Source of the DNA: a virus
Virus record (IMG/VR): IMGVR_UViG_3300032820_000023
Coordinates: 1-44,226 of that record
Length of the DNA stretch: 44,226 nucleotides
Reading direction: 5' to 3' (one strand)
Part shown: piece by piece, positions 1-44,226 of the stretch
Layout: each line of letters begins with the position of its first letter
How positions within the stretch are numbered: the first letter of the stretch is position 1
Position numbers and translations under genes: made by a program
Notes under the pieces: model-generated
Database searches by the model: none
Told to the model about the DNA's origin: nothing
The model's input: only the letters and a program-made list of their open reading frames with translations

Positions 1-135
1 AGTCTTCACGTTCTTCGGAACCGCCTTTATGTTCTTCGGAATCGCTTTCAAGTTCGCTTTCACCCGATTAACTACCGACTTTACCCGACCAACCGTGGGC
101 TTACTTGTTTCGCGGTTTGTTCTTTTTGCAGCCAT
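1..135 (-). CDS. Lysine-rich KAIPKN-repeat protein, N-terminal part (runs off left edge)
   Basis: An ATG at 135 opens a frame that runs without a stop to base 1 (45 codons). The first 24 residues are basic and not repetitive (MAAKRTNRETSKPTVGRVKS, then VVNR). From there it is made of units such as KANLKAIPKN and IKAVPKN. Bases 3-128 are identical to the right end, so the rest of this gene is almost certainly the frame at 43925-44226. Joined, the protein would be about 102 residues or longer. It lies 9 bp after the gene ending at 145. The composition (Lys, Pro, Ala, Asn, with no acidic residue in the repeats) recalls histone H1 tails, so nucleic-acid or membrane binding is an inference. I do not recognise a family. 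Confidence 0.7.
   Translation of the reverse strand, partial: MAAKRTNRETSKPTVGRVKSVVNRVKANLKAIPKNIKAVPKNVKT
3..128. repeat. Terminal redundancy, left copy (identical to 44101-44226)
   Basis: These 126 bases match the last 126 bases of the window exactly. The two bases before the left copy (ag) differ from those before the right copy (ct), so the match ends inside a tandem-repeat array. The simplest reading is a circular or circularly permuted genome whose ends overlap in the assembly. A true short terminal repeat is possible but less likely, because the boundary falls inside a gene. Confidence 0.9.
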
Positions 136-144
136 AAAACTAAA

Positions 145-396
145 TTATTTCACCGCTGCCTCCGCTTCAACCTCTGGCTCGGCTTGTTCAGTCATGGAAG
201 CCGTTAGCAAACTCATAAAGTGATTTCTACCACCGTGAGCTTGATCGAGGTTGAAGCTGATCTGTCGAATCTTGTTCTCCAAGTCAGCTACATGGTTGAG
301 TAGCGTGACTTGCTCCTGCGAGAGATCAGCTACGTTATGTTCCTCACCGTTGATAACAACGGTCTGTCCTTGTTCTTTTTCTTCTTTTTTAGCCAT
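145..396 (-). CDS. Small coiled-coil phage protein (DUF6447-like)
   Basis: 83 residues from the second ATG (MAKKEEKEQ); an in-frame ATG two codons upstream (402) is the alternative. After a charged start comes a short strand-rich segment (VVINGEEHNVADLS), then a helix likely to form a coiled coil (QVTLLNHVADLENKIRQ) and an acidic tail. Small proteins with the pattern 'INGxEYxVxDLSxEQ...LVNHVADL' are common near fibre genes of marine phages, and I believe they are called DUF6447. No biochemical role is known to me. It starts 9 bp after the stop of the giant fibre gene (406) and may be a virion or fibre-assembly accessory protein; that is inference from position only. Confidence 0.7.
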   Translation of the reverse strand: MAKKEEKEQGQTVVINGEEHNVADLSQEQVTLLNHVADLENKIRQISFNLDQAHGGRNHFMSLLTASMTEQAEPEVEAEAAVK

Positions 397-405
397 GACC
401 AAATT

Positions 406-3400
406 CTATGCTTCAAGCTGCTTCACCCGTGCGCTCAACTCCTGCACCGCCTTGATCAGCGGCATCACCAAGTTGCCATATTTCACACCAAGCATTCCGT
501 TGGGTGACTCGATAACCAGCGGGAAGTCTACGCCAGCTTCGTCCATCGCCGCCTTAACATCCTGCGCTATCAAGCCAATGTGCGGTGCTTCAATGTCGTC
601 TGGCCGGTCATCTGCCGGAACGGTGACTGTCTCGTAAACTGCATCCTTCGCCTCGACGGCGGCACTAACGAGTCGGCGTTCGGTGACTTCTTCACGCGCC
701 GGTTCAGCCGGTCTGGTGATGTGCGTCTCTGTCCACTCGTCCTTGGCTTCAACGACAACGACCTCTTCCTTGATCTCCTCTTGTGCCTCACGAACCAAGC
801 GGCGTTCAGTGTGTTCCTCCTTGGCTTCGCAAGTGCAGACGCGCTCGGTGACTTCTTCGACGGCTGGAATTGTGATCGTCTCGGTGACTTCCTCTACGGC
901 TGGTGTGACAGTCGTTTCGGTCTTTTCTTCCTGCGCCTCTTGCACAACGAACGTCTCGCGCACTTCTTCCTGTGCGGTCTGTTGGATGTACTCTTCCATC
1001 ACCGGACACTTGTGGATGACCGGCTCGGTGACTTCGGGTTGCGCCTCGACAGCTTCAACACCTTCTACCGCTTCGACTGCCTCCACCGCCGCCGTCTTCT
1101 CGTCGCCAACAGCTTTGCCTTCTGGTAACTCGTCACCTTCCTCGTAGTAAGTGGCGGCAACTGCCTCAACACCTTCTACGGCTTCAACCCCGGCAACAGC
1201 TTCAACTGCCGCTGACACAACAGTCACGCACGGTGTGCCGTCTGGATTGACTACCGGGTGATCTGTGTAAAGTGGTGTGCGCTCGATGCGCGTCTCTGTC
1301 TCGGTGATCTCGTTGCGAACGTAAGCATCGCCATCGCCTTTCACGAACTCAACGCGAGTCGATTCTTCGGTGACTTCCTTCTCACTGAACTTATGGCGTT
1401 CGCCTACGATCTCCTCACGCGCTTCCTGTGTCACTCGTTCCTCGGTGATCTCTTCTTGCGCGTGTTGGACGATGTGCGTGTCGCTGCGTTCCGGTTGACC
1501 GTGAACAACCACGTTCGTCTCGGTGCGTTCCGCTTCTGCGCGAACAACAACCTGATCCTCGTAGACTGCTTCTTCCGCTGGATGAACGATCTCTTCCCAC
1601 TCCTCGTCACACGCTTCTTGCACAACGCGCATTTCGCGTACTTCCTCAACTGCGGGATGAACTTCCTCGCGGGTTTCTTCCGCACACGCATCACACGCCT
1701 CTTGGACAACTACATCTTCCCACACCTCGTCGGCTGCTTTGACTGCTGGGGAGACAAGTTCTTCGTGAGTTGACTCCGACCACCTGCTTTCACGAATTTC
1801 TTCGGGGAAATCTGCCGGGTTGATCTTCTTAAAACTGACCGCGTTCAGCTTGTCAATGAAGTCCAAGCCAACCGCTGAATCAGCAACGTCCTTCTTAATG
1901 CGAGTGTCAGACGGTGAAACTATTGCCGTGTCGTAGCACCAAAGTCCGTTGGTCGAGTTGATCGACGAGTTCCCCAACATAATGGAATCCCCGCCTTGGC
2001 CAACCGCTGCGTAACCAATGGCAATTTCGTTCTCTACGCCAGTTGCAGCAGAACCGCGTGTCGCTGCACCAAGATATGTACACTCACGAATATCAGTTAT
2101 GGGTGTGCTACCATCCGCCAAGTAAGTACCAGCGAAACTGCCGATTCCTGTATTGAGATCGCCGTCATCAACATTAAGTCCGTAAAGTGCAGCATAACCA
2201 ATCGCTGTATTTTGTTCTTCCGCATTGTCGGCTCCAGCCAATGAGGCATAACCCATCACGGTATTTTTTACGCCAGCGGCAACTGCGGTAGCTGCCAGCG
2301 AACCAACAGCCGTGTTAGTAGCACCCGTTGCCAGCTGCAACGCTTGGTAACCAACTGCCGTGCTGCTGTCGGTAGTAGCAAGCGCACTCCCCGCTTGGTG
2401 GCCGATCAGCACGTTCTTTGTGCCGCTGGTGATTGCGTCACCAGCAGATGCGCCGATGGCCAAGTTGATATTGGCTGCGGCGTATGAAGCGTGTGCAAGC
2501 GCACTTGTCCCGATAGCTATGTTGTCTGATGTAGCGGCAGTACAACCACCTAGCGCATCTTTGCCAATGGCTATGTTGGCGTCAGCAGCACCAGCCAACG
2601 CATCAGCAGCTTGAAATCCAATGGCCACGTTGTAATCGCCGGTGGTCATTGCCGTGCCAGCTTTGTAGCCAACAAGTACGTTTCCGGGTGCGCCAGCTAG
2701 TGCCAATCCAGCATCATAGCCAACACAAGTGTTGTGATCGTTATCGCCAGCCGTGTGCATCGCGCGATAGCCAACAGCAACATTGCCATCACCTTTAGAC
2801 GCAAGCATCGCGGCGTGACCAACCGCAGTGTTTTGATCGCCGTCAGCGTGCGCGGCCAACGCGTTGCCAGCTATGTAACCAATCAGCGTGTTATCACCAG
2901 AACTCGTAATCGAAGCACCCGCATAATTACCAACTGCAAGATTGATGGCAGCAGAGTTTTGTGCAGCGAGTGCAGTGTAGCCGATTGCGATGCAGTGGTC
3001 TGAACCAGCTATGTCTGCGCTCAACGCACCAGACCCAATAGCTATATTGTAGTGTTCCCCACCATTGCAGCCGTCCAATGCACCGTGTCCAATAGCTATG
3101 CAATCGTGATTATCTACTAACGTTGTGCCAGCGTCCTTACCAATTAACACATTGGAATAACCAGTAGTCACCGCATCACCAGCAAGTGATCCTATGATTA
3201 CGTTGTCCTGTCCGGTCGTGATTACTTTGCCAGCAGCGTTGCCAACCAGCGTGTTGTCGCTGCCGTAGACATTGCTGCCACCATCTGTGCCGCCACCAAA
3301 CACACCGCTACTGCCAGCTTCGTAGCCAATTGCGGTGTTGTTCTTACCACCATAAGTAACTCCGTTGCCAAGATTGGTGAGTGCGTTGTAGCCAACTGCT

Positions 3401-6400
3401 GTGTTCTTTGAATCGACACGGTTCTGGAATGCCAATGCAGCATAGCCAATCGCGGTACAACCATCTGCGCCACTTGTTTCCGCGCTTAACGTATGTGAAC
3501 CGATTGCCGTGTTGTAGTGTTCGCCAGTATTCGCTGCGTCTAATGCGTTGATACCGATGGCTACGTTACTGATACTGTCTGTTAAAAGTTTACCAGCATC
3601 TCTGCCAACCAACACGTTGTCATATCCTGAACTAAGTGTGTAACCGGCGTTGTAACCCATCACAGTGTTACTATCACCACTCATTGCTGTGGTGGTGTCC
3701 TCGGTAGAACTGCCAGCAAACCCGCCAACTACGGTGTTGTAATTGCCTGTGCCTCTCGCATAAGACATCATACCTACCGCTGTGTTTCCGTGTGTATTAG
3801 CTATGTCATTACCCGCAAGATAGCCAACCAGCGTGTGATTAGTGCCACCAACAATCGCAGCACCCGCTTGACCGCCGATTGCCGTGTTCTTTACGTCAGC
3901 GTTTTGTGACTCTAGTGCGGCTTTGCCAATAGCTACACAATAATCTGCGCCAGATGTTTCTGCGCCTAATGCGCCCGTGCCGATTGCGATGTTGTGGTGT
4001 TCACCTGTGTTGGCAGCGTCTAAAGCACCGTGACCGATGGCTATGTTGTTATTGTTGTCTGTGAAATTTGCACCGGCTTCTGTGCCGATTAGCACGTTGT
4101 AAGCACCCGAAGTAAGATCAAAGCCAGCACTTTGACCTATTACCGTATTGCTCCCGCCGGTAATCACACCGTTACCGCCAGCGTCACTACCAATGTACAC
4201 GCTGTGGGTTCCACTCGTTATGTTCAGTGCAGCATCCTTACCGATAGCCACATTATGATCACCAGTAATCGTTCCAACACCACCGGCCAGATAACCCACA
4301 TACACGCTGTCTGTGCCACTGGTGAGTGCGACTGCTGCATTATAGCCAATCGCTACGTTGTTTGAGTTGTTGGTGTTTTGAACTTTTAGCGCACTAAACC
4401 CAACGGCTACACAACCACCGGCTGAATCTTCGCTTACAAGTGCCTCGTGTCCAATGGCTACATTACCTACTGCGTCTGTTACACTGCTTAATGCGCTGTA
4501 TCCGATACCTACGTTCTTATTCCCCGTAGTCGTTGCATCCAGCGCGTAGTTCCCCACGGCAATGTTCCAGTTGCCGGTGGCGTTGTCAGAATTGTCGCCA
4601 GCAGAGTCAGCGGCTTTTAGCGCCCTGTAACCAATCGCAATGCAGTCATCTACGCTGGTTGCGAAAGTGGCAGCATCGTTTCCAATAAAAGTGTTTCGGT
4701 TTCCAGTTGTTTGGTATCCAGCGTAAACACCAACCCCTGTATTATAGTCTCCTCCTGTACAGAACCTGAGGCTAAAAGCACCGACTGCCGTATTTTGCGC
4801 TCCGTCAGTTATCGCAGCAGCAGCACTATGACCAACCGCAGTCAGACTTGACGCACTCGTCGCTGCGCTGGCAGCACTAGAACCAACCGCTGTTGCGTTG
4901 CTTCCAGTGAATACAGCAAGTGTATCTTTACCGACAGCCGTGTTATCACTAACGCAATCTGCGTTTAACGCTGATGAACCAACAGCGGTGTTGTTTGCGC
5001 CATCAACCGTCTGCAACGAAGCATAACCAACAGCCGTGTTGTTATTTCCAGAAGTGGCTACGCCTAAAGCATCCTTTCCGACAGCAGTTAAATATGTCTG
5101 ACTACCAGCGGCGTCTGCCGCGTTGTAACCAACAGCGGTTGCGTCGCTGCCTGTGAACACATTGAGTGCCGCTCTACCGACTGCTGTGTTGTTACTCACA
5201 CAATCAGCACCTAACGCAACTTGGCCAACTGCGGTGTTGCTTGCACCGTCAACAGTTTGCAACGCACCCGTGCCAACCGCTGTGTTGTTATTACCGCTTG
5301 TGGCTGCACCTAAAGCACCTTGACCGACTGCTGTTAAATTTGTTTGTGCGACAGCTACATCCGCTGCACCAGAACCTATGGCAACTGCATTGCTGCCGGT
5401 GAATACGTTAAGTGCTTCAAAGCCGACAGATACATTGTTACTGACGCAATCTGCACTTAATGAACCAGCACCAACCGCAGTGTTCTGTGTGCCGTCAACT
5501 GTTCCGTTCAAACACGCAAAGCCAACGGCGGTGTTGTAATTGCCAGATGTGGCTGCACCTAAAGCATCTTTGCCGATGGCAGTTAAACCTACATTGCCAA
5601 CAGCGGCATCTGCTGCGCCGCTACCTACGGCAGTTGCATTGCTGCCGGTGAATGCTTCAAGTGTTTCGTGTCCAACAGCCGTGTTGTGATCAGCGCAGTT
5701 TGCGCCCAAAGCGTCTTTGCCAACCGCTGTATTGTAGTTGCCGTCATCACTAGAACCCAAAGCATTGTAGCCAACAGCTACTATGCTGGTCGCACTTGTC
5801 GCCGCATCTGCTGCTTTTGAGCCAATTGCTGTGGCATTGCTGCCTACGAAAACCCGCAACGCATCATCGCCTACCGCAGTGTTGTCATCGATACAATCAG
5901 CGTTTAATGCCTTATAACCAACTGCCGTGTTTCTGTTACCATCAACTGTCTGCAAAGATAATGCGCCAACTGCCGTGCCTTCAGTTCCTCCAGTTGCAGC
6001 CGCCATTGCGCTACTACCCACGGCTGTTGCATCACTGCCGGTGAATGCTGTGAGTGCTAATGCGCCAACTGCCACATTATCGTCTGCACAAGCCGCTCTT
6101 AGCGTATACGCGCCAACGGCAACATTTTGCAAACCAGATACCAAGGCTTCACCCGCCGCATAGCCAACCGCTGTATTGGCATCGGCAGCATTACTGGCGA
6201 GCGCACCCAGCGCATCTTCACCAATAGCAACATTTCGTATTGCGGTTCCGTATGACGCATTCGCATCTAGCGCATTTTTACCAATTGCCACACTTGAATC
6301 GACACCATTCGCACCGTGGCCAATGTCCAGACTGCCGACTGTGATGCTGCCAGACGGGATACTGACTACGCCAGTCGACGAGATGGTCATACGAGTGGTT

Positions 6401-6804
6401 CTAGCGCCCCCAGTTGCTTCGGTGCTAAATTCAAGTTTGCCTGCGTCAGCCGCACCGTCTTGCGCTGCGCCAACGTGGCACAAATACTTGTCACCATCTT
6501 GTGCGCCAAAATAAATGCTTCCCAATGAACCCGATGTGGCTCCGGCTGTGCGCGTCAGCAAAATATCCGGCTCTCCTGCGTGGTTGATTTGTATATGTCG
6601 GTCTGGCGCAGCGACACCAATACCCAATCGCAACGGATCACCCGCGCTGCCGCCTTCGACGAAGTAAATCCCCTCGCCAGCGTCTTGGTTGCTGTTGTCC
6701 CATTGCGTGACCGAACCAGCACCATCAGATTTGATGATGGGTTCGTTTTCTATCGTAATCCCCTGCGCCCTAATGGCTCTAGGGGGAGTAATTGATGCTC
6801 CCAT
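406..6804 (-). CDS. Giant YadA-like repeat tail fibre with C-terminal S74 intramolecular chaperone
   Basis: 2132 residues. Residues 1-170 form a non-repetitive N-terminal module likely to attach to the virion. Residues ~175-1620 are a long run of 14-20-residue rungs of the form N-T-A-V-G-x2-A-L, the head repeat of trimeric adhesins such as YadA, expected to fold as a trimeric left-handed beta-roll. At residue 1632 begins a peptidase S74 chaperone domain: S1632-D-T-R-I-K1637 carries the Ser and Lys (spacing +5) of the auto-cleaving endosialidase chaperones. Cleavage would release the C-terminus after folding. The domain resumes at H2075-I-G-L-I-A-Q-D-V and ends in a short coiled coil (ELSARVKQLEA). 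Between the two halves sits a ~400-residue acidic repetitive insertion. It follows the head genes and precedes the DUF6447-like gene. Likely role: receptor-binding fibre or tailspike. Confidence 0.9.
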   Translation of the reverse strand: MGASITPPRAIRAQGITIENEPIIKSDGAGSVTQWDNSNQDAGEGIYFVEGGSAGDPLRLGIGVAAPDRHIQINHAGEPDILLTRTAGATSGSLGSIYFGAQDGDKYLCHVGAAQDGAADAGKLEFSTEATGGARTTRMTISSTGVVSIPSGSITVGSLDIGHGANGVDSSVAIGKNALDANASYGTAIRNVAIGEDALGALASNAADANTAVGYAAGEALVSGLQNVAVGAYTLRAACADDNVAVGALALTAFTGSDATAVGSSAMAAATGGTEGTAVGALSLQTVDGNRNTAVGYKALNADCIDDNTAVGDDALRVFVGSNATAIGSKAADAATSATSIVAVGYNALGSSDDGNYNTAVGKDALGANCADHNTAVGHETLEAFTGSNATAVGSGAADAAVGNVGLTAIGKDALGAATSGNYNTAVGFACLNGTVDGTQNTAVGAGSLSADCVSNNVSVGFEALNVFTGSNAVAIGSGAADVAVAQTNLTAVGQGALGAATSGNNNTAVGTGALQTVDGASNTAVGQVALGADCVSNNTAVGRAALNVFTGSDATAVGYNAADAAGSQTYLTAVGKDALGVATSGNNNTAVGYASLQTVDGANNTAVGSSALNADCVSDNTAVGKDTLAVFTGSNATAVGSSAASAATSASSLTAVGHSAAAAITDGAQNTAVGAFSLRFCTGGDYNTGVGVYAGYQTTGNRNTFIGNDAATFATSVDDCIAIGYRALKAADSAGDNSDNATGNWNIAVGNYALDATTTGNKNVGIGYSALSSVTDAVGNVAIGHEALVSEDSAGGCVAVGFSALKVQNTNNSNNVAIGYNAAVALTSGTDSVYVGYLAGGVGTITGDHNVAIGKDAALNITSGTHSVYIGSDAGGNGVITGGSNTVIGQSAGFDLTSGAYNVLIGTEAGANFTDNNNNIAIGHGALDAANTGEHHNIAIGTGALGAETSGADYCVAIGKAALESQNADVKNTAIGGQAGAAIVGGTNHTLVGYLAGNDIANTHGNTAVGMMSYARGTGNYNTVVGGFAGSSTEDTTTAMSGDSNTVMGYNAGYTLSSGYDNVLVGRDAGKLLTDSISNVAIGINALDAANTGEHYNTAIGSHTLSAETSGADGCTAIGYAALAFQNRVDSKNTAVGYNALTNLGNGVTYGGKNNTAIGYEAGSSGVFGGGTDGGSNVYGSDNTLVGNAAGKVITTGQDNVIIGSLAGDAVTTGYSNVLIGKDAGTTLVDNHDCIAIGHGALDGCNGGEHYNIAIGSGALSADIAGSDHCIAIGYTALAAQNSAAINLAVGNYAGASITSSGDNTLIGYIAGNALAAHADGDQNTAVGHAAMLASKGDGNVAVGYRAMHTAGDNDHNTCVGYDAGLALAGAPGNVLVGYKAGTAMTTGDYNVAIGFQAADALAGAADANIAIGKDALGGCTAATSDNIAIGTSALAHASYAAANINLAIGASAGDAITSGTKNVLIGHQAGSALATTDSSTAVGYQALQLATGATNTAVGSLAATAVAAGVKNTVMGYASLAGADNAEEQNTAIGYAALYGLNVDDGDLNTGIGSFAGTYLADGSTPITDIRECTYLGAATRGSAATGVENEIAIGYAAVGQGGDSIMLGNSSINSTNGLWCYDTAIVSPSDTRIKKDVADSAVGLDFIDKLNAVSFKKINPADFPEEIRESRWSESTHEELVSPAVKAADEVWEDVVVQEACDACAEETREEVHPAVEEVREMRVVQEACDEEWEEIVHPAEEAVYEDQVVVRAEAERTETNVVVHGQPERSDTHIVQHAQEEITEERVTQEAREEIVGERHKFSEKEVTEESTRVEFVKGDGDAYVRNEITETETRIERTPLYTDHPVVNPDGTPCVTVVSAAVEAVAGVEAVEGVEAVAATYYEEGDELPEGKAVGDEKTAAVEAVEAVEGVEAVEAQPEVTEPVIHKCPVMEEYIQQTAQEEVRETFVVQEAQEEKTETTVTPAVEEVTETITIPAVEEVTERVCTCEAKEEHTERRLVREAQEEIKEEVVVVEAKDEWTETHITRPAEPAREEVTERRLVSAAVEAKDAVYETVTVPADDRPDDIEAPHIGLIAQDVKAAMDEAGVDFPLVIESPNGMLGVKYGNLVMPLIKAVQELSARVKQLEA
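586..1800 (-). repeat. Acidic ~13-residue repeat insertion inside the S74 chaperone domain
   Basis: Codons for residues ~1668-2072 of the fibre. The segment consists of degenerate units with the pattern E-E-h-T-E-x-h-h-h-x-x-A-x, for example EEVTETITIPAVE, EVTERVCTCEAKE, EHTERRLVREAQE. It is very rich in Glu, Val and Ala, with stretches of VEAVEGVEAVEA. Several Cys occur in pairs or near-pairs (CDAC, CTC). The repeats differ in sequence, so the array is old or diversifying. The flanks are the two halves of a normal S74 domain. Confidence 0.8.
1945..6280 (-). repeat. Array of NTAVG beta-roll rungs with a ~246-bp higher-order period
   Basis: About 90 coding units of 14-20 codons centred on N-T-A-V-G or N-V-A-I-G. 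In the part encoding residues ~215-700 they form a higher-order repeat of five rungs (about 82 residues, 246 bp), recognised by the recurring rung ending DCVSDN or DCVSNN. On the plus strand the corresponding sites lie near 4945, 5187, 5436 and 5684. Two shorter periods of about 195 bp (four rungs) lead to sites near 5881 and 6075. The remainder is less regular. This shows growth by segmental duplication, and it is a region where short-read assembly could be wrong in copy number. Confidence 0.8.
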
Positions 6805-6821
6805 TTTAGGTTCTCCTTATT

Positions 6822-7145
6822 TTATCCAAACTCTACATAGGAAACGCGGCCTGTGCTTGCTGAACAAACCGAAACCTGTCCAACATAACCATCTATACTT
6901 ACAGACCCGCCGTTTCCATCATCAGCCGCCCCGCCCCCCGGCAATATGTAGTGCCATGAAGATGATGTCGCTGATGCTCCCAACTTAACATACACAATCG
7001 TCGTGCCTTGATTTGTGACAGAAAACGCTTTGCGATGATCCGCCGCCGTCATCAAGGTAACTGATGATGTGTCGGAAAGCACTGTGGCTCCACCGTTAGC
7101 GGGAGAGGTAATTGTTCTTGCCCCTGTTACTGCTCTTACTTTCAT
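6822..7145 (-). CDS. Small beta-rich virion protein (possible decoration or adaptor protein)
   Basis: 107 residues, rich in Ser, Thr, Gly and Val, without membrane segments or catalytic motifs. The pattern (alternating short strands, ILPGGG turn, final VSYVEFG) suggests a small beta-sandwich. It lies between the adaptor gene (ends 7149) and the fibre gene (starts 6804), with a 17-bp gap to the fibre start containing AAGGAGAA. Position and composition suggest a head decoration or head-fibre joining protein. I recognise no named family, so the function is inference. Confidence 0.6.
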   Translation of the reverse strand: MKVRAVTGARTITSPANGGATVLSDTSSVTLMTAADHRKAFSVTNQGTTIVYVKLGASATSSSWHYILPGGGAADDGNGGSVSIDGYVGQVSVCSASTGRVSYVEFG

Positions 7146-7148
7146 AAT

Positions 7149-7874
7149 TTAATATCCTAAAACACTTGTTCGTCTAACCTGACCTTGTTGTCTGTAAATC
7201 TTGTCCGCTTCCAGCGTGATGATCCCCTCGGCGTTCTGGTCTTCAGCAGCCGCAATATCGGGCTGGCCGTTGGCCCTTAAATAATCCGCGTATATTCCAC
7301 GGACTAGATAGCTCTCAAAAATTTTAGGGACTAATATTTTCTTCCAATTAGTAGTGTCGGTAGAATCTGGTTGGTGATCCCCGGCAGAACGAACAGTTTT
7401 AGCTTCCCAAAAATGACCAGAATAATAAAGCTGATCTCCTATTTCTAGTTGAGCAGTAGTAATGTCTCCCTTCAATTCCGGCCTAATAATCCTATATTCG
7501 ACATAAAGCGGCGAGGTAGTAGTGAAAACAGTAACTGTTTTGCCAGAATTAGTGTCGCTATCAGTACCATCATCGTACAATATAAAATCAATACCGGAAC
7601 GAAGCGTAGTTTTTCTAGGGTTCTTGTCATACACTTCCAGTATTTCTCCGGCATCTGTTGGATACGCAATGGTGCTTACGCTGTCGGTTGTCGTGACGGT
7701 AAGCTCTGAAATTCTTAAAAGGTCGGGCCAGTATTCTGTTTCCCACGCCAACGCCATGCGAGGGTTTGCCAAGTCCCGAACCTGTTTGAAAAAATGGGTG
7801 GGTAAGTTGTCCCGGTCAAGACCAGCCAACTGTGCTACTCCATAAACTACATTGCTAAATTTAAGCGTTCGCAT
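7149..7874 (-). CDS. Head-tail adaptor-like protein with a possible carbohydrate-binding insert
   Basis: 241 residues. The N-terminal part (MRTLKFSNVVYGVAQLAGL, then a Trp-rich segment ETEYWPDLLRI) and the helical C-terminus (ESYLVRGIYADYLRANGQPDIAAAEDQN) resemble head-completion/adaptor proteins that sit below the portal in podoviruses. Between them, residues ~140-180 read QLYYSGHFWEAK, then a Pro-Asp segment and TTNWKKI. This aromatic spacing (Y..G.FW.A ... P ... W) is that of CBM5/12-like chitin-binding modules found in phage structural proteins. The last 14 bp of the upstream gene (7861-7874) overlap its start. Adaptor assignment rests on gene order (portal, scaffold, capsid, small gene, this gene) and fold-like pattern. 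Confidence 0.6.
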   Translation of the reverse strand: MRTLKFSNVVYGVAQLAGLDRDNLPTHFFKQVRDLANPRMALAWETEYWPDLLRISELTVTTTDSVSTIAYPTDAGEILEVYDKNPRKTTLRSGIDFILYDDGTDSDTNSGKTVTVFTTTSPLYVEYRIIRPELKGDITTAQLEIGDQLYYSGHFWEAKTVRSAGDHQPDSTDTTNWKKILVPKIFESYLVRGIYADYLRANGQPDIAAAEDQNAEGIITLEADKIYRQQGQVRRTSVLGY

Positions 7875-8277
7875 CTACTTCAACGCGCTCGTTTGGGCCA
7901 AACACCTTTCGATATGTGACACGGCCTCGCGGAGTGTCGTAATATCCGTGTTCTTTTTTTCCACCGTACCCAACTTGGGTCTTTCCACTAACGGACTTGA
8001 CCCGGCTCTCTGGATTATCCCGCAAGTATTCCTTCATAAACTTGCGGTCATTCCAGCATTCGTACCCCAATCGCTGCCCCCAGTGATGGTAGGAAGTCGC
8101 GTCGATTCTAGCTTTCTGCTCTCCTATTGCAGAGTGCTTCGCCTCGTCTCGCGCTTGGGTTGCGATATTGGAGGATTGGTTGACCCGCGAGCCTTGATAC
8201 TCGCGAGCCAACCGCCCCTTCAAACTCGCCGCCACAAGGGCAGACATTTCGTCTGATAATCCCTCTGGGGCGTACAT
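7861..8277 (-). CDS. Conserved small head-region protein, function unknown
   Basis: 138 residues, basic and hydrophilic. It begins MYAPEGLSDEMSALVAASLKG and has a Trp/Tyr/His-rich centre (SYHHWGQRLGYECWNDRKF) and a Gly/Lys-rich C-terminal part (TQVGYGGKKEHGYYD). There is no signal peptide, membrane segment or known catalytic motif. It sits 2 bp after the capsid gene stop and overlaps the adaptor gene by 14 bp, so it is translated with the head genes. Likely a minor head or connector protein by position only. Confidence 0.55.
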   Translation of the reverse strand: MYAPEGLSDEMSALVAASLKGRLAREYQGSRVNQSSNIATQARDEAKHSAIGEQKARIDATSYHHWGQRLGYECWNDRKFMKEYLRDNPESRVKSVSGKTQVGYGGKKEHGYYDTPRGRVTYRKVFGPNERVEVDANA

Positions 8278-8279
8278 TA

Positions 8280-9359
8280 TTACGATGCTCCGTTAAAGAA
8301 CCCGTACGCGCTGGGATTGTGAATCACCAGTGCGGCCATTGCCTCAATCAACCTCGCCGGGCCACCGCCGTTGTCAGTCAATTCCTTGATCTGCGGTAGT
8401 TTGCCATAACGGATTTCAGCCTTGTCAAACGGGATAACGTATCCCTTGAAAGGCGCGGCCGTAACAGTTTGGCCATGCGTGGTCTTGGCTGCGCTAGAAC
8501 CCGTGGTCGCAGTCGTGCTTATGTGAACGGTGGGGTGTAGTCGTAGTCGGCCGAAATCACCTTCGAACACATCGATCACGTTGATATACGACCGCTCACT
8601 TGCCGCTTGATTGAAGGTTTTAACCGCAATTTGGTTATCTGCTTCTGTCGCGGCAACTGCCGTGTGCGATTGCGTGAAGTTCGTAAACGAACGCTTCAAG
8701 GTCGGGCCAAGGAGCAGATCGTAGTCACGAATCGTGCCGGTAGTGTTGTAGATACTCTTCAACACATCTTGCACGTTTCCTTCAGTGAGGTTTGCCGCAG
8801 TTGCGGTGCTGATTGAATCCCCCGGACACAAAAACCCGGTCGGTACAAAATCATCCGTAGATGTGTTTGTCCCAGCCGCATGGAGAAAACTCCCCAAGCC
8901 TTTTGTGATGTACGGGTTCTGACTCCCACTCTCCGCGTCTGCGTCCGTGTTGCCCAAGAACGCCAACTCCATGTCGCGCTTGATCTCCACCAATTTCTTG
9001 GCGATACCATTCGCGAGTTCCGACTTAACGCCAGCAACAATCTGAATCTCGTCTGCAAGATTCGAAATACGGAACGTGCGCCGAAAAATCTGCACATAGT
9101 TCTGCATCAACTTACGATTGACGCCGGGGTTAACGTAGTCACCTGTTACAACGTCTGTCGCTTCAAATATACCAGTGTTGACTGCGGCCTCGTACTTATC
9201 CATTTGCCACCCCATCACCACATTGCCGGGCTTCTTCCCTTTTTTCGCAAGAGACGAAAAAACAGTAGATTTAGCATCGACATTGGAGATCAAGTTAGAC
9301 AAATCCTCTCTACCACCCGATTGGATGGCGTTATATCCAGCTTCTAAAAGAACTGCCAT
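8280..9359 (-). CDS. Major capsid protein, SU10/DUF5309 type (HK97 fold)
   Basis: 359 residues. The N-terminus (AIQSGGREDLSNLISNVD, then a segment with STVFSSLAKKGKK and a Trp-Gln-x-Asp at VVMGWQMD) matches the SU10 major capsid family, as do the middle part with VQIFRRTFRIS and the long helix KKLVEIKRDMELAFLG. Length is typical of the family. It follows the scaffold gene, as expected for capsid assembly. The start has a good ribosome site (AAGGAAAG about 8 bases upstream on the minus strand). The C-terminal part has KAEIRYGKLPQIKELTDNGG, again usual for the family. Confidence 0.85.
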   Translation of the reverse strand: MAVLLEAGYNAIQSGGREDLSNLISNVDAKSTVFSSLAKKGKKPGNVVMGWQMDKYEAAVNTGIFEATDVVTGDYVNPGVNRKLMQNYVQIFRRTFRISNLADEIQIVAGVKSELANGIAKKLVEIKRDMELAFLGNTDADAESGSQNPYITKGLGSFLHAAGTNTSTDDFVPTGFLCPGDSISTATAANLTEGNVQDVLKSIYNTTGTIRDYDLLLGPTLKRSFTNFTQSHTAVAATEADNQIAVKTFNQAASERSYINVIDVFEGDFGRLRLHPTVHISTTATTGSSAAKTTHGQTVTAAPFKGYVIPFDKAEIRYGKLPQIKELTDNGGGPARLIEAMAALVIHNPSAYGFFNGAS

Positions 9360-9402
9360 ATGATTTTATCTTTCCTTATCTATGAGTATACACATACCCA
9401 GT

Positions 9403-9408
9403 ATTATA
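9403..9408 (-). promoter_or_regulatory. Possible -10 element before the capsid gene
   Basis: A perfect TATAAT on the minus strand lies at the very end of the scaffold gene, 44 bp before the capsid start codon. I see no good -35 hexamer at 16-18 bp. It may raise capsid expression, but a chance match in this AT-rich gap is equally possible. Confidence 0.25.
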
Positions 9409-10459
9409 AGTAATCATTTAAGATTACGTTTGCCAAGGAATCCTCATCTTTAGACTTATCAAAAGATTTCCTAGCGGAAGCTGAACGGGCGGCAGCGGGT
9501 TTAACCTGTGTTGGGGCAGATGTGGGGGCTGCTGGTTGGGCGGGTGCTTTGGCTTTAGGTTTGGCTAAATTGCTTTTCGGGCTACTCACCATTTCCCTAT
9601 ATGCCTGCAATCCCAGTTGGAATATGCTCACATCCGCTTTCCACGTTGGGCGGGTTCTGATTTCCGGTCGGTTTTTCAAGATTTCTTGTGCCTCTTGATA
9701 ACCAACGGAACTTCGGTCTTTCCAGTAAGTGAACACTTTGTCCACTTGGTCATTTACTTGGGATTCCTCCTGCAAGTAAGTAAGCCTTTCGGGGAGATGT
9801 TTTTTAATAGATTTGCGGGCATTGCGCTTTATATTTCGCACATCATCCGCCGAATATTCGACATCGTCGTCGCCACTCTTTTCAACAATCGCCCCATCTG
9901 GGTTATCCTCGCACCACTCCAAGATTTCATCCGCTCTTTCCATTTCCTTTTCCACCGCGCGTTGCGATGTCAAGTTGCTGTACGGATTCGCGCCCGGAAT
10001 GTTGCCCAGTTCGGGTAATTCCTCTTTGGACTCCAACTGCTCCCGCAGGCTCTTAACCTCCGACTCCAGATCATCCACCCTGCCTTCAGCGACACGGCGT
10101 TTTGCAGTCAACTTGTCGATTCTCTTTAACAGCCCCTTTTGTGGGCTGGGAGAATCCACGGCGTCGTCTGCCGCCTGTTCAGCTTCCGCAGAATCTTCTG
10201 ATTCAGTTTGAGAAAGAACTTCCTCGGCTTCTCCTTCCTCCGGTTGTTCGTCACTCGACGATCCATCGGGAGGAGATTCTTCACTCTCCGCGTCCTCCAC
10301 CGATTCTTCGGCGGCCGGTGCTGGTTCCGGTTCTGGGGTCAACAACCTTTCCAGTTGCCCCGCCAACCCATCAATGTCAGTCGCCTGACTAGGATCAACT
10401 TCGATAGCTTCCGTCGATTCTGAAGGGCTATCACCTTCAGCTACTTCGTTTTCACTCAT
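9404..10459 (-). CDS. Scaffold protein
   Basis: 351 residues, strongly acidic. Residues 1-105 are low-complexity Glu, Ser, Ala and Pro; residues ~107-150 are a predicted coiled coil (LLKRIDKLTAKRRVAEGRVD, then DLESEVKSLREQLESKE). A mixed helical middle follows. The C-terminus has a Pro/Ala linker, then a basic patch (RSASARKSFDKSKDED). The acidic, coiled-coil protein directly before the capsid gene with a basic C-terminal tail is the classic layout of phage scaffolds, whose tail binds the capsid shell. The gene is preceded by a 153-bp gap with a terminator-like hairpin. Confidence 0.8.
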   Translation of the reverse strand: MSENEVAEGDSPSESTEAIEVDPSQATDIDGLAGQLERLLTPEPEPAPAAEESVEDAESEESPPDGSSSDEQPEEGEAEEVLSQTESEDSAEAEQAADDAVDSPSPQKGLLKRIDKLTAKRRVAEGRVDDLESEVKSLREQLESKEELPELGNIPGANPYSNLTSQRAVEKEMERADEILEWCEDNPDGAIVEKSGDDDVEYSADDVRNIKRNARKSIKKHLPERLTYLQEESQVNDQVDKVFTYWKDRSSVGYQEAQEILKNRPEIRTRPTWKADVSIFQLGLQAYREMVSSPKSNLAKPKAKAPAQPAAPTSAPTQVKPAAARSASARKSFDKSKDEDSLANVILNDYL

Positions 10460-10541
10460 GCTATTTTATAGCCCGGCAAGTGGGCTGGCAGCGGATGTTT
10501 ATAGAAGCCCGCAGAACTTCTTGCGCTATAGACGCACAAAA

Positions 10542-10580
10542 CCCCCGGTCGTCAAAAAGAATTTCGACAAACGCGGGGGG
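10542..10580 (-). terminator. Hairpin between the 73-residue gene and scaffold (attenuator or terminator)
   Basis: In the 153-bp gap, the minus-strand transcript can fold CCCCC (10575-10580 side) against GGGGG (10542-10546 side), with an inner TTGTC:GACGA helix that includes one G-U pair, and is followed by TTTTG. The inner helix is better on the minus than the plus strand, which fixes its direction. The short U tract suggests partial termination, which would set the ratio of portal to scaffold/capsid transcripts. The rest of the gap shows nothing recognisable. Confidence 0.5.
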
Positions 10581-10612
10581 TTTGTGGGGTTGTGGAAGGT
10601 TTTGTCTTGTTT

Positions 10613-10834
10613 TTAATTCATGTTATTGAGTGCGGTTTCCCGTAAATGAACCAAGTGCGCCATGAAGTCCGACAGTCCGGCTGCCCTTCCACACTGATGA
10701 ATTCGTTCTTCACCCAGCGTTTCCCCGGCGATTGCCTGTGAAGTCTCCACCTCCACAGCCGCTCCCATATTGTCAAGAACCGCATCCCACAAGACGCTAT
10801 TGTCGAACTGAAAAGGTGCTAGATTCTGGTTCAT
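10613..10834 (-). CDS. Small protein after portal, function unknown
   Basis: 73 residues, acidic and helical (LWDAVLDNMGAAVEVETSQA, later AGLSDFMAHLVHLRETALNN). There are no membrane segments. Its ATG overlaps the portal stop (ATGA-type, 10831-10834), so translation is coupled to portal. Small genes at this position in podovirus head modules are often virion proteins or assembly factors, but I cannot assign this one. Confidence 0.55.
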   Translation of the reverse strand: MNQNLAPFQFDNSVLWDAVLDNMGAAVEVETSQAIAGETLGEERIHQCGRAAGLSDFMAHLVHLRETALNNMN

Positions 10835-12933
10835 GTTACCTGATTAACTCCTATGCGGCCGATCTGTGCATTTTGCTGCTGCATAACGGACATTTGGAGA
10901 TTCTTGGAATAGTTCTCAAACAATTGCGCGAACAATTCATCGCCCTGTAACGCCTGTTGTGCTTTTGGGTTGCGCCCAACAATTTCCTGCGCGTATTGCA
11001 TCTTGGTCTGCGCCGCAGGGTCGTTCTCCACATATTGCGGCTCCATCCCCAACATCATCCCCCCGACATCAGCCTTTACGTCTTCGTACATCTTCTGGGA
11101 TGCCGTGGTCTTGTCGGTCACCAGTTCCTCCGCAATGTCGGGAGAGATCGACCGCGTAATCATTTCCACCAACTTATTACGATCCAACACACCGCCGACA
11201 TCCTGTGGCACAACATACTGCGCGATGCTCGACAATTTCGTATTAACGTACTCCGTGTCCAGTTCCCTCACATCAAACTTCAACACGAAATCAAACTGCA
11301 TCATGCCGCTTTCGGGGATTGCGTTAGTCCCGGTGATCCGCTGGATTTCTTCCGGTGATAAAAATTGCAAACTCAACTGAAACATCTGCTGGTATGCCTC
11401 CGTCCAAGTTATCAACCAGTTATTCACAATGCGTTGCTGCTTCAACTGCGTCTGGGTCGGCGGAATAGCCGGATTCGCCCGGCCAAAGTATTCGTCCGCC
11501 TGCCTCATCACAATTTCGATCAGGTTAAGCGCAGTGTTTGGCGTTCGGGCGGGCGGGTTCATAAACTCATACTCGCCCGGCTTGGTCACCGGTAACTGCA
11601 CGGCCGGGCCAATCTTATTCGCCACCCCGATCCGCTTGCTCACCATGATGGGCGGCAGTGTCTCAAAACTGGTCGAATCGAAAACAGAGTCCCGCTGCGT
11701 CTTGATCTCATTCTGCCAAGTGCGACAAATGTCCGGCACTCCCCGGCTTTCCGTAACGCGGCGTTTGAGCCGCTCCCGGCGATATTCCACGAACGGATAC
11801 CGGCAGTGAATATAATCCAGCAACTCATACTTGGCGTATAACTCATCCCCGGTCGAGTGCATCGACATGATTGGATTAAACACGGTGAAGTAAATCCCCG
11901 GCACTCCGTTCTTGTCCACCTGTCGGTTGTACGCATAAACCACCTCAATCAGGTTGTCGTACATGGTCAGGGACTCGTTCAAGGTCAAGTCCGTCACGGT
12001 CTGGCTGAAATCGTGGAGTTCGCTGGATCGACCGGCCGTCTTAACGGCTTCCTCCACCCACGCCTCGTCCCAGTCTTCGTCCACCACTTTCGCCCGCAAC
12101 TCGGCCTCGGTCAAAAATGTCCGGCGAAAAATCACCCGCGCCGACTGCAAATCCACTGTTTCGGGCGGAAACGAAATCTCCTCCCACGGCTTCAACGCCA
12201 CAATTGTAGGCTGGTTCACCGCAATGTACGCCTGTGGTATCTCGGTCTGGCCGTCATTCCGCAAATCCCGAATGGCCGACCGCGCCTCCTTCGACTCCAG
12301 ACCGGGAAACTGCGCCTGCAATATGTCAACCACAACGTCCTCCTGTTCCGCGTCCATGATGAGTTCGGGCAAGTCCTTCAACGGGTTCCCTTCCTCCATC
12401 TGGGCGGCCATCTGCATGATCTCATCCATCGTGATCGTGCGAGGCTTCAAGGCACTTTTCTGCTCCCACCCGACAAACAGCGCACTCCACCCATATTGCT
12501 GGCCATACTGGGCCAACAACTCGGACTCGCGGTTTAATGTGTGGTACAGCTTGGTGTCCACTTGCCACCGCATCAAGTTGTTCGCAATGGAAGCTGTCTC
12601 CGCATCCTTAACTTCCGTGCCCCCAACCTTCAGTGTCGCCCGGCTAAATGCCGTGGTCATAATGTCCACTGCATCGTTGATGATGGAATCTGCCAGCGGG
12701 ATGCGCGTATCGCTCGCACCATCCCACGGGAAAGCCTGACTCCCCTCCTTCATGTTCGCATCGTGCTTTTTCCCGTCGTCACTCTGCGCGTCCCACCTAG
12801 TAAACCTCACCTCATCCAGTTCGGCCACTCGCTCCAAGGAATAGCCCTCGCTTAAAGACCGATTATATTCCTTCGCCAACTCTCTCACATCAGGCGCATC
12901 CTTGGCCTGTGCTATTTTATCATTTGTCTCCAT
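10831..12933 (-). CDS. Portal protein
   Basis: 700 residues, the size range of P22/podovirus portals. The N-terminal part has EGSQAFPWDGASDTRIPLAD and then ADSIINDAVDIMTTAF, features shared by P22-type portals. The middle contains LMRWQVDTKLYHTLNRESE, and the region near 420-470 (YRRERLKRRVTESRGVPD, then QRDSVFDSTSFETLPPIMVS) is the stem/clip area. The C-terminal third is helical and Gln-rich (barrel-like). It follows the large terminase with one small HTH gene between, the normal order. Overlaps: 14 bp with the HTH gene upstream and 4 bp with the small gene downstream. Confidence 0.85.
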   Translation of the reverse strand: METNDKIAQAKDAPDVRELAKEYNRSLSEGYSLERVAELDEVRFTRWDAQSDDGKKHDANMKEGSQAFPWDGASDTRIPLADSIINDAVDIMTTAFSRATLKVGGTEVKDAETASIANNLMRWQVDTKLYHTLNRESELLAQYGQQYGWSALFVGWEQKSALKPRTITMDEIMQMAAQMEEGNPLKDLPELIMDAEQEDVVVDILQAQFPGLESKEARSAIRDLRNDGQTEIPQAYIAVNQPTIVALKPWEEISFPPETVDLQSARVIFRRTFLTEAELRAKVVDEDWDEAWVEEAVKTAGRSSELHDFSQTVTDLTLNESLTMYDNLIEVVYAYNRQVDKNGVPGIYFTVFNPIMSMHSTGDELYAKYELLDYIHCRYPFVEYRRERLKRRVTESRGVPDICRTWQNEIKTQRDSVFDSTSFETLPPIMVSKRIGVANKIGPAVQLPVTKPGEYEFMNPPARTPNTALNLIEIVMRQADEYFGRANPAIPPTQTQLKQQRIVNNWLITWTEAYQQMFQLSLQFLSPEEIQRITGTNAIPESGMMQFDFVLKFDVRELDTEYVNTKLSSIAQYVVPQDVGGVLDRNKLVEMITRSISPDIAEELVTDKTTASQKMYEDVKADVGGMMLGMEPQYVENDPAAQTKMQYAQEIVGRNPKAQQALQGDELFAQLFENYSKNLQMSVMQQQNAQIGRIGVNQVT

Positions 12934-13102
12934 GATTAAAGTATGTCAATAAAGACGATTTATAGTACCGTCTTTGGTTACCAGTTGTTCTATAAATTTT
13001 TATTTTTCCTGCTTCCGCAAGTTTTGCCAGATATTTACGCTCAAACCCCGTCAAGTCTTCAGCTTGACTAGGCGTTAGCAGCAGTGGCAGTGCCGAAACC
13101 AT
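12920..13102 (-). CDS. Small MerR/excisionase-like winged-helix protein
   Basis: 60 residues from the ATG at 13102, which overlaps the terminase stop as TGATG; the open frame extends one codon upstream to a TTG. The core reads LLTPSQAEDLTGF, then RKYLAKLAEAGKIKI and GNQRRYYKSSLLTYF. It is the helix-turn-helix plus wing pattern of MerR-like or excisionase/Helix-turn-helix_17 domains, with the conserved Arg-Arg-Tyr. It would bind DNA as a small regulator, or act in packaging given its place between terminase and portal. The last 14 bp overlap the portal start, so it is part of the packaging operon. Confidence 0.65.
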   Translation of the reverse strand: MVSALPLLLTPSQAEDLTGFERKYLAKLAEAGKIKIYRTTGNQRRYYKSSLLTYFNHGDK

Positions 13103-14730
13103 CAATACCCCCTAATCCCCGATCCTGCAAATGTCTCGGCCGTGACGTGGATTGGTTCCATCACGGCCAGATACCTCAAGGTGTCCACGGGGTCTTTCGA
13201 GGCTCCGCGCTCCCCGTCCCGGTTTGTCCACTCCTGCAAGGAATAAATCAAGTTCCCACAATCCCGGCTGACATATAGGCTTGGCTCATTCATCACATCC
13301 ACCGGGGAGGTCTGGTCGTAGTTCAACCAATCATTGATGATTGTCAGGCCGTTTGCCACCGAGATTCCGGCCGCCTGATTGAAATACATCGGAACATCGC
13401 CTTCCCCCAACAGATCGATGATCGACGTTCCGCCCTCGCGCCCGGCAGCCTGTGTCGCGCCCGCACGGGGGTCGATGTATCTCTCCTCAATTTCCTCGCC
13501 ATTCTCCAGTTCGACAACCAACTCCTTGATCTCGTCCACTCCGCGCCCACCACCTATGCTTTGCGCCGGGCCAACTGCCCCATCTGGCTTCTCGCCGGGG
13601 ATTGCCCACTCCCCGTAAGTGTCCCGATCCGGCCACTCCCTATATACATACTTGCGGCCGTTTTCGTCCACGCGCAACCATAAAATGAACCAGTTCCGAT
13701 TCCACGCCGGGTCGGCCGCCACATAATTCGTCCCGGCCGGTATCTTGTCCGAGTCCAATATGTGTACATGACAAAATTTGGGGAACTGGTTGCCCGTCAG
13801 ATTCTCCGCATATCCATACGCCCGCAACTTGATCTGGATACTGGTTTCCCCCTTCAAGGTCTTCACCATCTCCCGATACGGATTGTACGGGTTCATGGAA
13901 GTGAAGAACCAGATGATGCGGCCGTTGTCCTTCCGGTTTCTGGCCGTGTATGGCATCTCGCCCGGCGGACACCCGCCCACATTCACATTGTCCGGCAACA
14001 ACGGACTCGGCCGCGTTTCCAGTATGTCCATGCCGTTTAAGTATTCCTTCACGGTCGGCGTGTACCCGTCCACCGGGGTGAAGGTGATTAGGAGTCGGCC
14101 GGACAGTTCATGGCTCCCGGCGCGAGTCACCAACCTAAACCGCAGTGTCTCCACCCAAGTAATCGGCACAAGCTCATCACACCAAATCATGTCCACCTCA
14201 CCACCCTCAATCACCCGTATCTCCTGCGAATAGTTCATAAACCAACACTGGGAGCCGTTGGGAAGAATGAAGGTGTTCTCGGTGAAGCCATTTTTCTGCG
14301 AAAAAGAGACATTTTGAATGCGGCCCTTCTTTATGTTCTTCCACTCGGCCGGAATGTACTTGTGTACCAACTGCTGCTGATCGCGGATGCTGGACTGCGC
14401 CGTCATGCCCAACACCCAAACCTTCGACCGTTTCTTGGTCGTCATCGTCTGGATAATCCGCTTGGCCGCATACTCGGATTTTCCAGCGCGGTTTCCGCCT
14501 TGTATCAGGAGTTCGCCAACACCCTCCCAAAGTTTATCGGCGTCTTTCCAGTTGTCCGGCTCAAATCCGTAACGATAGGGGTCGTCCTTCTCCAAGCGGA
14601 TCAGTTCCTCCCGCTTTTCCAGCGCGCGAGCCAATTCGTCCAGCCCCGCATCTCCACGGGCGGCAAACTCCCGCATCTTCTCCTGCGAAGGAACTACCAA
14701 GACCGGATGTTCTGTGGGAGTAAACGCCAC
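13102..14730 (-). CDS. Terminase large subunit
   Basis: 542 residues. ATPase domain: Walker A at residues 77-85 (QGGNRAGKS), the adjoining helix SEYAAKRIIQT, Walker B at 179-186 (VDMIWCDE), and coupling motif near 213-220 (LLITFTPV). The nuclease domain has its first Asp at 340 (AADPAWNRNW) followed by strand pairs WLRVDENGRKYVYREW, and a later Asp near 435 (YIDPRAG). This is the motor that packages phage DNA into the procapsid through the portal. The gene abuts the Nmad1 gene (shared base at 14730) and overlaps the HTH gene. Length is normal for the family. Confidence 0.9.
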   Translation of the reverse strand: MAFTPTEHPVLVVPSQEKMREFAARGDAGLDELARALEKREELIRLEKDDPYRYGFEPDNWKDADKLWEGVGELLIQGGNRAGKSEYAAKRIIQTMTTKKRSKVWVLGMTAQSSIRDQQQLVHKYIPAEWKNIKKGRIQNVSFSQKNGFTENTFILPNGSQCWFMNYSQEIRVIEGGEVDMIWCDELVPITWVETLRFRLVTRAGSHELSGRLLITFTPVDGYTPTVKEYLNGMDILETRPSPLLPDNVNVGGCPPGEMPYTARNRKDNGRIIWFFTSMNPYNPYREMVKTLKGETSIQIKLRAYGYAENLTGNQFPKFCHVHILDSDKIPAGTNYVAADPAWNRNWFILWLRVDENGRKYVYREWPDRDTYGEWAIPGEKPDGAVGPAQSIGGGRGVDEIKELVVELENGEEIEERYIDPRAGATQAAGREGGTSIIDLLGEGDVPMYFNQAAGISVANGLTIINDWLNYDQTSPVDVMNEPSLYVSRDCGNLIYSLQEWTNRDGERGASKDPVDTLRYLAVMEPIHVTAETFAGSGIRGY

Positions 14731-15089
14731 TACTTCCAGAGGTTGCGACTCAACAACATCCCAATCATCCCAATGTTAGCCACATCAATATAGGCGTCCT
14801 CCAATGACTCATAATTGATTTTTGTATCACCCTTTAACTGCTTCAGTAAAATGTGCCGTATCCGACTCACCTTGTCCTGCAACCGGCAAGCAACCCCAAT
14901 CTCACCGGACATCAATATATTCGCGCTACCATAGTCCTGCTGCTTGTCGTCAAACAACTTCATACACTCCAAGGCGACCTTGACGACCTCCCGCCCCATC
15001 TCCGTCTGGATGTCCAGTCCCTCCGCCACTGCGGCCGCCACATTTTCATTATTTGTCTTCTCCATTTTCGAATTCGTCTTCGTCGTCAT
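14730..15089 (-). CDS. Nmad1/DUF1599 nucleotide-modification-associated protein
   Basis: 119 residues (111 if the ATG at 15065 is used; neither start has a clear ribosome site). The core KQQDYGSANILMSGEIGVACR, then DKVSRIRHIL and YESLEDAYIDVANIGMIGML is the signature of the DUF1599 / nucleotide modification associated domain 1 family, an all-alpha MazG-like fold found in phages. Family members are linked to nucleotide metabolism or base modification by genome context, but the reaction is not established as far as I know. Here no other modification gene (thymidylate synthase-like, kinase) is visible, so the role is open. It sits directly before the large terminase. Confidence 0.75.
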   Translation of the reverse strand: MTTKTNSKMEKTNNENVAAAVAEGLDIQTEMGREVVKVALECMKLFDDKQQDYGSANILMSGEIGVACRLQDKVSRIRHILLKQLKGDTKINYESLEDAYIDVANIGMIGMLLSRNLWK

Positions 15090-15252
15090 CCTCGTCTAGT
15101 GGAACACACATAGCCTCACAAAACAACTCCATCTTGTACATCTCCAGTGCGCCAATCAACTGGGCGTAGGTCATGTCGAATTCATCCTTGAACCGCTCCG
15201 TGACAGCGACAATCTGCTGGTAGTACGCATCCGCCTGATCGTGTGCATCCAC
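15049..15252 (-). CDS. Small acidic protein, function unknown
   Basis: 67 residues. A helical N-terminal two thirds (DAYYQQIVAVTERFKDEF, then TYAQLIGALEMYKMELFCEA) is followed by a highly acidic tail (PLDEDDDEDEFENGEDK). It overlaps its neighbours: its start shares a base with the stop region of the gene at 15252, and its end overlaps the Nmad1 gene. An acidic tail of this kind is seen in small regulators and in ssDNA-binding or DNA-mimic proteins, but nothing specific supports either. Confidence 0.5.
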   Translation of the reverse strand: MDAHDQADAYYQQIVAVTERFKDEFDMTYAQLIGALEMYKMELFCEAMCVPLDEDDDEDEFENGEDK

Positions 15253-15629
15253 TACATTTTGCCTTTCTGTCGGGGGTGCTTCCTGACCACCCAGCCATTG
15301 CCATCTGGTTTAATCGGAATCTGCATCTTCGGCACATACATCCCAGAATCCTTCACCCGCACCAGTATCTGCTTGCCATTCTCCAAGTGCGCCTCCACCA
15401 GTTTCTTATTCGGGAACCAGCAGCGTCCCGTGGTGGCAAATGTCTCTCTGGGCTGTCCCGGCTCCAAAGGAGTGTCTAACCGAAGCTCTTTGTACAGAAA
15501 CGCCTTGCCCGCATCCGTCCAGTGGATCGTGCGACCAACCTTGTAGGAATACTCCGGGTTCTCTTTTCGAACTGCAACGATCTCGGTTCTAGGGACACCT
15601 AAAAAGGCGGCAAGGTCGGATTCAGTCAT
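15252..15629 (-). CDS. Small protein with N-terminal HTH-like segment
   Basis: 125 residues. Residues 1-40 (MTESDLAAFLGVPRTEIVAV, then RKENPEYSYKVGRTIHWTDAG) look like a short helix-turn-helix that selects DNA by its second helix, as in small phage regulators. The rest is beta-rich, with repeated Lys/Arg and Gly (ILVRVKDSGMYVPKMQIPI). It is the first gene of the cluster leading into terminase. A perfect TATAAT lies 37 bp upstream. Regulator or small terminase role is possible; evidence is weak. Confidence 0.5.
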   Translation of the reverse strand: MTESDLAAFLGVPRTEIVAVRKENPEYSYKVGRTIHWTDAGKAFLYKELRLDTPLEPGQPRETFATTGRCWFPNKKLVEAHLENGKQILVRVKDSGMYVPKMQIPIKPDGNGWVVRKHPRQKGKM

Positions 15630-15665
15630 GCTCTTTTTGTCAAAAAATTTTGTAAGTCGAAATCC

Positions 15666-15671
15666 ATTATA
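15666..15671 (-). promoter_or_regulatory. Possible -10 box for the terminase operon
   Basis: TATAAT on the minus strand, 37 bp before the ATG at 15629, in a 211-bp intergenic gap (15630-15840). No -35 match is seen at 16-18 bp. The gap also holds a C-rich run (15699-15716) and GC-rich segments, but no ORF. A promoter here would explain a separate late transcript for packaging and head genes. Confidence 0.35.
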
Positions 15672-15840
15672 GGATTGGAGCGCGCGTGGCGCGATGACCC
15701 CCCTCCCCCCCGCACGGCTCCTGCGCGGGTCAAATTATTGTGCCGCGTGGGCCGGGAGTCAGGAAAACAGATTTTGTGCATTTTGTAAGTCACTGGCAGT
15801 CAACGGCTTAAAGAAAAGTTTCGCACAATAGCAGTTGTAT

Positions 15841-16293
15841 TTACTTGGCCGGATTCTCTGGCCTATCCCCTTGAACGTCAACAACTTGCGGCCTTGGCTC
15901 CGGTGGCTTGTCCGTAAACAATGAATTGATGTCGCCGTGGCTGATGTGGAGGTGGTTGTGGGTCACGGTTTGGGCTTCGTTCTCCGACAATGCCCTTATT
16001 TTGTCAGTAACGACGCCCAGCAGAATGGATTTTTGACCGGGCGGCACGGTTTTGTAAGTTTCCTGCAAATCATCCACAATTTTTGAGTGTAATTCAGTTA
16101 ATGCCGCCACCGTTCGCTGTTTCCACCCCGGCAAATCGGCCTTATTCTCTACCCTAATTCGGGCAACCGTGGTTGTACCTACGCCGACAGAATCGGCCGT
16201 TTCCATAATGCTTTTCCCGGCCTTTAATTCCTCCAAAACTTTTAGCTTTTTAGCTTTAGGGATTTTGTTGTGCCCGCCTCGATTCTCCGCCAT
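15841..16293 (-). CDS. HTH protein, candidate terminase small subunit
   Basis: 150 residues. The N-terminus is basic (MAENRGGHNKIPKAKKLKVL) and leads into a clear helix-turn-helix (ELKAGKSIMETADSVGVG, then TTTVARIRVENK). The middle is a helical region that could oligomerise (AALTELHSKIVDDLQETYK, then ILLGVVTDKIRALSE), and the C-terminus is Pro-rich and acidic. This layout (HTH, helical oligomer core, tail) is that of small terminases that recognise packaging sites. It lies three genes before the large terminase. It is also the first minus-strand gene at the divergent control region, so a transcriptional regulator is the alternative. Confidence 0.55.
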   Translation of the reverse strand: MAENRGGHNKIPKAKKLKVLEELKAGKSIMETADSVGVGTTTVARIRVENKADLPGWKQRTVAALTELHSKIVDDLQETYKTVPPGQKSILLGVVTDKIRALSENEAQTVTHNHLHISHGDINSLFTDKPPEPRPQVVDVQGDRPENPAK

Positions 16294-16313
16294 ACGGCCA
16301 AAAAACTAACACA

Positions 16314-16347
16314 ACCGGCCAAAAGGCCGAAAAAGTATTTGGCCGGT
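16314..16347. promoter_or_regulatory. Palindromic operator-like site in the divergent control region
   Basis: The 10-bp arms ACCGGCCAAA (16314-16323) and TTTGGCCGGT (16338-16347) are perfect inverted repeats separated by 14 bp. A second smaller palindrome (GGCCAAAAGGCC) overlaps the first arm, and a further CGGCCAAAA copy lies at 16296. The site is between the minus-strand HTH gene (starts 16293) and the plus-strand early block (starts 16448). This is where a repressor controlling both directions would bind. Confidence 0.5.
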
Positions 16348-16384
16348 GGGGTGAATAAACTTTGCAAAAGTTTTTGTTTTTTTA

Positions 16385-16412
16385 TTGACGGCCAGCCTTG
16401 CCGCGTGATAAA
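16385..16412 (+). promoter_or_regulatory. Sigma70-like promoter for the plus-strand early genes
   Basis: TTGACG at 16385-16390 and GATAAA at 16407-16412 are separated by 16 bp. They match the sigma70 consensus at 5 of 6 and 4 of 6 positions. The first plus-strand gene starts 36 bp downstream. It fits early transcription by the host RNA polymerase, needed because no phage RNA polymerase is visible. The divergent gap 16294-16447 holds nothing else recognisable. Confidence 0.5.
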
Positions 16413-16447
16413 ACCGCCCCGGCCAGAAAAATTAAAGGCCGTTAATT

Positions 16448-16696
16448 ATGCAAAAATTAAATCAACAAAAAGACGACGCCCCACGGATTGGAATCCCGTT
16501 TCTATCATCCCGGCGGGCGGTATGCCACAACTCGCTGGAGTACACCGACGACACCGGAAAAATCACCAGTAGCAAACCGCCACTGGAGGTAGTAGGCGCG
16601 GAATACCACCGACAAGTCACTTGGTGCGGATTCCTTTGCGGCCTTGGATTAGGGGCGGCAATTGCATCCCTTATCATCGGAGGATTTTGGTTATGA
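16448..16696 (+). CDS. Small early protein with C-terminal membrane segment
   Basis: 82 residues. Residues 1-58 are polar; residues ~60-81 (GFLCGLGLGAAIASLIIGGF) form one transmembrane segment at the extreme C-terminus, so the protein is probably tail-anchored with its soluble part in the cytoplasm. It is the first gene of the plus-strand block, 36 bp after a likely promoter. Its stop overlaps the next ATG (ATGA). No family is recognised. Confidence 0.55.
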   Translation: MQKLNQQKDDAPRIGIPFLSSRRAVCHNSLEYTDDTGKITSSKPPLEVVGAEYHRQVTWCGFLCGLGLGAAIASLIIGGFWL

Positions 16697-16923
16697 CCAA
16701 ACGACAACTTGACGCGAATTTTGTTGTCCAACTATGCAAAGGGCGATTCGTTACACTGCCCCGTTACTTGGAAAACGAAAAAGGAAACTGCCGCAAACAA
16801 TATGCAACCGACATTGCCAAATGGTGGGCAGTGCACTTTTTTTCTGATTGGACACCACGGCGCGAAAAATTATTTGTTGCAGTGGTTGCTTCACAATTGC
16901 AGGCCGATTGCTTGCTTGATTAA
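16693..16923 (+). CDS. Small early protein, function unknown
   Basis: 76 residues from the ATG that overlaps the previous stop; an upstream GTG in the same frame (16621) is less likely since it lies deep inside the previous gene. The sequence is basic (KRQLDANFVVQLCKGRFVTL, then YLENEKGNCRKQYATDIAKW) with a Trp-rich centre. There is no membrane segment or known motif. Probably a small cytoplasmic early protein. Confidence 0.5.
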   Translation: MTKRQLDANFVVQLCKGRFVTLPRYLENEKGNCRKQYATDIAKWWAVHFFSDWTPRREKLFVAVVASQLQADCLLD

Positions 16924-16937
16924 TACCCCAAAACAAA

Positions 16938-17258
16938 ATGCTAAAAATAAACACCACAACAAACAAATATTCACGGGCCGCAAATGCAATAAAGTTTTTC
17001 AACCACAAACACCGGCACGACATGCTAACAAATACCAGAATCGAAAACACCGGAGGAATGCTTATTTACGCGGCGGAAATACTCTGTCAAACGCACCCAA
17101 AAATCGACCGGGCAACCGCCACGGAAACGGCCAAAAGTATTTTGACAAACGACACCACCTGCGAATGCGGGGCGTGTAAACTTTCCGCCGATTACTGGGA
17201 CGCCGTGGCAACCGAACACAACACAAAAAAGTACATAGCCACCGGGGGAACCAATTAG
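16938..17258 (+). CDS. Early protein, function unknown
   Basis: 106 residues; an internal ATG at 17022 would give 78. The C-terminal half has a Cys-x-Cys-x2-Cys cluster (TCECGACKLS) that could bind a metal. The N-terminal part is basic. It follows the previous gene by 14 bp, without a clear ribosome site. An imperfect inverted repeat lies downstream (17268-17306 region) before the DUF932 gene. No family is recognised. Confidence 0.5.
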   Translation: MLKINTTTNKYSRAANAIKFFNHKHRHDMLTNTRIENTGGMLIYAAEILCQTHPKIDRATATETAKSILTNDTTCECGACKLSADYWDAVATEHNTKKYIATGGTN

Positions 17259-17356
17259 TCCCGCCCTGTTTTCCTGCTACGGTGGGAAAATAGGCCGGGG
17301 CAAATCGTATTTGCTCTATTTTAAAACCAAATAAAAAACATATCATGAGAGGTTTA

Positions 17357-18094
17357 ATGCTACACAAGGGCGCGGAATTAGTTTCGCGCGAAAATCTAAA
17401 TCAATTGCCTATCCCGGCTCCTACCACGACGCACCACCCAATTGGGCACGGTGATTTTGTTTCGATGGTGGAAAAAGGGATACAAATTGAAAACATGGAA
17501 ATTGCGGATTCAAGTTTTGGAGTCACGCCGGACGGGGCACGGTTTTTTGGATTGCTTCAAATGGCCGGGCCGAATGCTGAATTCGCAAACGTAATTGGTT
17601 TGCGTAATTCCCACGACAAAAAATTCCCGGCCGGGCTTTGTATCGGTTCGAGTGTTTTTGTCTGTGACAACTTGGCATTCAGTGGCCAAATAAATGTCAC
17701 GCGCCGTCACACCCCGAAAATCATCCGCCACTTGCCAATGATGGTTCTAGAGGCCACAGCCAAAATGGGTTTGGCATTTTCCAATAACGAAAAACGGATC
17801 AATTCCTATAAGGGGATAGATTTGACCAAAGAGGCCGCCCACGATTTGCTTGTGGAGTGTTGCGAAAATGACTCCGTTGTTTGGAGCGACGCCCGCAAGG
17901 TTTTGAAGGAATACCGCGAACCGCGCCACGAATGTTTCAAGCCGGAAAATCTTTTTTCCTTTTGGAATGCCGTGACGGAAGTTTCAAAAGGGCAACCGTT
18001 GGAAACACTGTGCCGCCGGACACAATCCCTCCACGCTACGCTTGACAACCGGGCCGGAGTGAAATTCGAAACAATCGACATCGAAACACTGTAG
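17357..18094 (+). CDS. DUF932 phage/plasmid-like protein
   Basis: 245 residues from the ATG at 17357, which has GAGAGG 4 bases upstream; the frame also has an ATG at 17345 without a ribosome site. The central part GLRNSHDKKFPAGLCIGSSV, then FVCDNLAFSG is the hallmark of the DUF932 family of phage and plasmid proteins (conserved RNSHDK and CDNL). The C-terminal half is helical. Family function is not known; members sit among early or accessory genes of phages and plasmids. It is preceded by 86-98 bp of intergenic sequence with hairpins, so it may be separately regulated. Confidence 0.75.
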   Translation: MLHKGAELVSRENLNQLPIPAPTTTHHPIGHGDFVSMVEKGIQIENMEIADSSFGVTPDGARFFGLLQMAGPNAEFANVIGLRNSHDKKFPAGLCIGSSVFVCDNLAFSGQINVTRRHTPKIIRHLPMMVLEATAKMGLAFSNNEKRINSYKGIDLTKEAAHDLLVECCENDSVVWSDARKVLKEYREPRHECFKPENLFSFWNAVTEVSKGQPLETLCRRTQSLHATLDNRAGVKFETIDIETL

Positions 18095-18120
18095 ACCAAA
18101 AACAAAAACCAAGGCCAAGG

Positions 18121-18142
18121 CCGGGGCGTTAATTCGCTCCGG
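18121..18142 (+). terminator. Hairpin after the DUF932 gene
   Basis: CCGGGGCG (18121-18128) pairs with CGCTCCGG (18135-18142), with one G-U pair, around a TTAATT loop. The following bases (TCTTGCCGGTTTTAAC) make only a poor U tract. Probably a weak terminator or attenuator that reduces expression of the genes that follow. Confidence 0.35.
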
Positions 18143-18180
18143 TCTTGCCGGTTTTAACTACAACAAACGCCAAGGAAAAA

Positions 18181-18879
18181 ATGAAAATTAAACCAAATTA
18201 TTTTGTCCACCTAACTCCAAAATCCCGCAACACAAAAACCGGCCCGATTCCGGTCTCCACAACCGGGGCGGAAACTTGCCCACGCACCTGCCCACTACGC
18301 GGCGGCGGTTGCTATGCTAACGGCGGCCCGCTTGCCCTCCATTGGGCAAAAGTATCCGCCGGGGAGCGGAAAATGCCGTGGGCGGCCTTTTGTGACGCCG
18401 TGGCGGCCTTTCCTGCCGGAACACTGTGGCGGCACAACCAAGCCGGAGACTTGCCGGGGCAGTGGGACTACATCGACGCCAACGCTCTTTTTGATTTACT
18501 GGCCGCCAACCGTGGCCGCCGGGGATTCACTTACACCCACAAACCGCCGACACCGCGCAACGCCGAAAAAATAAAGGCGGCAAACGCGGCCGGGTTTGTT
18601 GTCAATTTATCGGCCAACAATCCAGCCCACGCGGACAAATTGGCCGCCCTTAAAGTCGGCCCGGTGGTTTGCGTTTTACCGGACGCCACCACCACCCAAA
18701 CGCCCGGCGGTTTGCCAATTGAAATTTGCCCGGCCCAGACTGACACCACCGGCCAAGTCAATTGCCTGACTTGCCAAAAATGCCAAAACAAAAACCGCCG
18801 CGAAATAATTGGATTTGTGGCGCACGGTTCACAAAAAACGGCGGCCCAATTAGTGGCGCGGAAAGGGGCGAAACAGTGA
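18181..18879 (+). CDS. Cys-cluster phage protein (DUF7227-like)
   Basis: 232 residues from the ATG at 18181 (AAGGAA 6 bases upstream); the frame is open 12 codons further to 18145. The N-terminal part, NTKTGPIPVSTTGAETCPRT followed by a Cys-Pro, Gly-Gly-Gly and GCYANGGPLALHW, is a strongly conserved phage pattern. The C-terminal part has a second Cys cluster (ICPAQTD, then NCLTCQKC). Two Cys groups of this kind suggest a metal or Fe-S site. I believe the family is called DUF7227; its relation to Gp37/Gp68-type or radical SAM-like proteins is only a suspicion. Its stop overlaps the GTG start of the next gene. Confidence 0.7.
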   Translation: MKIKPNYFVHLTPKSRNTKTGPIPVSTTGAETCPRTCPLRGGGCYANGGPLALHWAKVSAGERKMPWAAFCDAVAAFPAGTLWRHNQAGDLPGQWDYIDANALFDLLAANRGRRGFTYTHKPPTPRNAEKIKAANAAGFVVNLSANNPAHADKLAALKVGPVVCVLPDATTTQTPGGLPIEICPAQTDTTGQVNCLTCQKCQNKNRREIIGFVAHGSQKTAAQLVARKGAKQ

Positions 18880-18986
18880 GAGACTACGATTCAATTTTTG
18901 ACTGGTTTGTCATTGTCACAATCGCATTTTTTTTGTGGCTGACAATTGATTTTTGCGGCCTTTGGAATTGGCTCTGCAATTGGTGA
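18876..18986 (+). CDS. 36-residue single-span membrane protein
   Basis: Starts with the GTG that overlaps the previous stop (GTGA, 18876-18879) and ends at 18986. After an acidic N-terminus (MRDYDSIFDW) comes one hydrophobic segment (FVIVTIAFFLWLTIDFC) and a Trp-rich end (GLWNWLCNW). It is a tiny inner-membrane peptide, translationally coupled to the Cys-cluster protein, and 4 bp before the next gene. Early membrane peptides of phages often act on host membranes or in superinfection exclusion; this is inference. The frame is also open upstream inside the previous gene, but that part does not look like a real start. Confidence 0.5.
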   Translation: MRDYDSIFDWFVIVTIAFFLWLTIDFCGLWNWLCNW

Positions 18987-18990
18987 AACA

Positions 18991-19533
18991 ATGAAACGAA
19001 AAAACAAAATAAAACGGACAAATTGCCGGTGTGAAAAATGCCGCCACGGTTGCACGGTTTTAACCGGCTACCTGTTGCCGGATGATTTGCCCCGGTATTT
19101 AGAGGCCGCGCCACCGGCCGCCGGGGATAGTCTTTTCCGGTGGGCGGAAAAAAACTTACTTGCAAGCCAAGGGGCGGAAGTTTGCCGCCACGGGCCGGAT
19201 GGGTTTGAAACTTTTCGCGTCCCGTCATTAGTCCCAGCCACCCGCGAAAATGGGCACTGTGTCCACTACCACGACGGCCTTTGTGCCGTGCACACCGGAA
19301 GCCCCACGGGGTGCGCCATGTTCAACGCCTGCGCCATTGGTGCAAAGGCCGCCAAACAGGATGCCCTTGCCAATGCGCTACAAAGCGGCCTAGCGGCCTT
19401 TTGGGGCGCGGACGCTACCACCCCAGCCGGAACCCTCTACAAAGAGATTTGGCGGCATTTGTGGGACACCGGCCACCGCCGGGAAAACGTAACGGAATTG
19501 GCGGCGGAATACCGGGCCGGGGTGGTGGAGTAA
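18991..19533 (+). CDS. Zinc/iron-chelating CxxC-type protein (YkgJ/FliB-like)
   Basis: 180 residues from the ATG at 18991, 4 bp after the previous stop; the frame is open upstream to 18946 but that part overlaps the small membrane gene. The N-terminal Cys group (NCRCEKCRHGCTVLTGYLLP) is followed by DDLPRYL, and a second group lies at residues ~88-115 (HCVHYHDGLCAVHTG, then SPTGCAMFNAC). This is the spacing of the putative zinc- or iron-chelating family (CxxCxxCC, PF03692-like), part of which is linked to protein N-methylation. No evidence tells which metal or partner is used. It is followed by a 36-bp gap. Confidence 0.65.
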   Translation: MKRKNKIKRTNCRCEKCRHGCTVLTGYLLPDDLPRYLEAAPPAAGDSLFRWAEKNLLASQGAEVCRHGPDGFETFRVPSLVPATRENGHCVHYHDGLCAVHTGSPTGCAMFNACAIGAKAAKQDALANALQSGLAAFWGADATTPAGTLYKEIWRHLWDTGHRRENVTELAAEYRAGVVE

Positions 19534-19569
19534 TCCCCGGCAATTTTTCAACAATTAACACCCAGAAAA

Positions 19570-19746
19570 ATGATAATATTGACAACCACGAAAAAGTACA
19601 CCGCCGCGCTAAATGCCGGGGCGCGGACAACCAAAAAACAAGCCCGCATAATTGCGCGCATGACGCGCGCGGTGGAGCGCGGACAACTTGACCCGAACAA
19701 CGCCACCGCCTTGCGGGAATTCGCCCGGCAACAACTGGAAAAATGA
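19570..19746 (+). CDS. 58-residue basic protein
   Basis: Starts MIILTTTKKYTAALNAGART and is strongly basic in its middle (TKKQARIIARMTRAVERGQL). Its stop overlaps the ATG of the next gene as ATGA. Predicted helical with no membrane segment. Basic small proteins of this size in early blocks may bind nucleic acid; the family is not recognised. The compact overlap with the next frame is the main support that it is real. Confidence 0.5.
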   Translation: MIILTTTKKYTAALNAGARTTKKQARIIARMTRAVERGQLDPNNATALREFARQQLEK

Positions 19747-19928
19747 CGCTACTAAACAAAAAACAAATCAAGATATTCGCCCTTTCAATTGCGCCAGAAT
19801 TACGCGCGCACAAATTCACCCGATGCGGGGCGGATTTCATCGCCCAAATCGAGCTAGATGTGCGCGCGCAAATAAAGGCGCGCATCAAGCAGCAACCAAG
19901 CAGGGGAAAAACTTTGCGCGCAATCTAA
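19743..19928 (+). CDS. 61-residue small early protein
   Basis: Begins at the ATG overlapping the previous stop. Helical and basic (KKQIKIFALSIAPELRAHKF, then QIELDVRAQIKARIKQQ). No membrane segment, no known motif. The coding sequence is unusually rich in GCGC words, as are its neighbours. Function unknown. Confidence 0.5.
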   Translation: MTLLNKKQIKIFALSIAPELRAHKFTRCGADFIAQIELDVRAQIKARIKQQPSRGKTLRAI

Positions 19929-19958
19929 AGCGCGCGCGGAAACCAAAAACAAAACATA

Positions 19959-20096
19959 ATGAAACTAGAGATAATCGGTGGGTCTAAAAAACTACGCGAC
20001 TCACTACGCAAAAAACTAGCGGAAGAACTCGACCCAAAAGGCGCGTTCACTAAACCAAACAAAAAGAAGCAAACCAAGAACAACATCAGAAAATGA
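19959..20096 (+). CDS. 45-residue basic peptide
   Basis: ATG at 19959, stop at 20094-20096. It begins MKLEIIGGSKKLRDSLRKKL and ends in a Lys/Asn-rich tail. Its stop overlaps the ATG of the next gene (ATGA at 20093). The overlap chain and the position in a run of small genes support it as real. It may bind DNA or RNA, but this is based only on charge. Confidence 0.45.
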   Translation: MKLEIIGGSKKLRDSLRKKLAEELDPKGAFTKPNKKKQTKNNIRK

Positions 20097-20425
20097 AAAA
20101 ACAAACAAACATAACCACGGAAACAGTGTGCCCCGACCTAGTACAGGAACGGAAAACACTGGCAGAACGATCACTGGAAAATGATGTCTACAAAAAATTC
20201 AGAATTGGATACATCAATCTGGTGACCGAACTCGACCTCGCGCCACAACACGCCTTTTGGTGGGTGCTGTGTCCAGAGGTAAAACTGGCGGCCGAACAAA
20301 TAGGGCTGGGGGAAATTAAAACAATCCTTCGCATCATGGTTGGCCGGGCACTTAACGCAGCCAAAGAAACCGCAAACAAAAACGAAAAATGCAAAACGAA
20401 AAAACAAAACTTCACAAGAAACTAG
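20093..20425 (+). CDS. 110-residue early protein, function unknown
   Basis: Starts MKKQTNITTETVCPDLVQER. Residues ~40-80 hold a Trp-Trp centre (LAPQHAFWWVLCPEVKLAAE) and the C-terminus is very basic (KETANKNEKCKTKKQNFTRN). There is no membrane span or recognised domain. The last 37 bp overlap the next gene in another frame. Confidence 0.5.
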   Translation: MKKQTNITTETVCPDLVQERKTLAERSLENDVYKKFRIGYINLVTELDLAPQHAFWWVLCPEVKLAAEQIGLGEIKTILRIMVGRALNAAKETANKNEKCKTKKQNFTRN

Positions 20426-20670
20426 ACGCATACCACGTTAAAACGGAAACGAAGAAACTCACCAAATACATTGACAACATTCTCAACACCGTGAAATTCC
20501 ACTACGATGTTCCAGTGTCGATGTTCAAGGAACTCCGAGAACGAAAATGGGCCGTCGAGGCAGCAGCGAGGCAGATGAAAGAGCCGTGTGTCACAAATAA
20601 CGATTACACCGAAAACACCACTGATGCCGCCGTGTACGCAAAGCTGCAAAGACGAAAGAACCGGCGGTAA
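20389..20670 (+). CDS. 93-residue basic protein, last gene of the early block
   Basis: Starts MQNEKTKLHKKLDAYHVKTE and is helical and basic in its first 70 residues (KKLTKYIDNILNTVKFHY, then SMFKELRERKWAVEAAAR), with a polar C-terminus. It overlaps the preceding gene by 37 bp and is followed 31 bp later by a strong terminator, so it ends the polycistronic early unit. No family recognised. Confidence 0.5.
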   Translation: MQNEKTKLHKKLDAYHVKTETKKLTKYIDNILNTVKFHYDVPVSMFKELRERKWAVEAAARQMKEPCVTNNDYTENTTDAAVYAKLQRRKNRR

Positions 20671-20701
20671 ACGTAGAAGTACCAATGGCAACACTATACA
20701 G

Positions 20702-20724
20702 CCCGGCTTCGGCCGGGTTTTTTT
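20702..20724 (+). terminator. Rho-independent terminator of the early block
   Basis: Perfect 6-bp stem CCCGGC/GCCGGG with a TTCG tetraloop (20708-20711), directly followed by seven T (20718-20724). It is the most typical intrinsic terminator in the window and closes the plus-strand block that begins at 16448. Confidence 0.9.
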
Positions 20725-20831
20725 GTGCCCCAAAACCGTGTCAAACTTTTTTTTAAAATTTTTATTTCCTAACAACTAGAAACATTTTCCAGTCGATAAC
20801 CACCGGAATCCAAATTTCAAAATTTCCGATA

Positions 20832-20840
20832 TGTTATAAT
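20832..20840 (+). promoter_or_regulatory. Extended -10 promoter for the gene at 20909
   Basis: TGTTATAAT is an extended -10 element (TGn plus perfect TATAAT, 20835-20840). No TTGACA-like -35 is present at the right distance, which extended -10 promoters tolerate. It lies after the terminator at 20702-20724 and 69 bp before the next ATG. The rest of the 20671-20908 gap holds nothing else I can name. Confidence 0.6.
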
Positions 20841-20908
20841 GGTCGTTCGCTTGTCCAGTTTGGGCAAGTTGTTCATTGGTAAACAACCTCGAAAGGAGGT
20901 GATAATAA

Positions 20909-21259
20909 ATGGCAGACAAAGTATTCTACGAATGGGATACCGAAACGATTGATGAAAATGGAGACATCCACGACCACAATTTTTTCGAGTCTCCTCTGTT
21001 TGATAGGTTTGTATGGACTGACGGCGAAGGCAATCAGGTCGTGGCAGACCTTGAAGACAATGAGGTACTGGTGTTGATCTTCAACACTGGAAACGCGCAC
21101 GAAGGAATTACTGACCGCGCTTGGGCGTATGTCGATCTGGACACTGGCAAGTTGCCAGAAAAGTTCGACAACCGCCGGAAGGTTCCAAAGCGGTTCCACG
21201 CAGAGTTGGCACGATGGGTGGAACTAAAAACCCTTCCACTAAACGGTCACCGTTCCTAA
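20909..21259 (+). CDS. Conserved acidic phage protein in its own transcription unit
   Basis: 116 residues, acidic. The pattern YEWDTET, DENGDIHDHNFFE, LVLIFNTGNAHEGITDRAWA, YVDLDTGKLPEKF and KVPKRFHAELARW matches a small protein that I recall as widespread in cyanophages and other marine phages, but without known function. It has the strongest ribosome site in the window (AAAGGAGGTG, 9 bases before ATG), its own promoter at 20832-20840, and terminators on both sides. Base use is less GC-rich than in the early block. It is expected to be highly expressed. DNA mimicry or host takeover are possible given the charge, but not shown. Confidence 0.75.
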   Translation: MADKVFYEWDTETIDENGDIHDHNFFESPLFDRFVWTDGEGNQVVADLEDNEVLVLIFNTGNAHEGITDRAWAYVDLDTGKLPEKFDNRRKVPKRFHAELARWVELKTLPLNGHRS

Positions 21260-21305
21260 ACAACTACGGCCGTGACGAATAACCACGGCCCAAGTTAACA
21301 AAGCA

Positions 21306-21341
21306 CCCTCGGCGGGTCAACAGCCCGCGCGGGGGATTTTT
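21306..21341 (+). terminator. Terminator after the 116-residue gene
   Basis: CCCTCGGCGGG (21306-21316) pairs with CCCGCGCGGGGG (21324-21335) around a TCAACAG loop, with one bulged base and one G-U pair. It is followed by ATTTTTG. A clear intrinsic terminator for the single-gene unit. Confidence 0.8.
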
Positions 21342-21346
21342 GTGCC

Positions 21347-21380
21347 CAGTGACCCAACAGTGACCCAACAGTGACACCAA
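21347..21380 (+). repeat. Iteron set 1: tandem CAGTGACCCAA units
   Basis: Two perfect 11-bp copies (21347-21357, 21358-21368) are followed by a degenerate one with an inserted base (21369-21380). They share the GTGACCCAA core with the inverted repeat at 21495-21600. Non-coding, between convergent genes. The stretch 21381-21494 shows nothing recognisable. Confidence 0.75.
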
Positions 21381-21494
21381 ATTCTCCCCGACGTCCATTG
21401 TTACCTAGCTCGCCGGGGAAGGCAGTTTCTAGCGTTTTTGCTAGAGTATCCTGCCAAAATCCACACCCGCCGGGGAAACGCCACAGGCTTGCCC

Positions 21495-21600
21495 CAGTGA
21501 CCCAAGTGACCCAAGTGACCCAAGCTGTAACCTTAAGGCAAAAAAAGATAAATAGAGATAGAGGTCGGGGCTTGGGTCACTTGCGTCACTTGCGTCACTG
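21495..21600. repeat. Iteron sets 2 and 3 forming a long inverted repeat; candidate replication origin
   Basis: Three tandem GTGACCCAA units (21497-21523) are mirrored by TTGGGTCAC and two TTGCGTCAC units (21572-21598). With the flanking bases this gives 31-bp arms (21495-21525 and 21570-21600) with two mismatches. The 44-bp centre is AT-rich and purine-rich (AAGATAAATAGAGATAGAGG). The stop codon of the helicase gene lies in the last unit. Iterons next to an AT-rich stretch beside primase and helicase genes are typical of initiator-dependent origins. A bidirectional terminator or regulatory site is the alternative. Confidence 0.55.
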
Positions 21601-22884
21601 ATAAATCACCCAAAGGGCACGGCCGTCTGACTTCCGGCGGGAGATTCTGTCCGGCCGGGCCTTTCGAAGCCTCCGCAAATACGTTTGGAGCGCGTTATTA
21701 AAATGCAGCAGTTTGTCGATTTGCCGCCCAAAAATGGTGTCACCGCGCAGGCGAGCCTCCAATTCTGACAGTGTGCCCTCGAAATCGCCGCCGACTAGCA
21801 CTGTGGCCTCCATCAGTTCCAGCAGGCGTTTCTCTGGCGACATATCTTCCACGATCTTGACCAATTCGGGGTGGTGGAACGCGGCTATCCCAAATCTGGA
21901 GTCCTTCATTTCCTCTGGAATTTCCCAATTTTGCAGGAAATAAACAAAACCCGGCAATTCTTCTACGATTCCAGCCCAAAAACCCGCGCGCTCCCCCGGA
22001 CTATTGCACGGCATTGGCATAGTCGCCTGCTGGACTTTAAACAGCATAATCTTATCCCGCAGCGAGGCATCCAGTGGCGGTAACATCATTAAATTTTCAT
22101 CTTCATCATTTAAGCTAATTGTCAAACGCCAGCACGGCATTAGGTGAAGCGCATTCACATATTTCCCGTGACAAGTCTGGATGGAGTTCACGGCAATGTC
22201 CTTGATTTTTGAGCCAAAAACGCGCCGACTGGCGAGGTCTTGGAATGGCACTTCGTCAGCGATCATCAGGTGTTCGGCCTCGAACAGGTCGGCGTTGAAG
22301 TCTGTGCGGCCGATGATCCACCTATAAGGGCGCGCGACTCGGCCGCCCAGAATCGCGGTGATGATGTCTTGCACAAAGTTTTTTCCGGCATTTCGTGGCC
22401 CGGCCAGAACAATTGCCTGCCCCGGCATGGGAGCGGATTCGCGCACGGATTTTTCAGCCATTTTAAGCCAGCCAAAAAAATAGGCGCGCTGGTCGATGTC
22501 GTCCAGACAAAGCATTTGTTCCAGTACCTGACTAATCATGGGGTGTTCTCCCTGTTTTGCAGGGATGCGGTGCGGGGGTCGGGTAACAAGCGCGCGATGG
22601 CCGTTGCACGTTGTGATTCCGGCGTCATATCCGGCCAGTGGCCCGGAATAATCCACGTCGCGAACGGTCTGGATGTCCAGCATCACGTCGTCGGCGGGGG
22701 CAATGTTTTCGTCTGGAGCCGCGCGCGTGGCAAAACCCCATCTCCGCAGATGTTTCCTAAACATATCGGATGAGATGTGGATGTACTGGTCGCGACTGTT
22801 TTTCATTAGGAAAGCGCGCGCGAAAGTGGAATACCATGTCGGGGTTGGGGTGCGTTGGGTTCTGGCTTGTTCTTCTGGGGTCAT
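21595..22884 (-). CDS. SF3-like replicative helicase
   Basis: 429 residues. Walker A at residues 162-170 (GPRNAGKNF), Walker B at 206-211 (LMIADE), and a motif C strand ending in Asn at 252-259 (WRLTISLN) give the A-B-C order of superfamily 3/D5-type helicases of viruses and plasmids. After it comes DASLRDKIMLFKV, the usual sensor part. The N-terminal 150 residues could be a regulatory or primase-linked region; the C-terminus is basic with a winged-helix-like end. The primase-like gene lies directly upstream (ATGA overlap at 22881-22884). Together they equal a primase-helicase fusion split into two genes. Confidence 0.8.
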   Translation of the reverse strand: MTPEEQARTQRTPTPTWYSTFARAFLMKNSRDQYIHISSDMFRKHLRRWGFATRAAPDENIAPADDVMLDIQTVRDVDYSGPLAGYDAGITTCNGHRALVTRPPHRIPAKQGEHPMISQVLEQMLCLDDIDQRAYFFGWLKMAEKSVRESAPMPGQAIVLAGPRNAGKNFVQDIITAILGGRVARPYRWIIGRTDFNADLFEAEHLMIADEVPFQDLASRRVFGSKIKDIAVNSIQTCHGKYVNALHLMPCWRLTISLNDEDENLMMLPPLDASLRDKIMLFKVQQATMPMPCNSPGERAGFWAGIVEELPGFVYFLQNWEIPEEMKDSRFGIAAFHHPELVKIVEDMSPEKRLLELMEATVLVGGDFEGTLSELEARLRGDTIFGRQIDKLLHFNNALQTYLRRLRKARPDRISRRKSDGRALWVIYQ

Positions 22885-23735
22885 AGTAGTTTATCGGTGA
22901 GGTAGATGGTTTTTTGGGTTGCGCCGTTGTCGCGCGTACCGTCTGGCATTCGGACGAACTGGGATTTTGTCCAAGTGGCTGGGTCGGCTCCGATTGTGGT
23001 GGCGCGCGTGAAGAAGTTTTTCAGCGTTTCCTCTGGCCAACCATCGACCTTGAACCATCCGTGCAGGGACTTGTTCCCTGACATGACGGCGCAGATAAGT
23101 GGCGTAATTCCGCTGTTCAAATGCCACAACAGGCTGGCGTGGTCGTCGTGGCTGCCTTCGTCGAACTCGACAACCAGATAAGCGCGCGGGCCGGTGTTTT
23201 CCATTGTGTGCATCGATTTTTTACCGGCTTGTGTTGTTCCGTATTTGTCCGACATTGGGGACGGCACAATAAGCTGCATTTTGTCCAGTTTCCCGCGCCA
23301 TTCTTCCTTGTGCCGGGTGGCAAATGTCCGACTACTAGCACCACAGCATAGCAGAGGATTGCCGGGGAATAAATAATCAATTATCTTCTCCGAGTTGTAG
23401 TCGTCCACTGGCATTGGGGAGAGTTCGAACAGGGAGGCCACTGATGTGGGGCGGGCTGTGATTTCCGCGATGACGGACGGGGCGGCCTTGGGCCAGCGCG
23501 GACGTGGAGGTGTGCCGGTTTGCAGTTGGCCTTGCCGCGAGATGATGGCATTTTCCACCTCGTTAGGCTGAAGGGCGCGCGTACAGTGTTCCTCGCAGAA
23601 GGCAACGATGTCGGCATCTGGCTTTTCCGCGTCGAGCATACGGCACACGACGTGGTAAATCCAGCGGTGAACTCCGTCCCCGGCTGTTGGGCACGTTTTA
23701 ATTGCGTTTGTAAAATCCGAAGGTGAGTTGGGCAT
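22881..23735 (-). CDS. AEP-like DNA primase
   Basis: 284 residues. The second half matches archaeo-eukaryotic primase motifs: strand with E190-x-D192 (YLVVEFDEGSHDDH), a second motif S223-x-H225 followed by Trp (GNKSLHGWFKVDG), and a conserved Arg in VRMPDGTR (residue 262). The first half holds a helical domain that might be PriCT-like (HRWIYHVVCRMLDAEKPDAD). It lies next to the SF3 helicase. Expected role: making primers at the phage origin. The motif match is by eye; a conserved catalytic third acidic residue (D231) is plausible. Confidence 0.7.
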   Translation of the reverse strand: MPNSPSDFTNAIKTCPTAGDGVHRWIYHVVCRMLDAEKPDADIVAFCEEHCTRALQPNEVENAIISRQGQLQTGTPPRPRWPKAAPSVIAEITARPTSVASLFELSPMPVDDYNSEKIIDYLFPGNPLLCCGASSRTFATRHKEEWRGKLDKMQLIVPSPMSDKYGTTQAGKKSMHTMENTGPRAYLVVEFDEGSHDDHASLLWHLNSGITPLICAVMSGNKSLHGWFKVDGWPEETLKNFFTRATTIGADPATWTKSQFVRMPDGTRDNGATQKTIYLTDKLL

Positions 23736-24075
23736 CTTTATTTCTGGTTACCTTGAGGTCGTATAGTTCGTTTGCTGCCGACTGGTTGTGTTGAAACATC
23801 CCGTCGTAGCGTGGGTGGTCGATTTCAAACAGCCGCGAGTAGTATGCGGAGTAGGCGTTTGGGATTTTTACGTTTTTGCCGGTTGTCTCGACATTGGTTT
23901 CCCAGCGTATGCGTTCCAGAATGGCGCGCGACCCGATTCGACTTCGGCTGCGGGCCAGTGTCCTTGCGAACTGGACATACAGTTCGTACACACGCGGGTT
24001 GTCCCGGTGGAATGTCAGAAAATCCAGCGTCAACTTGGATGGAACTACTCTATTTTTTGTATATATGTGTCTCAT
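23698..24075 (-). CDS. Small replication-module protein, function unknown
   Basis: 125 residues, basic and Arg-rich. Features: SKLTLDFLTFHRDNPRVYEL, later ILERIRWETNVETTG, IPNAYSAYYSRLFEIDHP and a conserved-looking RLFEIDHPRYDGMF. Similar small proteins are encoded beside replication genes in many phages, but their role is not known to me. It overlaps DNA polymerase (26 bp) and primase (38 bp) genes, so it is part of the same operon. DNA binding is plausible. Confidence 0.6.
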   Translation of the reverse strand: MRHIYTKNRVVPSKLTLDFLTFHRDNPRVYELYVQFARTLARSRSRIGSRAILERIRWETNVETTGKNVKIPNAYSAYYSRLFEIDHPRYDGMFQHNQSAANELYDLKVTRNKDAQLTFGFYKRN

Positions 24076-25774
24076 AAGCCTCGGCGGCGATGGGGCAATC
24101 CCCCAACCAAGTGGGAGCCGTGGACATGATTTGTTCGATGTCCTTGAGTGCGGTGTTGTCGGACTCGTCCACTTCCGCGATTAGTTCATCGTGGACAGTC
24201 CACACCACCTCGTAGCCCGCCTTTAAAATTCGGTGATAGCAGTCGGTAAAAACGTCGCGCGCGGTTGCCTGCACGATGTTCTCGCAAATTTTTCCCCCGT
24301 ACCAGTATCGTGGGGGGTCGCCCATTGTGGTGGTGGCCGTTATCTGGCCGCGCCCAATTTGTACGTTATGATATCGGATGATGCGCCCATTTGGCAGGGT
24401 CACGTCGAAGTTTGTGTTCAGATCGGCTCGCATATCGCGCGCGCATTCCTCCCAGAAATTAGTGATTTTGCGGTTTGTGTAGCGGTACTCGTTGACCGCG
24501 TGGTTTGCCTCCAGCTTGGTCATGTGGTAGCCCCAACTGGCGGCTAGGTCGCGGAACCTGTCTGCCCCGCACCCGTAGCCTAGTCCCAGCACCCTGATCT
24601 TGGCGCGTTGGCGTATGCTTTTGGTGACTTCATTGGCCCGCATGGAGGTGATTGCGTGTGCGGTGTAGATGTCTTTCCCGGCGCGCACCAAGTCGAGCAG
24701 TTCGTTGTCGCCCACGATCCATGCGAGGCAGCGGGGTTCTATCTGGGCAAGGTCGCAGACGATGAATTTTTTACCCGGTCGAGAGATAAACAGGCTGCGC
24801 GTGTCCACCCCGAACACTTCGTTGCGCGGAAGATTCTGCATATTTAGCCCGGCATCCCCGCTCCAGCGGCCTGTGGCGGCTGCCCCGAAGTATTTGAGGT
24901 TAAACGGGAGTGTGTCGTCGTCGCGCAGTCGCGTCTGGATGGTTTCAAAGAGCCGGATGATCCGGTTTGATCTGCGCCAGTCTCGTAGTGCGCCGACGAC
25001 CGGGTATTTCTCGCCGTATTTGTGTTCCCACCGGATGCAGTCGGCCTCGTTCTGGTTGGTGGACGCCGGAACCTCGATGCCTTCCTGCTCGCAGTATTCC
25101 TTGAGCAACTTTAGGGAGGCCACGGTGTTGGCCTTTTCAGCCCACGGGATTAGCTTTTCTGCCTCCGCTTTCCTTGCGACCAGAACCTCGCGACCCGCGA
25201 CTAGTTTCTTGGTGTCGATACACACGCCCCGTTGACCGCTGGTCATGGTGTGCCGGGCGATTTCGCGTTCCTGCGCGGGCCAGCGGTTGTTGAATTTTTC
25301 CCAGATTTGGTGGCAGTACACTGCATCATGGCGCGCGTACTCGGTGAGTTCCTCCTGCTCGGCCTTGTCGAGGTCGGAGAATGTCCGGCCCTTCATCTTG
25401 TCGCGGATGGTTTTGTCCGGTGAAATGCCGAGGAGTTGTTCAGACGCCTTCTTGAGGGAGCGCGGGCCTTGGATGTACACGCACAGGTTTGCGCTACAAT
25501 CCCACGTTGGCCGGATGTTTTTGGGGATTCGTCCAATGCGCTGGGCTGCCTCGAAGACCGTTGAGTCGAACGCGGCGTTGTGGGCCACGAAATCTTGGGT
25601 GGGACTTATCTTGTCCCACGGGGCGGATTCGGTTGGGCCGGTGTAGGTCAGTCCTTCCCCGTGGAGGGCGACCATGTATGGGTCGAACTTTTCGTGGCGA
25701 CAGTAGGCGTCTGCACCGAGGGTCTTGATGGTGCATTCCTTGTCGTAGTAGGTTTCGAAATCAATGGCTATCAC
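24050..25774 (-). CDS. Family A DNA polymerase with 3'-5' exonuclease
   Basis: 574 residues, short for PolA and without a 5' nuclease domain. Exonuclease motifs: D5-x-E7 (AIDFETYY), H65-N-x3-D70 (AHNAAFD) and Y146-x3-D150 (YARHD). Polymerase motif A: D341-L-A-Q-I-E-P-R. O-helix: R388-x3-K392-I-R-V-L396-G-L-G-Y400-G, so the residue equivalent to E. coli Phe762 is Leu. Motif C: V-H528-D529-E530. It copies the phage genome with the primase and helicase encoded downstream. It starts 14 bp inside the end of the 111-residue gene. Confidence 0.95.
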   Translation of the reverse strand: MIAIDFETYYDKECTIKTLGADAYCRHEKFDPYMVALHGEGLTYTGPTESAPWDKISPTQDFVAHNAAFDSTVFEAAQRIGRIPKNIRPTWDCSANLCVYIQGPRSLKKASEQLLGISPDKTIRDKMKGRTFSDLDKAEQEELTEYARHDAVYCHQIWEKFNNRWPAQEREIARHTMTSGQRGVCIDTKKLVAGREVLVARKAEAEKLIPWAEKANTVASLKLLKEYCEQEGIEVPASTNQNEADCIRWEHKYGEKYPVVGALRDWRRSNRIIRLFETIQTRLRDDDTLPFNLKYFGAAATGRWSGDAGLNMQNLPRNEVFGVDTRSLFISRPGKKFIVCDLAQIEPRCLAWIVGDNELLDLVRAGKDIYTAHAITSMRANEVTKSIRQRAKIRVLGLGYGCGADRFRDLAASWGYHMTKLEANHAVNEYRYTNRKITNFWEECARDMRADLNTNFDVTLPNGRIIRYHNVQIGRGQITATTTMGDPPRYWYGGKICENIVQATARDVFTDCYHRILKAGYEVVWTVHDELIAEVDESDNTALKDIEQIMSTAPTWLGDCPIAAEAYETHIYKK

Positions 25775-26096
25775 GCTCGTCCTCTTGGTCGTTCTCCCGC
25801 GCCTCGGCTTCCTTTTCCCAATCGATCTTGTTTGTCCACGTCACCTTCCCCTCCTTGTCGGTTTTGTAGTCGAACCACAGTTCGGAGAGTTCCATTAGGT
25901 TCGACAAATCCTCAAGGTCGCGTTGGTCTGGTTCGTTGGTGGATATTTTCCCCTCTTCCAGAAGGGCATCCGCCAATTTTCTGGGGTTGCTCTCGAAGGC
26001 AAGAGGTCTTTTTTGTTTGAACAGAAATTCATGTTTTATCCTCCCGATATGGGCCACGGCCTCGAACATTTCGTCAGGTGGCAAGTCTCTCAACAT
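25761..26096 (-). CDS. 111-residue acidic replication-module protein
   Basis: Starts MLRDLPPDEMFEAVAHIGRI, followed by a basic helix (HEFLFKQKRPLAFESNPRKL), and ends acidic (EKEAEARENDQEDERDSH). The central part is helical with ISTNEPDQRDLEDLSNLMEL. No catalytic motif is seen. It overlaps the polymerase start by 14 bp and is preceded by a terminator-like hairpin. It may be a polymerase or helicase accessory; this is only from position. Confidence 0.5.
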   Translation of the reverse strand: MLRDLPPDEMFEAVAHIGRIKHEFLFKQKRPLAFESNPRKLADALLEEGKISTNEPDQRDLEDLSNLMELSELWFDYKTDKEGKVTWTNKIDWEKEAEARENDQEDERDSH

Positions 26097-26115
26097 ATTC
26101 GTTTTGGTTGGTTTA

Positions 26116-26165
26116 AAAAGTTAGACGGGCCGGGGGCAAACCAATAAACCCCCCAGCCCGCCCGT
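26116..26165 (-). terminator. Terminator-like hairpin between the ssDNA-binding candidate and the polymerase cluster
   Basis: On the minus strand ACGGGC with a following G-run pairs with a C-run and GGCCCGT (arms at 26125-26137 and 26148-26165), followed by CTTTTT. It lies in the only 100-bp gap in this module. It would reduce expression of the polymerase cluster compared with the upstream gene. Confidence 0.55.
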
Positions 26166-26196
26166 TTTCAACTACCCAAGCTGGGCCGAGATACCC

Positions 26197-26883
26197 CTAA
26201 CGGCCCAATTCGTTTGCCCAAGTGGCAAATTTCTCTTCGTGTTTTCCGGCCAGCACCAGAACCGGGACAAACCATTTGTTGCCCTTGTACTCGGCTTTGC
26301 CGGTGCTTAACTCCCACTTGCCCCGCTCCAGACCGTCTTGCAGTCCGATGCGGGCCTCGGTGATGATTTTCTTTCCGGCGCGCTTGAACGCGGTGTTCCG
26401 CAGCGTCCACCGGGCCAGTGCGTATCTGGAATCCTCGAACTCGAACGGGAACAAGGCTTCGTTTTTGCCTTCGACAAGCACAGTCGCCTCTCCGACTGGG
26501 ACAAATGATGGGGGCGTGTCGTTTTCCCACTCGGTTGTCCCGTTCAGTCCTTGCACTTCTGCGAGGGTGGCGGCTATGCGGGGCTGCTGGTCGTCCCCGA
26601 ATTCAATGTTTTCGGAGAAGAACTTTCGGAAGGTCAGCACCGTCAGGTTTATCGGCGTGGAGCCGTCTGAAAGGAGTTCCTCCTGATTCAACACCCACGA
26701 TCCCGGTGTGTGTAGCTCGGCCAACTCGCCGGTTTTCTGCACTTGCCGAATGGTCGGGATGAGGAGGTCGGATTGTTCAAAGTCACCGGACAGGTCTTCA
26801 TTGGCGATGACGATTGTGTTTACTGGCTCTACAACTGCAACTGCGTTGTCCGTGTCTGTACCTTTTTTTAGGTCTTTAGGCAT
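26197..26883 (-). CDS. Candidate ssDNA-binding or recombination accessory protein
   Basis: 228 residues, acidic, predicted mostly beta (AELHTPGSWVLNQEELL, INLTVLTFRKFFSENIEF, later ALFPFEFEDSRYALARWTLR and WELSTGKAEYKGNKWFVPVL). The size, the beta-rich centre and its position between an exonuclease and a DNA polymerase are those of phage single-strand DNA-binding proteins. The C-terminus (ATWANELGR) lacks the acidic tail that typical SSBs have, so assignment is weak. It starts 10 bp after the exonuclease gene stop and is followed by a terminator hairpin, which may give it higher expression. Confidence 0.5.
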   Translation of the reverse strand: MPKDLKKGTDTDNAVAVVEPVNTIVIANEDLSGDFEQSDLLIPTIRQVQKTGELAELHTPGSWVLNQEELLSDGSTPINLTVLTFRKFFSENIEFGDDQQPRIAATLAEVQGLNGTTEWENDTPPSFVPVGEATVLVEGKNEALFPFEFEDSRYALARWTLRNTAFKRAGKKIITEARIGLQDGLERGKWELSTGKAEYKGNKWFVPVLVLAGKHEEKFATWANELGR

Positions 26884-26893
26884 TTTTATTTTG

Positions 26894-27664
26894 TTATTTC
26901 AGCGTTTTACCGAGGAACGATATTTCGTCGCCACGGTACAGTATTCCTTCGTCTTGAAGTGCGTCAAACACTTCTTCAACTAGGGCTTTTTTCTGTCCGC
27001 GCGGGGCGAGTGCCTTGATGGCCTTCTCCAGTTCCGTGATTGACACGGAGCAGGCGGGCAAAAATTCATGGAGGTTGAGCATGGTTTTGTGCTGTAAAAT
27101 GTTCCAAGCGGACTGGACATCGCGCACGGTGCGTTTTGCCTGACGGTGCTTAATCTCGTAGCCGGGGATTTCCCCGCCTTCCAGCACCATTTCCATCGCG
27201 TGATGGCGGACTGACTTGGCCCATCGTTCAAGGATGCTGGCGGCTTGGAGAGCCTTCGCCATCTGGTCGGGGGAGGTGATTGCGCTGGAGTGAAATTCTT
27301 CCGGCAGCTTGAGTTCGCCGTATTTGTCGGCCACCTTGGCCACGGCCGTGTTGATGGCGGGGCATCTGGGTTTTTCCCCGCAAAAAATACACGTTTCCTC
27401 GCTCGGACTGTACGGGGAATCTGGATTCTCGGCGGCGTCAACCACCCGCTTGACCTCTTCGACCAGCGTGGGCAACTCTTTTCGTTCAAAGGTGTGCCGC
27501 AGAATCTCGTTGCGTTGTGGTATGACAAAAATAAATTCTGCGGTTTCGACCGTTGGATATTTCTGGAATGCACCCGCAACATACGCCTTGGCCTGCATAT
27601 TGTCGGCCGGGGCATCCACAAATCCCTTGCCGAATTTATAATCGATTACTGTGGCGTGTGTCAT
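26894..27664 (-). CDS. Cas4/RecB-like PD-(D/E)XK exonuclease, C-terminal part (split gene, DUF2800 type)
   Basis: 256 residues from the ATG that overlaps the stop of the upstream frame (TGATG at 27662-27666); the frame is open 12 codons further upstream. It starts MTHATVIDYKFGKGFVDAPA, where I-D-Y-K is the (D/E)XK part of the active site, and then NMQAKAYVAGAF. Cys residues in EETCIFCGEKPRCPA could hold the Fe-S cluster typical of Cas4/AddB-type nucleases. The helical C-terminus continues to the stop. The family's first active-site Asp (GTADLI) is encoded in the other frame. The two frames together make ~373 residues, close to full-length DUF2800 proteins. Confidence 0.75.
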   Translation of the reverse strand: MTHATVIDYKFGKGFVDAPADNMQAKAYVAGAFQKYPTVETAEFIFVIPQRNEILRHTFERKELPTLVEEVKRVVDAAENPDSPYSPSEETCIFCGEKPRCPAINTAVAKVADKYGELKLPEEFHSSAITSPDQMAKALQAASILERWAKSVRHHAMEMVLEGGEIPGYEIKHRQAKRTVRDVQSAWNILQHKTMLNLHEFLPACSVSITELEKAIKALAPRGQKKALVEEVFDALQDEGILYRGDEISFLGKTLK

Positions 27665-28017
27665 CAGTTTTGAAGGCATATAAGGTCTGCCGTTCCCCAA
27701 GTCACTTCCTCCCCACCAATGTGTATGGTCAGGGGTTTTTCAATTGCGACGTGGGCGGCCTGTCGAATGAATGGCTCGACAAATTTCTGGCAAAACGCTG
27801 CGTTGGCCAGTTGTTCGTCGGAGAGAGGCGCGTTTGGTTCCTCTTTGCGGCTGCCGACAAGCCAATTCTCCCACTGTTCCATCCAGTCGTGTTGCAGGGT
27901 TCCGGCCTTGGCGGCCGTCTTGTCTGCGTGTGGGTCGTTGCGCCAGTGGGAACAGCCCGTGTCAGGGTGCTTGTTCTTTAGGGAGCTTGGCCCGTGTTTG
28001 GCGTGTTTCGTTGGCAT
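27664..28017 (-). CDS. Cas4/RecB-like exonuclease, N-terminal part (split gene, DUF2800 type)
   Basis: 117 residues. Starts MPTKHAKHGPSSLKNKHPDT with a Cys-x-H-W, and then has AAKAGTLQHDWMEQWENWL, the N-terminal His-containing motif of DUF2800/RecB-type nucleases. It ends GGEEVTWGTADLICLQN, where the Asp of G-T-A-D is the first catalytic acid, and stops at once. The rest of the active site is in the next frame, shifted by -1. The start overlaps the upstream nuclease gene by 40 bp. Confidence 0.75.
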   Translation of the reverse strand: MPTKHAKHGPSSLKNKHPDTGCSHWRNDPHADKTAAKAGTLQHDWMEQWENWLVGSRKEEPNAPLSDEQLANAAFCQKFVEPFIRQAAHVAIEKPLTIHIGGEEVTWGTADLICLQN

Positions 28018-28334
28018 CTTTCCTTAATTAGCTTCTTTACGTTTGTTAATGTCTCGGTGTTTATCCAGTAGCTCGGAAGCCTGACAACATCCCAGCCGTC
28101 AAATATTGCCGCATTGTACTTTTCACAGTCCTTGATGTACCCAACGGGCTTGGTGTGGCGGCTTTGACCCCATATGCCACCCTCAATTTCAATGGCGACC
28201 TTGGCCTTGGTGTGAGCAAAATCAAATCGCCATTTGCGGACGGGATGAAATCGGAACTCTTCTTCGAGTTTTTGGCCGCCGATTTCTTTCCAGAGTAATA
28301 TGAATTTAATTTCAAGTGGACTCCTGTTTCGCAT
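27978..28334 (-). CDS. DUF559/Vsr-like PD-(D/E)XK endonuclease
   Basis: 118 residues. Starts MRNRSPLEIKFILLWKEIGG (E8). It has RFHPVRKWRFDFAHTK with D38, the strand VAIEIEGGIWG (E49-x-E51) and then H60, with a final strand WDVVRLPSYW. This is the DUF559/very-short-patch-repair-type endonuclease fold. In phages such small nucleases resolve junctions, nick DNA or degrade host DNA, so it may stand in for T7 endonuclease I. Its ribosome site lies in a strong hairpin (28343-28384). It overlaps the next gene by 40 bp. Confidence 0.7.
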   Translation of the reverse strand: MRNRSPLEIKFILLWKEIGGQKLEEEFRFHPVRKWRFDFAHTKAKVAIEIEGGIWGQSRHTKPVGYIKDCEKYNAAIFDGWDVVRLPSYWINTETLTNVKKLIKERCQRNTPNTGQAP

Positions 28335-28342
28335 TTAACTTC

Positions 28343-28384
28343 CCCCCACTTCACCCTGTCATCTGAATGGCGGTGAAGCGGGGG
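28343..28384 (-). promoter_or_regulatory. Hairpin covering the ribosome site of the endonuclease gene
   Basis: Arms CCCCCACTTCACC (28343-28355) and GGTGAAGCGGGGG (28372-28384) pair over 13 positions with one mismatch around a 16-base loop. On the minus-strand transcript the second arm contains the G-rich sequence that would serve as ribosome site for the ATG at 28334. There is no U tract, so it is not a normal terminator. Confidence 0.55.
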
Positions 28385-28387
28385 CAG

Positions 28388-28753
28388 TCACAACCAGATG
28401 CGATTGGTGCATCCACCCAAACCCGTCACTCGGCGGTCGGGGTGTTGTGAAATTTTTTGCCATATTGTTCTACCCTCGTAGTTGATCCCGGCCACTTCCA
28501 GCCAGAAATCGGCGGCTCCTCCTAGAAAGAAATCTTGAAGTTGTTCCATCTCCTTCTTTGTGTCGCAGCGCGCTCCGCCCCACGCCATGACCTCCTTGTG
28601 CCGGTACTTGTGCAGTTGTGAGAAATCGCGAACCGCTTGAACCACAACCTCGGTTGCTAATGTTTGTCCAGCCTTGGTGCATATATAACCAATGCCAATC
28701 AGTTTACTGTGTGCATTCAACCTCCTGTTGGTAGCCCTTGAGGAAAACCTCAA
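28388..28753 (-). CDS. Small phage protein of unknown function, start uncertain
   Basis: Up to 121 residues if it starts at the TTG at 28753. That part overlaps the RHH gene out of frame and may not be coding. The recognisable protein begins about residue 18 (LIGIGYICTKAGQTLATEVV) and continues VQAVRDFSQLHKYRHKEVM, DFFLGGAADFWLEVAGI and VTGLGGCTNRIWL. A perfect AGGAGG sits near 28720, but the ATG behind it reads only MHTVN before a stop; the main protein lies in the -1 frame. Either a non-ATG start is used or one base is missing. No domain is recognised. Confidence 0.5.
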   Translation of the reverse strand: MRFSSRATNRRLNAHSKLIGIGYICTKAGQTLATEVVVQAVRDFSQLHKYRHKEVMAWGGARCDTKKEMEQLQDFFLGGAADFWLEVAGINYEGRTIWQKISQHPDRRVTGLGGCTNRIWL

Positions 28754-28853
28754 GGTATTTTGCCGAAAGCAATCTCCCTTCGGCCGTGGCCCGTTTCTTT
28801 ATCTCCTTGCGAACTTCATTGTCCAGCCAAATTACGATTCGTTTTTGCGCCAT
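28704..28853 (-). CDS. Ribbon-helix-helix (Arc/MetJ-like) small DNA-binding protein
   Basis: 49 residues: MAQKRIVIWLDNEVRKEIKK, then RATAEGRLLSAKYLEVFLKG and a short tail. The N-terminal strand (RIVIWL) followed by two helices with the small turn between them is the RHH fold of Arc-type repressors, in which the strand pair of a dimer enters the DNA major groove. The gene is too short for usual cut-offs but has an ATG and clean ends. It lies between two nuclease genes, 43 bp after the preceding stop. The upstream gap has TTGACA (28895-28900) and an AT-rich TTATTATAA next to the ATG. It may regulate its own operon. Confidence 0.7.
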   Translation of the reverse strand: MAQKRIVIWLDNEVRKEIKKRATAEGRLLSAKYLEVFLKGYQQEVECTQ

Positions 28854-28896
28854 CGTTATAATAAGAACGGACAGGGTACACCGCCCCTTGGAGGTG

Positions 28897-29325
28897 TCAA
28901 CAATGTTTTTGCATTATTTTTACATTGTTTGTTAGTTCCGAAGATAGGAGGTTAAACGCGGACATATACTTCTCGCACACCGACCCCCCAGACCCGTCAC
29001 CAGAAAGACGGGCGGTAGTGGGCATTTCAGTGGTGGGTATCACATAAAAACTTTTGTGCATTAGACAGCATAATATGAAGAAGTCGGAGTCGGTTCTGGA
29101 GCGGGAATTGAACTTGTACATGGCCATCTTTGGCGAAACGTCCCCGCGCAGGAAGGGCTGCCGAGAGGTTTTGACTTGAATGCGGTGGTACTGGTTTGGG
29201 GTTGTCCCGGCTAGGAGGTCATACCCGTCCGTGTCCACTACTGGTTTTGCGAGGTAGAATCCGCGCTGAAGTAATTCGGCGGCAGTCAGGAGTTCCCCCA
29301 CGGCTCCCAAAGTTAAATCGTTCAT
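28897..29325 (-). CDS. PD-(D/E)XK-type endonuclease
   Basis: 142 residues. Active-site order: E11 (GELLTAAELL), D36 in DTDGYDLLAG, and Q50-x-K52 (HRIQVKTS). The Gln in place of Glu before x-Lys is common in Holliday-junction-resolvase-like and Mrr-like nucleases. The pattern 'DGYDLLA...IQVKTS' is also that of small nucleases linked to mobile introns (PDDEXK-type). It starts with an ATGA overlap to the end of the polyvalent protein gene (29322-29325). Probable role: DNA branch resolution or host DNA breakdown. Confidence 0.7.
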   Translation of the reverse strand: MNDLTLGAVGELLTAAELLQRGFYLAKPVVDTDGYDLLAGTTPNQYHRIQVKTSRQPFLRGDVSPKMAMYKFNSRSRTDSDFFILCCLMHKSFYVIPTTEMPTTARLSGDGSGGSVCEKYMSAFNLLSSELTNNVKIMQKHC

Positions 29326-32300
29326 TCTTCATTTACTAGGTCAACGAATTTTTTCTGGGTTTCACGGAGAAGTTTTTGTTTCTTGCCGTTTAACCCCTCC
29401 AGCTTTTTCTTTTTCTCGGCGCGATTAAACTTGGAAGATGCTTGCACATTTTTAGTGGCACTATTAAGTTCTCTTAATGTGGAATCTATGGCTTTGACTC
29501 GGCCAAGCATTTTGAGGGCTATTGCGTTGTCTTCCTTAAAATCTTTTATCGCGCGCGGCCCGGCCTTTTCCTTTCGCATCCTTTTCAGGGTGGCCTCCGT
29601 GGAGTACACGGTTTGGCGCAGTTCCTTGTGGTTCTGCATCTCGAAATATGGAGACGGGTCTTCTTGGAACCGGCGAATAATCGGAATGTCCTCCATTCGC
29701 AATCTACCTTCTGCCAGTTTGAATGGGGCGTCGATTACTCGGCTAATGCTTTGTCCCATGCCGCCGGTTAAAAATTGAACGGCGTAATCCAGATGTTCTG
29801 GTGAGAAATCTGCTACGCTGGAAGTTTCCCGGCTTCCTCCCGCGAGTGAGTTCAGTTCCCGTGTTAGGTTGGTTGACCAAGCGGCTGCGGTAGACCACTT
29901 CCTTTCAGACATGGGAATCTCGTATTTCTCAAACGGGTTACGATCCGGCATGATGCGGTCGCCTTTCCAATCCGTGTTGGTGGCGATGTCCACGATGGGT
30001 TTGCCGATTTCTGGCGTGAGTGAACGAAGTAGATTCCTTGAACCTCCAATGGGGTTGAAAGAGTTGATCGCGGCGTGGAGAGTGTCACCAATGGCAGTAC
30101 CCACTTTCTTTTTCCCACCCAACGCTGGGATGGTGGACGTTATTTGTCGCCCCGCGTAATACACTGTGTTATACCCGTAGGGCAGCATGACAGTTATGAA
30201 TTTACCATCCAGAAAATTGCCGTCTTTGTCTTTCAGTTTCTTTCCGGCGTGAATTCCGAACAGTTCTCCTATCCAATCCATTGGGATAATGATGTTTGAT
30301 TCCTTGACGTATTCGGGGATTTTGTCGTAGTCCGTGAAGCCGTCCTCGTCTTCTTCACCAACCATTTGGTTAAATAAATTTTCGAATGCCCCGGCCGCCA
30401 TCCCAGCCATCAATATCTTTTGCACCCGTGGAGATTTGGCGGCTTGGAGGATTCGTAGGTTGCCTCCAATGTTGGCGTTGTAGAACAGGTACGCCGCGTT
30501 CAGTGCCGTGCCCAACTCGCCTTTTTTCGTAAAATTAACCGTAATGTTTCGCGCCATAAACGCGGCTTGTTGCGGGGTGGCCTTGCCAGTGTCCATCACT
30601 GCCTTAAACACGGCCAACCGGGTGGCGTTTTCCATCGCGGCATTGGCGTCTTTCAGAATATTGAAAGCCCCCTTCACCAGTTTTCGTTCCGTGACAAATC
30701 GCGCTTTCGACCGCAACCGAAGTCTCGCGGCTTTCGCCACGTTCTGGGCTTTGGTCAAGCCTCTCGCATCCTTACTAAACACGGCTTCGGTGATTGAGTA
30801 TTTGTCTGGATTGAGCAGGGCATCGTATTCTTCGATTTTACGAATATTGTTCTCCAGATTGTGGAGGGAGGAGAATTCCATCTTGCCCCCATGTTTTCGC
30901 ATTAGCTTAAACGCCCTAACCATTTCAGAATCTTCTGTTTTACCTCGTTCAGTCTTCCAAATAGCTCTAAACGCGGGCATGACATTTTTCATGGTCGCCT
31001 TTTGAAGGGCGACTGCATTTTCTTCTGCCCCTAAATTGATCCCTGCCGTGAACAAATCCCGTGTAAAGTTGGAAAGCGGGAAGTCCACGTTCAGCATGGT
31101 GTTTGTCAATGCGCGCCACCGCATGAAACCGGCGACCATTTTGGTAAATTCTCCCAAGGTGGCCGTGCCCATTTCCTTTAAATTCTTGGCCAGTGCTTCG
31201 TGTTTCACCCGCAAGTACACATTTTCACCGTTGACGCGCAGGGCAACTATGTCGGAGTTGTTTTGCCAACCAGACTGTTTAACGTCCTTTACAGTGGCCT
31301 CTTCCACGATGTAGTCCACGCCGTCCACTTTCTCCATCTTGGCCGGGGTGCGTTTCGGTTCCAGTGGCGCGTTTTCTGTGGTGGCAAGTTCAATTACCTC
31401 ATTGTCGGGGTTGGCCTCGACCCAGTTTCGTATTGTCTGGTAGACCTTATTCCTCTCGGCGCGAGCCACGGCCGTGTCATGTTGTTCAAATACATAGGCG
31501 AGAATGTCCTGACTCCGCTCCCCGTGACCCAGCGCGTACTCGTTGTCGCGCCCCTTAATCTCTCCCGTGATGGGGATGTGGTTGCCGGACTGCTGGGAGA
31601 ACGGGTCGGAGTCGTGGTGGCCTTTTAGCGGGACGTAGTTTTTGTAGTAGTTGGACAGGGCGTCGAAGTCTTGTTGGGTAATTAGCCCGCCCTCAAGTTG
31701 AACTTGCAGGGTGCGTTTAGTGATCGCATAAATCTGCGACACAATCTTGTCGTACTGCTCCTGCTTGCCCGAATCACGGATTCTTTTGAGAACCTCCACC
31801 CGGTCGGCCTCGGTCATTCCGCTGCCGCCGTCTGGAAATTTCTTGTTTATTTTAGCGATATGGTCGTTTCGCTCTTTAGCGTGGAGGGCGTACAGATAGG
31901 CTTCCACATCTTCAAATGGAAGCTGCATTTCCTCCATTTGCTGCATTATGCCATCTATTTCTTCTCCAAATTTTGTGTGATTGGCTCCCAGAATCCCGTC
32001 CATTAGTTGCTGGGCTTGGTAGCCGTTGTTTGTGTCGGGGATTGCCTTGCCTGCTGCGTGGAGTTTTTGGAGGTGGTCGAGTCCGATAAATTTGTCGGCC
32101 AATACGCGAACGCCTGCGCTCCCCATCTTGGGGTGGAGGATGATTTCTATCCGGTCGCGGGCGGCTTTTCTAGCCTGACCCTCGGCCGTCAGAGTCCGGT
32201 CAGACCCGTAGAGGTCGGCCGTAACCCGTGCGCCCATGTCCTTGGGTCGGATAGCCCGCTTGGACTTGTACACATCCCATGCCTTCTTGACGGCGGCCGT

Positions 32301-35300
32301 TAAGTTTAATCCGGCGCGCTTGGCAAATTCTGCTGCGCTCTTGGCTCCGCGCGCCCCGTGGTAGTAGGCGAGTTTTACCAGACCCTTGAAGGCTTTCCAT
32401 ATTGGGGTTGGGTCAACGCCCATACTCATCTTGGTAGGGTCGCTTATGTCCTTTAAAGCGGCCTTGATTTCGTTCTTGGCTTCTTGGGCTTTTTGTTGAT
32501 TGGTGGCAACTGCGTTGGCCTCTCCCGTTAGCTTGGGGGTGGTTCGCGGAGGAAGGTGTTTTTTGTCAGCCACCACCAGTTCGTGGTATGTGCCGTCTTT
32601 TCGTACATTGACTGATGCGATTTGCTCAACGGGGACGTTTTCTTGGATGATTTTCCCGCCCTCGTAACCCTCCTGCTTTCCGATTTCTTCTACAAATTCT
32701 TTTGTGGTTGCCCACAGTTTGGTTGGTTTTTCTTTCTGTTTCCCGGTTTCTATGCGGTACAGAGGTATGGTGTCGCCGTATTGTTTGCGAAGTTTTTCGC
32801 GGGTTTCGGAAAAAGTATCGTAAAATTCCTGCGCGGATATCTCTGGGTCTTCGTTCTTTAGAATCGTGTCCACCCCGGTGTCTGCGTCGTGGAATGTCCC
32901 AGCCGTCAGTTGACTTACCTCCAAGAAAACTTTTTTAGATTTGTGTGCGTCAGTGTGCGCTTGGGCAACCACTTCTGGCGACAAGGTACTCTTGGTTTCA
33001 GACGGTTCTTTTACGTCCTCGACCTTGCCCGTGTCTGTTCCAACATTCTTCCGGTGGTCATAAAGCAGTGCGTCGTGTTCATCGACAAGAGCGGTGAATT
33101 GTTTCCCTTCTTTTTTGGTCAAGCCTCCTTTTTTGGCAAACGTCTTTAGCTTGTTGCGGAGTACCCTTCTCCGGGCGATGTTTTGTTTGTGTGCCTCGAC
33201 CCGCGCCTCGACCCGCGCTTTTTGTTTTTCTGGTTTTACTTTGGAAGGCGCGCTTGTCCCTTCCGGGGTTTTCATGTTTATAGAACCACCCGTTTTTGGA
33301 CTAGCTTCTTCAAAAGTATTTTTAGTCTGTTCCCAAGTTGCGTCTGGTTTTGTTGCTGGTCGCCTTCCAGCATCATACGCTATTTTCAACGCCGCCAGAG
33401 AGGACACTTGGCCTCCTAATTCTGGAAACATTTCAACAGCTTTCGCCATTAAAGCCTTTCCGTGTCCCTGCCCTCGCTTCCCTTCTGGAACAACGAAATC
33501 AACAACTGAATTTTTGTTGGGAGAATTGTCCACACCGCTTGCTATTTTTATGCGCCCATCCGGTGAAGATATTGTGGTTTCCGTCGCGCCTTCGTTGTAA
33601 AAGTCGGCGGCTTCTTGCGTTACCTCGAAGGTTTCTGTTTCGAGAGGGGGAGGAGGTGCGTCGGCCTCTTCCCGCAGATTTACCACCTCCGGTTTCGCCA
33701 CCTTGATTGGCGCGGCTTCCTTTTTCGGGATGTCCAGTTTGATGTCCAGCGGAACCGGCGCAATACTCGGTTTCCGATGATCCGTAACCTTGACCCCCGT
33801 GACCTCGGCCTCCTTCTCCGCAAATTTAATTTCAGCCTGTCGCGCCTCAAATCGTCCGCGCAAATCCGACAACCGCGCAATCTCATCGCTGATGTTCAGA
33901 CCGGGACTGGGCGTGGTCAGGTCGAGGTTGGGGTTCAGCACCCGCCCCACGTCCTTGTCAAATCCCAGTTGATCCAGTGTCGGGCCGCCTTCCGGCCAGC
34001 CAAACTGGAATTCCAGTTGCCCTTCTTCTATTGGAAATTCTGCCTTGGGGTCTTTGGCTCCCCGTTCCTGCATGGCGACCAGTTGCCTGATCCGGTTGTC
34101 CACCCAGCCCAGTGCGTCTCCCAGTCCCCCGTGGCCCATTCGCAGGAATGCTGCGCCTGCTCTGGCTCGCTGCGCCTGCATGGCGCGGGCTTCCGTGCCT
34201 GCGTCGAGGTGGGTTCCTAGTTCTGTCTGAAGGGTGGTGGGTGCTTCAACTCTAGTGACGGGATCAATGACGGTTGGCGAGTAGAGGAGGACATTGCCAT
34301 TACGGTCGAGAATTGGGGAAACCCCTTCTCCAGTGGCCATGACACCCTCATCAACGGGAATCCCCATCCCCGGCGGCGGAACATTTCTAGCATCCGGTGG
34401 CAGCACCAATCTGCCTTCAACGTCGATTGGCTTGCCTTCAATGACGACGGCCGCAGCTTGCGTACCCCTCTTTGCCCGTTCTGCCGGTGGAATCTGTCCT
34501 TCTTTAAGTCTTCGTGCTTGCTCACGTTCCTGCTCCAGTCCTCGTTGTACGATTATATCTGTCTGTGCCGTTATCTCCTGCTGGTCAGACTGGTATTGAC
34601 GGCCGCGCTCCAAGGCGTCGTCAATAAATTCTTCTCTACGTTTAAATTCTTTTCTGTGCGCTTGCGTCCGAATAGCTGTCGTCGGCAGGCCAACCAGTCC
34701 CTCTGCTGCTGCTGCTTTTGCTGCGTTCTGCCACAGTTCACCAGCGGTGTCGTAGCGGTTGACGCCCTGTTCCTCGCCAATAGCTTCCGCCGTTACGTCC
34801 GAGGCAATCGATCCCACACCACCGGCCGCCATATCCAAGCCCAACTCACTAATTGCCTTCCCGGTTACATCAACGGCTCCTCTGGACATGACCCGGCCGC
34901 CGACCTTGCCAACCCCTTTGGTTATCGCCCTAGTGCCGACTTTTCCAAAACCCGGCACAGCAGTGGAAACTACGGTTTCGGCAGCAGCATAGGCCGCGTC
35001 TGCATTGGAAATCTTGCGAGCCGTTTCATAGGCGGCATCCTTGTCGTCTATGCCGCGCTCCAGTTGTTTGGCTCGAATCTGGATGTAGGCGTCTTTAAAG
35101 GATGCGCCTTTTGCGGTTAAAGATTGGAGGGAGGTGACTGCGGCGGCTCCAGCAATGACTCCGCCGATTGGGGTGGTGAACGGGGAAGCGGCAATGCCTA
35201 TTCCCGCCCCCACCGCAAGGTCGCGTGTTACACCACCAACAATTTCTCCCGCACTGGCCCATGAGAAAAAGGCTGGGGGTTCCCCGCCTTCCTCGGTACT

Positions 35301-35573
35301 GTTTTGCCACTGGTTGAACTCGCCTTCCAGAAGGTCGATGGCGAACGGTTTGTCGTTTGAGATGACCAGTTTTCCTATGGCCAGACCGTCTTCGGCGGCT
35401 TCATAGGATTCCCCCCATGCTTCAGCGAATCGTCCGAGAAACCACGAAGTTTCGGGGTCGGCTACTTCATCTTCGCCGCCAAACTCTTTCGCAACAAACG
35501 CACCTATTTGGGCTTCGTCCCACTCGTCGGGCAACTTAATTTTGCCCACACCCTCGACTCGTATAATAGGCAT
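29322..35573 (-). CDS. Giant ejected internal virion protein (polyvalent protein with GNAT-like and LPD38-like parts)
   Basis: 2083 residues. The start (IRVEGVGKIKLPDEWDEAQI) is a common N-terminal motif of phage polyvalent proteins. Residues ~95-150 hold Gly/Ala-rich hydrophobic stretches (LAVGAGIGIAASPF, GGVIAGAAAV) that could cross a membrane on ejection. Around 650-760 is a GNAT acetyltransferase-like segment with the CoA motif VPEGKRGQGHGKALM at ~693. Around 935-1000 is an ADP-ribosyltransferase-like series (LYRIETG at 940, WATTKEF at ~955, YHELVV at ~998). The C-terminal third contains NAAMENATRLAVFKAV and NITVNFTKKGELG, typical of LPD38. It takes the place of T7 gp16-like channel proteins, lying after the other internal proteins. 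It has no lysozyme-like motif that I can see. Confidence 0.75.
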   Translation of the reverse strand: MPIIRVEGVGKIKLPDEWDEAQIGAFVAKEFGGEDEVADPETSWFLGRFAEAWGESYEAAEDGLAIGKLVISNDKPFAIDLLEGEFNQWQNSTEEGGEPPAFFSWASAGEIVGGVTRDLAVGAGIGIAASPFTTPIGGVIAGAAAVTSLQSLTAKGASFKDAYIQIRAKQLERGIDDKDAAYETARKISNADAAYAAAETVVSTAVPGFGKVGTRAITKGVGKVGGRVMSRGAVDVTGKAISELGLDMAAGGVGSIASDVTAEAIGEEQGVNRYDTAGELWQNAAKAAAAEGLVGLPTTAIRTQAHRKEFKRREEFIDDALERGRQYQSDQQEITAQTDIIVQRGLEQEREQARRLKEGQIPPAERAKRGTQAAAVVIEGKPIDVEGRLVLPPDARNVPPPGMGIPVDEGVMATGEGVSPILDRNGNVLLYSPTVIDPVTRVEAPTTLQTELGTHLDAGTEARAMQAQRARAGAAFLRMGHGGLGDALGWVDNRIRQLVAMQERGAKDPKAEFPIEEGQLEFQFGWPEGGPTLDQLGFDKDVGRVLNPNLDLTTPSPGLNISDEIARLSDLRGRFEARQAEIKFAEKEAEVTGVKVTDHRKPSIAPVPLDIKLDIPKKEAAPIKVAKPEVVNLREEADAPPPPLETETFEVTQEAADFYNEGATETTISSPDGRIKIASGVDNSPNKNSVVDFVVPEGKRGQGHGKALMAKAVEMFPELGGQVSSLAALKIAYDAGRRPATKPDATWEQTKNTFEEASPKTGGSINMKTPEGTSAPSKVKPEKQKARVEARVEAHKQNIARRRVLRNKLKTFAKKGGLTKKEGKQFTALVDEHDALLYDHRKNVGTDTGKVEDVKEPSETKSTLSPEVVAQAHTDAHKSKKVFLEVSQLTAGTFHDADTGVDTILKNEDPEISAQEFYDTFSETREKLRKQYGDTIPLYRIETGKQKEKPTKLWATTKEFVEEIGKQEGYEGGKIIQENVPVEQIASVNVRKDGTYHELVVADKKHLPPRTTPKLTGEANAVATNQQKAQEAKNEIKAALKDISDPTKMSMGVDPTPIWKAFKGLVKLAYYHGARGAKSAAEFAKRAGLNLTAAVKKAWDVYKSKRAIRPKDMGARVTADLYGSDRTLTAEGQARKAARDRIEIILHPKMGSAGVRVLADKFIGLDHLQKLHAAGKAIPDTNNGYQAQQLMDGILGANHTKFGEEIDGIMQQMEEMQLPFEDVEAYLYALHAKERNDHIAKINKKFPDGGSGMTEADRVEVLKRIRDSGKQEQYDKIVSQIYAITKRTLQVQLEGGLITQQDFDALSNYYKNYVPLKGHHDSDPFSQQSGNHIPITGEIKGRDNEYALGHGERSQDILAYVFEQHDTAVARAERNKVYQTIRNWVEANPDNEVIELATTENAPLEPKRTPAKMEKVDGVDYIVEEATVKDVKQSGWQNNSDIVALRVNGENVYLRVKHEALAKNLKEMGTATLGEFTKMVAGFMRWRALTNTMLNVDFPLSNFTRDLFTAGINLGAEENAVALQKATMKNVMPAFRAIWKTERGKTEDSEMVRAFKLMRKHGGKMEFSSLHNLENNIRKIEEYDALLNPDKYSITEAVFSKDARGLTKAQNVAKAARLRLRSKARFVTERKLVKGAFNILKDANAAMENATRLAVFKAVMDTGKATPQQAAFMARNITVNFTKKGELGTALNAAYLFYNANIGGNLRILQAAKSPRVQKILMAGMAAGAFENLFNQMVGEEDEDGFTDYDKIPEYVKESNIIIPMDWIGELFGIHAGKKLKDKDGNFLDGKFITVMLPYGYNTVYYAGRQITSTIPALGGKKKVGTAIGDTLHAAINSFNPIGGSRNLLRSLTPEIGKPIVDIATNTDWKGDRIMPDRNPFEKYEIPMSERKWSTAAAWSTNLTRELNSLAGGSRETSSVADFSPEHLDYAVQFLTGGMGQSISRVIDAPFKLAEGRLRMEDIPIIRRFQEDPSPYFEMQNHKELRQTVYSTEATLKRMRKEKAGPRAIKDFKEDNAIALKMLGRVKAIDSTLRELNSATKNVQASSKFNRAEKKKKLEGLNGKKQKLLRETQKKFVDLVNEE

Positions 35574-37040
35574 CTAGTTTTTCAGTTTCCCGTCCCGGCC
35601 GTATTCTGGTATTTTCTCGCCTCCACCTATCTCGGTGATTAGGTCGTCCCAATCGGCTTCTGCCTTTTTGTAAACAGGATCGTCTTCGTCGTAGAGGGGG
35701 TCGGCCAGTAACTTTTGCAAAGAAGTCAGTCTTGCCTTTTTCGCCTCCGCAAGGGCTGTCTGTTTATTCTCAATTGCTCTAATCCGGTCGCGCTCCCTCT
35801 GGTAGTCAACGCTTATTTCGGTTGCGGATTTTCCAGAAGTTGGCAACTGCGACATTGACCCGGTTGGCCCAACGGCCATCACATACTCTCCCGTTACTGG
35901 ATGCTTGACGAACTTAACCCCGCCCGTTCCGGCCTCTGCATTTGCCATCTTGGCGATACTCTCCTGCACTTCCAGCGAGAGGCCCGGCGTTTGAAGGGCT
36001 TTCACTGCCCGCTCGGAAGAGGTCAACTGACGCTTGAACTGTTCGGGGTTGTCCATGTAGCTCTGGAGTTGAGCAGGAGTTGGCCCGCCCAAGGAACCCG
36101 CCCCCGACATGGCCGCCGAGTGCGCGTCTGGGTCAAACGTGAGTTGGGTTTTGTCTAGGTAGGTGCTGTATCCTATTAGACCCGCTTGCTGATTCTCAAT
36201 TATTCGGGCATCTACGTTTTCCTTGATTTGATTTACCCGTTGTGTTTCTGTTAGCGTGGCATCAAACTGGATTTGTTGTTGCGTCAGTTTATCCTGTGCC
36301 AGATTCCATGCTTGATCTGAAGACTCTCGGTGGATTGTGTACCTTTGGTCTATTTCTTCTCTGCTCAAACCTTGACGGCCCATTTCAAGGAAGAAATCTT
36401 GATCTAGTTTGTCTTTAAAATGGTCTTCTGCTTGGGCAAGATTCTTCGTCTGCATCGCTTCAGCGGAAGTAATCCCGGCTGCGTGCATTCCCTCACGGGA
36501 GGCTCGGCCCGCAGCACCTTCGCTTTCAGCAGAGGTAAGTCCAGCCGCGTGCATTCCCTCGCGGGAAGCTCGACCCGCAGCACCTTCGCTTTCAGCAGAA
36601 CCTATCCTCGCGTATCCTAGTTCCTGTGTTGCTTTAAGTTGCTCTCTTTGTATGTCGGTGGTTACACCAAACCGCCGGGCGTCTTCCTCGCGTTTCCGAT
36701 TTTCCTCAATGGATTCCTCCATTGTATTGAGCGAGTTGAATGCCGACAGGAAATCCTCCTTTGTTCCCTTGCCGGACTCCAGTTTTGACATGGTCTTGTC
36801 GTCCACCGAGTAGATGATGGATTCCTCGCCGTACAGGTTGGACATTCTGGTTATGGCATTTTCAAAGTCGGCCTCGGCCTTGTTTTTCTCGGCCTTGTTT
36901 TTCCGGTAATTGGCGATACCCTCACCAAGTTTCTCGATACCCTTGCCGTATTCCTCGCCAATACTGCCCATCATCTCGATGATGCCGGGTGCTATTGCCG
37001 GGCCTTTTCGCCCTGTGTATTTTGAAAAGTAATTAGCCAT
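35574..37040 (-). CDS. Internal virion protein with 22-residue tandem repeats
   Basis: 488 residues, helical and polar, no membrane segment. It starts MANYFSKYTGRKGPAIAPGI, followed by coiled-coil-like stretches (EEYGKGIEKLGEGIANYRKN). Residues 148-191 are two near-perfect copies of a 22-residue unit (SAESEGAAGRASREGMHAAG plus two residues). The rest is Gln- and Ala-rich (TQQQIQFDATLTETQRVNQI). It lies between the 383-residue internal protein (8-bp overlap) and the giant polyvalent protein (adjacent), as do gp15-like ejection proteins of podoviruses. Function by position. Confidence 0.6.
   Translation of the reverse strand: MANYFSKYTGRKGPAIAPGIIEMMGSIGEEYGKGIEKLGEGIANYRKNKAEKNKAEADFENAITRMSNLYGEESIIYSVDDKTMSKLESGKGTKEDFLSAFNSLNTMEESIEENRKREEDARRFGVTTDIQREQLKATQELGYARIGSAESEGAAGRASREGMHAAGLTSAESEGAAGRASREGMHAAGITSAEAMQTKNLAQAEDHFKDKLDQDFFLEMGRQGLSREEIDQRYTIHRESSDQAWNLAQDKLTQQQIQFDATLTETQRVNQIKENVDARIIENQQAGLIGYSTYLDKTQLTFDPDAHSAAMSGAGSLGGPTPAQLQSYMDNPEQFKRQLTSSERAVKALQTPGLSLEVQESIAKMANAEAGTGGVKFVKHPVTGEYVMAVGPTGSMSQLPTSGKSATEISVDYQRERDRIRAIENKQTALAEAKKARLTSLQKLLADPLYDEDDPVYKKAEADWDDLITEIGGGEKIPEYGRDGKLKN
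36468..36599 (-). repeat. Two tandem 66-bp units in the internal protein gene
   Basis: Two copies of 66 bp (22 codons each) differing at a handful of bases. The first five codons occur as a partial third copy further along (GITSAEAM). Recent duplication in frame. Confidence 0.8.
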
Positions 37041-38184
37041 TTATCCTGTCCTCCATCCAAGTCTTAATGCGTTTCTTTAGTTTAGGTTTGTTGCTGATGA
37101 ACTTGGCGAAGCGTTCTCCAAAGGAGTCATAGAGTTTCTTGAACCATTTGGGGGCTTTGGATTCTTTCCAATCATAGAATGCCAGCCATTGTGGATTTTC
37201 ATTGCCGAACACTTCTCTTGCTACCCAACAACCCATAATTGATCCCGCCGCACTCATACCAGCCGCCATCATTGAGGCTTGATTCTTTGCAGTTGCGGTT
37301 CTCGCCGCCAACACGCCCTGATAATTCTGGTTATAAATATCCCCAGCATACTGGCTTTCTGGACTAAACATTGCGCCGGGATTAAACCCTTGCGCTTGCC
37401 CCAATACGTTTCCAGACATCATTGGACTCAAGGCACTTGGCCTCCCAAGAATTGCCATGAACGGGTCTGCGCCGGTTGCCTTATTCAGTCCAACCATTGA
37501 CTGTGCAAACCCCTGTCGTTGTTGCTGGCGAGCAGACGCGCCCTGCAATTGTGCAAGACTCTCAATCGCCGCATCTCCAACACCATAGCCCATGCCTCTT
37601 GCTGCCTGTCCAGAACGAGCGGATTGTTGGATTTCTCGCCTCTGCCACGGGCTTAATTGTCCTCCAGCCTCCAAACCTTCTTGAGCCTGTTGGTTTAACG
37701 CGGCCATTAAAGCGGCCTGTTCTGGATTTGCGGCTTCTAGTGCGGCCCTTGCGCGTCCGCCCAGTTGTTCAATTGATTCAATGTCACTCTCTCGCTGCGC
37801 GGCCAACGTCTGCCTGTCCATCGCGGCCAACCTCGGCTGCGTGGATTCGTAAATGTCCAGCATTTGCGGGGCTATGTTTCTGGCAATATCAACGTCAAGT
37901 TGGGCATACTTGCCACGGAATTGTTTTTCTGCGGCGTATAATTCTGGAGCTAACTTAACTTGTGCGCGGGTCGTCGCAAAAATCTCTTTTTCATAATCGC
38001 GGGCGGGCGGGGCTTCGACATCGCCCTTTTTATACGACGGCACACCTCCGGCGGCTGGCTTTCCCATGCCTCCGGCAGCTTTCAGCCCTTGTTCTTCTCT
38101 TGGGTTTACAAAAGCAAGCCGTTCTCCCGGTGGCGCGGCCCGGTTTAGTGAGGCCGCCGCTTTAGTTAAGTTATCAATTTTCAT
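37033..38184 (-). CDS. Internal/ejection virion protein with conserved C-terminal CWVAREVFG motif
   Basis: 383 residues. The N-terminal half is Ala/Gln-rich and helical (QLDVDIARNIAPQMLDIYES, later EQAALMAALNQQAQEGLEAG). The middle has SQYAGDIYNQNYQGVLAARTA, and a short hydrophobic stretch (ASMMAAGMSAAGSIMG) precedes the C-terminal domain CWVAREVFGNENPQWLAFYD, then W..KKLYDSFGERFAKFIS and a basic end. This C-terminal domain occurs in many tailed phages, often after a short membrane-like region. It is placed with the ejected proteins, overlapping the 488-residue gene by 8 bp and the 124-residue gene by 4 bp. Confidence 0.65.
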   Translation of the reverse strand: MKIDNLTKAAASLNRAAPPGERLAFVNPREEQGLKAAGGMGKPAAGGVPSYKKGDVEAPPARDYEKEIFATTRAQVKLAPELYAAEKQFRGKYAQLDVDIARNIAPQMLDIYESTQPRLAAMDRQTLAAQRESDIESIEQLGGRARAALEAANPEQAALMAALNQQAQEGLEAGGQLSPWQRREIQQSARSGQAARGMGYGVGDAAIESLAQLQGASARQQQRQGFAQSMVGLNKATGADPFMAILGRPSALSPMMSGNVLGQAQGFNPGAMFSPESQYAGDIYNQNYQGVLAARTATAKNQASMMAAGMSAAGSIMGCWVAREVFGNENPQWLAFYDWKESKAPKWFKKLYDSFGERFAKFISNKPKLKKRIKTWMEDRING

Positions 38185-38555
38185 TTCGCTATTCTGTAAA
38201 ATTTATCCCACGGGTATGTTCGTAGTTTAGTTTCTCCGTTGGGGGTTACTCGCCTAAACATTATATAAGGCAAAGGTTCCACTGCGTCCATCAACATTCT
38301 TGGGCCACCCCCAGCCGCCCATCGAACATACCAAGCATCGGGTTTTTTAGCCCACCATTGACCGTGTGGATCAATTGATTTGTCAATCGGCTTCAACATC
38401 ATAAAAAATTTTGGCGATGATAAAACAAGTCCTGCCACCATGTAGTTGTGTAGTTCGGCAAAAAACTTATCGGGTTCGCTATACAAGGCTTGAATTTTTT
38501 CAAACGGTGCGAACCCTTCTAGTTTTTTCACCAGTTCTGTTTTAAGGTGTCCCAT
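38181..38555 (-). CDS. Conserved phage protein in the internal protein cluster
   Basis: 124 residues. Starts MGHLKTELVKKLEGFAPFEK and has KFFAELHNYMVAGLVLSSPK, then WWAKKPDAWYVRWAAGGGPR and MFRRVTPNGETKLRTYPWDK. Trp-rich and basic, without signal peptide. I recall similar proteins beside tail genes of phages and as possible internal proteins, but cannot name the family. Adjacent to the 216-residue gene; it ends with an ATGA overlap to the next one. Confidence 0.55.
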   Translation of the reverse strand: MGHLKTELVKKLEGFAPFEKIQALYSEPDKFFAELHNYMVAGLVLSSPKFFMMLKPIDKSIDPHGQWWAKKPDAWYVRWAAGGGPRMLMDAVEPLPYIMFRRVTPNGETKLRTYPWDKFYRIAK

Positions 38556-39206
38556 CTATCCGATTATTGTTACTAGAAATTCTCGCCCTGCTGCTGGCGC
38601 AAGCGAAGATGCTTCCACCATGACCTTTAACGTCATATCTGTTGCCGCTCGAAGGTCGAACGGATAATAACTTATATCCGTCCAGATGTCGTCCTCCAAA
38701 TCTTGTATACTGACCACAACGGTCTTTGTTTTTAGTCCATGCGTAATCGTCGCCACTTCTGAAGTACCGCTTCCCTCAAACGATACGTTTGCCGCATCGG
38801 TTCCCCATGCAATTGTTATTGAAAATTTCTTGGTCGCTCCCGTGGCCACGTTATTGACATTATTGATTACCTCCGTCACATAATTCGTATTCTCAACGTC
38901 GTAAACAACTGTGTCGCCTTCCTTCTGTGGAGAGCGGTGGATGTAACCTTTTTGGTCGTGGATGAAATTAAAAGCCGTGTCAATGTCTGCCGCCGTGATC
39001 TCGGCATTGTTAAGGACTGTGGTCACGCCGTCCGTGTCAATCGACACATCGCCACTTAAACTAACCAACCCCCAGTTTCCATCCGGCTGGATGATGGGAA
39101 TTTGACCCGCTGTTCCCTTCGGCAAGTTAGTCAAGTCCAGCCGCAAGTTTTTGCTTAACTTGGTCTTGGTGATTGCGCCTTGAACTATGTCTTGGTTTTC
39201 AACCAT
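38556..39206 (-). CDS. Beta-rich tail/fibre-related virion protein
   Basis: 216 residues. Starts MVENQDIVQGAITKTKLSKN and then shows a tail-fibre-like N-terminal segment (TVLNNAEITAADIDTAFNFI), a linker, and a C-terminal beta domain (SEVATITHGLKTKTVVVSIQ, then DISYYPFDLRAATDMTLKVM). The C-terminal pattern (thxHxL.t..vvV.v.) resembles small beta-sandwich domains of phage fibres. It clusters with two further beta-rich proteins. Role in the tail is inferred. Confidence 0.55.
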   Translation of the reverse strand: MVENQDIVQGAITKTKLSKNLRLDLTNLPKGTAGQIPIIQPDGNWGLVSLSGDVSIDTDGVTTVLNNAEITAADIDTAFNFIHDQKGYIHRSPQKEGDTVVYDVENTNYVTEVINNVNNVATGATKKFSITIAWGTDAANVSFEGSGTSEVATITHGLKTKTVVVSIQDLEDDIWTDISYYPFDLRAATDMTLKVMVEASSLAPAAGREFLVTIIG

Positions 39207-39208
39207 CT

Positions 39209-39925
39209 TTAGCCTTTGTTTCTAGGATTCGGCTCTACTGTCCACTTATATTCCTCCGTAATGGTATTAAGTCTCCCGAAACAGGGGATGCTGTTCACTG
39301 TTTCACCGTAAAAGGTTAGCGTGGTGTCTATGTTTGTTGCGGTGGCCGCTGTTGTGATGGTGAACGAAGTGACTGACCCCGCTGAATTGACCGTTTCAAC
39401 CTTACTGCCCACAGGAATTCCGGTTCCCGAAACATATTGGCCAACGGCTATTTTATTGCTGGAATCACAAGTGATCGTTACACTGGTATCGGTGGTATCA
39501 CTACTCCCGTCTGTAAACGGTTCTTCCCCGCCATAAGCATAGTCAATTTTACACCGAATGTACTTTGCTAAAAACCTATCCCCGATTCGAGACAATAAAA
39601 AACTGGACGTTCCATCAGCAACCGTGTCCGTGATCGTCACTAGATCAACCCCACCCTCATGGGATAGTGAAGCAATGTCCGTTATATCTCCTGTGGGAAA
39701 GTTAATACTACTACTAAATTGCCAAGTAAAAGTTAGATCAGCGGTTTTATTGCAAGTAATCTCAAGGGTTGAGTCTCCACCTTTATCTACTAATTGCTGT
39801 GTCGGGAGATTTTTAATAATTTGCAAAGATGCTTTGGTTCCGTCAAACGTATTGGATAGTCCAGCGATGAACGCTGGATCACGCATGGTGTGAATCGAAC
39901 TACCAATATTAAACGGATAAGACAT
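39209..39925 (-). CDS. Beta-rich tail protein with an SGTGIP module
   Basis: 238 residues. The first half has SSIHTMRDPAFIAGLSNTFD and a Thr-rich beta region. Residues ~160-215 contain ITCDSSNKIAVGQYVSGTGI, followed by Pro-Val-Gly and KVETVNSAGSVTSFTITTAA. This is the 'VSGTGIPxGxxVxxV' beta module common in phage structural proteins and present again in the 827-residue protein upstream (at 42846-42891 in DNA). It belongs to the run of small tail genes between the nozzle-like protein and the internal proteins. Confidence 0.6.
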   Translation of the reverse strand: MSYPFNIGSSIHTMRDPAFIAGLSNTFDGTKASLQIIKNLPTQQLVDKGGDSTLEITCNKTADLTFTWQFSSSINFPTGDITDIASLSHEGGVDLVTITDTVADGTSSFLLSRIGDRFLAKYIRCKIDYAYGGEEPFTDGSSDTTDTSVTITCDSSNKIAVGQYVSGTGIPVGSKVETVNSAGSVTSFTITTAATATNIDTTLTFYGETVNSIPCFGRLNTITEEYKWTVEPNPRNKG

Positions 39926-39931
39926 TTTGTA

Positions 39932-40723
39932 TTAAGCCGTAGATGCAAACGCCCCCACTTGGCTCCCGCTAAACGCCATTACTGAAAGAACAGCACTTCC
40001 TCCCGCTGGGATTGTAAAAGCTGGAGTTGCTGTACTATACTTCAACACTGACCACGCCTTGCTTCCCGATCCGGGGGCTAATGTGAGAGTGAAATTTCCA
40101 CCTGTGCCGTTCGTGACATACAACACACTAGACTTCCACTCAATAGATTCTGACGGATGACCTGTCGGCGTAAGAGTTGTATTAGCATTGATCGCAAGCG
40201 TGTGTATCGGCTTGGTTACGTCCATATTGACGGAGGACGCTGGAGTGATCGTTTCAAATGTTCCAGAGTTGGATATGTTCCCAATAGTTATTGACTGCAA
40301 ACTATATGAATCAGACGCATCTGCAAACAGGATTAAATCATTGCTGGCGGTGCTAGTTAGTGGAGTTCCACTATTCGCCCCTTTAATGATGTTGTTGTTG
40401 TCGTTGGTTCCAACTAATTTAGCGTGAGAGATGGTTGCGTCAGATGGTGTAATTGTGACGTTTCCGTTTGATTCAATAACCATTGACCCGTTCTCAATCG
40501 GACATTCTGTCGCCACGCTGCTAGTATTTCCAACAACAATAGACCCACTAGCCAGTGTTTCTAATTTACTAAATGCAATTGCTGCTGCATCAGCCACATC
40601 TGCATTTTCAATGTCGCCAGCAATGGTTATCGCTGGAGCCGCGCCATTACGCAGTGCTGCTCTTGTTACATTTGTCGAATCGGGATACGTCTCTCCCGGC
40701 GTTACTACTGCTGTGATTGCCAT
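39932..40723 (-). CDS. Beta-rich tail fibre-like protein
   Basis: 263 residues, Thr/Ser/Asn-rich. It starts MAITAVVTPGETYPDSTNVT, with repeated segments such as AIAFSKLETLASGSIVVGNT that are typical of fibre shafts and linkers in phages. The C-terminal domain contains EWKSSVLYVTNGTGGNFTLT and ends in SVMAFSGSQVGAFAST. It follows the 827-residue nozzle-like gene by 2 bp. No catalytic motif; receptor binding or assembly is a guess. Confidence 0.6.
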   Translation of the reverse strand: MAITAVVTPGETYPDSTNVTRAALRNGAAPAITIAGDIENADVADAAAIAFSKLETLASGSIVVGNTSSVATECPIENGSMVIESNGNVTITPSDATISHAKLVGTNDNNNIIKGANSGTPLTSTASNDLILFADASDSYSLQSITIGNISNSGTFETITPASSVNMDVTKPIHTLAINANTTLTPTGHPSESIEWKSSVLYVTNGTGGNFTLTLAPGSGSKAWSVLKYSTATPAFTIPAGGSAVLSVMAFSGSQVGAFASTA

Positions 40724-40725
40724 AA

Positions 40726-43209
40726 TTAAATCCTTTTAGTTATCATTGTTTTACCCGGTAATGCCGAGGTCTTAACTCCCTTTACTTCACAAATACCCAA
40801 GTCGTTCGTGACTTTAAGTTGGACGAATCTTCCCTGCCCAGTAAACCGTATCTTGTGCATAGACTCCTGTTTGACATCTGGATCAAACCCAGTTGTGTTT
40901 GGTTCTATGGCCGTGGACAGGACTGTGCTGTAATCCTGCCGGAATTTCGTCATATAGTCGTCGCTTGCGTTGGATTCCACAAAATCTGCCTTATCGAAAG
41001 GCTTGTCGTACTTTGTCCGACTGAAATTGATATACTTGGTCGTGCCGTCTTCATTGGTCAGGACGGAGGAATTTTCAGACACGCCATCAAACTGCGCGGT
41101 TAGCGTAATTCCAGTGGCTCCAACCACGCCATTCGTGGCAAGCTGGAAATCGGCCTGTGTAAATTGCTTAAAATCCACGCTGCCAAACGAATAACCACGG
41201 GTCACAACTTCTGTGGAAATATTTGTATGCGTGATGTTCCGATTGCTTGTATTTGTGATGTCCACGCCTTCGTCTGTGTCGCCGCTATACATATCGTCGT
41301 CGTACAAACTTATGAAACCGTCTGTCGTCAGGAAGAACAGTCGTTCCGCCCCCAAATAACCGAAGGTGAACATATCCAGTATGCCAGTTTCGGCAGTCCA
41401 AGTGCCGCTTCCCAACACGCAAGTTCTCTCGTTTTTATAGGCGGCAGTTGAACAAGACCCGGCCTTGCCAATTTGATCGCTTTGGTCATGCCCACTCCAT
41501 GCTTGGTTTTTAAAATCGTATACAAATACGGCATTGTTTTTTGCCGCACCATCAATGGGAACAGCCAAGTAGTATCGGTTGTTGTGATATGCGGCCACGG
41601 CATTGGTGGCGGCTTTCCAGTTGATACGATCAATGAGCGGCTGGATTGGCTCGCTAATAGGCACATCCAAGCCCTGCAACTTGCCAGACTCGGACACGGA
41701 CAAACTCACAACACCGCGCTGGTCGCTCAAATACCAAATATCTTTGCCTACCGTTATTGCAGCTTTTTTCCCAATTAAACCACTGGTTCTTGTCAACTCA
41801 TCCAAATAGGTGTCTGCCATGTTCCCGTAAAGATTGCGAACCGCATAAACACTATGTTCCTTGAAGCAAATCACGGTGGACTGGTCATACTTGACCAAGG
41901 CAACAAGTTTGTCTTCGCTCCCTTGATTGATTCGAAAGTTCGACAATACGGGTTGGTAGCGTGTGTAGTTCAAGTAATCCGACACGGCCACCAAGTCCCG
42001 GCTGTGTGGAATTAAAAGTCGATTCTGGAAGTATATTCCGGTGTCCGCATTTGGGATTGATTCTGTTCCATCTGAATCGTTTTCATCGATGCTAACATCA
42101 GAATTAAATTGTCCGCCGCTAAATGCGGAATCGGGGTTGGGGTTTGTGCTGTTTGTAAAAGGCGTACTACCCGCCGTAGTAATTGCCGTTTTACCAGCAT
42201 CCCCGGCTTGAAATTGGGCAATTACAACTCTTGTACTATTGGCCGTCACCAAAAGCTGTCCGTTGTGACCGTTTGCGCTTTCAATTGCTGTCTTGAGGTT
42301 TGTGGCCGAAGCAATTGCACTACCGCCGTGTAAAAATATTATGTCTGATCCGCTTAATGCCCCGGTAGTTCCACTGGCTTTCGCAATGTAAGTTTTAGAT
42401 GTTTGGTTCGTCGAGATCAACGTAATGGTGCTATCGACCACGGCGGCTGCGCTAAACGCAAATTGAGTAATTGGATTTGTAACTTCGTGGAAACCATCCC
42501 CCCGATTTTCCATTACTAGAGGAGTGCTATCTTTTCCGCGAAACATCACAACCACATTAAAGCACTGAACAAACTCCACGTTCTCTGGAATCGTCAGGCC
42601 AACTTGGAGTTTCAAAATTTCGTTGTTTTCCCGAATACCATAGATCGTTGTGCTTGTCGCGACCAATAACCAACTAATCCCATTAGTGGGATTGTCGAAC
42701 CGGCCAACTCCGCGAATGTTTGAGAAGGCCGTTAAGGGTTTGCTTTTGAGCGTTCTTGCCGTTCTGAATGTCAGCGTTCCGTTAGTCACAGCACCCCCGG
42801 TAGTGGACGCGCTTAACTCAAAATGAGTGCCATCTGTGATTGAATCCACGGTAGCGTCCGCTGGAATACCAGTACCCGAAACATACAACCCCGCAACTAT
42901 TTTTGTATCGGCATCATGCGTAATAGTTGGATCGTTGTTATAGTCGCAAGTTGCATTGGTAAAGCCCAAGGAAAACAACGCATCACTCCCGTGATTCCCA
43001 TTACTGGTGTCGTTGGCTCCAACATTTGTAAGAGTATCGTTCGCCCAATAAACCTTCTTGATACCGCCCCGTGGAGAAACAACCCCATTTCTGAAGCGTA
43101 TATTTTTAGCCGAAGACACAACGCCAGTCGGCAATTGTCCCGCATCCAGACGCGCATTAACCCCGGAAAATCCAGAGTCGCCGTCTATCAATGGGTCGGG
43201 TATTGGCAT
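40726..43209 (-). CDS. Tail nozzle / stabilisation-type beta-propeller-like protein
   Basis: 827 residues. The N-terminal part (GFSGVNARLDAGQLPTGVVS, then AKNIRFRNGVVSPRGG) is a general signature of the nozzle or stabilisation proteins of podoviruses (T7 gp12/P22 gp10 position). The middle has YFQNRLLIPHSRDLVAVSDY, then STVICFKEHSVYAVRNLYGN and GKDIWYLSDQRGVVSLSVSE, repeated WYLS/YYLA blades of a beta-propeller. Residues ~110-160 are an SGTGIP module. Near residue 590 a Cys pair in CSTAAYKNERTCVLGSGTWT suggests a small disulphide-type insert. It forms the distal part of the tail. Confidence 0.75.
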   Translation of the reverse strand: MPIPDPLIDGDSGFSGVNARLDAGQLPTGVVSSAKNIRFRNGVVSPRGGIKKVYWANDTLTNVGANDTSNGNHGSDALFSLGFTNATCDYNNDPTITHDADTKIVAGLYVSGTGIPADATVDSITDGTHFELSASTTGGAVTNGTLTFRTARTLKSKPLTAFSNIRGVGRFDNPTNGISWLLVATSTTIYGIRENNEILKLQVGLTIPENVEFVQCFNVVVMFRGKDSTPLVMENRGDGFHEVTNPITQFAFSAAAVVDSTITLISTNQTSKTYIAKASGTTGALSGSDIIFLHGGSAIASATNLKTAIESANGHNGQLLVTANSTRVVIAQFQAGDAGKTAITTAGSTPFTNSTNPNPDSAFSGGQFNSDVSIDENDSDGTESIPNADTGIYFQNRLLIPHSRDLVAVSDYLNYTRYQPVLSNFRINQGSEDKLVALVKYDQSTVICFKEHSVYAVRNLYGNMADTYLDELTRTSGLIGKKAAITVGKDIWYLSDQRGVVSLSVSESGKLQGLDVPISEPIQPLIDRINWKAATNAVAAYHNNRYYLAVPIDGAAKNNAVFVYDFKNQAWSGHDQSDQIGKAGSCSTAAYKNERTCVLGSGTWTAETGILDMFTFGYLGAERLFFLTTDGFISLYDDDMYSGDTDEGVDITNTSNRNITHTNISTEVVTRGYSFGSVDFKQFTQADFQLATNGVVGATGITLTAQFDGVSENSSVLTNEDGTTKYINFSRTKYDKPFDKADFVESNASDDYMTKFRQDYSTVLSTAIEPNTTGFDPDVKQESMHKIRFTGQGRFVQLKVTNDLGICEVKGVKTSALPGKTMITKRI

Positions 43210-43412
43210 CAGTTTTTCTCTATTTCATATTCTAATTCAGCAACGGTTCGTAAAGCCTCCCGTGTCCATTCTGGACTCGCATAGGCCGCTTTCCTAAACC
43301 CCTCCATCGTCGTCAGTCTCTCCACGTTCTCCAACTGTGGTGTGCTGCACCCGCACCCCATCAATAAGAGCGTCAATACGGTCAACCTTTGCATCATATC
43401 TGTTCTTCGCAT
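43209..43412 (-). CDS. Candidate outer-membrane spanin (lipoprotein)
   Basis: 67 residues (an ATG at 43397 or 43394 is also possible). A basic start, a hydrophobic segment and the lipobox L-M-G-C20 (TVLTLLLMGCGCSTP) predict an outer-membrane lipoprotein. The mature part is charged. Most of it lies inside the 3' end of the upstream 70-residue gene in another frame, the nested layout of Rz/Rz1-type spanins. It would bridge to the inner-membrane partner in the last lysis step, which implies a Gram-negative host. Shares one base with the 827-residue gene. Confidence 0.7.
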   Translation of the reverse strand: MRRTDMMQRLTVLTLLLMGCGCSTPQLENVERLTTMEGFRKAAYASPEWTREALRTVAELEYEIEKN

Positions 43413-43506
43413 TCGCCTCTTTTATTCCGTCTGCGATTTTCAAAAAAAGCCGCTCCAGACTCGGAACGGCTCGGAGCAGTGCAACTATTGCGCTGACAAA
43501 TCCCAT
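43294..43506 (-). CDS. Candidate inner-membrane spanin or lysis partner
   Basis: 70 residues. The hydrophobic N-terminus (GFVSAIVALLRAVPSLERLF) may anchor it in the inner membrane, though it is amphipathic. It is followed by a charged helix (KEANAKNRYDAKVDRIDALI) that could act as the periplasmic coiled coil. The o-spanin candidate is nested in its last 119 bp. It overlaps the holin-like gene by one base. Assignment as i-spanin is from layout; the gene is shorter than Rz of lambda. Confidence 0.55.
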   Translation of the reverse strand: MGFVSAIVALLRAVPSLERLFLKIADGIKEANAKNRYDAKVDRIDALIDGVRVQHTTVGERGETDDDGGV

Positions 43507-43763
43507 TAGCCGGTTTTTTTAATCTTCGCAGCCACCTTCTTTATTGCGCCAAGTTCGGCAGCACTAGCTGCGTCGGCGGCGGCGTCAGCGGCAGCTTCCG
43601 CTGCGTCCTCGGATTTCTTGACTGCGTGTTTAAGGAACACCGCCAGCCCGCTGGTAACAACGAGTTGCAGCATTTCACCAAGTTCAAGGTCGCCAGTAAA
43701 ATAGCCACCTATTGCACCAAGTATCGCAGTTATTGCCGTCCATACTGTTTTTGACTTTAACAT
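43506..43763 (-). CDS. Holin-like protein
   Basis: 85 residues. Hydrophobic segments at residues ~8-24 (WTAITAILGAIGGYF) and ~30-45 (MLQLVVTSGLAVFLKHAV), then an Ala/Asp/Glu-rich helical part (EDAAEAAADAAADAASAAEL) and a basic end (KKVAAKIKKTG). Two spans plus a charged C-terminus fit small class II holins. It lies just before the spanin genes and 3 bp after the small membrane protein. The long Ala-rich segment is unusual. Confidence 0.65.
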   Translation of the reverse strand: MLKSKTVWTAITAILGAIGGYFTGDLELGEMLQLVVTSGLAVFLKHAVKKSEDAAEAAADAAADAASAAELGAIKKVAAKIKKTG

Positions 43764-43766
43764 AAT

Positions 43767-43928
43767 CTATTTTTGTTTTAACAATTCTCTAATTTTCAAC
43801 ACAATATAAATCAAACTTGCCAAGGAAATCCCCACCTTGAGTATTAAATCAATGTTTACCATCCAGTTGGAAAGTCCTGTGAATGTCGCAATTAACACCT
43901 TGCCAGTATCCCAGTCGAAGAAACTCAT
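43767..43928 (-). CDS. 53-residue single-span membrane protein (lysis cassette)
   Basis: ATG at 43928 overlaps the stop of the KAIPKN-repeat gene (ATGA, 43925-43928). Sequence begins MSFFDWDTGKVLIATFTGLS; residues ~26-45 (IDLILKVGISLASLIYIVLK) make one transmembrane helix, followed by a basic tail (IRELLKQK). It is too short for common cut-offs. It may be a second holin or an antiholin, based on size, span and place beside the holin-like gene. Confidence 0.6.
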   Translation of the reverse strand: MSFFDWDTGKVLIATFTGLSNWMVNIDLILKVGISLASLIYIVLKIRELLKQK

Positions 43929-44226
43929 TTGAAATGCCTCTTTGAAGGCCGCAAGTTCGTCTTCACGTTCTTGGGAACCGCCTTTATATTCTTCGGAATC
44001 GCTTTCAAGTTAGTCTTTATGTTCTTCGGAATCGCTTTCAAGTTAGTCTTCACGTTCTTCGGAATCGCCTTTATGTTCTTCGGAATCGCCTTTATGTTCT
44101 TCTTCACGTTCTTCGGAACCGCCTTTATGTTCTTCGGAATCGCTTTCAAGTTCGCTTTCACCCGATTAACTACCGACTTTACCCGACCAACCGTGGGCTT
44201 ACTTGTTTCGCGGTTTGTTCTTTTTG
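43925..44226 (-). CDS. Lysine-rich KAIPKN-repeat protein, C-terminal part (enters from right edge)
   Basis: The frame is open to the end of the window; the ATG is at 135 of the left copy. In-window residues are nearly all repeats: 7-residue units IKAIPKN or IKAVPKN and 11-12-residue units VKTNLKAIPKN, built from 21-bp and 33-bp DNA units that all contain TTCTTCGGAA on the plus strand. It ends NLRPSKRHFK; the codons before the end, read one frame away, give LAAFKEAF, which might be the original end. Expected protein length 102 or more. Highly cationic, no acidic residue in the array. Its stop overlaps the start of the small membrane gene. Confidence 0.7.
   Translation of the reverse strand, partial: KRTNRETSKPTVGRVKSVVNRVKANLKAIPKNIKAVPKNVKKNIKAIPKNIKAIPKNVKTNLKAIPKNIKTNLKAIPKNIKAVPKNVKTNLRPSKRHFK
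43955..44160 (-). repeat. 21-bp/33-bp tandem repeat array within the KAIPKN gene
   Basis: Units with the plus-strand core CTTCGGAATCGCCTTTATGTT (21 bp) and longer versions with TTCAAGTTAGTC. Most keep the frame. The array continues into bases 1-65 at the other end of the contig. The two ends carry different bases at the point where the terminal identity stops (AG versus CT), so at least two arrangements of the array exist in the reads or the array is longer than assembled. Confidence 0.85.
44101..44226. repeat. Terminal redundancy, right copy (identical to 3-128)
   Basis: See the left copy. If the two copies are merged, the genome is about 44,100 bp and the KAIPKN gene becomes complete. Confidence 0.9.

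Follow-up and report, generated by a model that had tools for sequence, protein, structure and literature searches.

A predicted hairpin insert in the S74 domain of phage tail fibres grows in paired units and scales with fibre length

The DNA analyzed here (the window) is a virus record of 44,226 bases. A tail-fibre gene on its minus strand (positions 406 to 6804) encodes a protein of 2132 residues that has an N-terminal region, a long repetitive shaft of AVG coils, and a C-terminal S74 chaperone; all features of the fibre given below lie on this strand. The protein matches the PHROG 4636 tail spike family (E = 5.6e-145), and its shaft is matched by PHROG tail-spike models. Residues 1 to 1631, upstream of the predicted cleavage serine (1912 to 6804), consist mostly of coil repeats of about 16.8 residues, which is the mean spacing of AVG coils over the armed fibres, those whose S74 domain carries the paired arms described below. 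Directly after the fibre gene lies a gene for an 85-residue protein (145 to 402, minus strand) that matches PHROG 21153 (function unknown) and might be fibre-associated. Elsewhere in the window, a 2083-residue protein (29322 to 35573, minus strand) contains an LPD38 domain (Pfam E = 3.6e-29), and toward its C terminus it resembles PHROGs 14770, 616, and 10691, which are very large phage proteins without an assigned function.

By profile, the C-terminal domain of the fibre is an S74 chaperone. Pfam Peptidase_S74 (PF13884) gave two separate matches around an insert (E = 2.4e-9; 37.8 bits versus a 22-bit cut-off). The C-terminal 501 residues thus form an S74 domain split in two, with SDTRIKKDV starting at Ser1632 and GLIAQDV at residue 2077. 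The first half (residues 1632 to 1666; 1807 to 1911) extends to strand A′ and an NPAD motif. It begins with the S-D-x-R-x-K motif (here SDTRIK), which holds the Ser/Lys dyad: the predicted nucleophile Ser1632 (codon at 1909 to 1911), with the predicted scissile bond immediately N-terminal to it, and the predicted catalytic Lys1637 (codon at 1894 to 1896). Neither residue of the dyad varied across an alignment of 42 sequences, which included 30 armed ones as well as unarmed ones. According to Pfam and AlphaFold2, the second half (residues 2077 to 2132; 409 to 576) comprises strand B′ (GLIAQDV), a helix, a short tentacle, and the C-terminal helix. From the serine to GLIAQ the distance is 445 residues, which is extreme among S74 relatives; ordinary ones have 35 to 70 residues between the two motifs, mostly 60 to 67 among the unarmed viral ones.

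The S74-type chaperone of T5 pb1 is composed of a loop, an A′/B′ hairpin, a long hairpin called the tentacle, and a C-terminal helix, and the A′B′ loop is partly disordered in T5 and helix bearing in K1F (PMC4690869). Since the stretch before NPAD is A′ and GLIAQDV is B′ in the window fibre, the insert was placed in the A′B′ loop. An earlier, sequence-only reading of this DNA had proposed that the domain is interrupted at a surface loop. That proposal holds, by the T5 pb1 description (PMC4690869) and by AlphaFold2, which recovered S74 secondary structure on both sides. The span proposed at that time, 586 to 1911, does cover Ser1632 to residue 2073 and leaves the second half of the domain just outside. 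An extension of the tentacle was considered and rejected, because in T5 the tentacle follows strand B′ and hence GLIAQDV (PMC4690869).

The insert comprises about 410 residues in units of about 13 (23% E, 16% V, and 11% A), with a net charge of −76. Identity autocorrelation exceeded that of composition shuffles at a lag of 13 residues (z = 6.3) and, less strongly, of 12 (z = 4.1). The acidic Glu/Val/Ala units of about 13 residues first noticed by eye were therefore confirmed, while their description as a degenerate repeat gave way to a paired, two-armed hairpin that has grown by units and scales with the length of the fibre. A tandem array at the DNA level was rejected, as TRF reported only two short arrays within the insert. 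In four comparisons dN/dS was 0.13 to 0.32, and the insert is under purifying selection as a protein. When the insert alone was searched, Pfam gave no match above cut-off and PHROGs gave none at E up to 1. Neither database thus supports a known independent domain, the alternative that had been raised in the sequence-only reading, and this candidate was rejected.

Within the insert, two arms flank a core. The N-arm (residues 1667 to 1803; 1396 to 1806) has 137 residues, the longest size class found, and the C-arm (residues 1936 to 2076; 577 to 999) has 141 residues and the same number of units. The core between them (residues 1804 to 1930; 1015 to 1395) varies in length among relatives. Its central beta-hairpin (1273 to 1389; strands 175 to 191 and 197 to 213 of the domain) was predicted by AlphaFold2 with a pLDDT of about 87 to 90, and the same hairpin is present in the model of a short family member, L058. 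An EAVE-rich sub-insert in the core (1042 to 1215), with low pLDDT and the motif LPEGKAVGDEKTA or close variants, was found by alignment in the window fibre, L031, L037, and L038 and is absent from most relatives; it seems to expand as a piece of its own.

To see how the arms vary, armed relatives were drawn from scans of viral contigs, which yielded, along with many unarmed ones, more than 40 armed S74 domains whose two motifs lie 143 to 445 residues apart. The last two scans added few loci, and the set reachable by these scans is near saturation. Arms could be measured by sequence anchors in 42 proteins. In alignments, relatives lose equal amounts on either side of the central core. Among 30 distinct relatives measured from fixed anchors, N-arms fell into classes of 60, 72, 85, 98, 111, 124, and 137 residues (plus or minus one) and C-arms into classes of 65, 78, 91, 104, 117, 128, and 141 residues (plus or minus one to three). 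The lengths of the two arms were correlated in these 30 relatives (r = 0.999, slope 0.98), as they were by independent contrasts (r = 0.999) and in all 42 proteins, which include more distant members (r = 0.995). Core length was almost independent of the arms (r = 0.37 in the 30 relatives). One-unit insertions and deletions in the two arms mirrored each other in their distance from the core (66 non-independent pairs, r = 0.90); between the window fibre and L036, for instance, the missing unit is 73.5 residues from the core in each arm. Matched arms and mirror-position indels are what an antiparallel hairpin paired lengthwise predicts, and we know of no other simple explanation for the two together. 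The insert is best read as one long antiparallel hairpin paired along its length, and equal arms and mirror indels are its signature. Mirror-position indels also mean that, even with no structure available, variation in length can suffice to reveal how the strands of a repeat protein pair.

Structure was predicted for single chains with AlphaFold2. The model of L058 (279 residues, 42 sequences) had a mean pLDDT of 72, with the whole insert built of beta strands about a central DG turn, mostly at pLDDT 70 to 86. Its S74 elements were helices at 14 to 21, 227 to 237, and 256 to 278 and strands at 25 to 28, 221 to 224, and 244 to 246/252 to 254, so that the helix, the A′ and B′ strands, the tentacle hairpin, and the C-terminal helix of the S74 fold are all present in the model. 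The window model was of lower confidence (mean pLDDT 57.9, with low values in the arms and high ones in the core hairpin); helices and tentacle were present, and A′ and B′ were unassigned as strands. The check proposed in the sequence-only reading was a trimer prediction; the single-chain models recovered S74 elements on both sides of the insert, and the insert itself is predicted to be a beta-hairpin. A hydrophobic-moment test gave the arms a hydrophobicity period of about 4.1 residues, which fits neither a regular helix nor simple beta alternation well, and the test was given no weight in choosing between helix and strand. Searched against BFVD, the L058 model matched most closely, and over its full length, an S74 fibre from E. 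coli phage ZQ2 (E = 1e-9); other S74 fibres of uncultured phages followed at E above 0.001. Collagen-repeat proteins from Pithovirus and Klosneuvirus gave borderline matches, which may perhaps reflect S74-like chaperones in giant viruses. A Foldseek search of the PDB with the L058 model gave nothing significant (the intramolecular chaperone 3gw6 was at rank 50, E = 2.2). Among PDB sequences, phmmer found no match to the whole C-terminal domain, and a profile found a single weak S74 match, 8jov (E = 0.22).

The length of the insert follows the length of the fibre. Among the 17 complete fibres obtained first, a longer stretch upstream of the serine went with a longer Ser-to-GLIAQ distance (r = 0.92; contrasts r = 0.87). 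The line from these 17 loci predicted 11 complete fibres found later with an RMSE of 28.5 residues and an R2 of 0.91. Over all 28 complete fibres, r was 0.964 and the distance equaled 0.20 × upstream length + 87, or about one extra insert residue per five of shaft. Independent contrasts of insert and upstream length gave r = 0.93 (n = 27), with 22 to 24 of the 27 in the same direction at every branch-length floor tried, on a weakly resolved tree that was built from the conserved S74 halves (about 95 residues) and includes some near-duplicate loci. The main clade alone gave r = 0.93 (n = 22). The arms alone were likewise correlated with the shaft (r = 0.94, n = 21 fibres), at one paired unit per 169 to 192 shaft residues. 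The second half of the S74 domain stayed constant at 56 to 61 residues in the 28 complete fibres. Stacked beta coils rise about 4.8 Å per coil. At 16.8 residues and this assumed rise, one paired unit corresponds to 10 to 11 shaft coils, or about 48 to 55 Å, to be compared with about 43 Å for 13 residues as a beta strand and about 20 Å as a helix. This near agreement of unit and shaft dimensions fits an arm extending along the shaft without proving it.

Some relatives delimit the rule. A distant clade (L211-L218) lies on the scaling line; since its shafts are different and it has one fixed arm size where measured, with only core length varying, it tests mainly the intercept. The shortest insert in the main family (L208, 4245 to 4844) has 143 residues on an upstream part of 601 residues. 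It is the largest outlier from the line (−69 residues), and its core has apparently been lost. Armless S74 relatives with the same type of shaft reach 1193 residues (L063), and arms are therefore no general need for such shafts.

The best explanation, in which we place about even confidence, is that the insert is a transient scaffold arm extending from the A′B′ loop, with a reach matched to the shaft, and that it is probably discarded on cleavage. According to this model, a very long antiparallel two-stranded hairpin arm would grow from the A′B′ loop of the S74 intramolecular chaperone, and each of the three chains in the trimer would contribute one such arm, protruding at the tip of the fibre. 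As a shaft gained coils, paired 13-residue units would be added to both strands of the arm. During folding, the arms would act as a transient scaffold, lying back along or around the nascent shaft so that its three chains stay joined and in register; once Ser1632/Lys1637 had cleaved the chain, the arms would depart with the chaperone. We also propose, more tentatively, that the arm is a full-length folding template or ruler, with one 13-residue rung per 10 to 11 or so shaft coils, that is discarded by cleavage after folding. A point against an arm matched to the shaft is that the A′B′ hairpin of T5 points sideways (PMC4690869). Shaft and arms are both negatively charged, and for that reason the idea that the arms clamp the shaft electrostatically was discarded. 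Of the roles first suggested for the insert (spacer, assembly scaffold, or solubility tag), the scaffold gains most, and a paired hairpin scaled to the fibre speaks against a spacer. Phage biologists and protein engineers have yet to explain how trimeric beta fibres of great length fold with all their chains in register. If a chaperone tracks its client by a unit rule, it would offer a testable handle on fibre folding, as well as on the length co-evolution of two parts of one gene.

The scaffold model was weighed against the possibility, which we consider rather unlikely, that the paired hairpin is an acidic bristle that keeps the unfinished fibre soluble and unaggregated, its size following that of the passenger without the arm running along the shaft. 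All but one of the 28 armed fibres are strongly acidic, at −13 to −20 charges per 100 residues. Shaft length can be predicted about equally well from the whole insert as from its arms, and additional length may sit in the core rather than the arms. However, a solubility tag requires neither exact matching of strands, nor mirror-position indels, nor a fixed unit, and long-shafted relatives such as L063 do without arms.

It is improbable, and we disfavor the view, that the hairpin is real and the arm-shaft correlation arises only from shared ancestry, recombination, or lineage-wide repeat expansion. Repeat proteins do expand and contract readily, the loci are related on a weakly resolved tree, and arms in the distant clade are invariant in length. 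Nevertheless, the correlation survived independent contrasts at all branch-length floors, and the line held out of sample.

The scaffold model also assumes cleavage. In T5 and K1F, an Arg located 14 residues before the serine (Arg1250 of T5) senses correct folding. This Arg was absent at −14 from the window fibre and its close relatives, the main armed clade. Arg or Lys was found there in 6 of 46 armed entries, all from the distant clade and making up most of it, and 34 ordinary S74 relatives also lack the Arg at that position. The sensor belongs to the T5/K1F cleavage mechanism and not to profile-based S74 membership; with the main armed clade lacking it, cleavage is not to be taken for granted. 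The chaperone might then be retained, through loss of cleavage or because the trimer remains bound after being cut. The arms would in that case belong to the virion, where they might, for example, extend to the cell surface or shield the fibre. Chaperones that linger as transient fibre caps have been proposed for Alteromonas phages (PMC10579305). We judge retention to be quite improbable, given the invariance of the catalytic Ser and Lys in armed and unarmed sequences alike. A disordered acidic spacer with no structure of its own, which low complexity, strong acidity, and low pLDDT in parts of the window model might suggest, is hardly credible in view of the quantized, equal arms with mirror indels, which essentially refute it, the beta strands of the L058 model, and purifying selection.

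T5 pb1 (PDB 4UW8) and the K1F endosialidase (3GW6) share with the window fibre the Ser/Lys motif, strands A′ and B′, the helix, the C-terminal coiled-coil helix, and the position at the fibre end. They have a short A′B′ loop, and the long hairpin of T5 is the C′-F′ tentacle of about 40 residues (PMC4690869). In the window fibre, by contrast, the tentacle is short, the A′B′ loop holds the hairpin of about 410 residues, and the Arg sensor is absent. The suspicion that similar expansions occur in other phage fibres was borne out: beyond the 42 proteins with both arms measurable and the distant clade, inserts at the same place occur in cultured phages. S74 fibres of E. coli phages ZQ2, 1-6bf, 1-6af, and FH3 and of Pantoea phage ROV85 carry an insert in the same A′B′ loop. 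In the three of these sequences that were read, 129 residues separate Ser from GLIAQ. On visual inspection the insert resembles the core seen in armed fibres; it lacks repeated arms. When profiles of kuravirus-type S74 domains and the armed family were compared, only the second S74 half aligned, so homology of the inserts is supported by predicted fold and position and not by sequence score; no relative was found when the kuravirus insert served as query.

The nearest precedents for a hairpin sized to its fibre are, by analogy, chaperones of Alteromonas and Salmonella phages. In gp9 of Alteromonas phage A5, the chaperone beta-hairpin is extended (about 88 Å as modeled) alongside an enlarged fibre, and in the A5 and V22 chaperones a longer tentacle accompanies a duplicated knob (PMC10579305). 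Unlike the insert in the window, A5 gp9 and its relatives are separate proteins with only two size variants, a hairpin likened to the tentacle, and no unit-wise growth. The S74-like tail-fibre chaperone of Salmonella phage S16 is predicted to place two hairpins against the fibre body, with no repeat units or scaling with fibre length reported in that paper (PMC10579305). In the literature covered, which took in few subscription journals, no account of unit-wise paired growth or fibre-length scaling was found.

A profile scan of bacterial genomes revealed no armed member of the size seen in the window. One distance of 537 residues was rejected as a motif mismatch. The longest genuine insert was in Ensifer oleiphilus (L117, 8001 to 8180), where an S74 domain has an A′B′ stretch of 179 residues with a different sequence, suggesting that the A′B′ loop takes inserts more widely.
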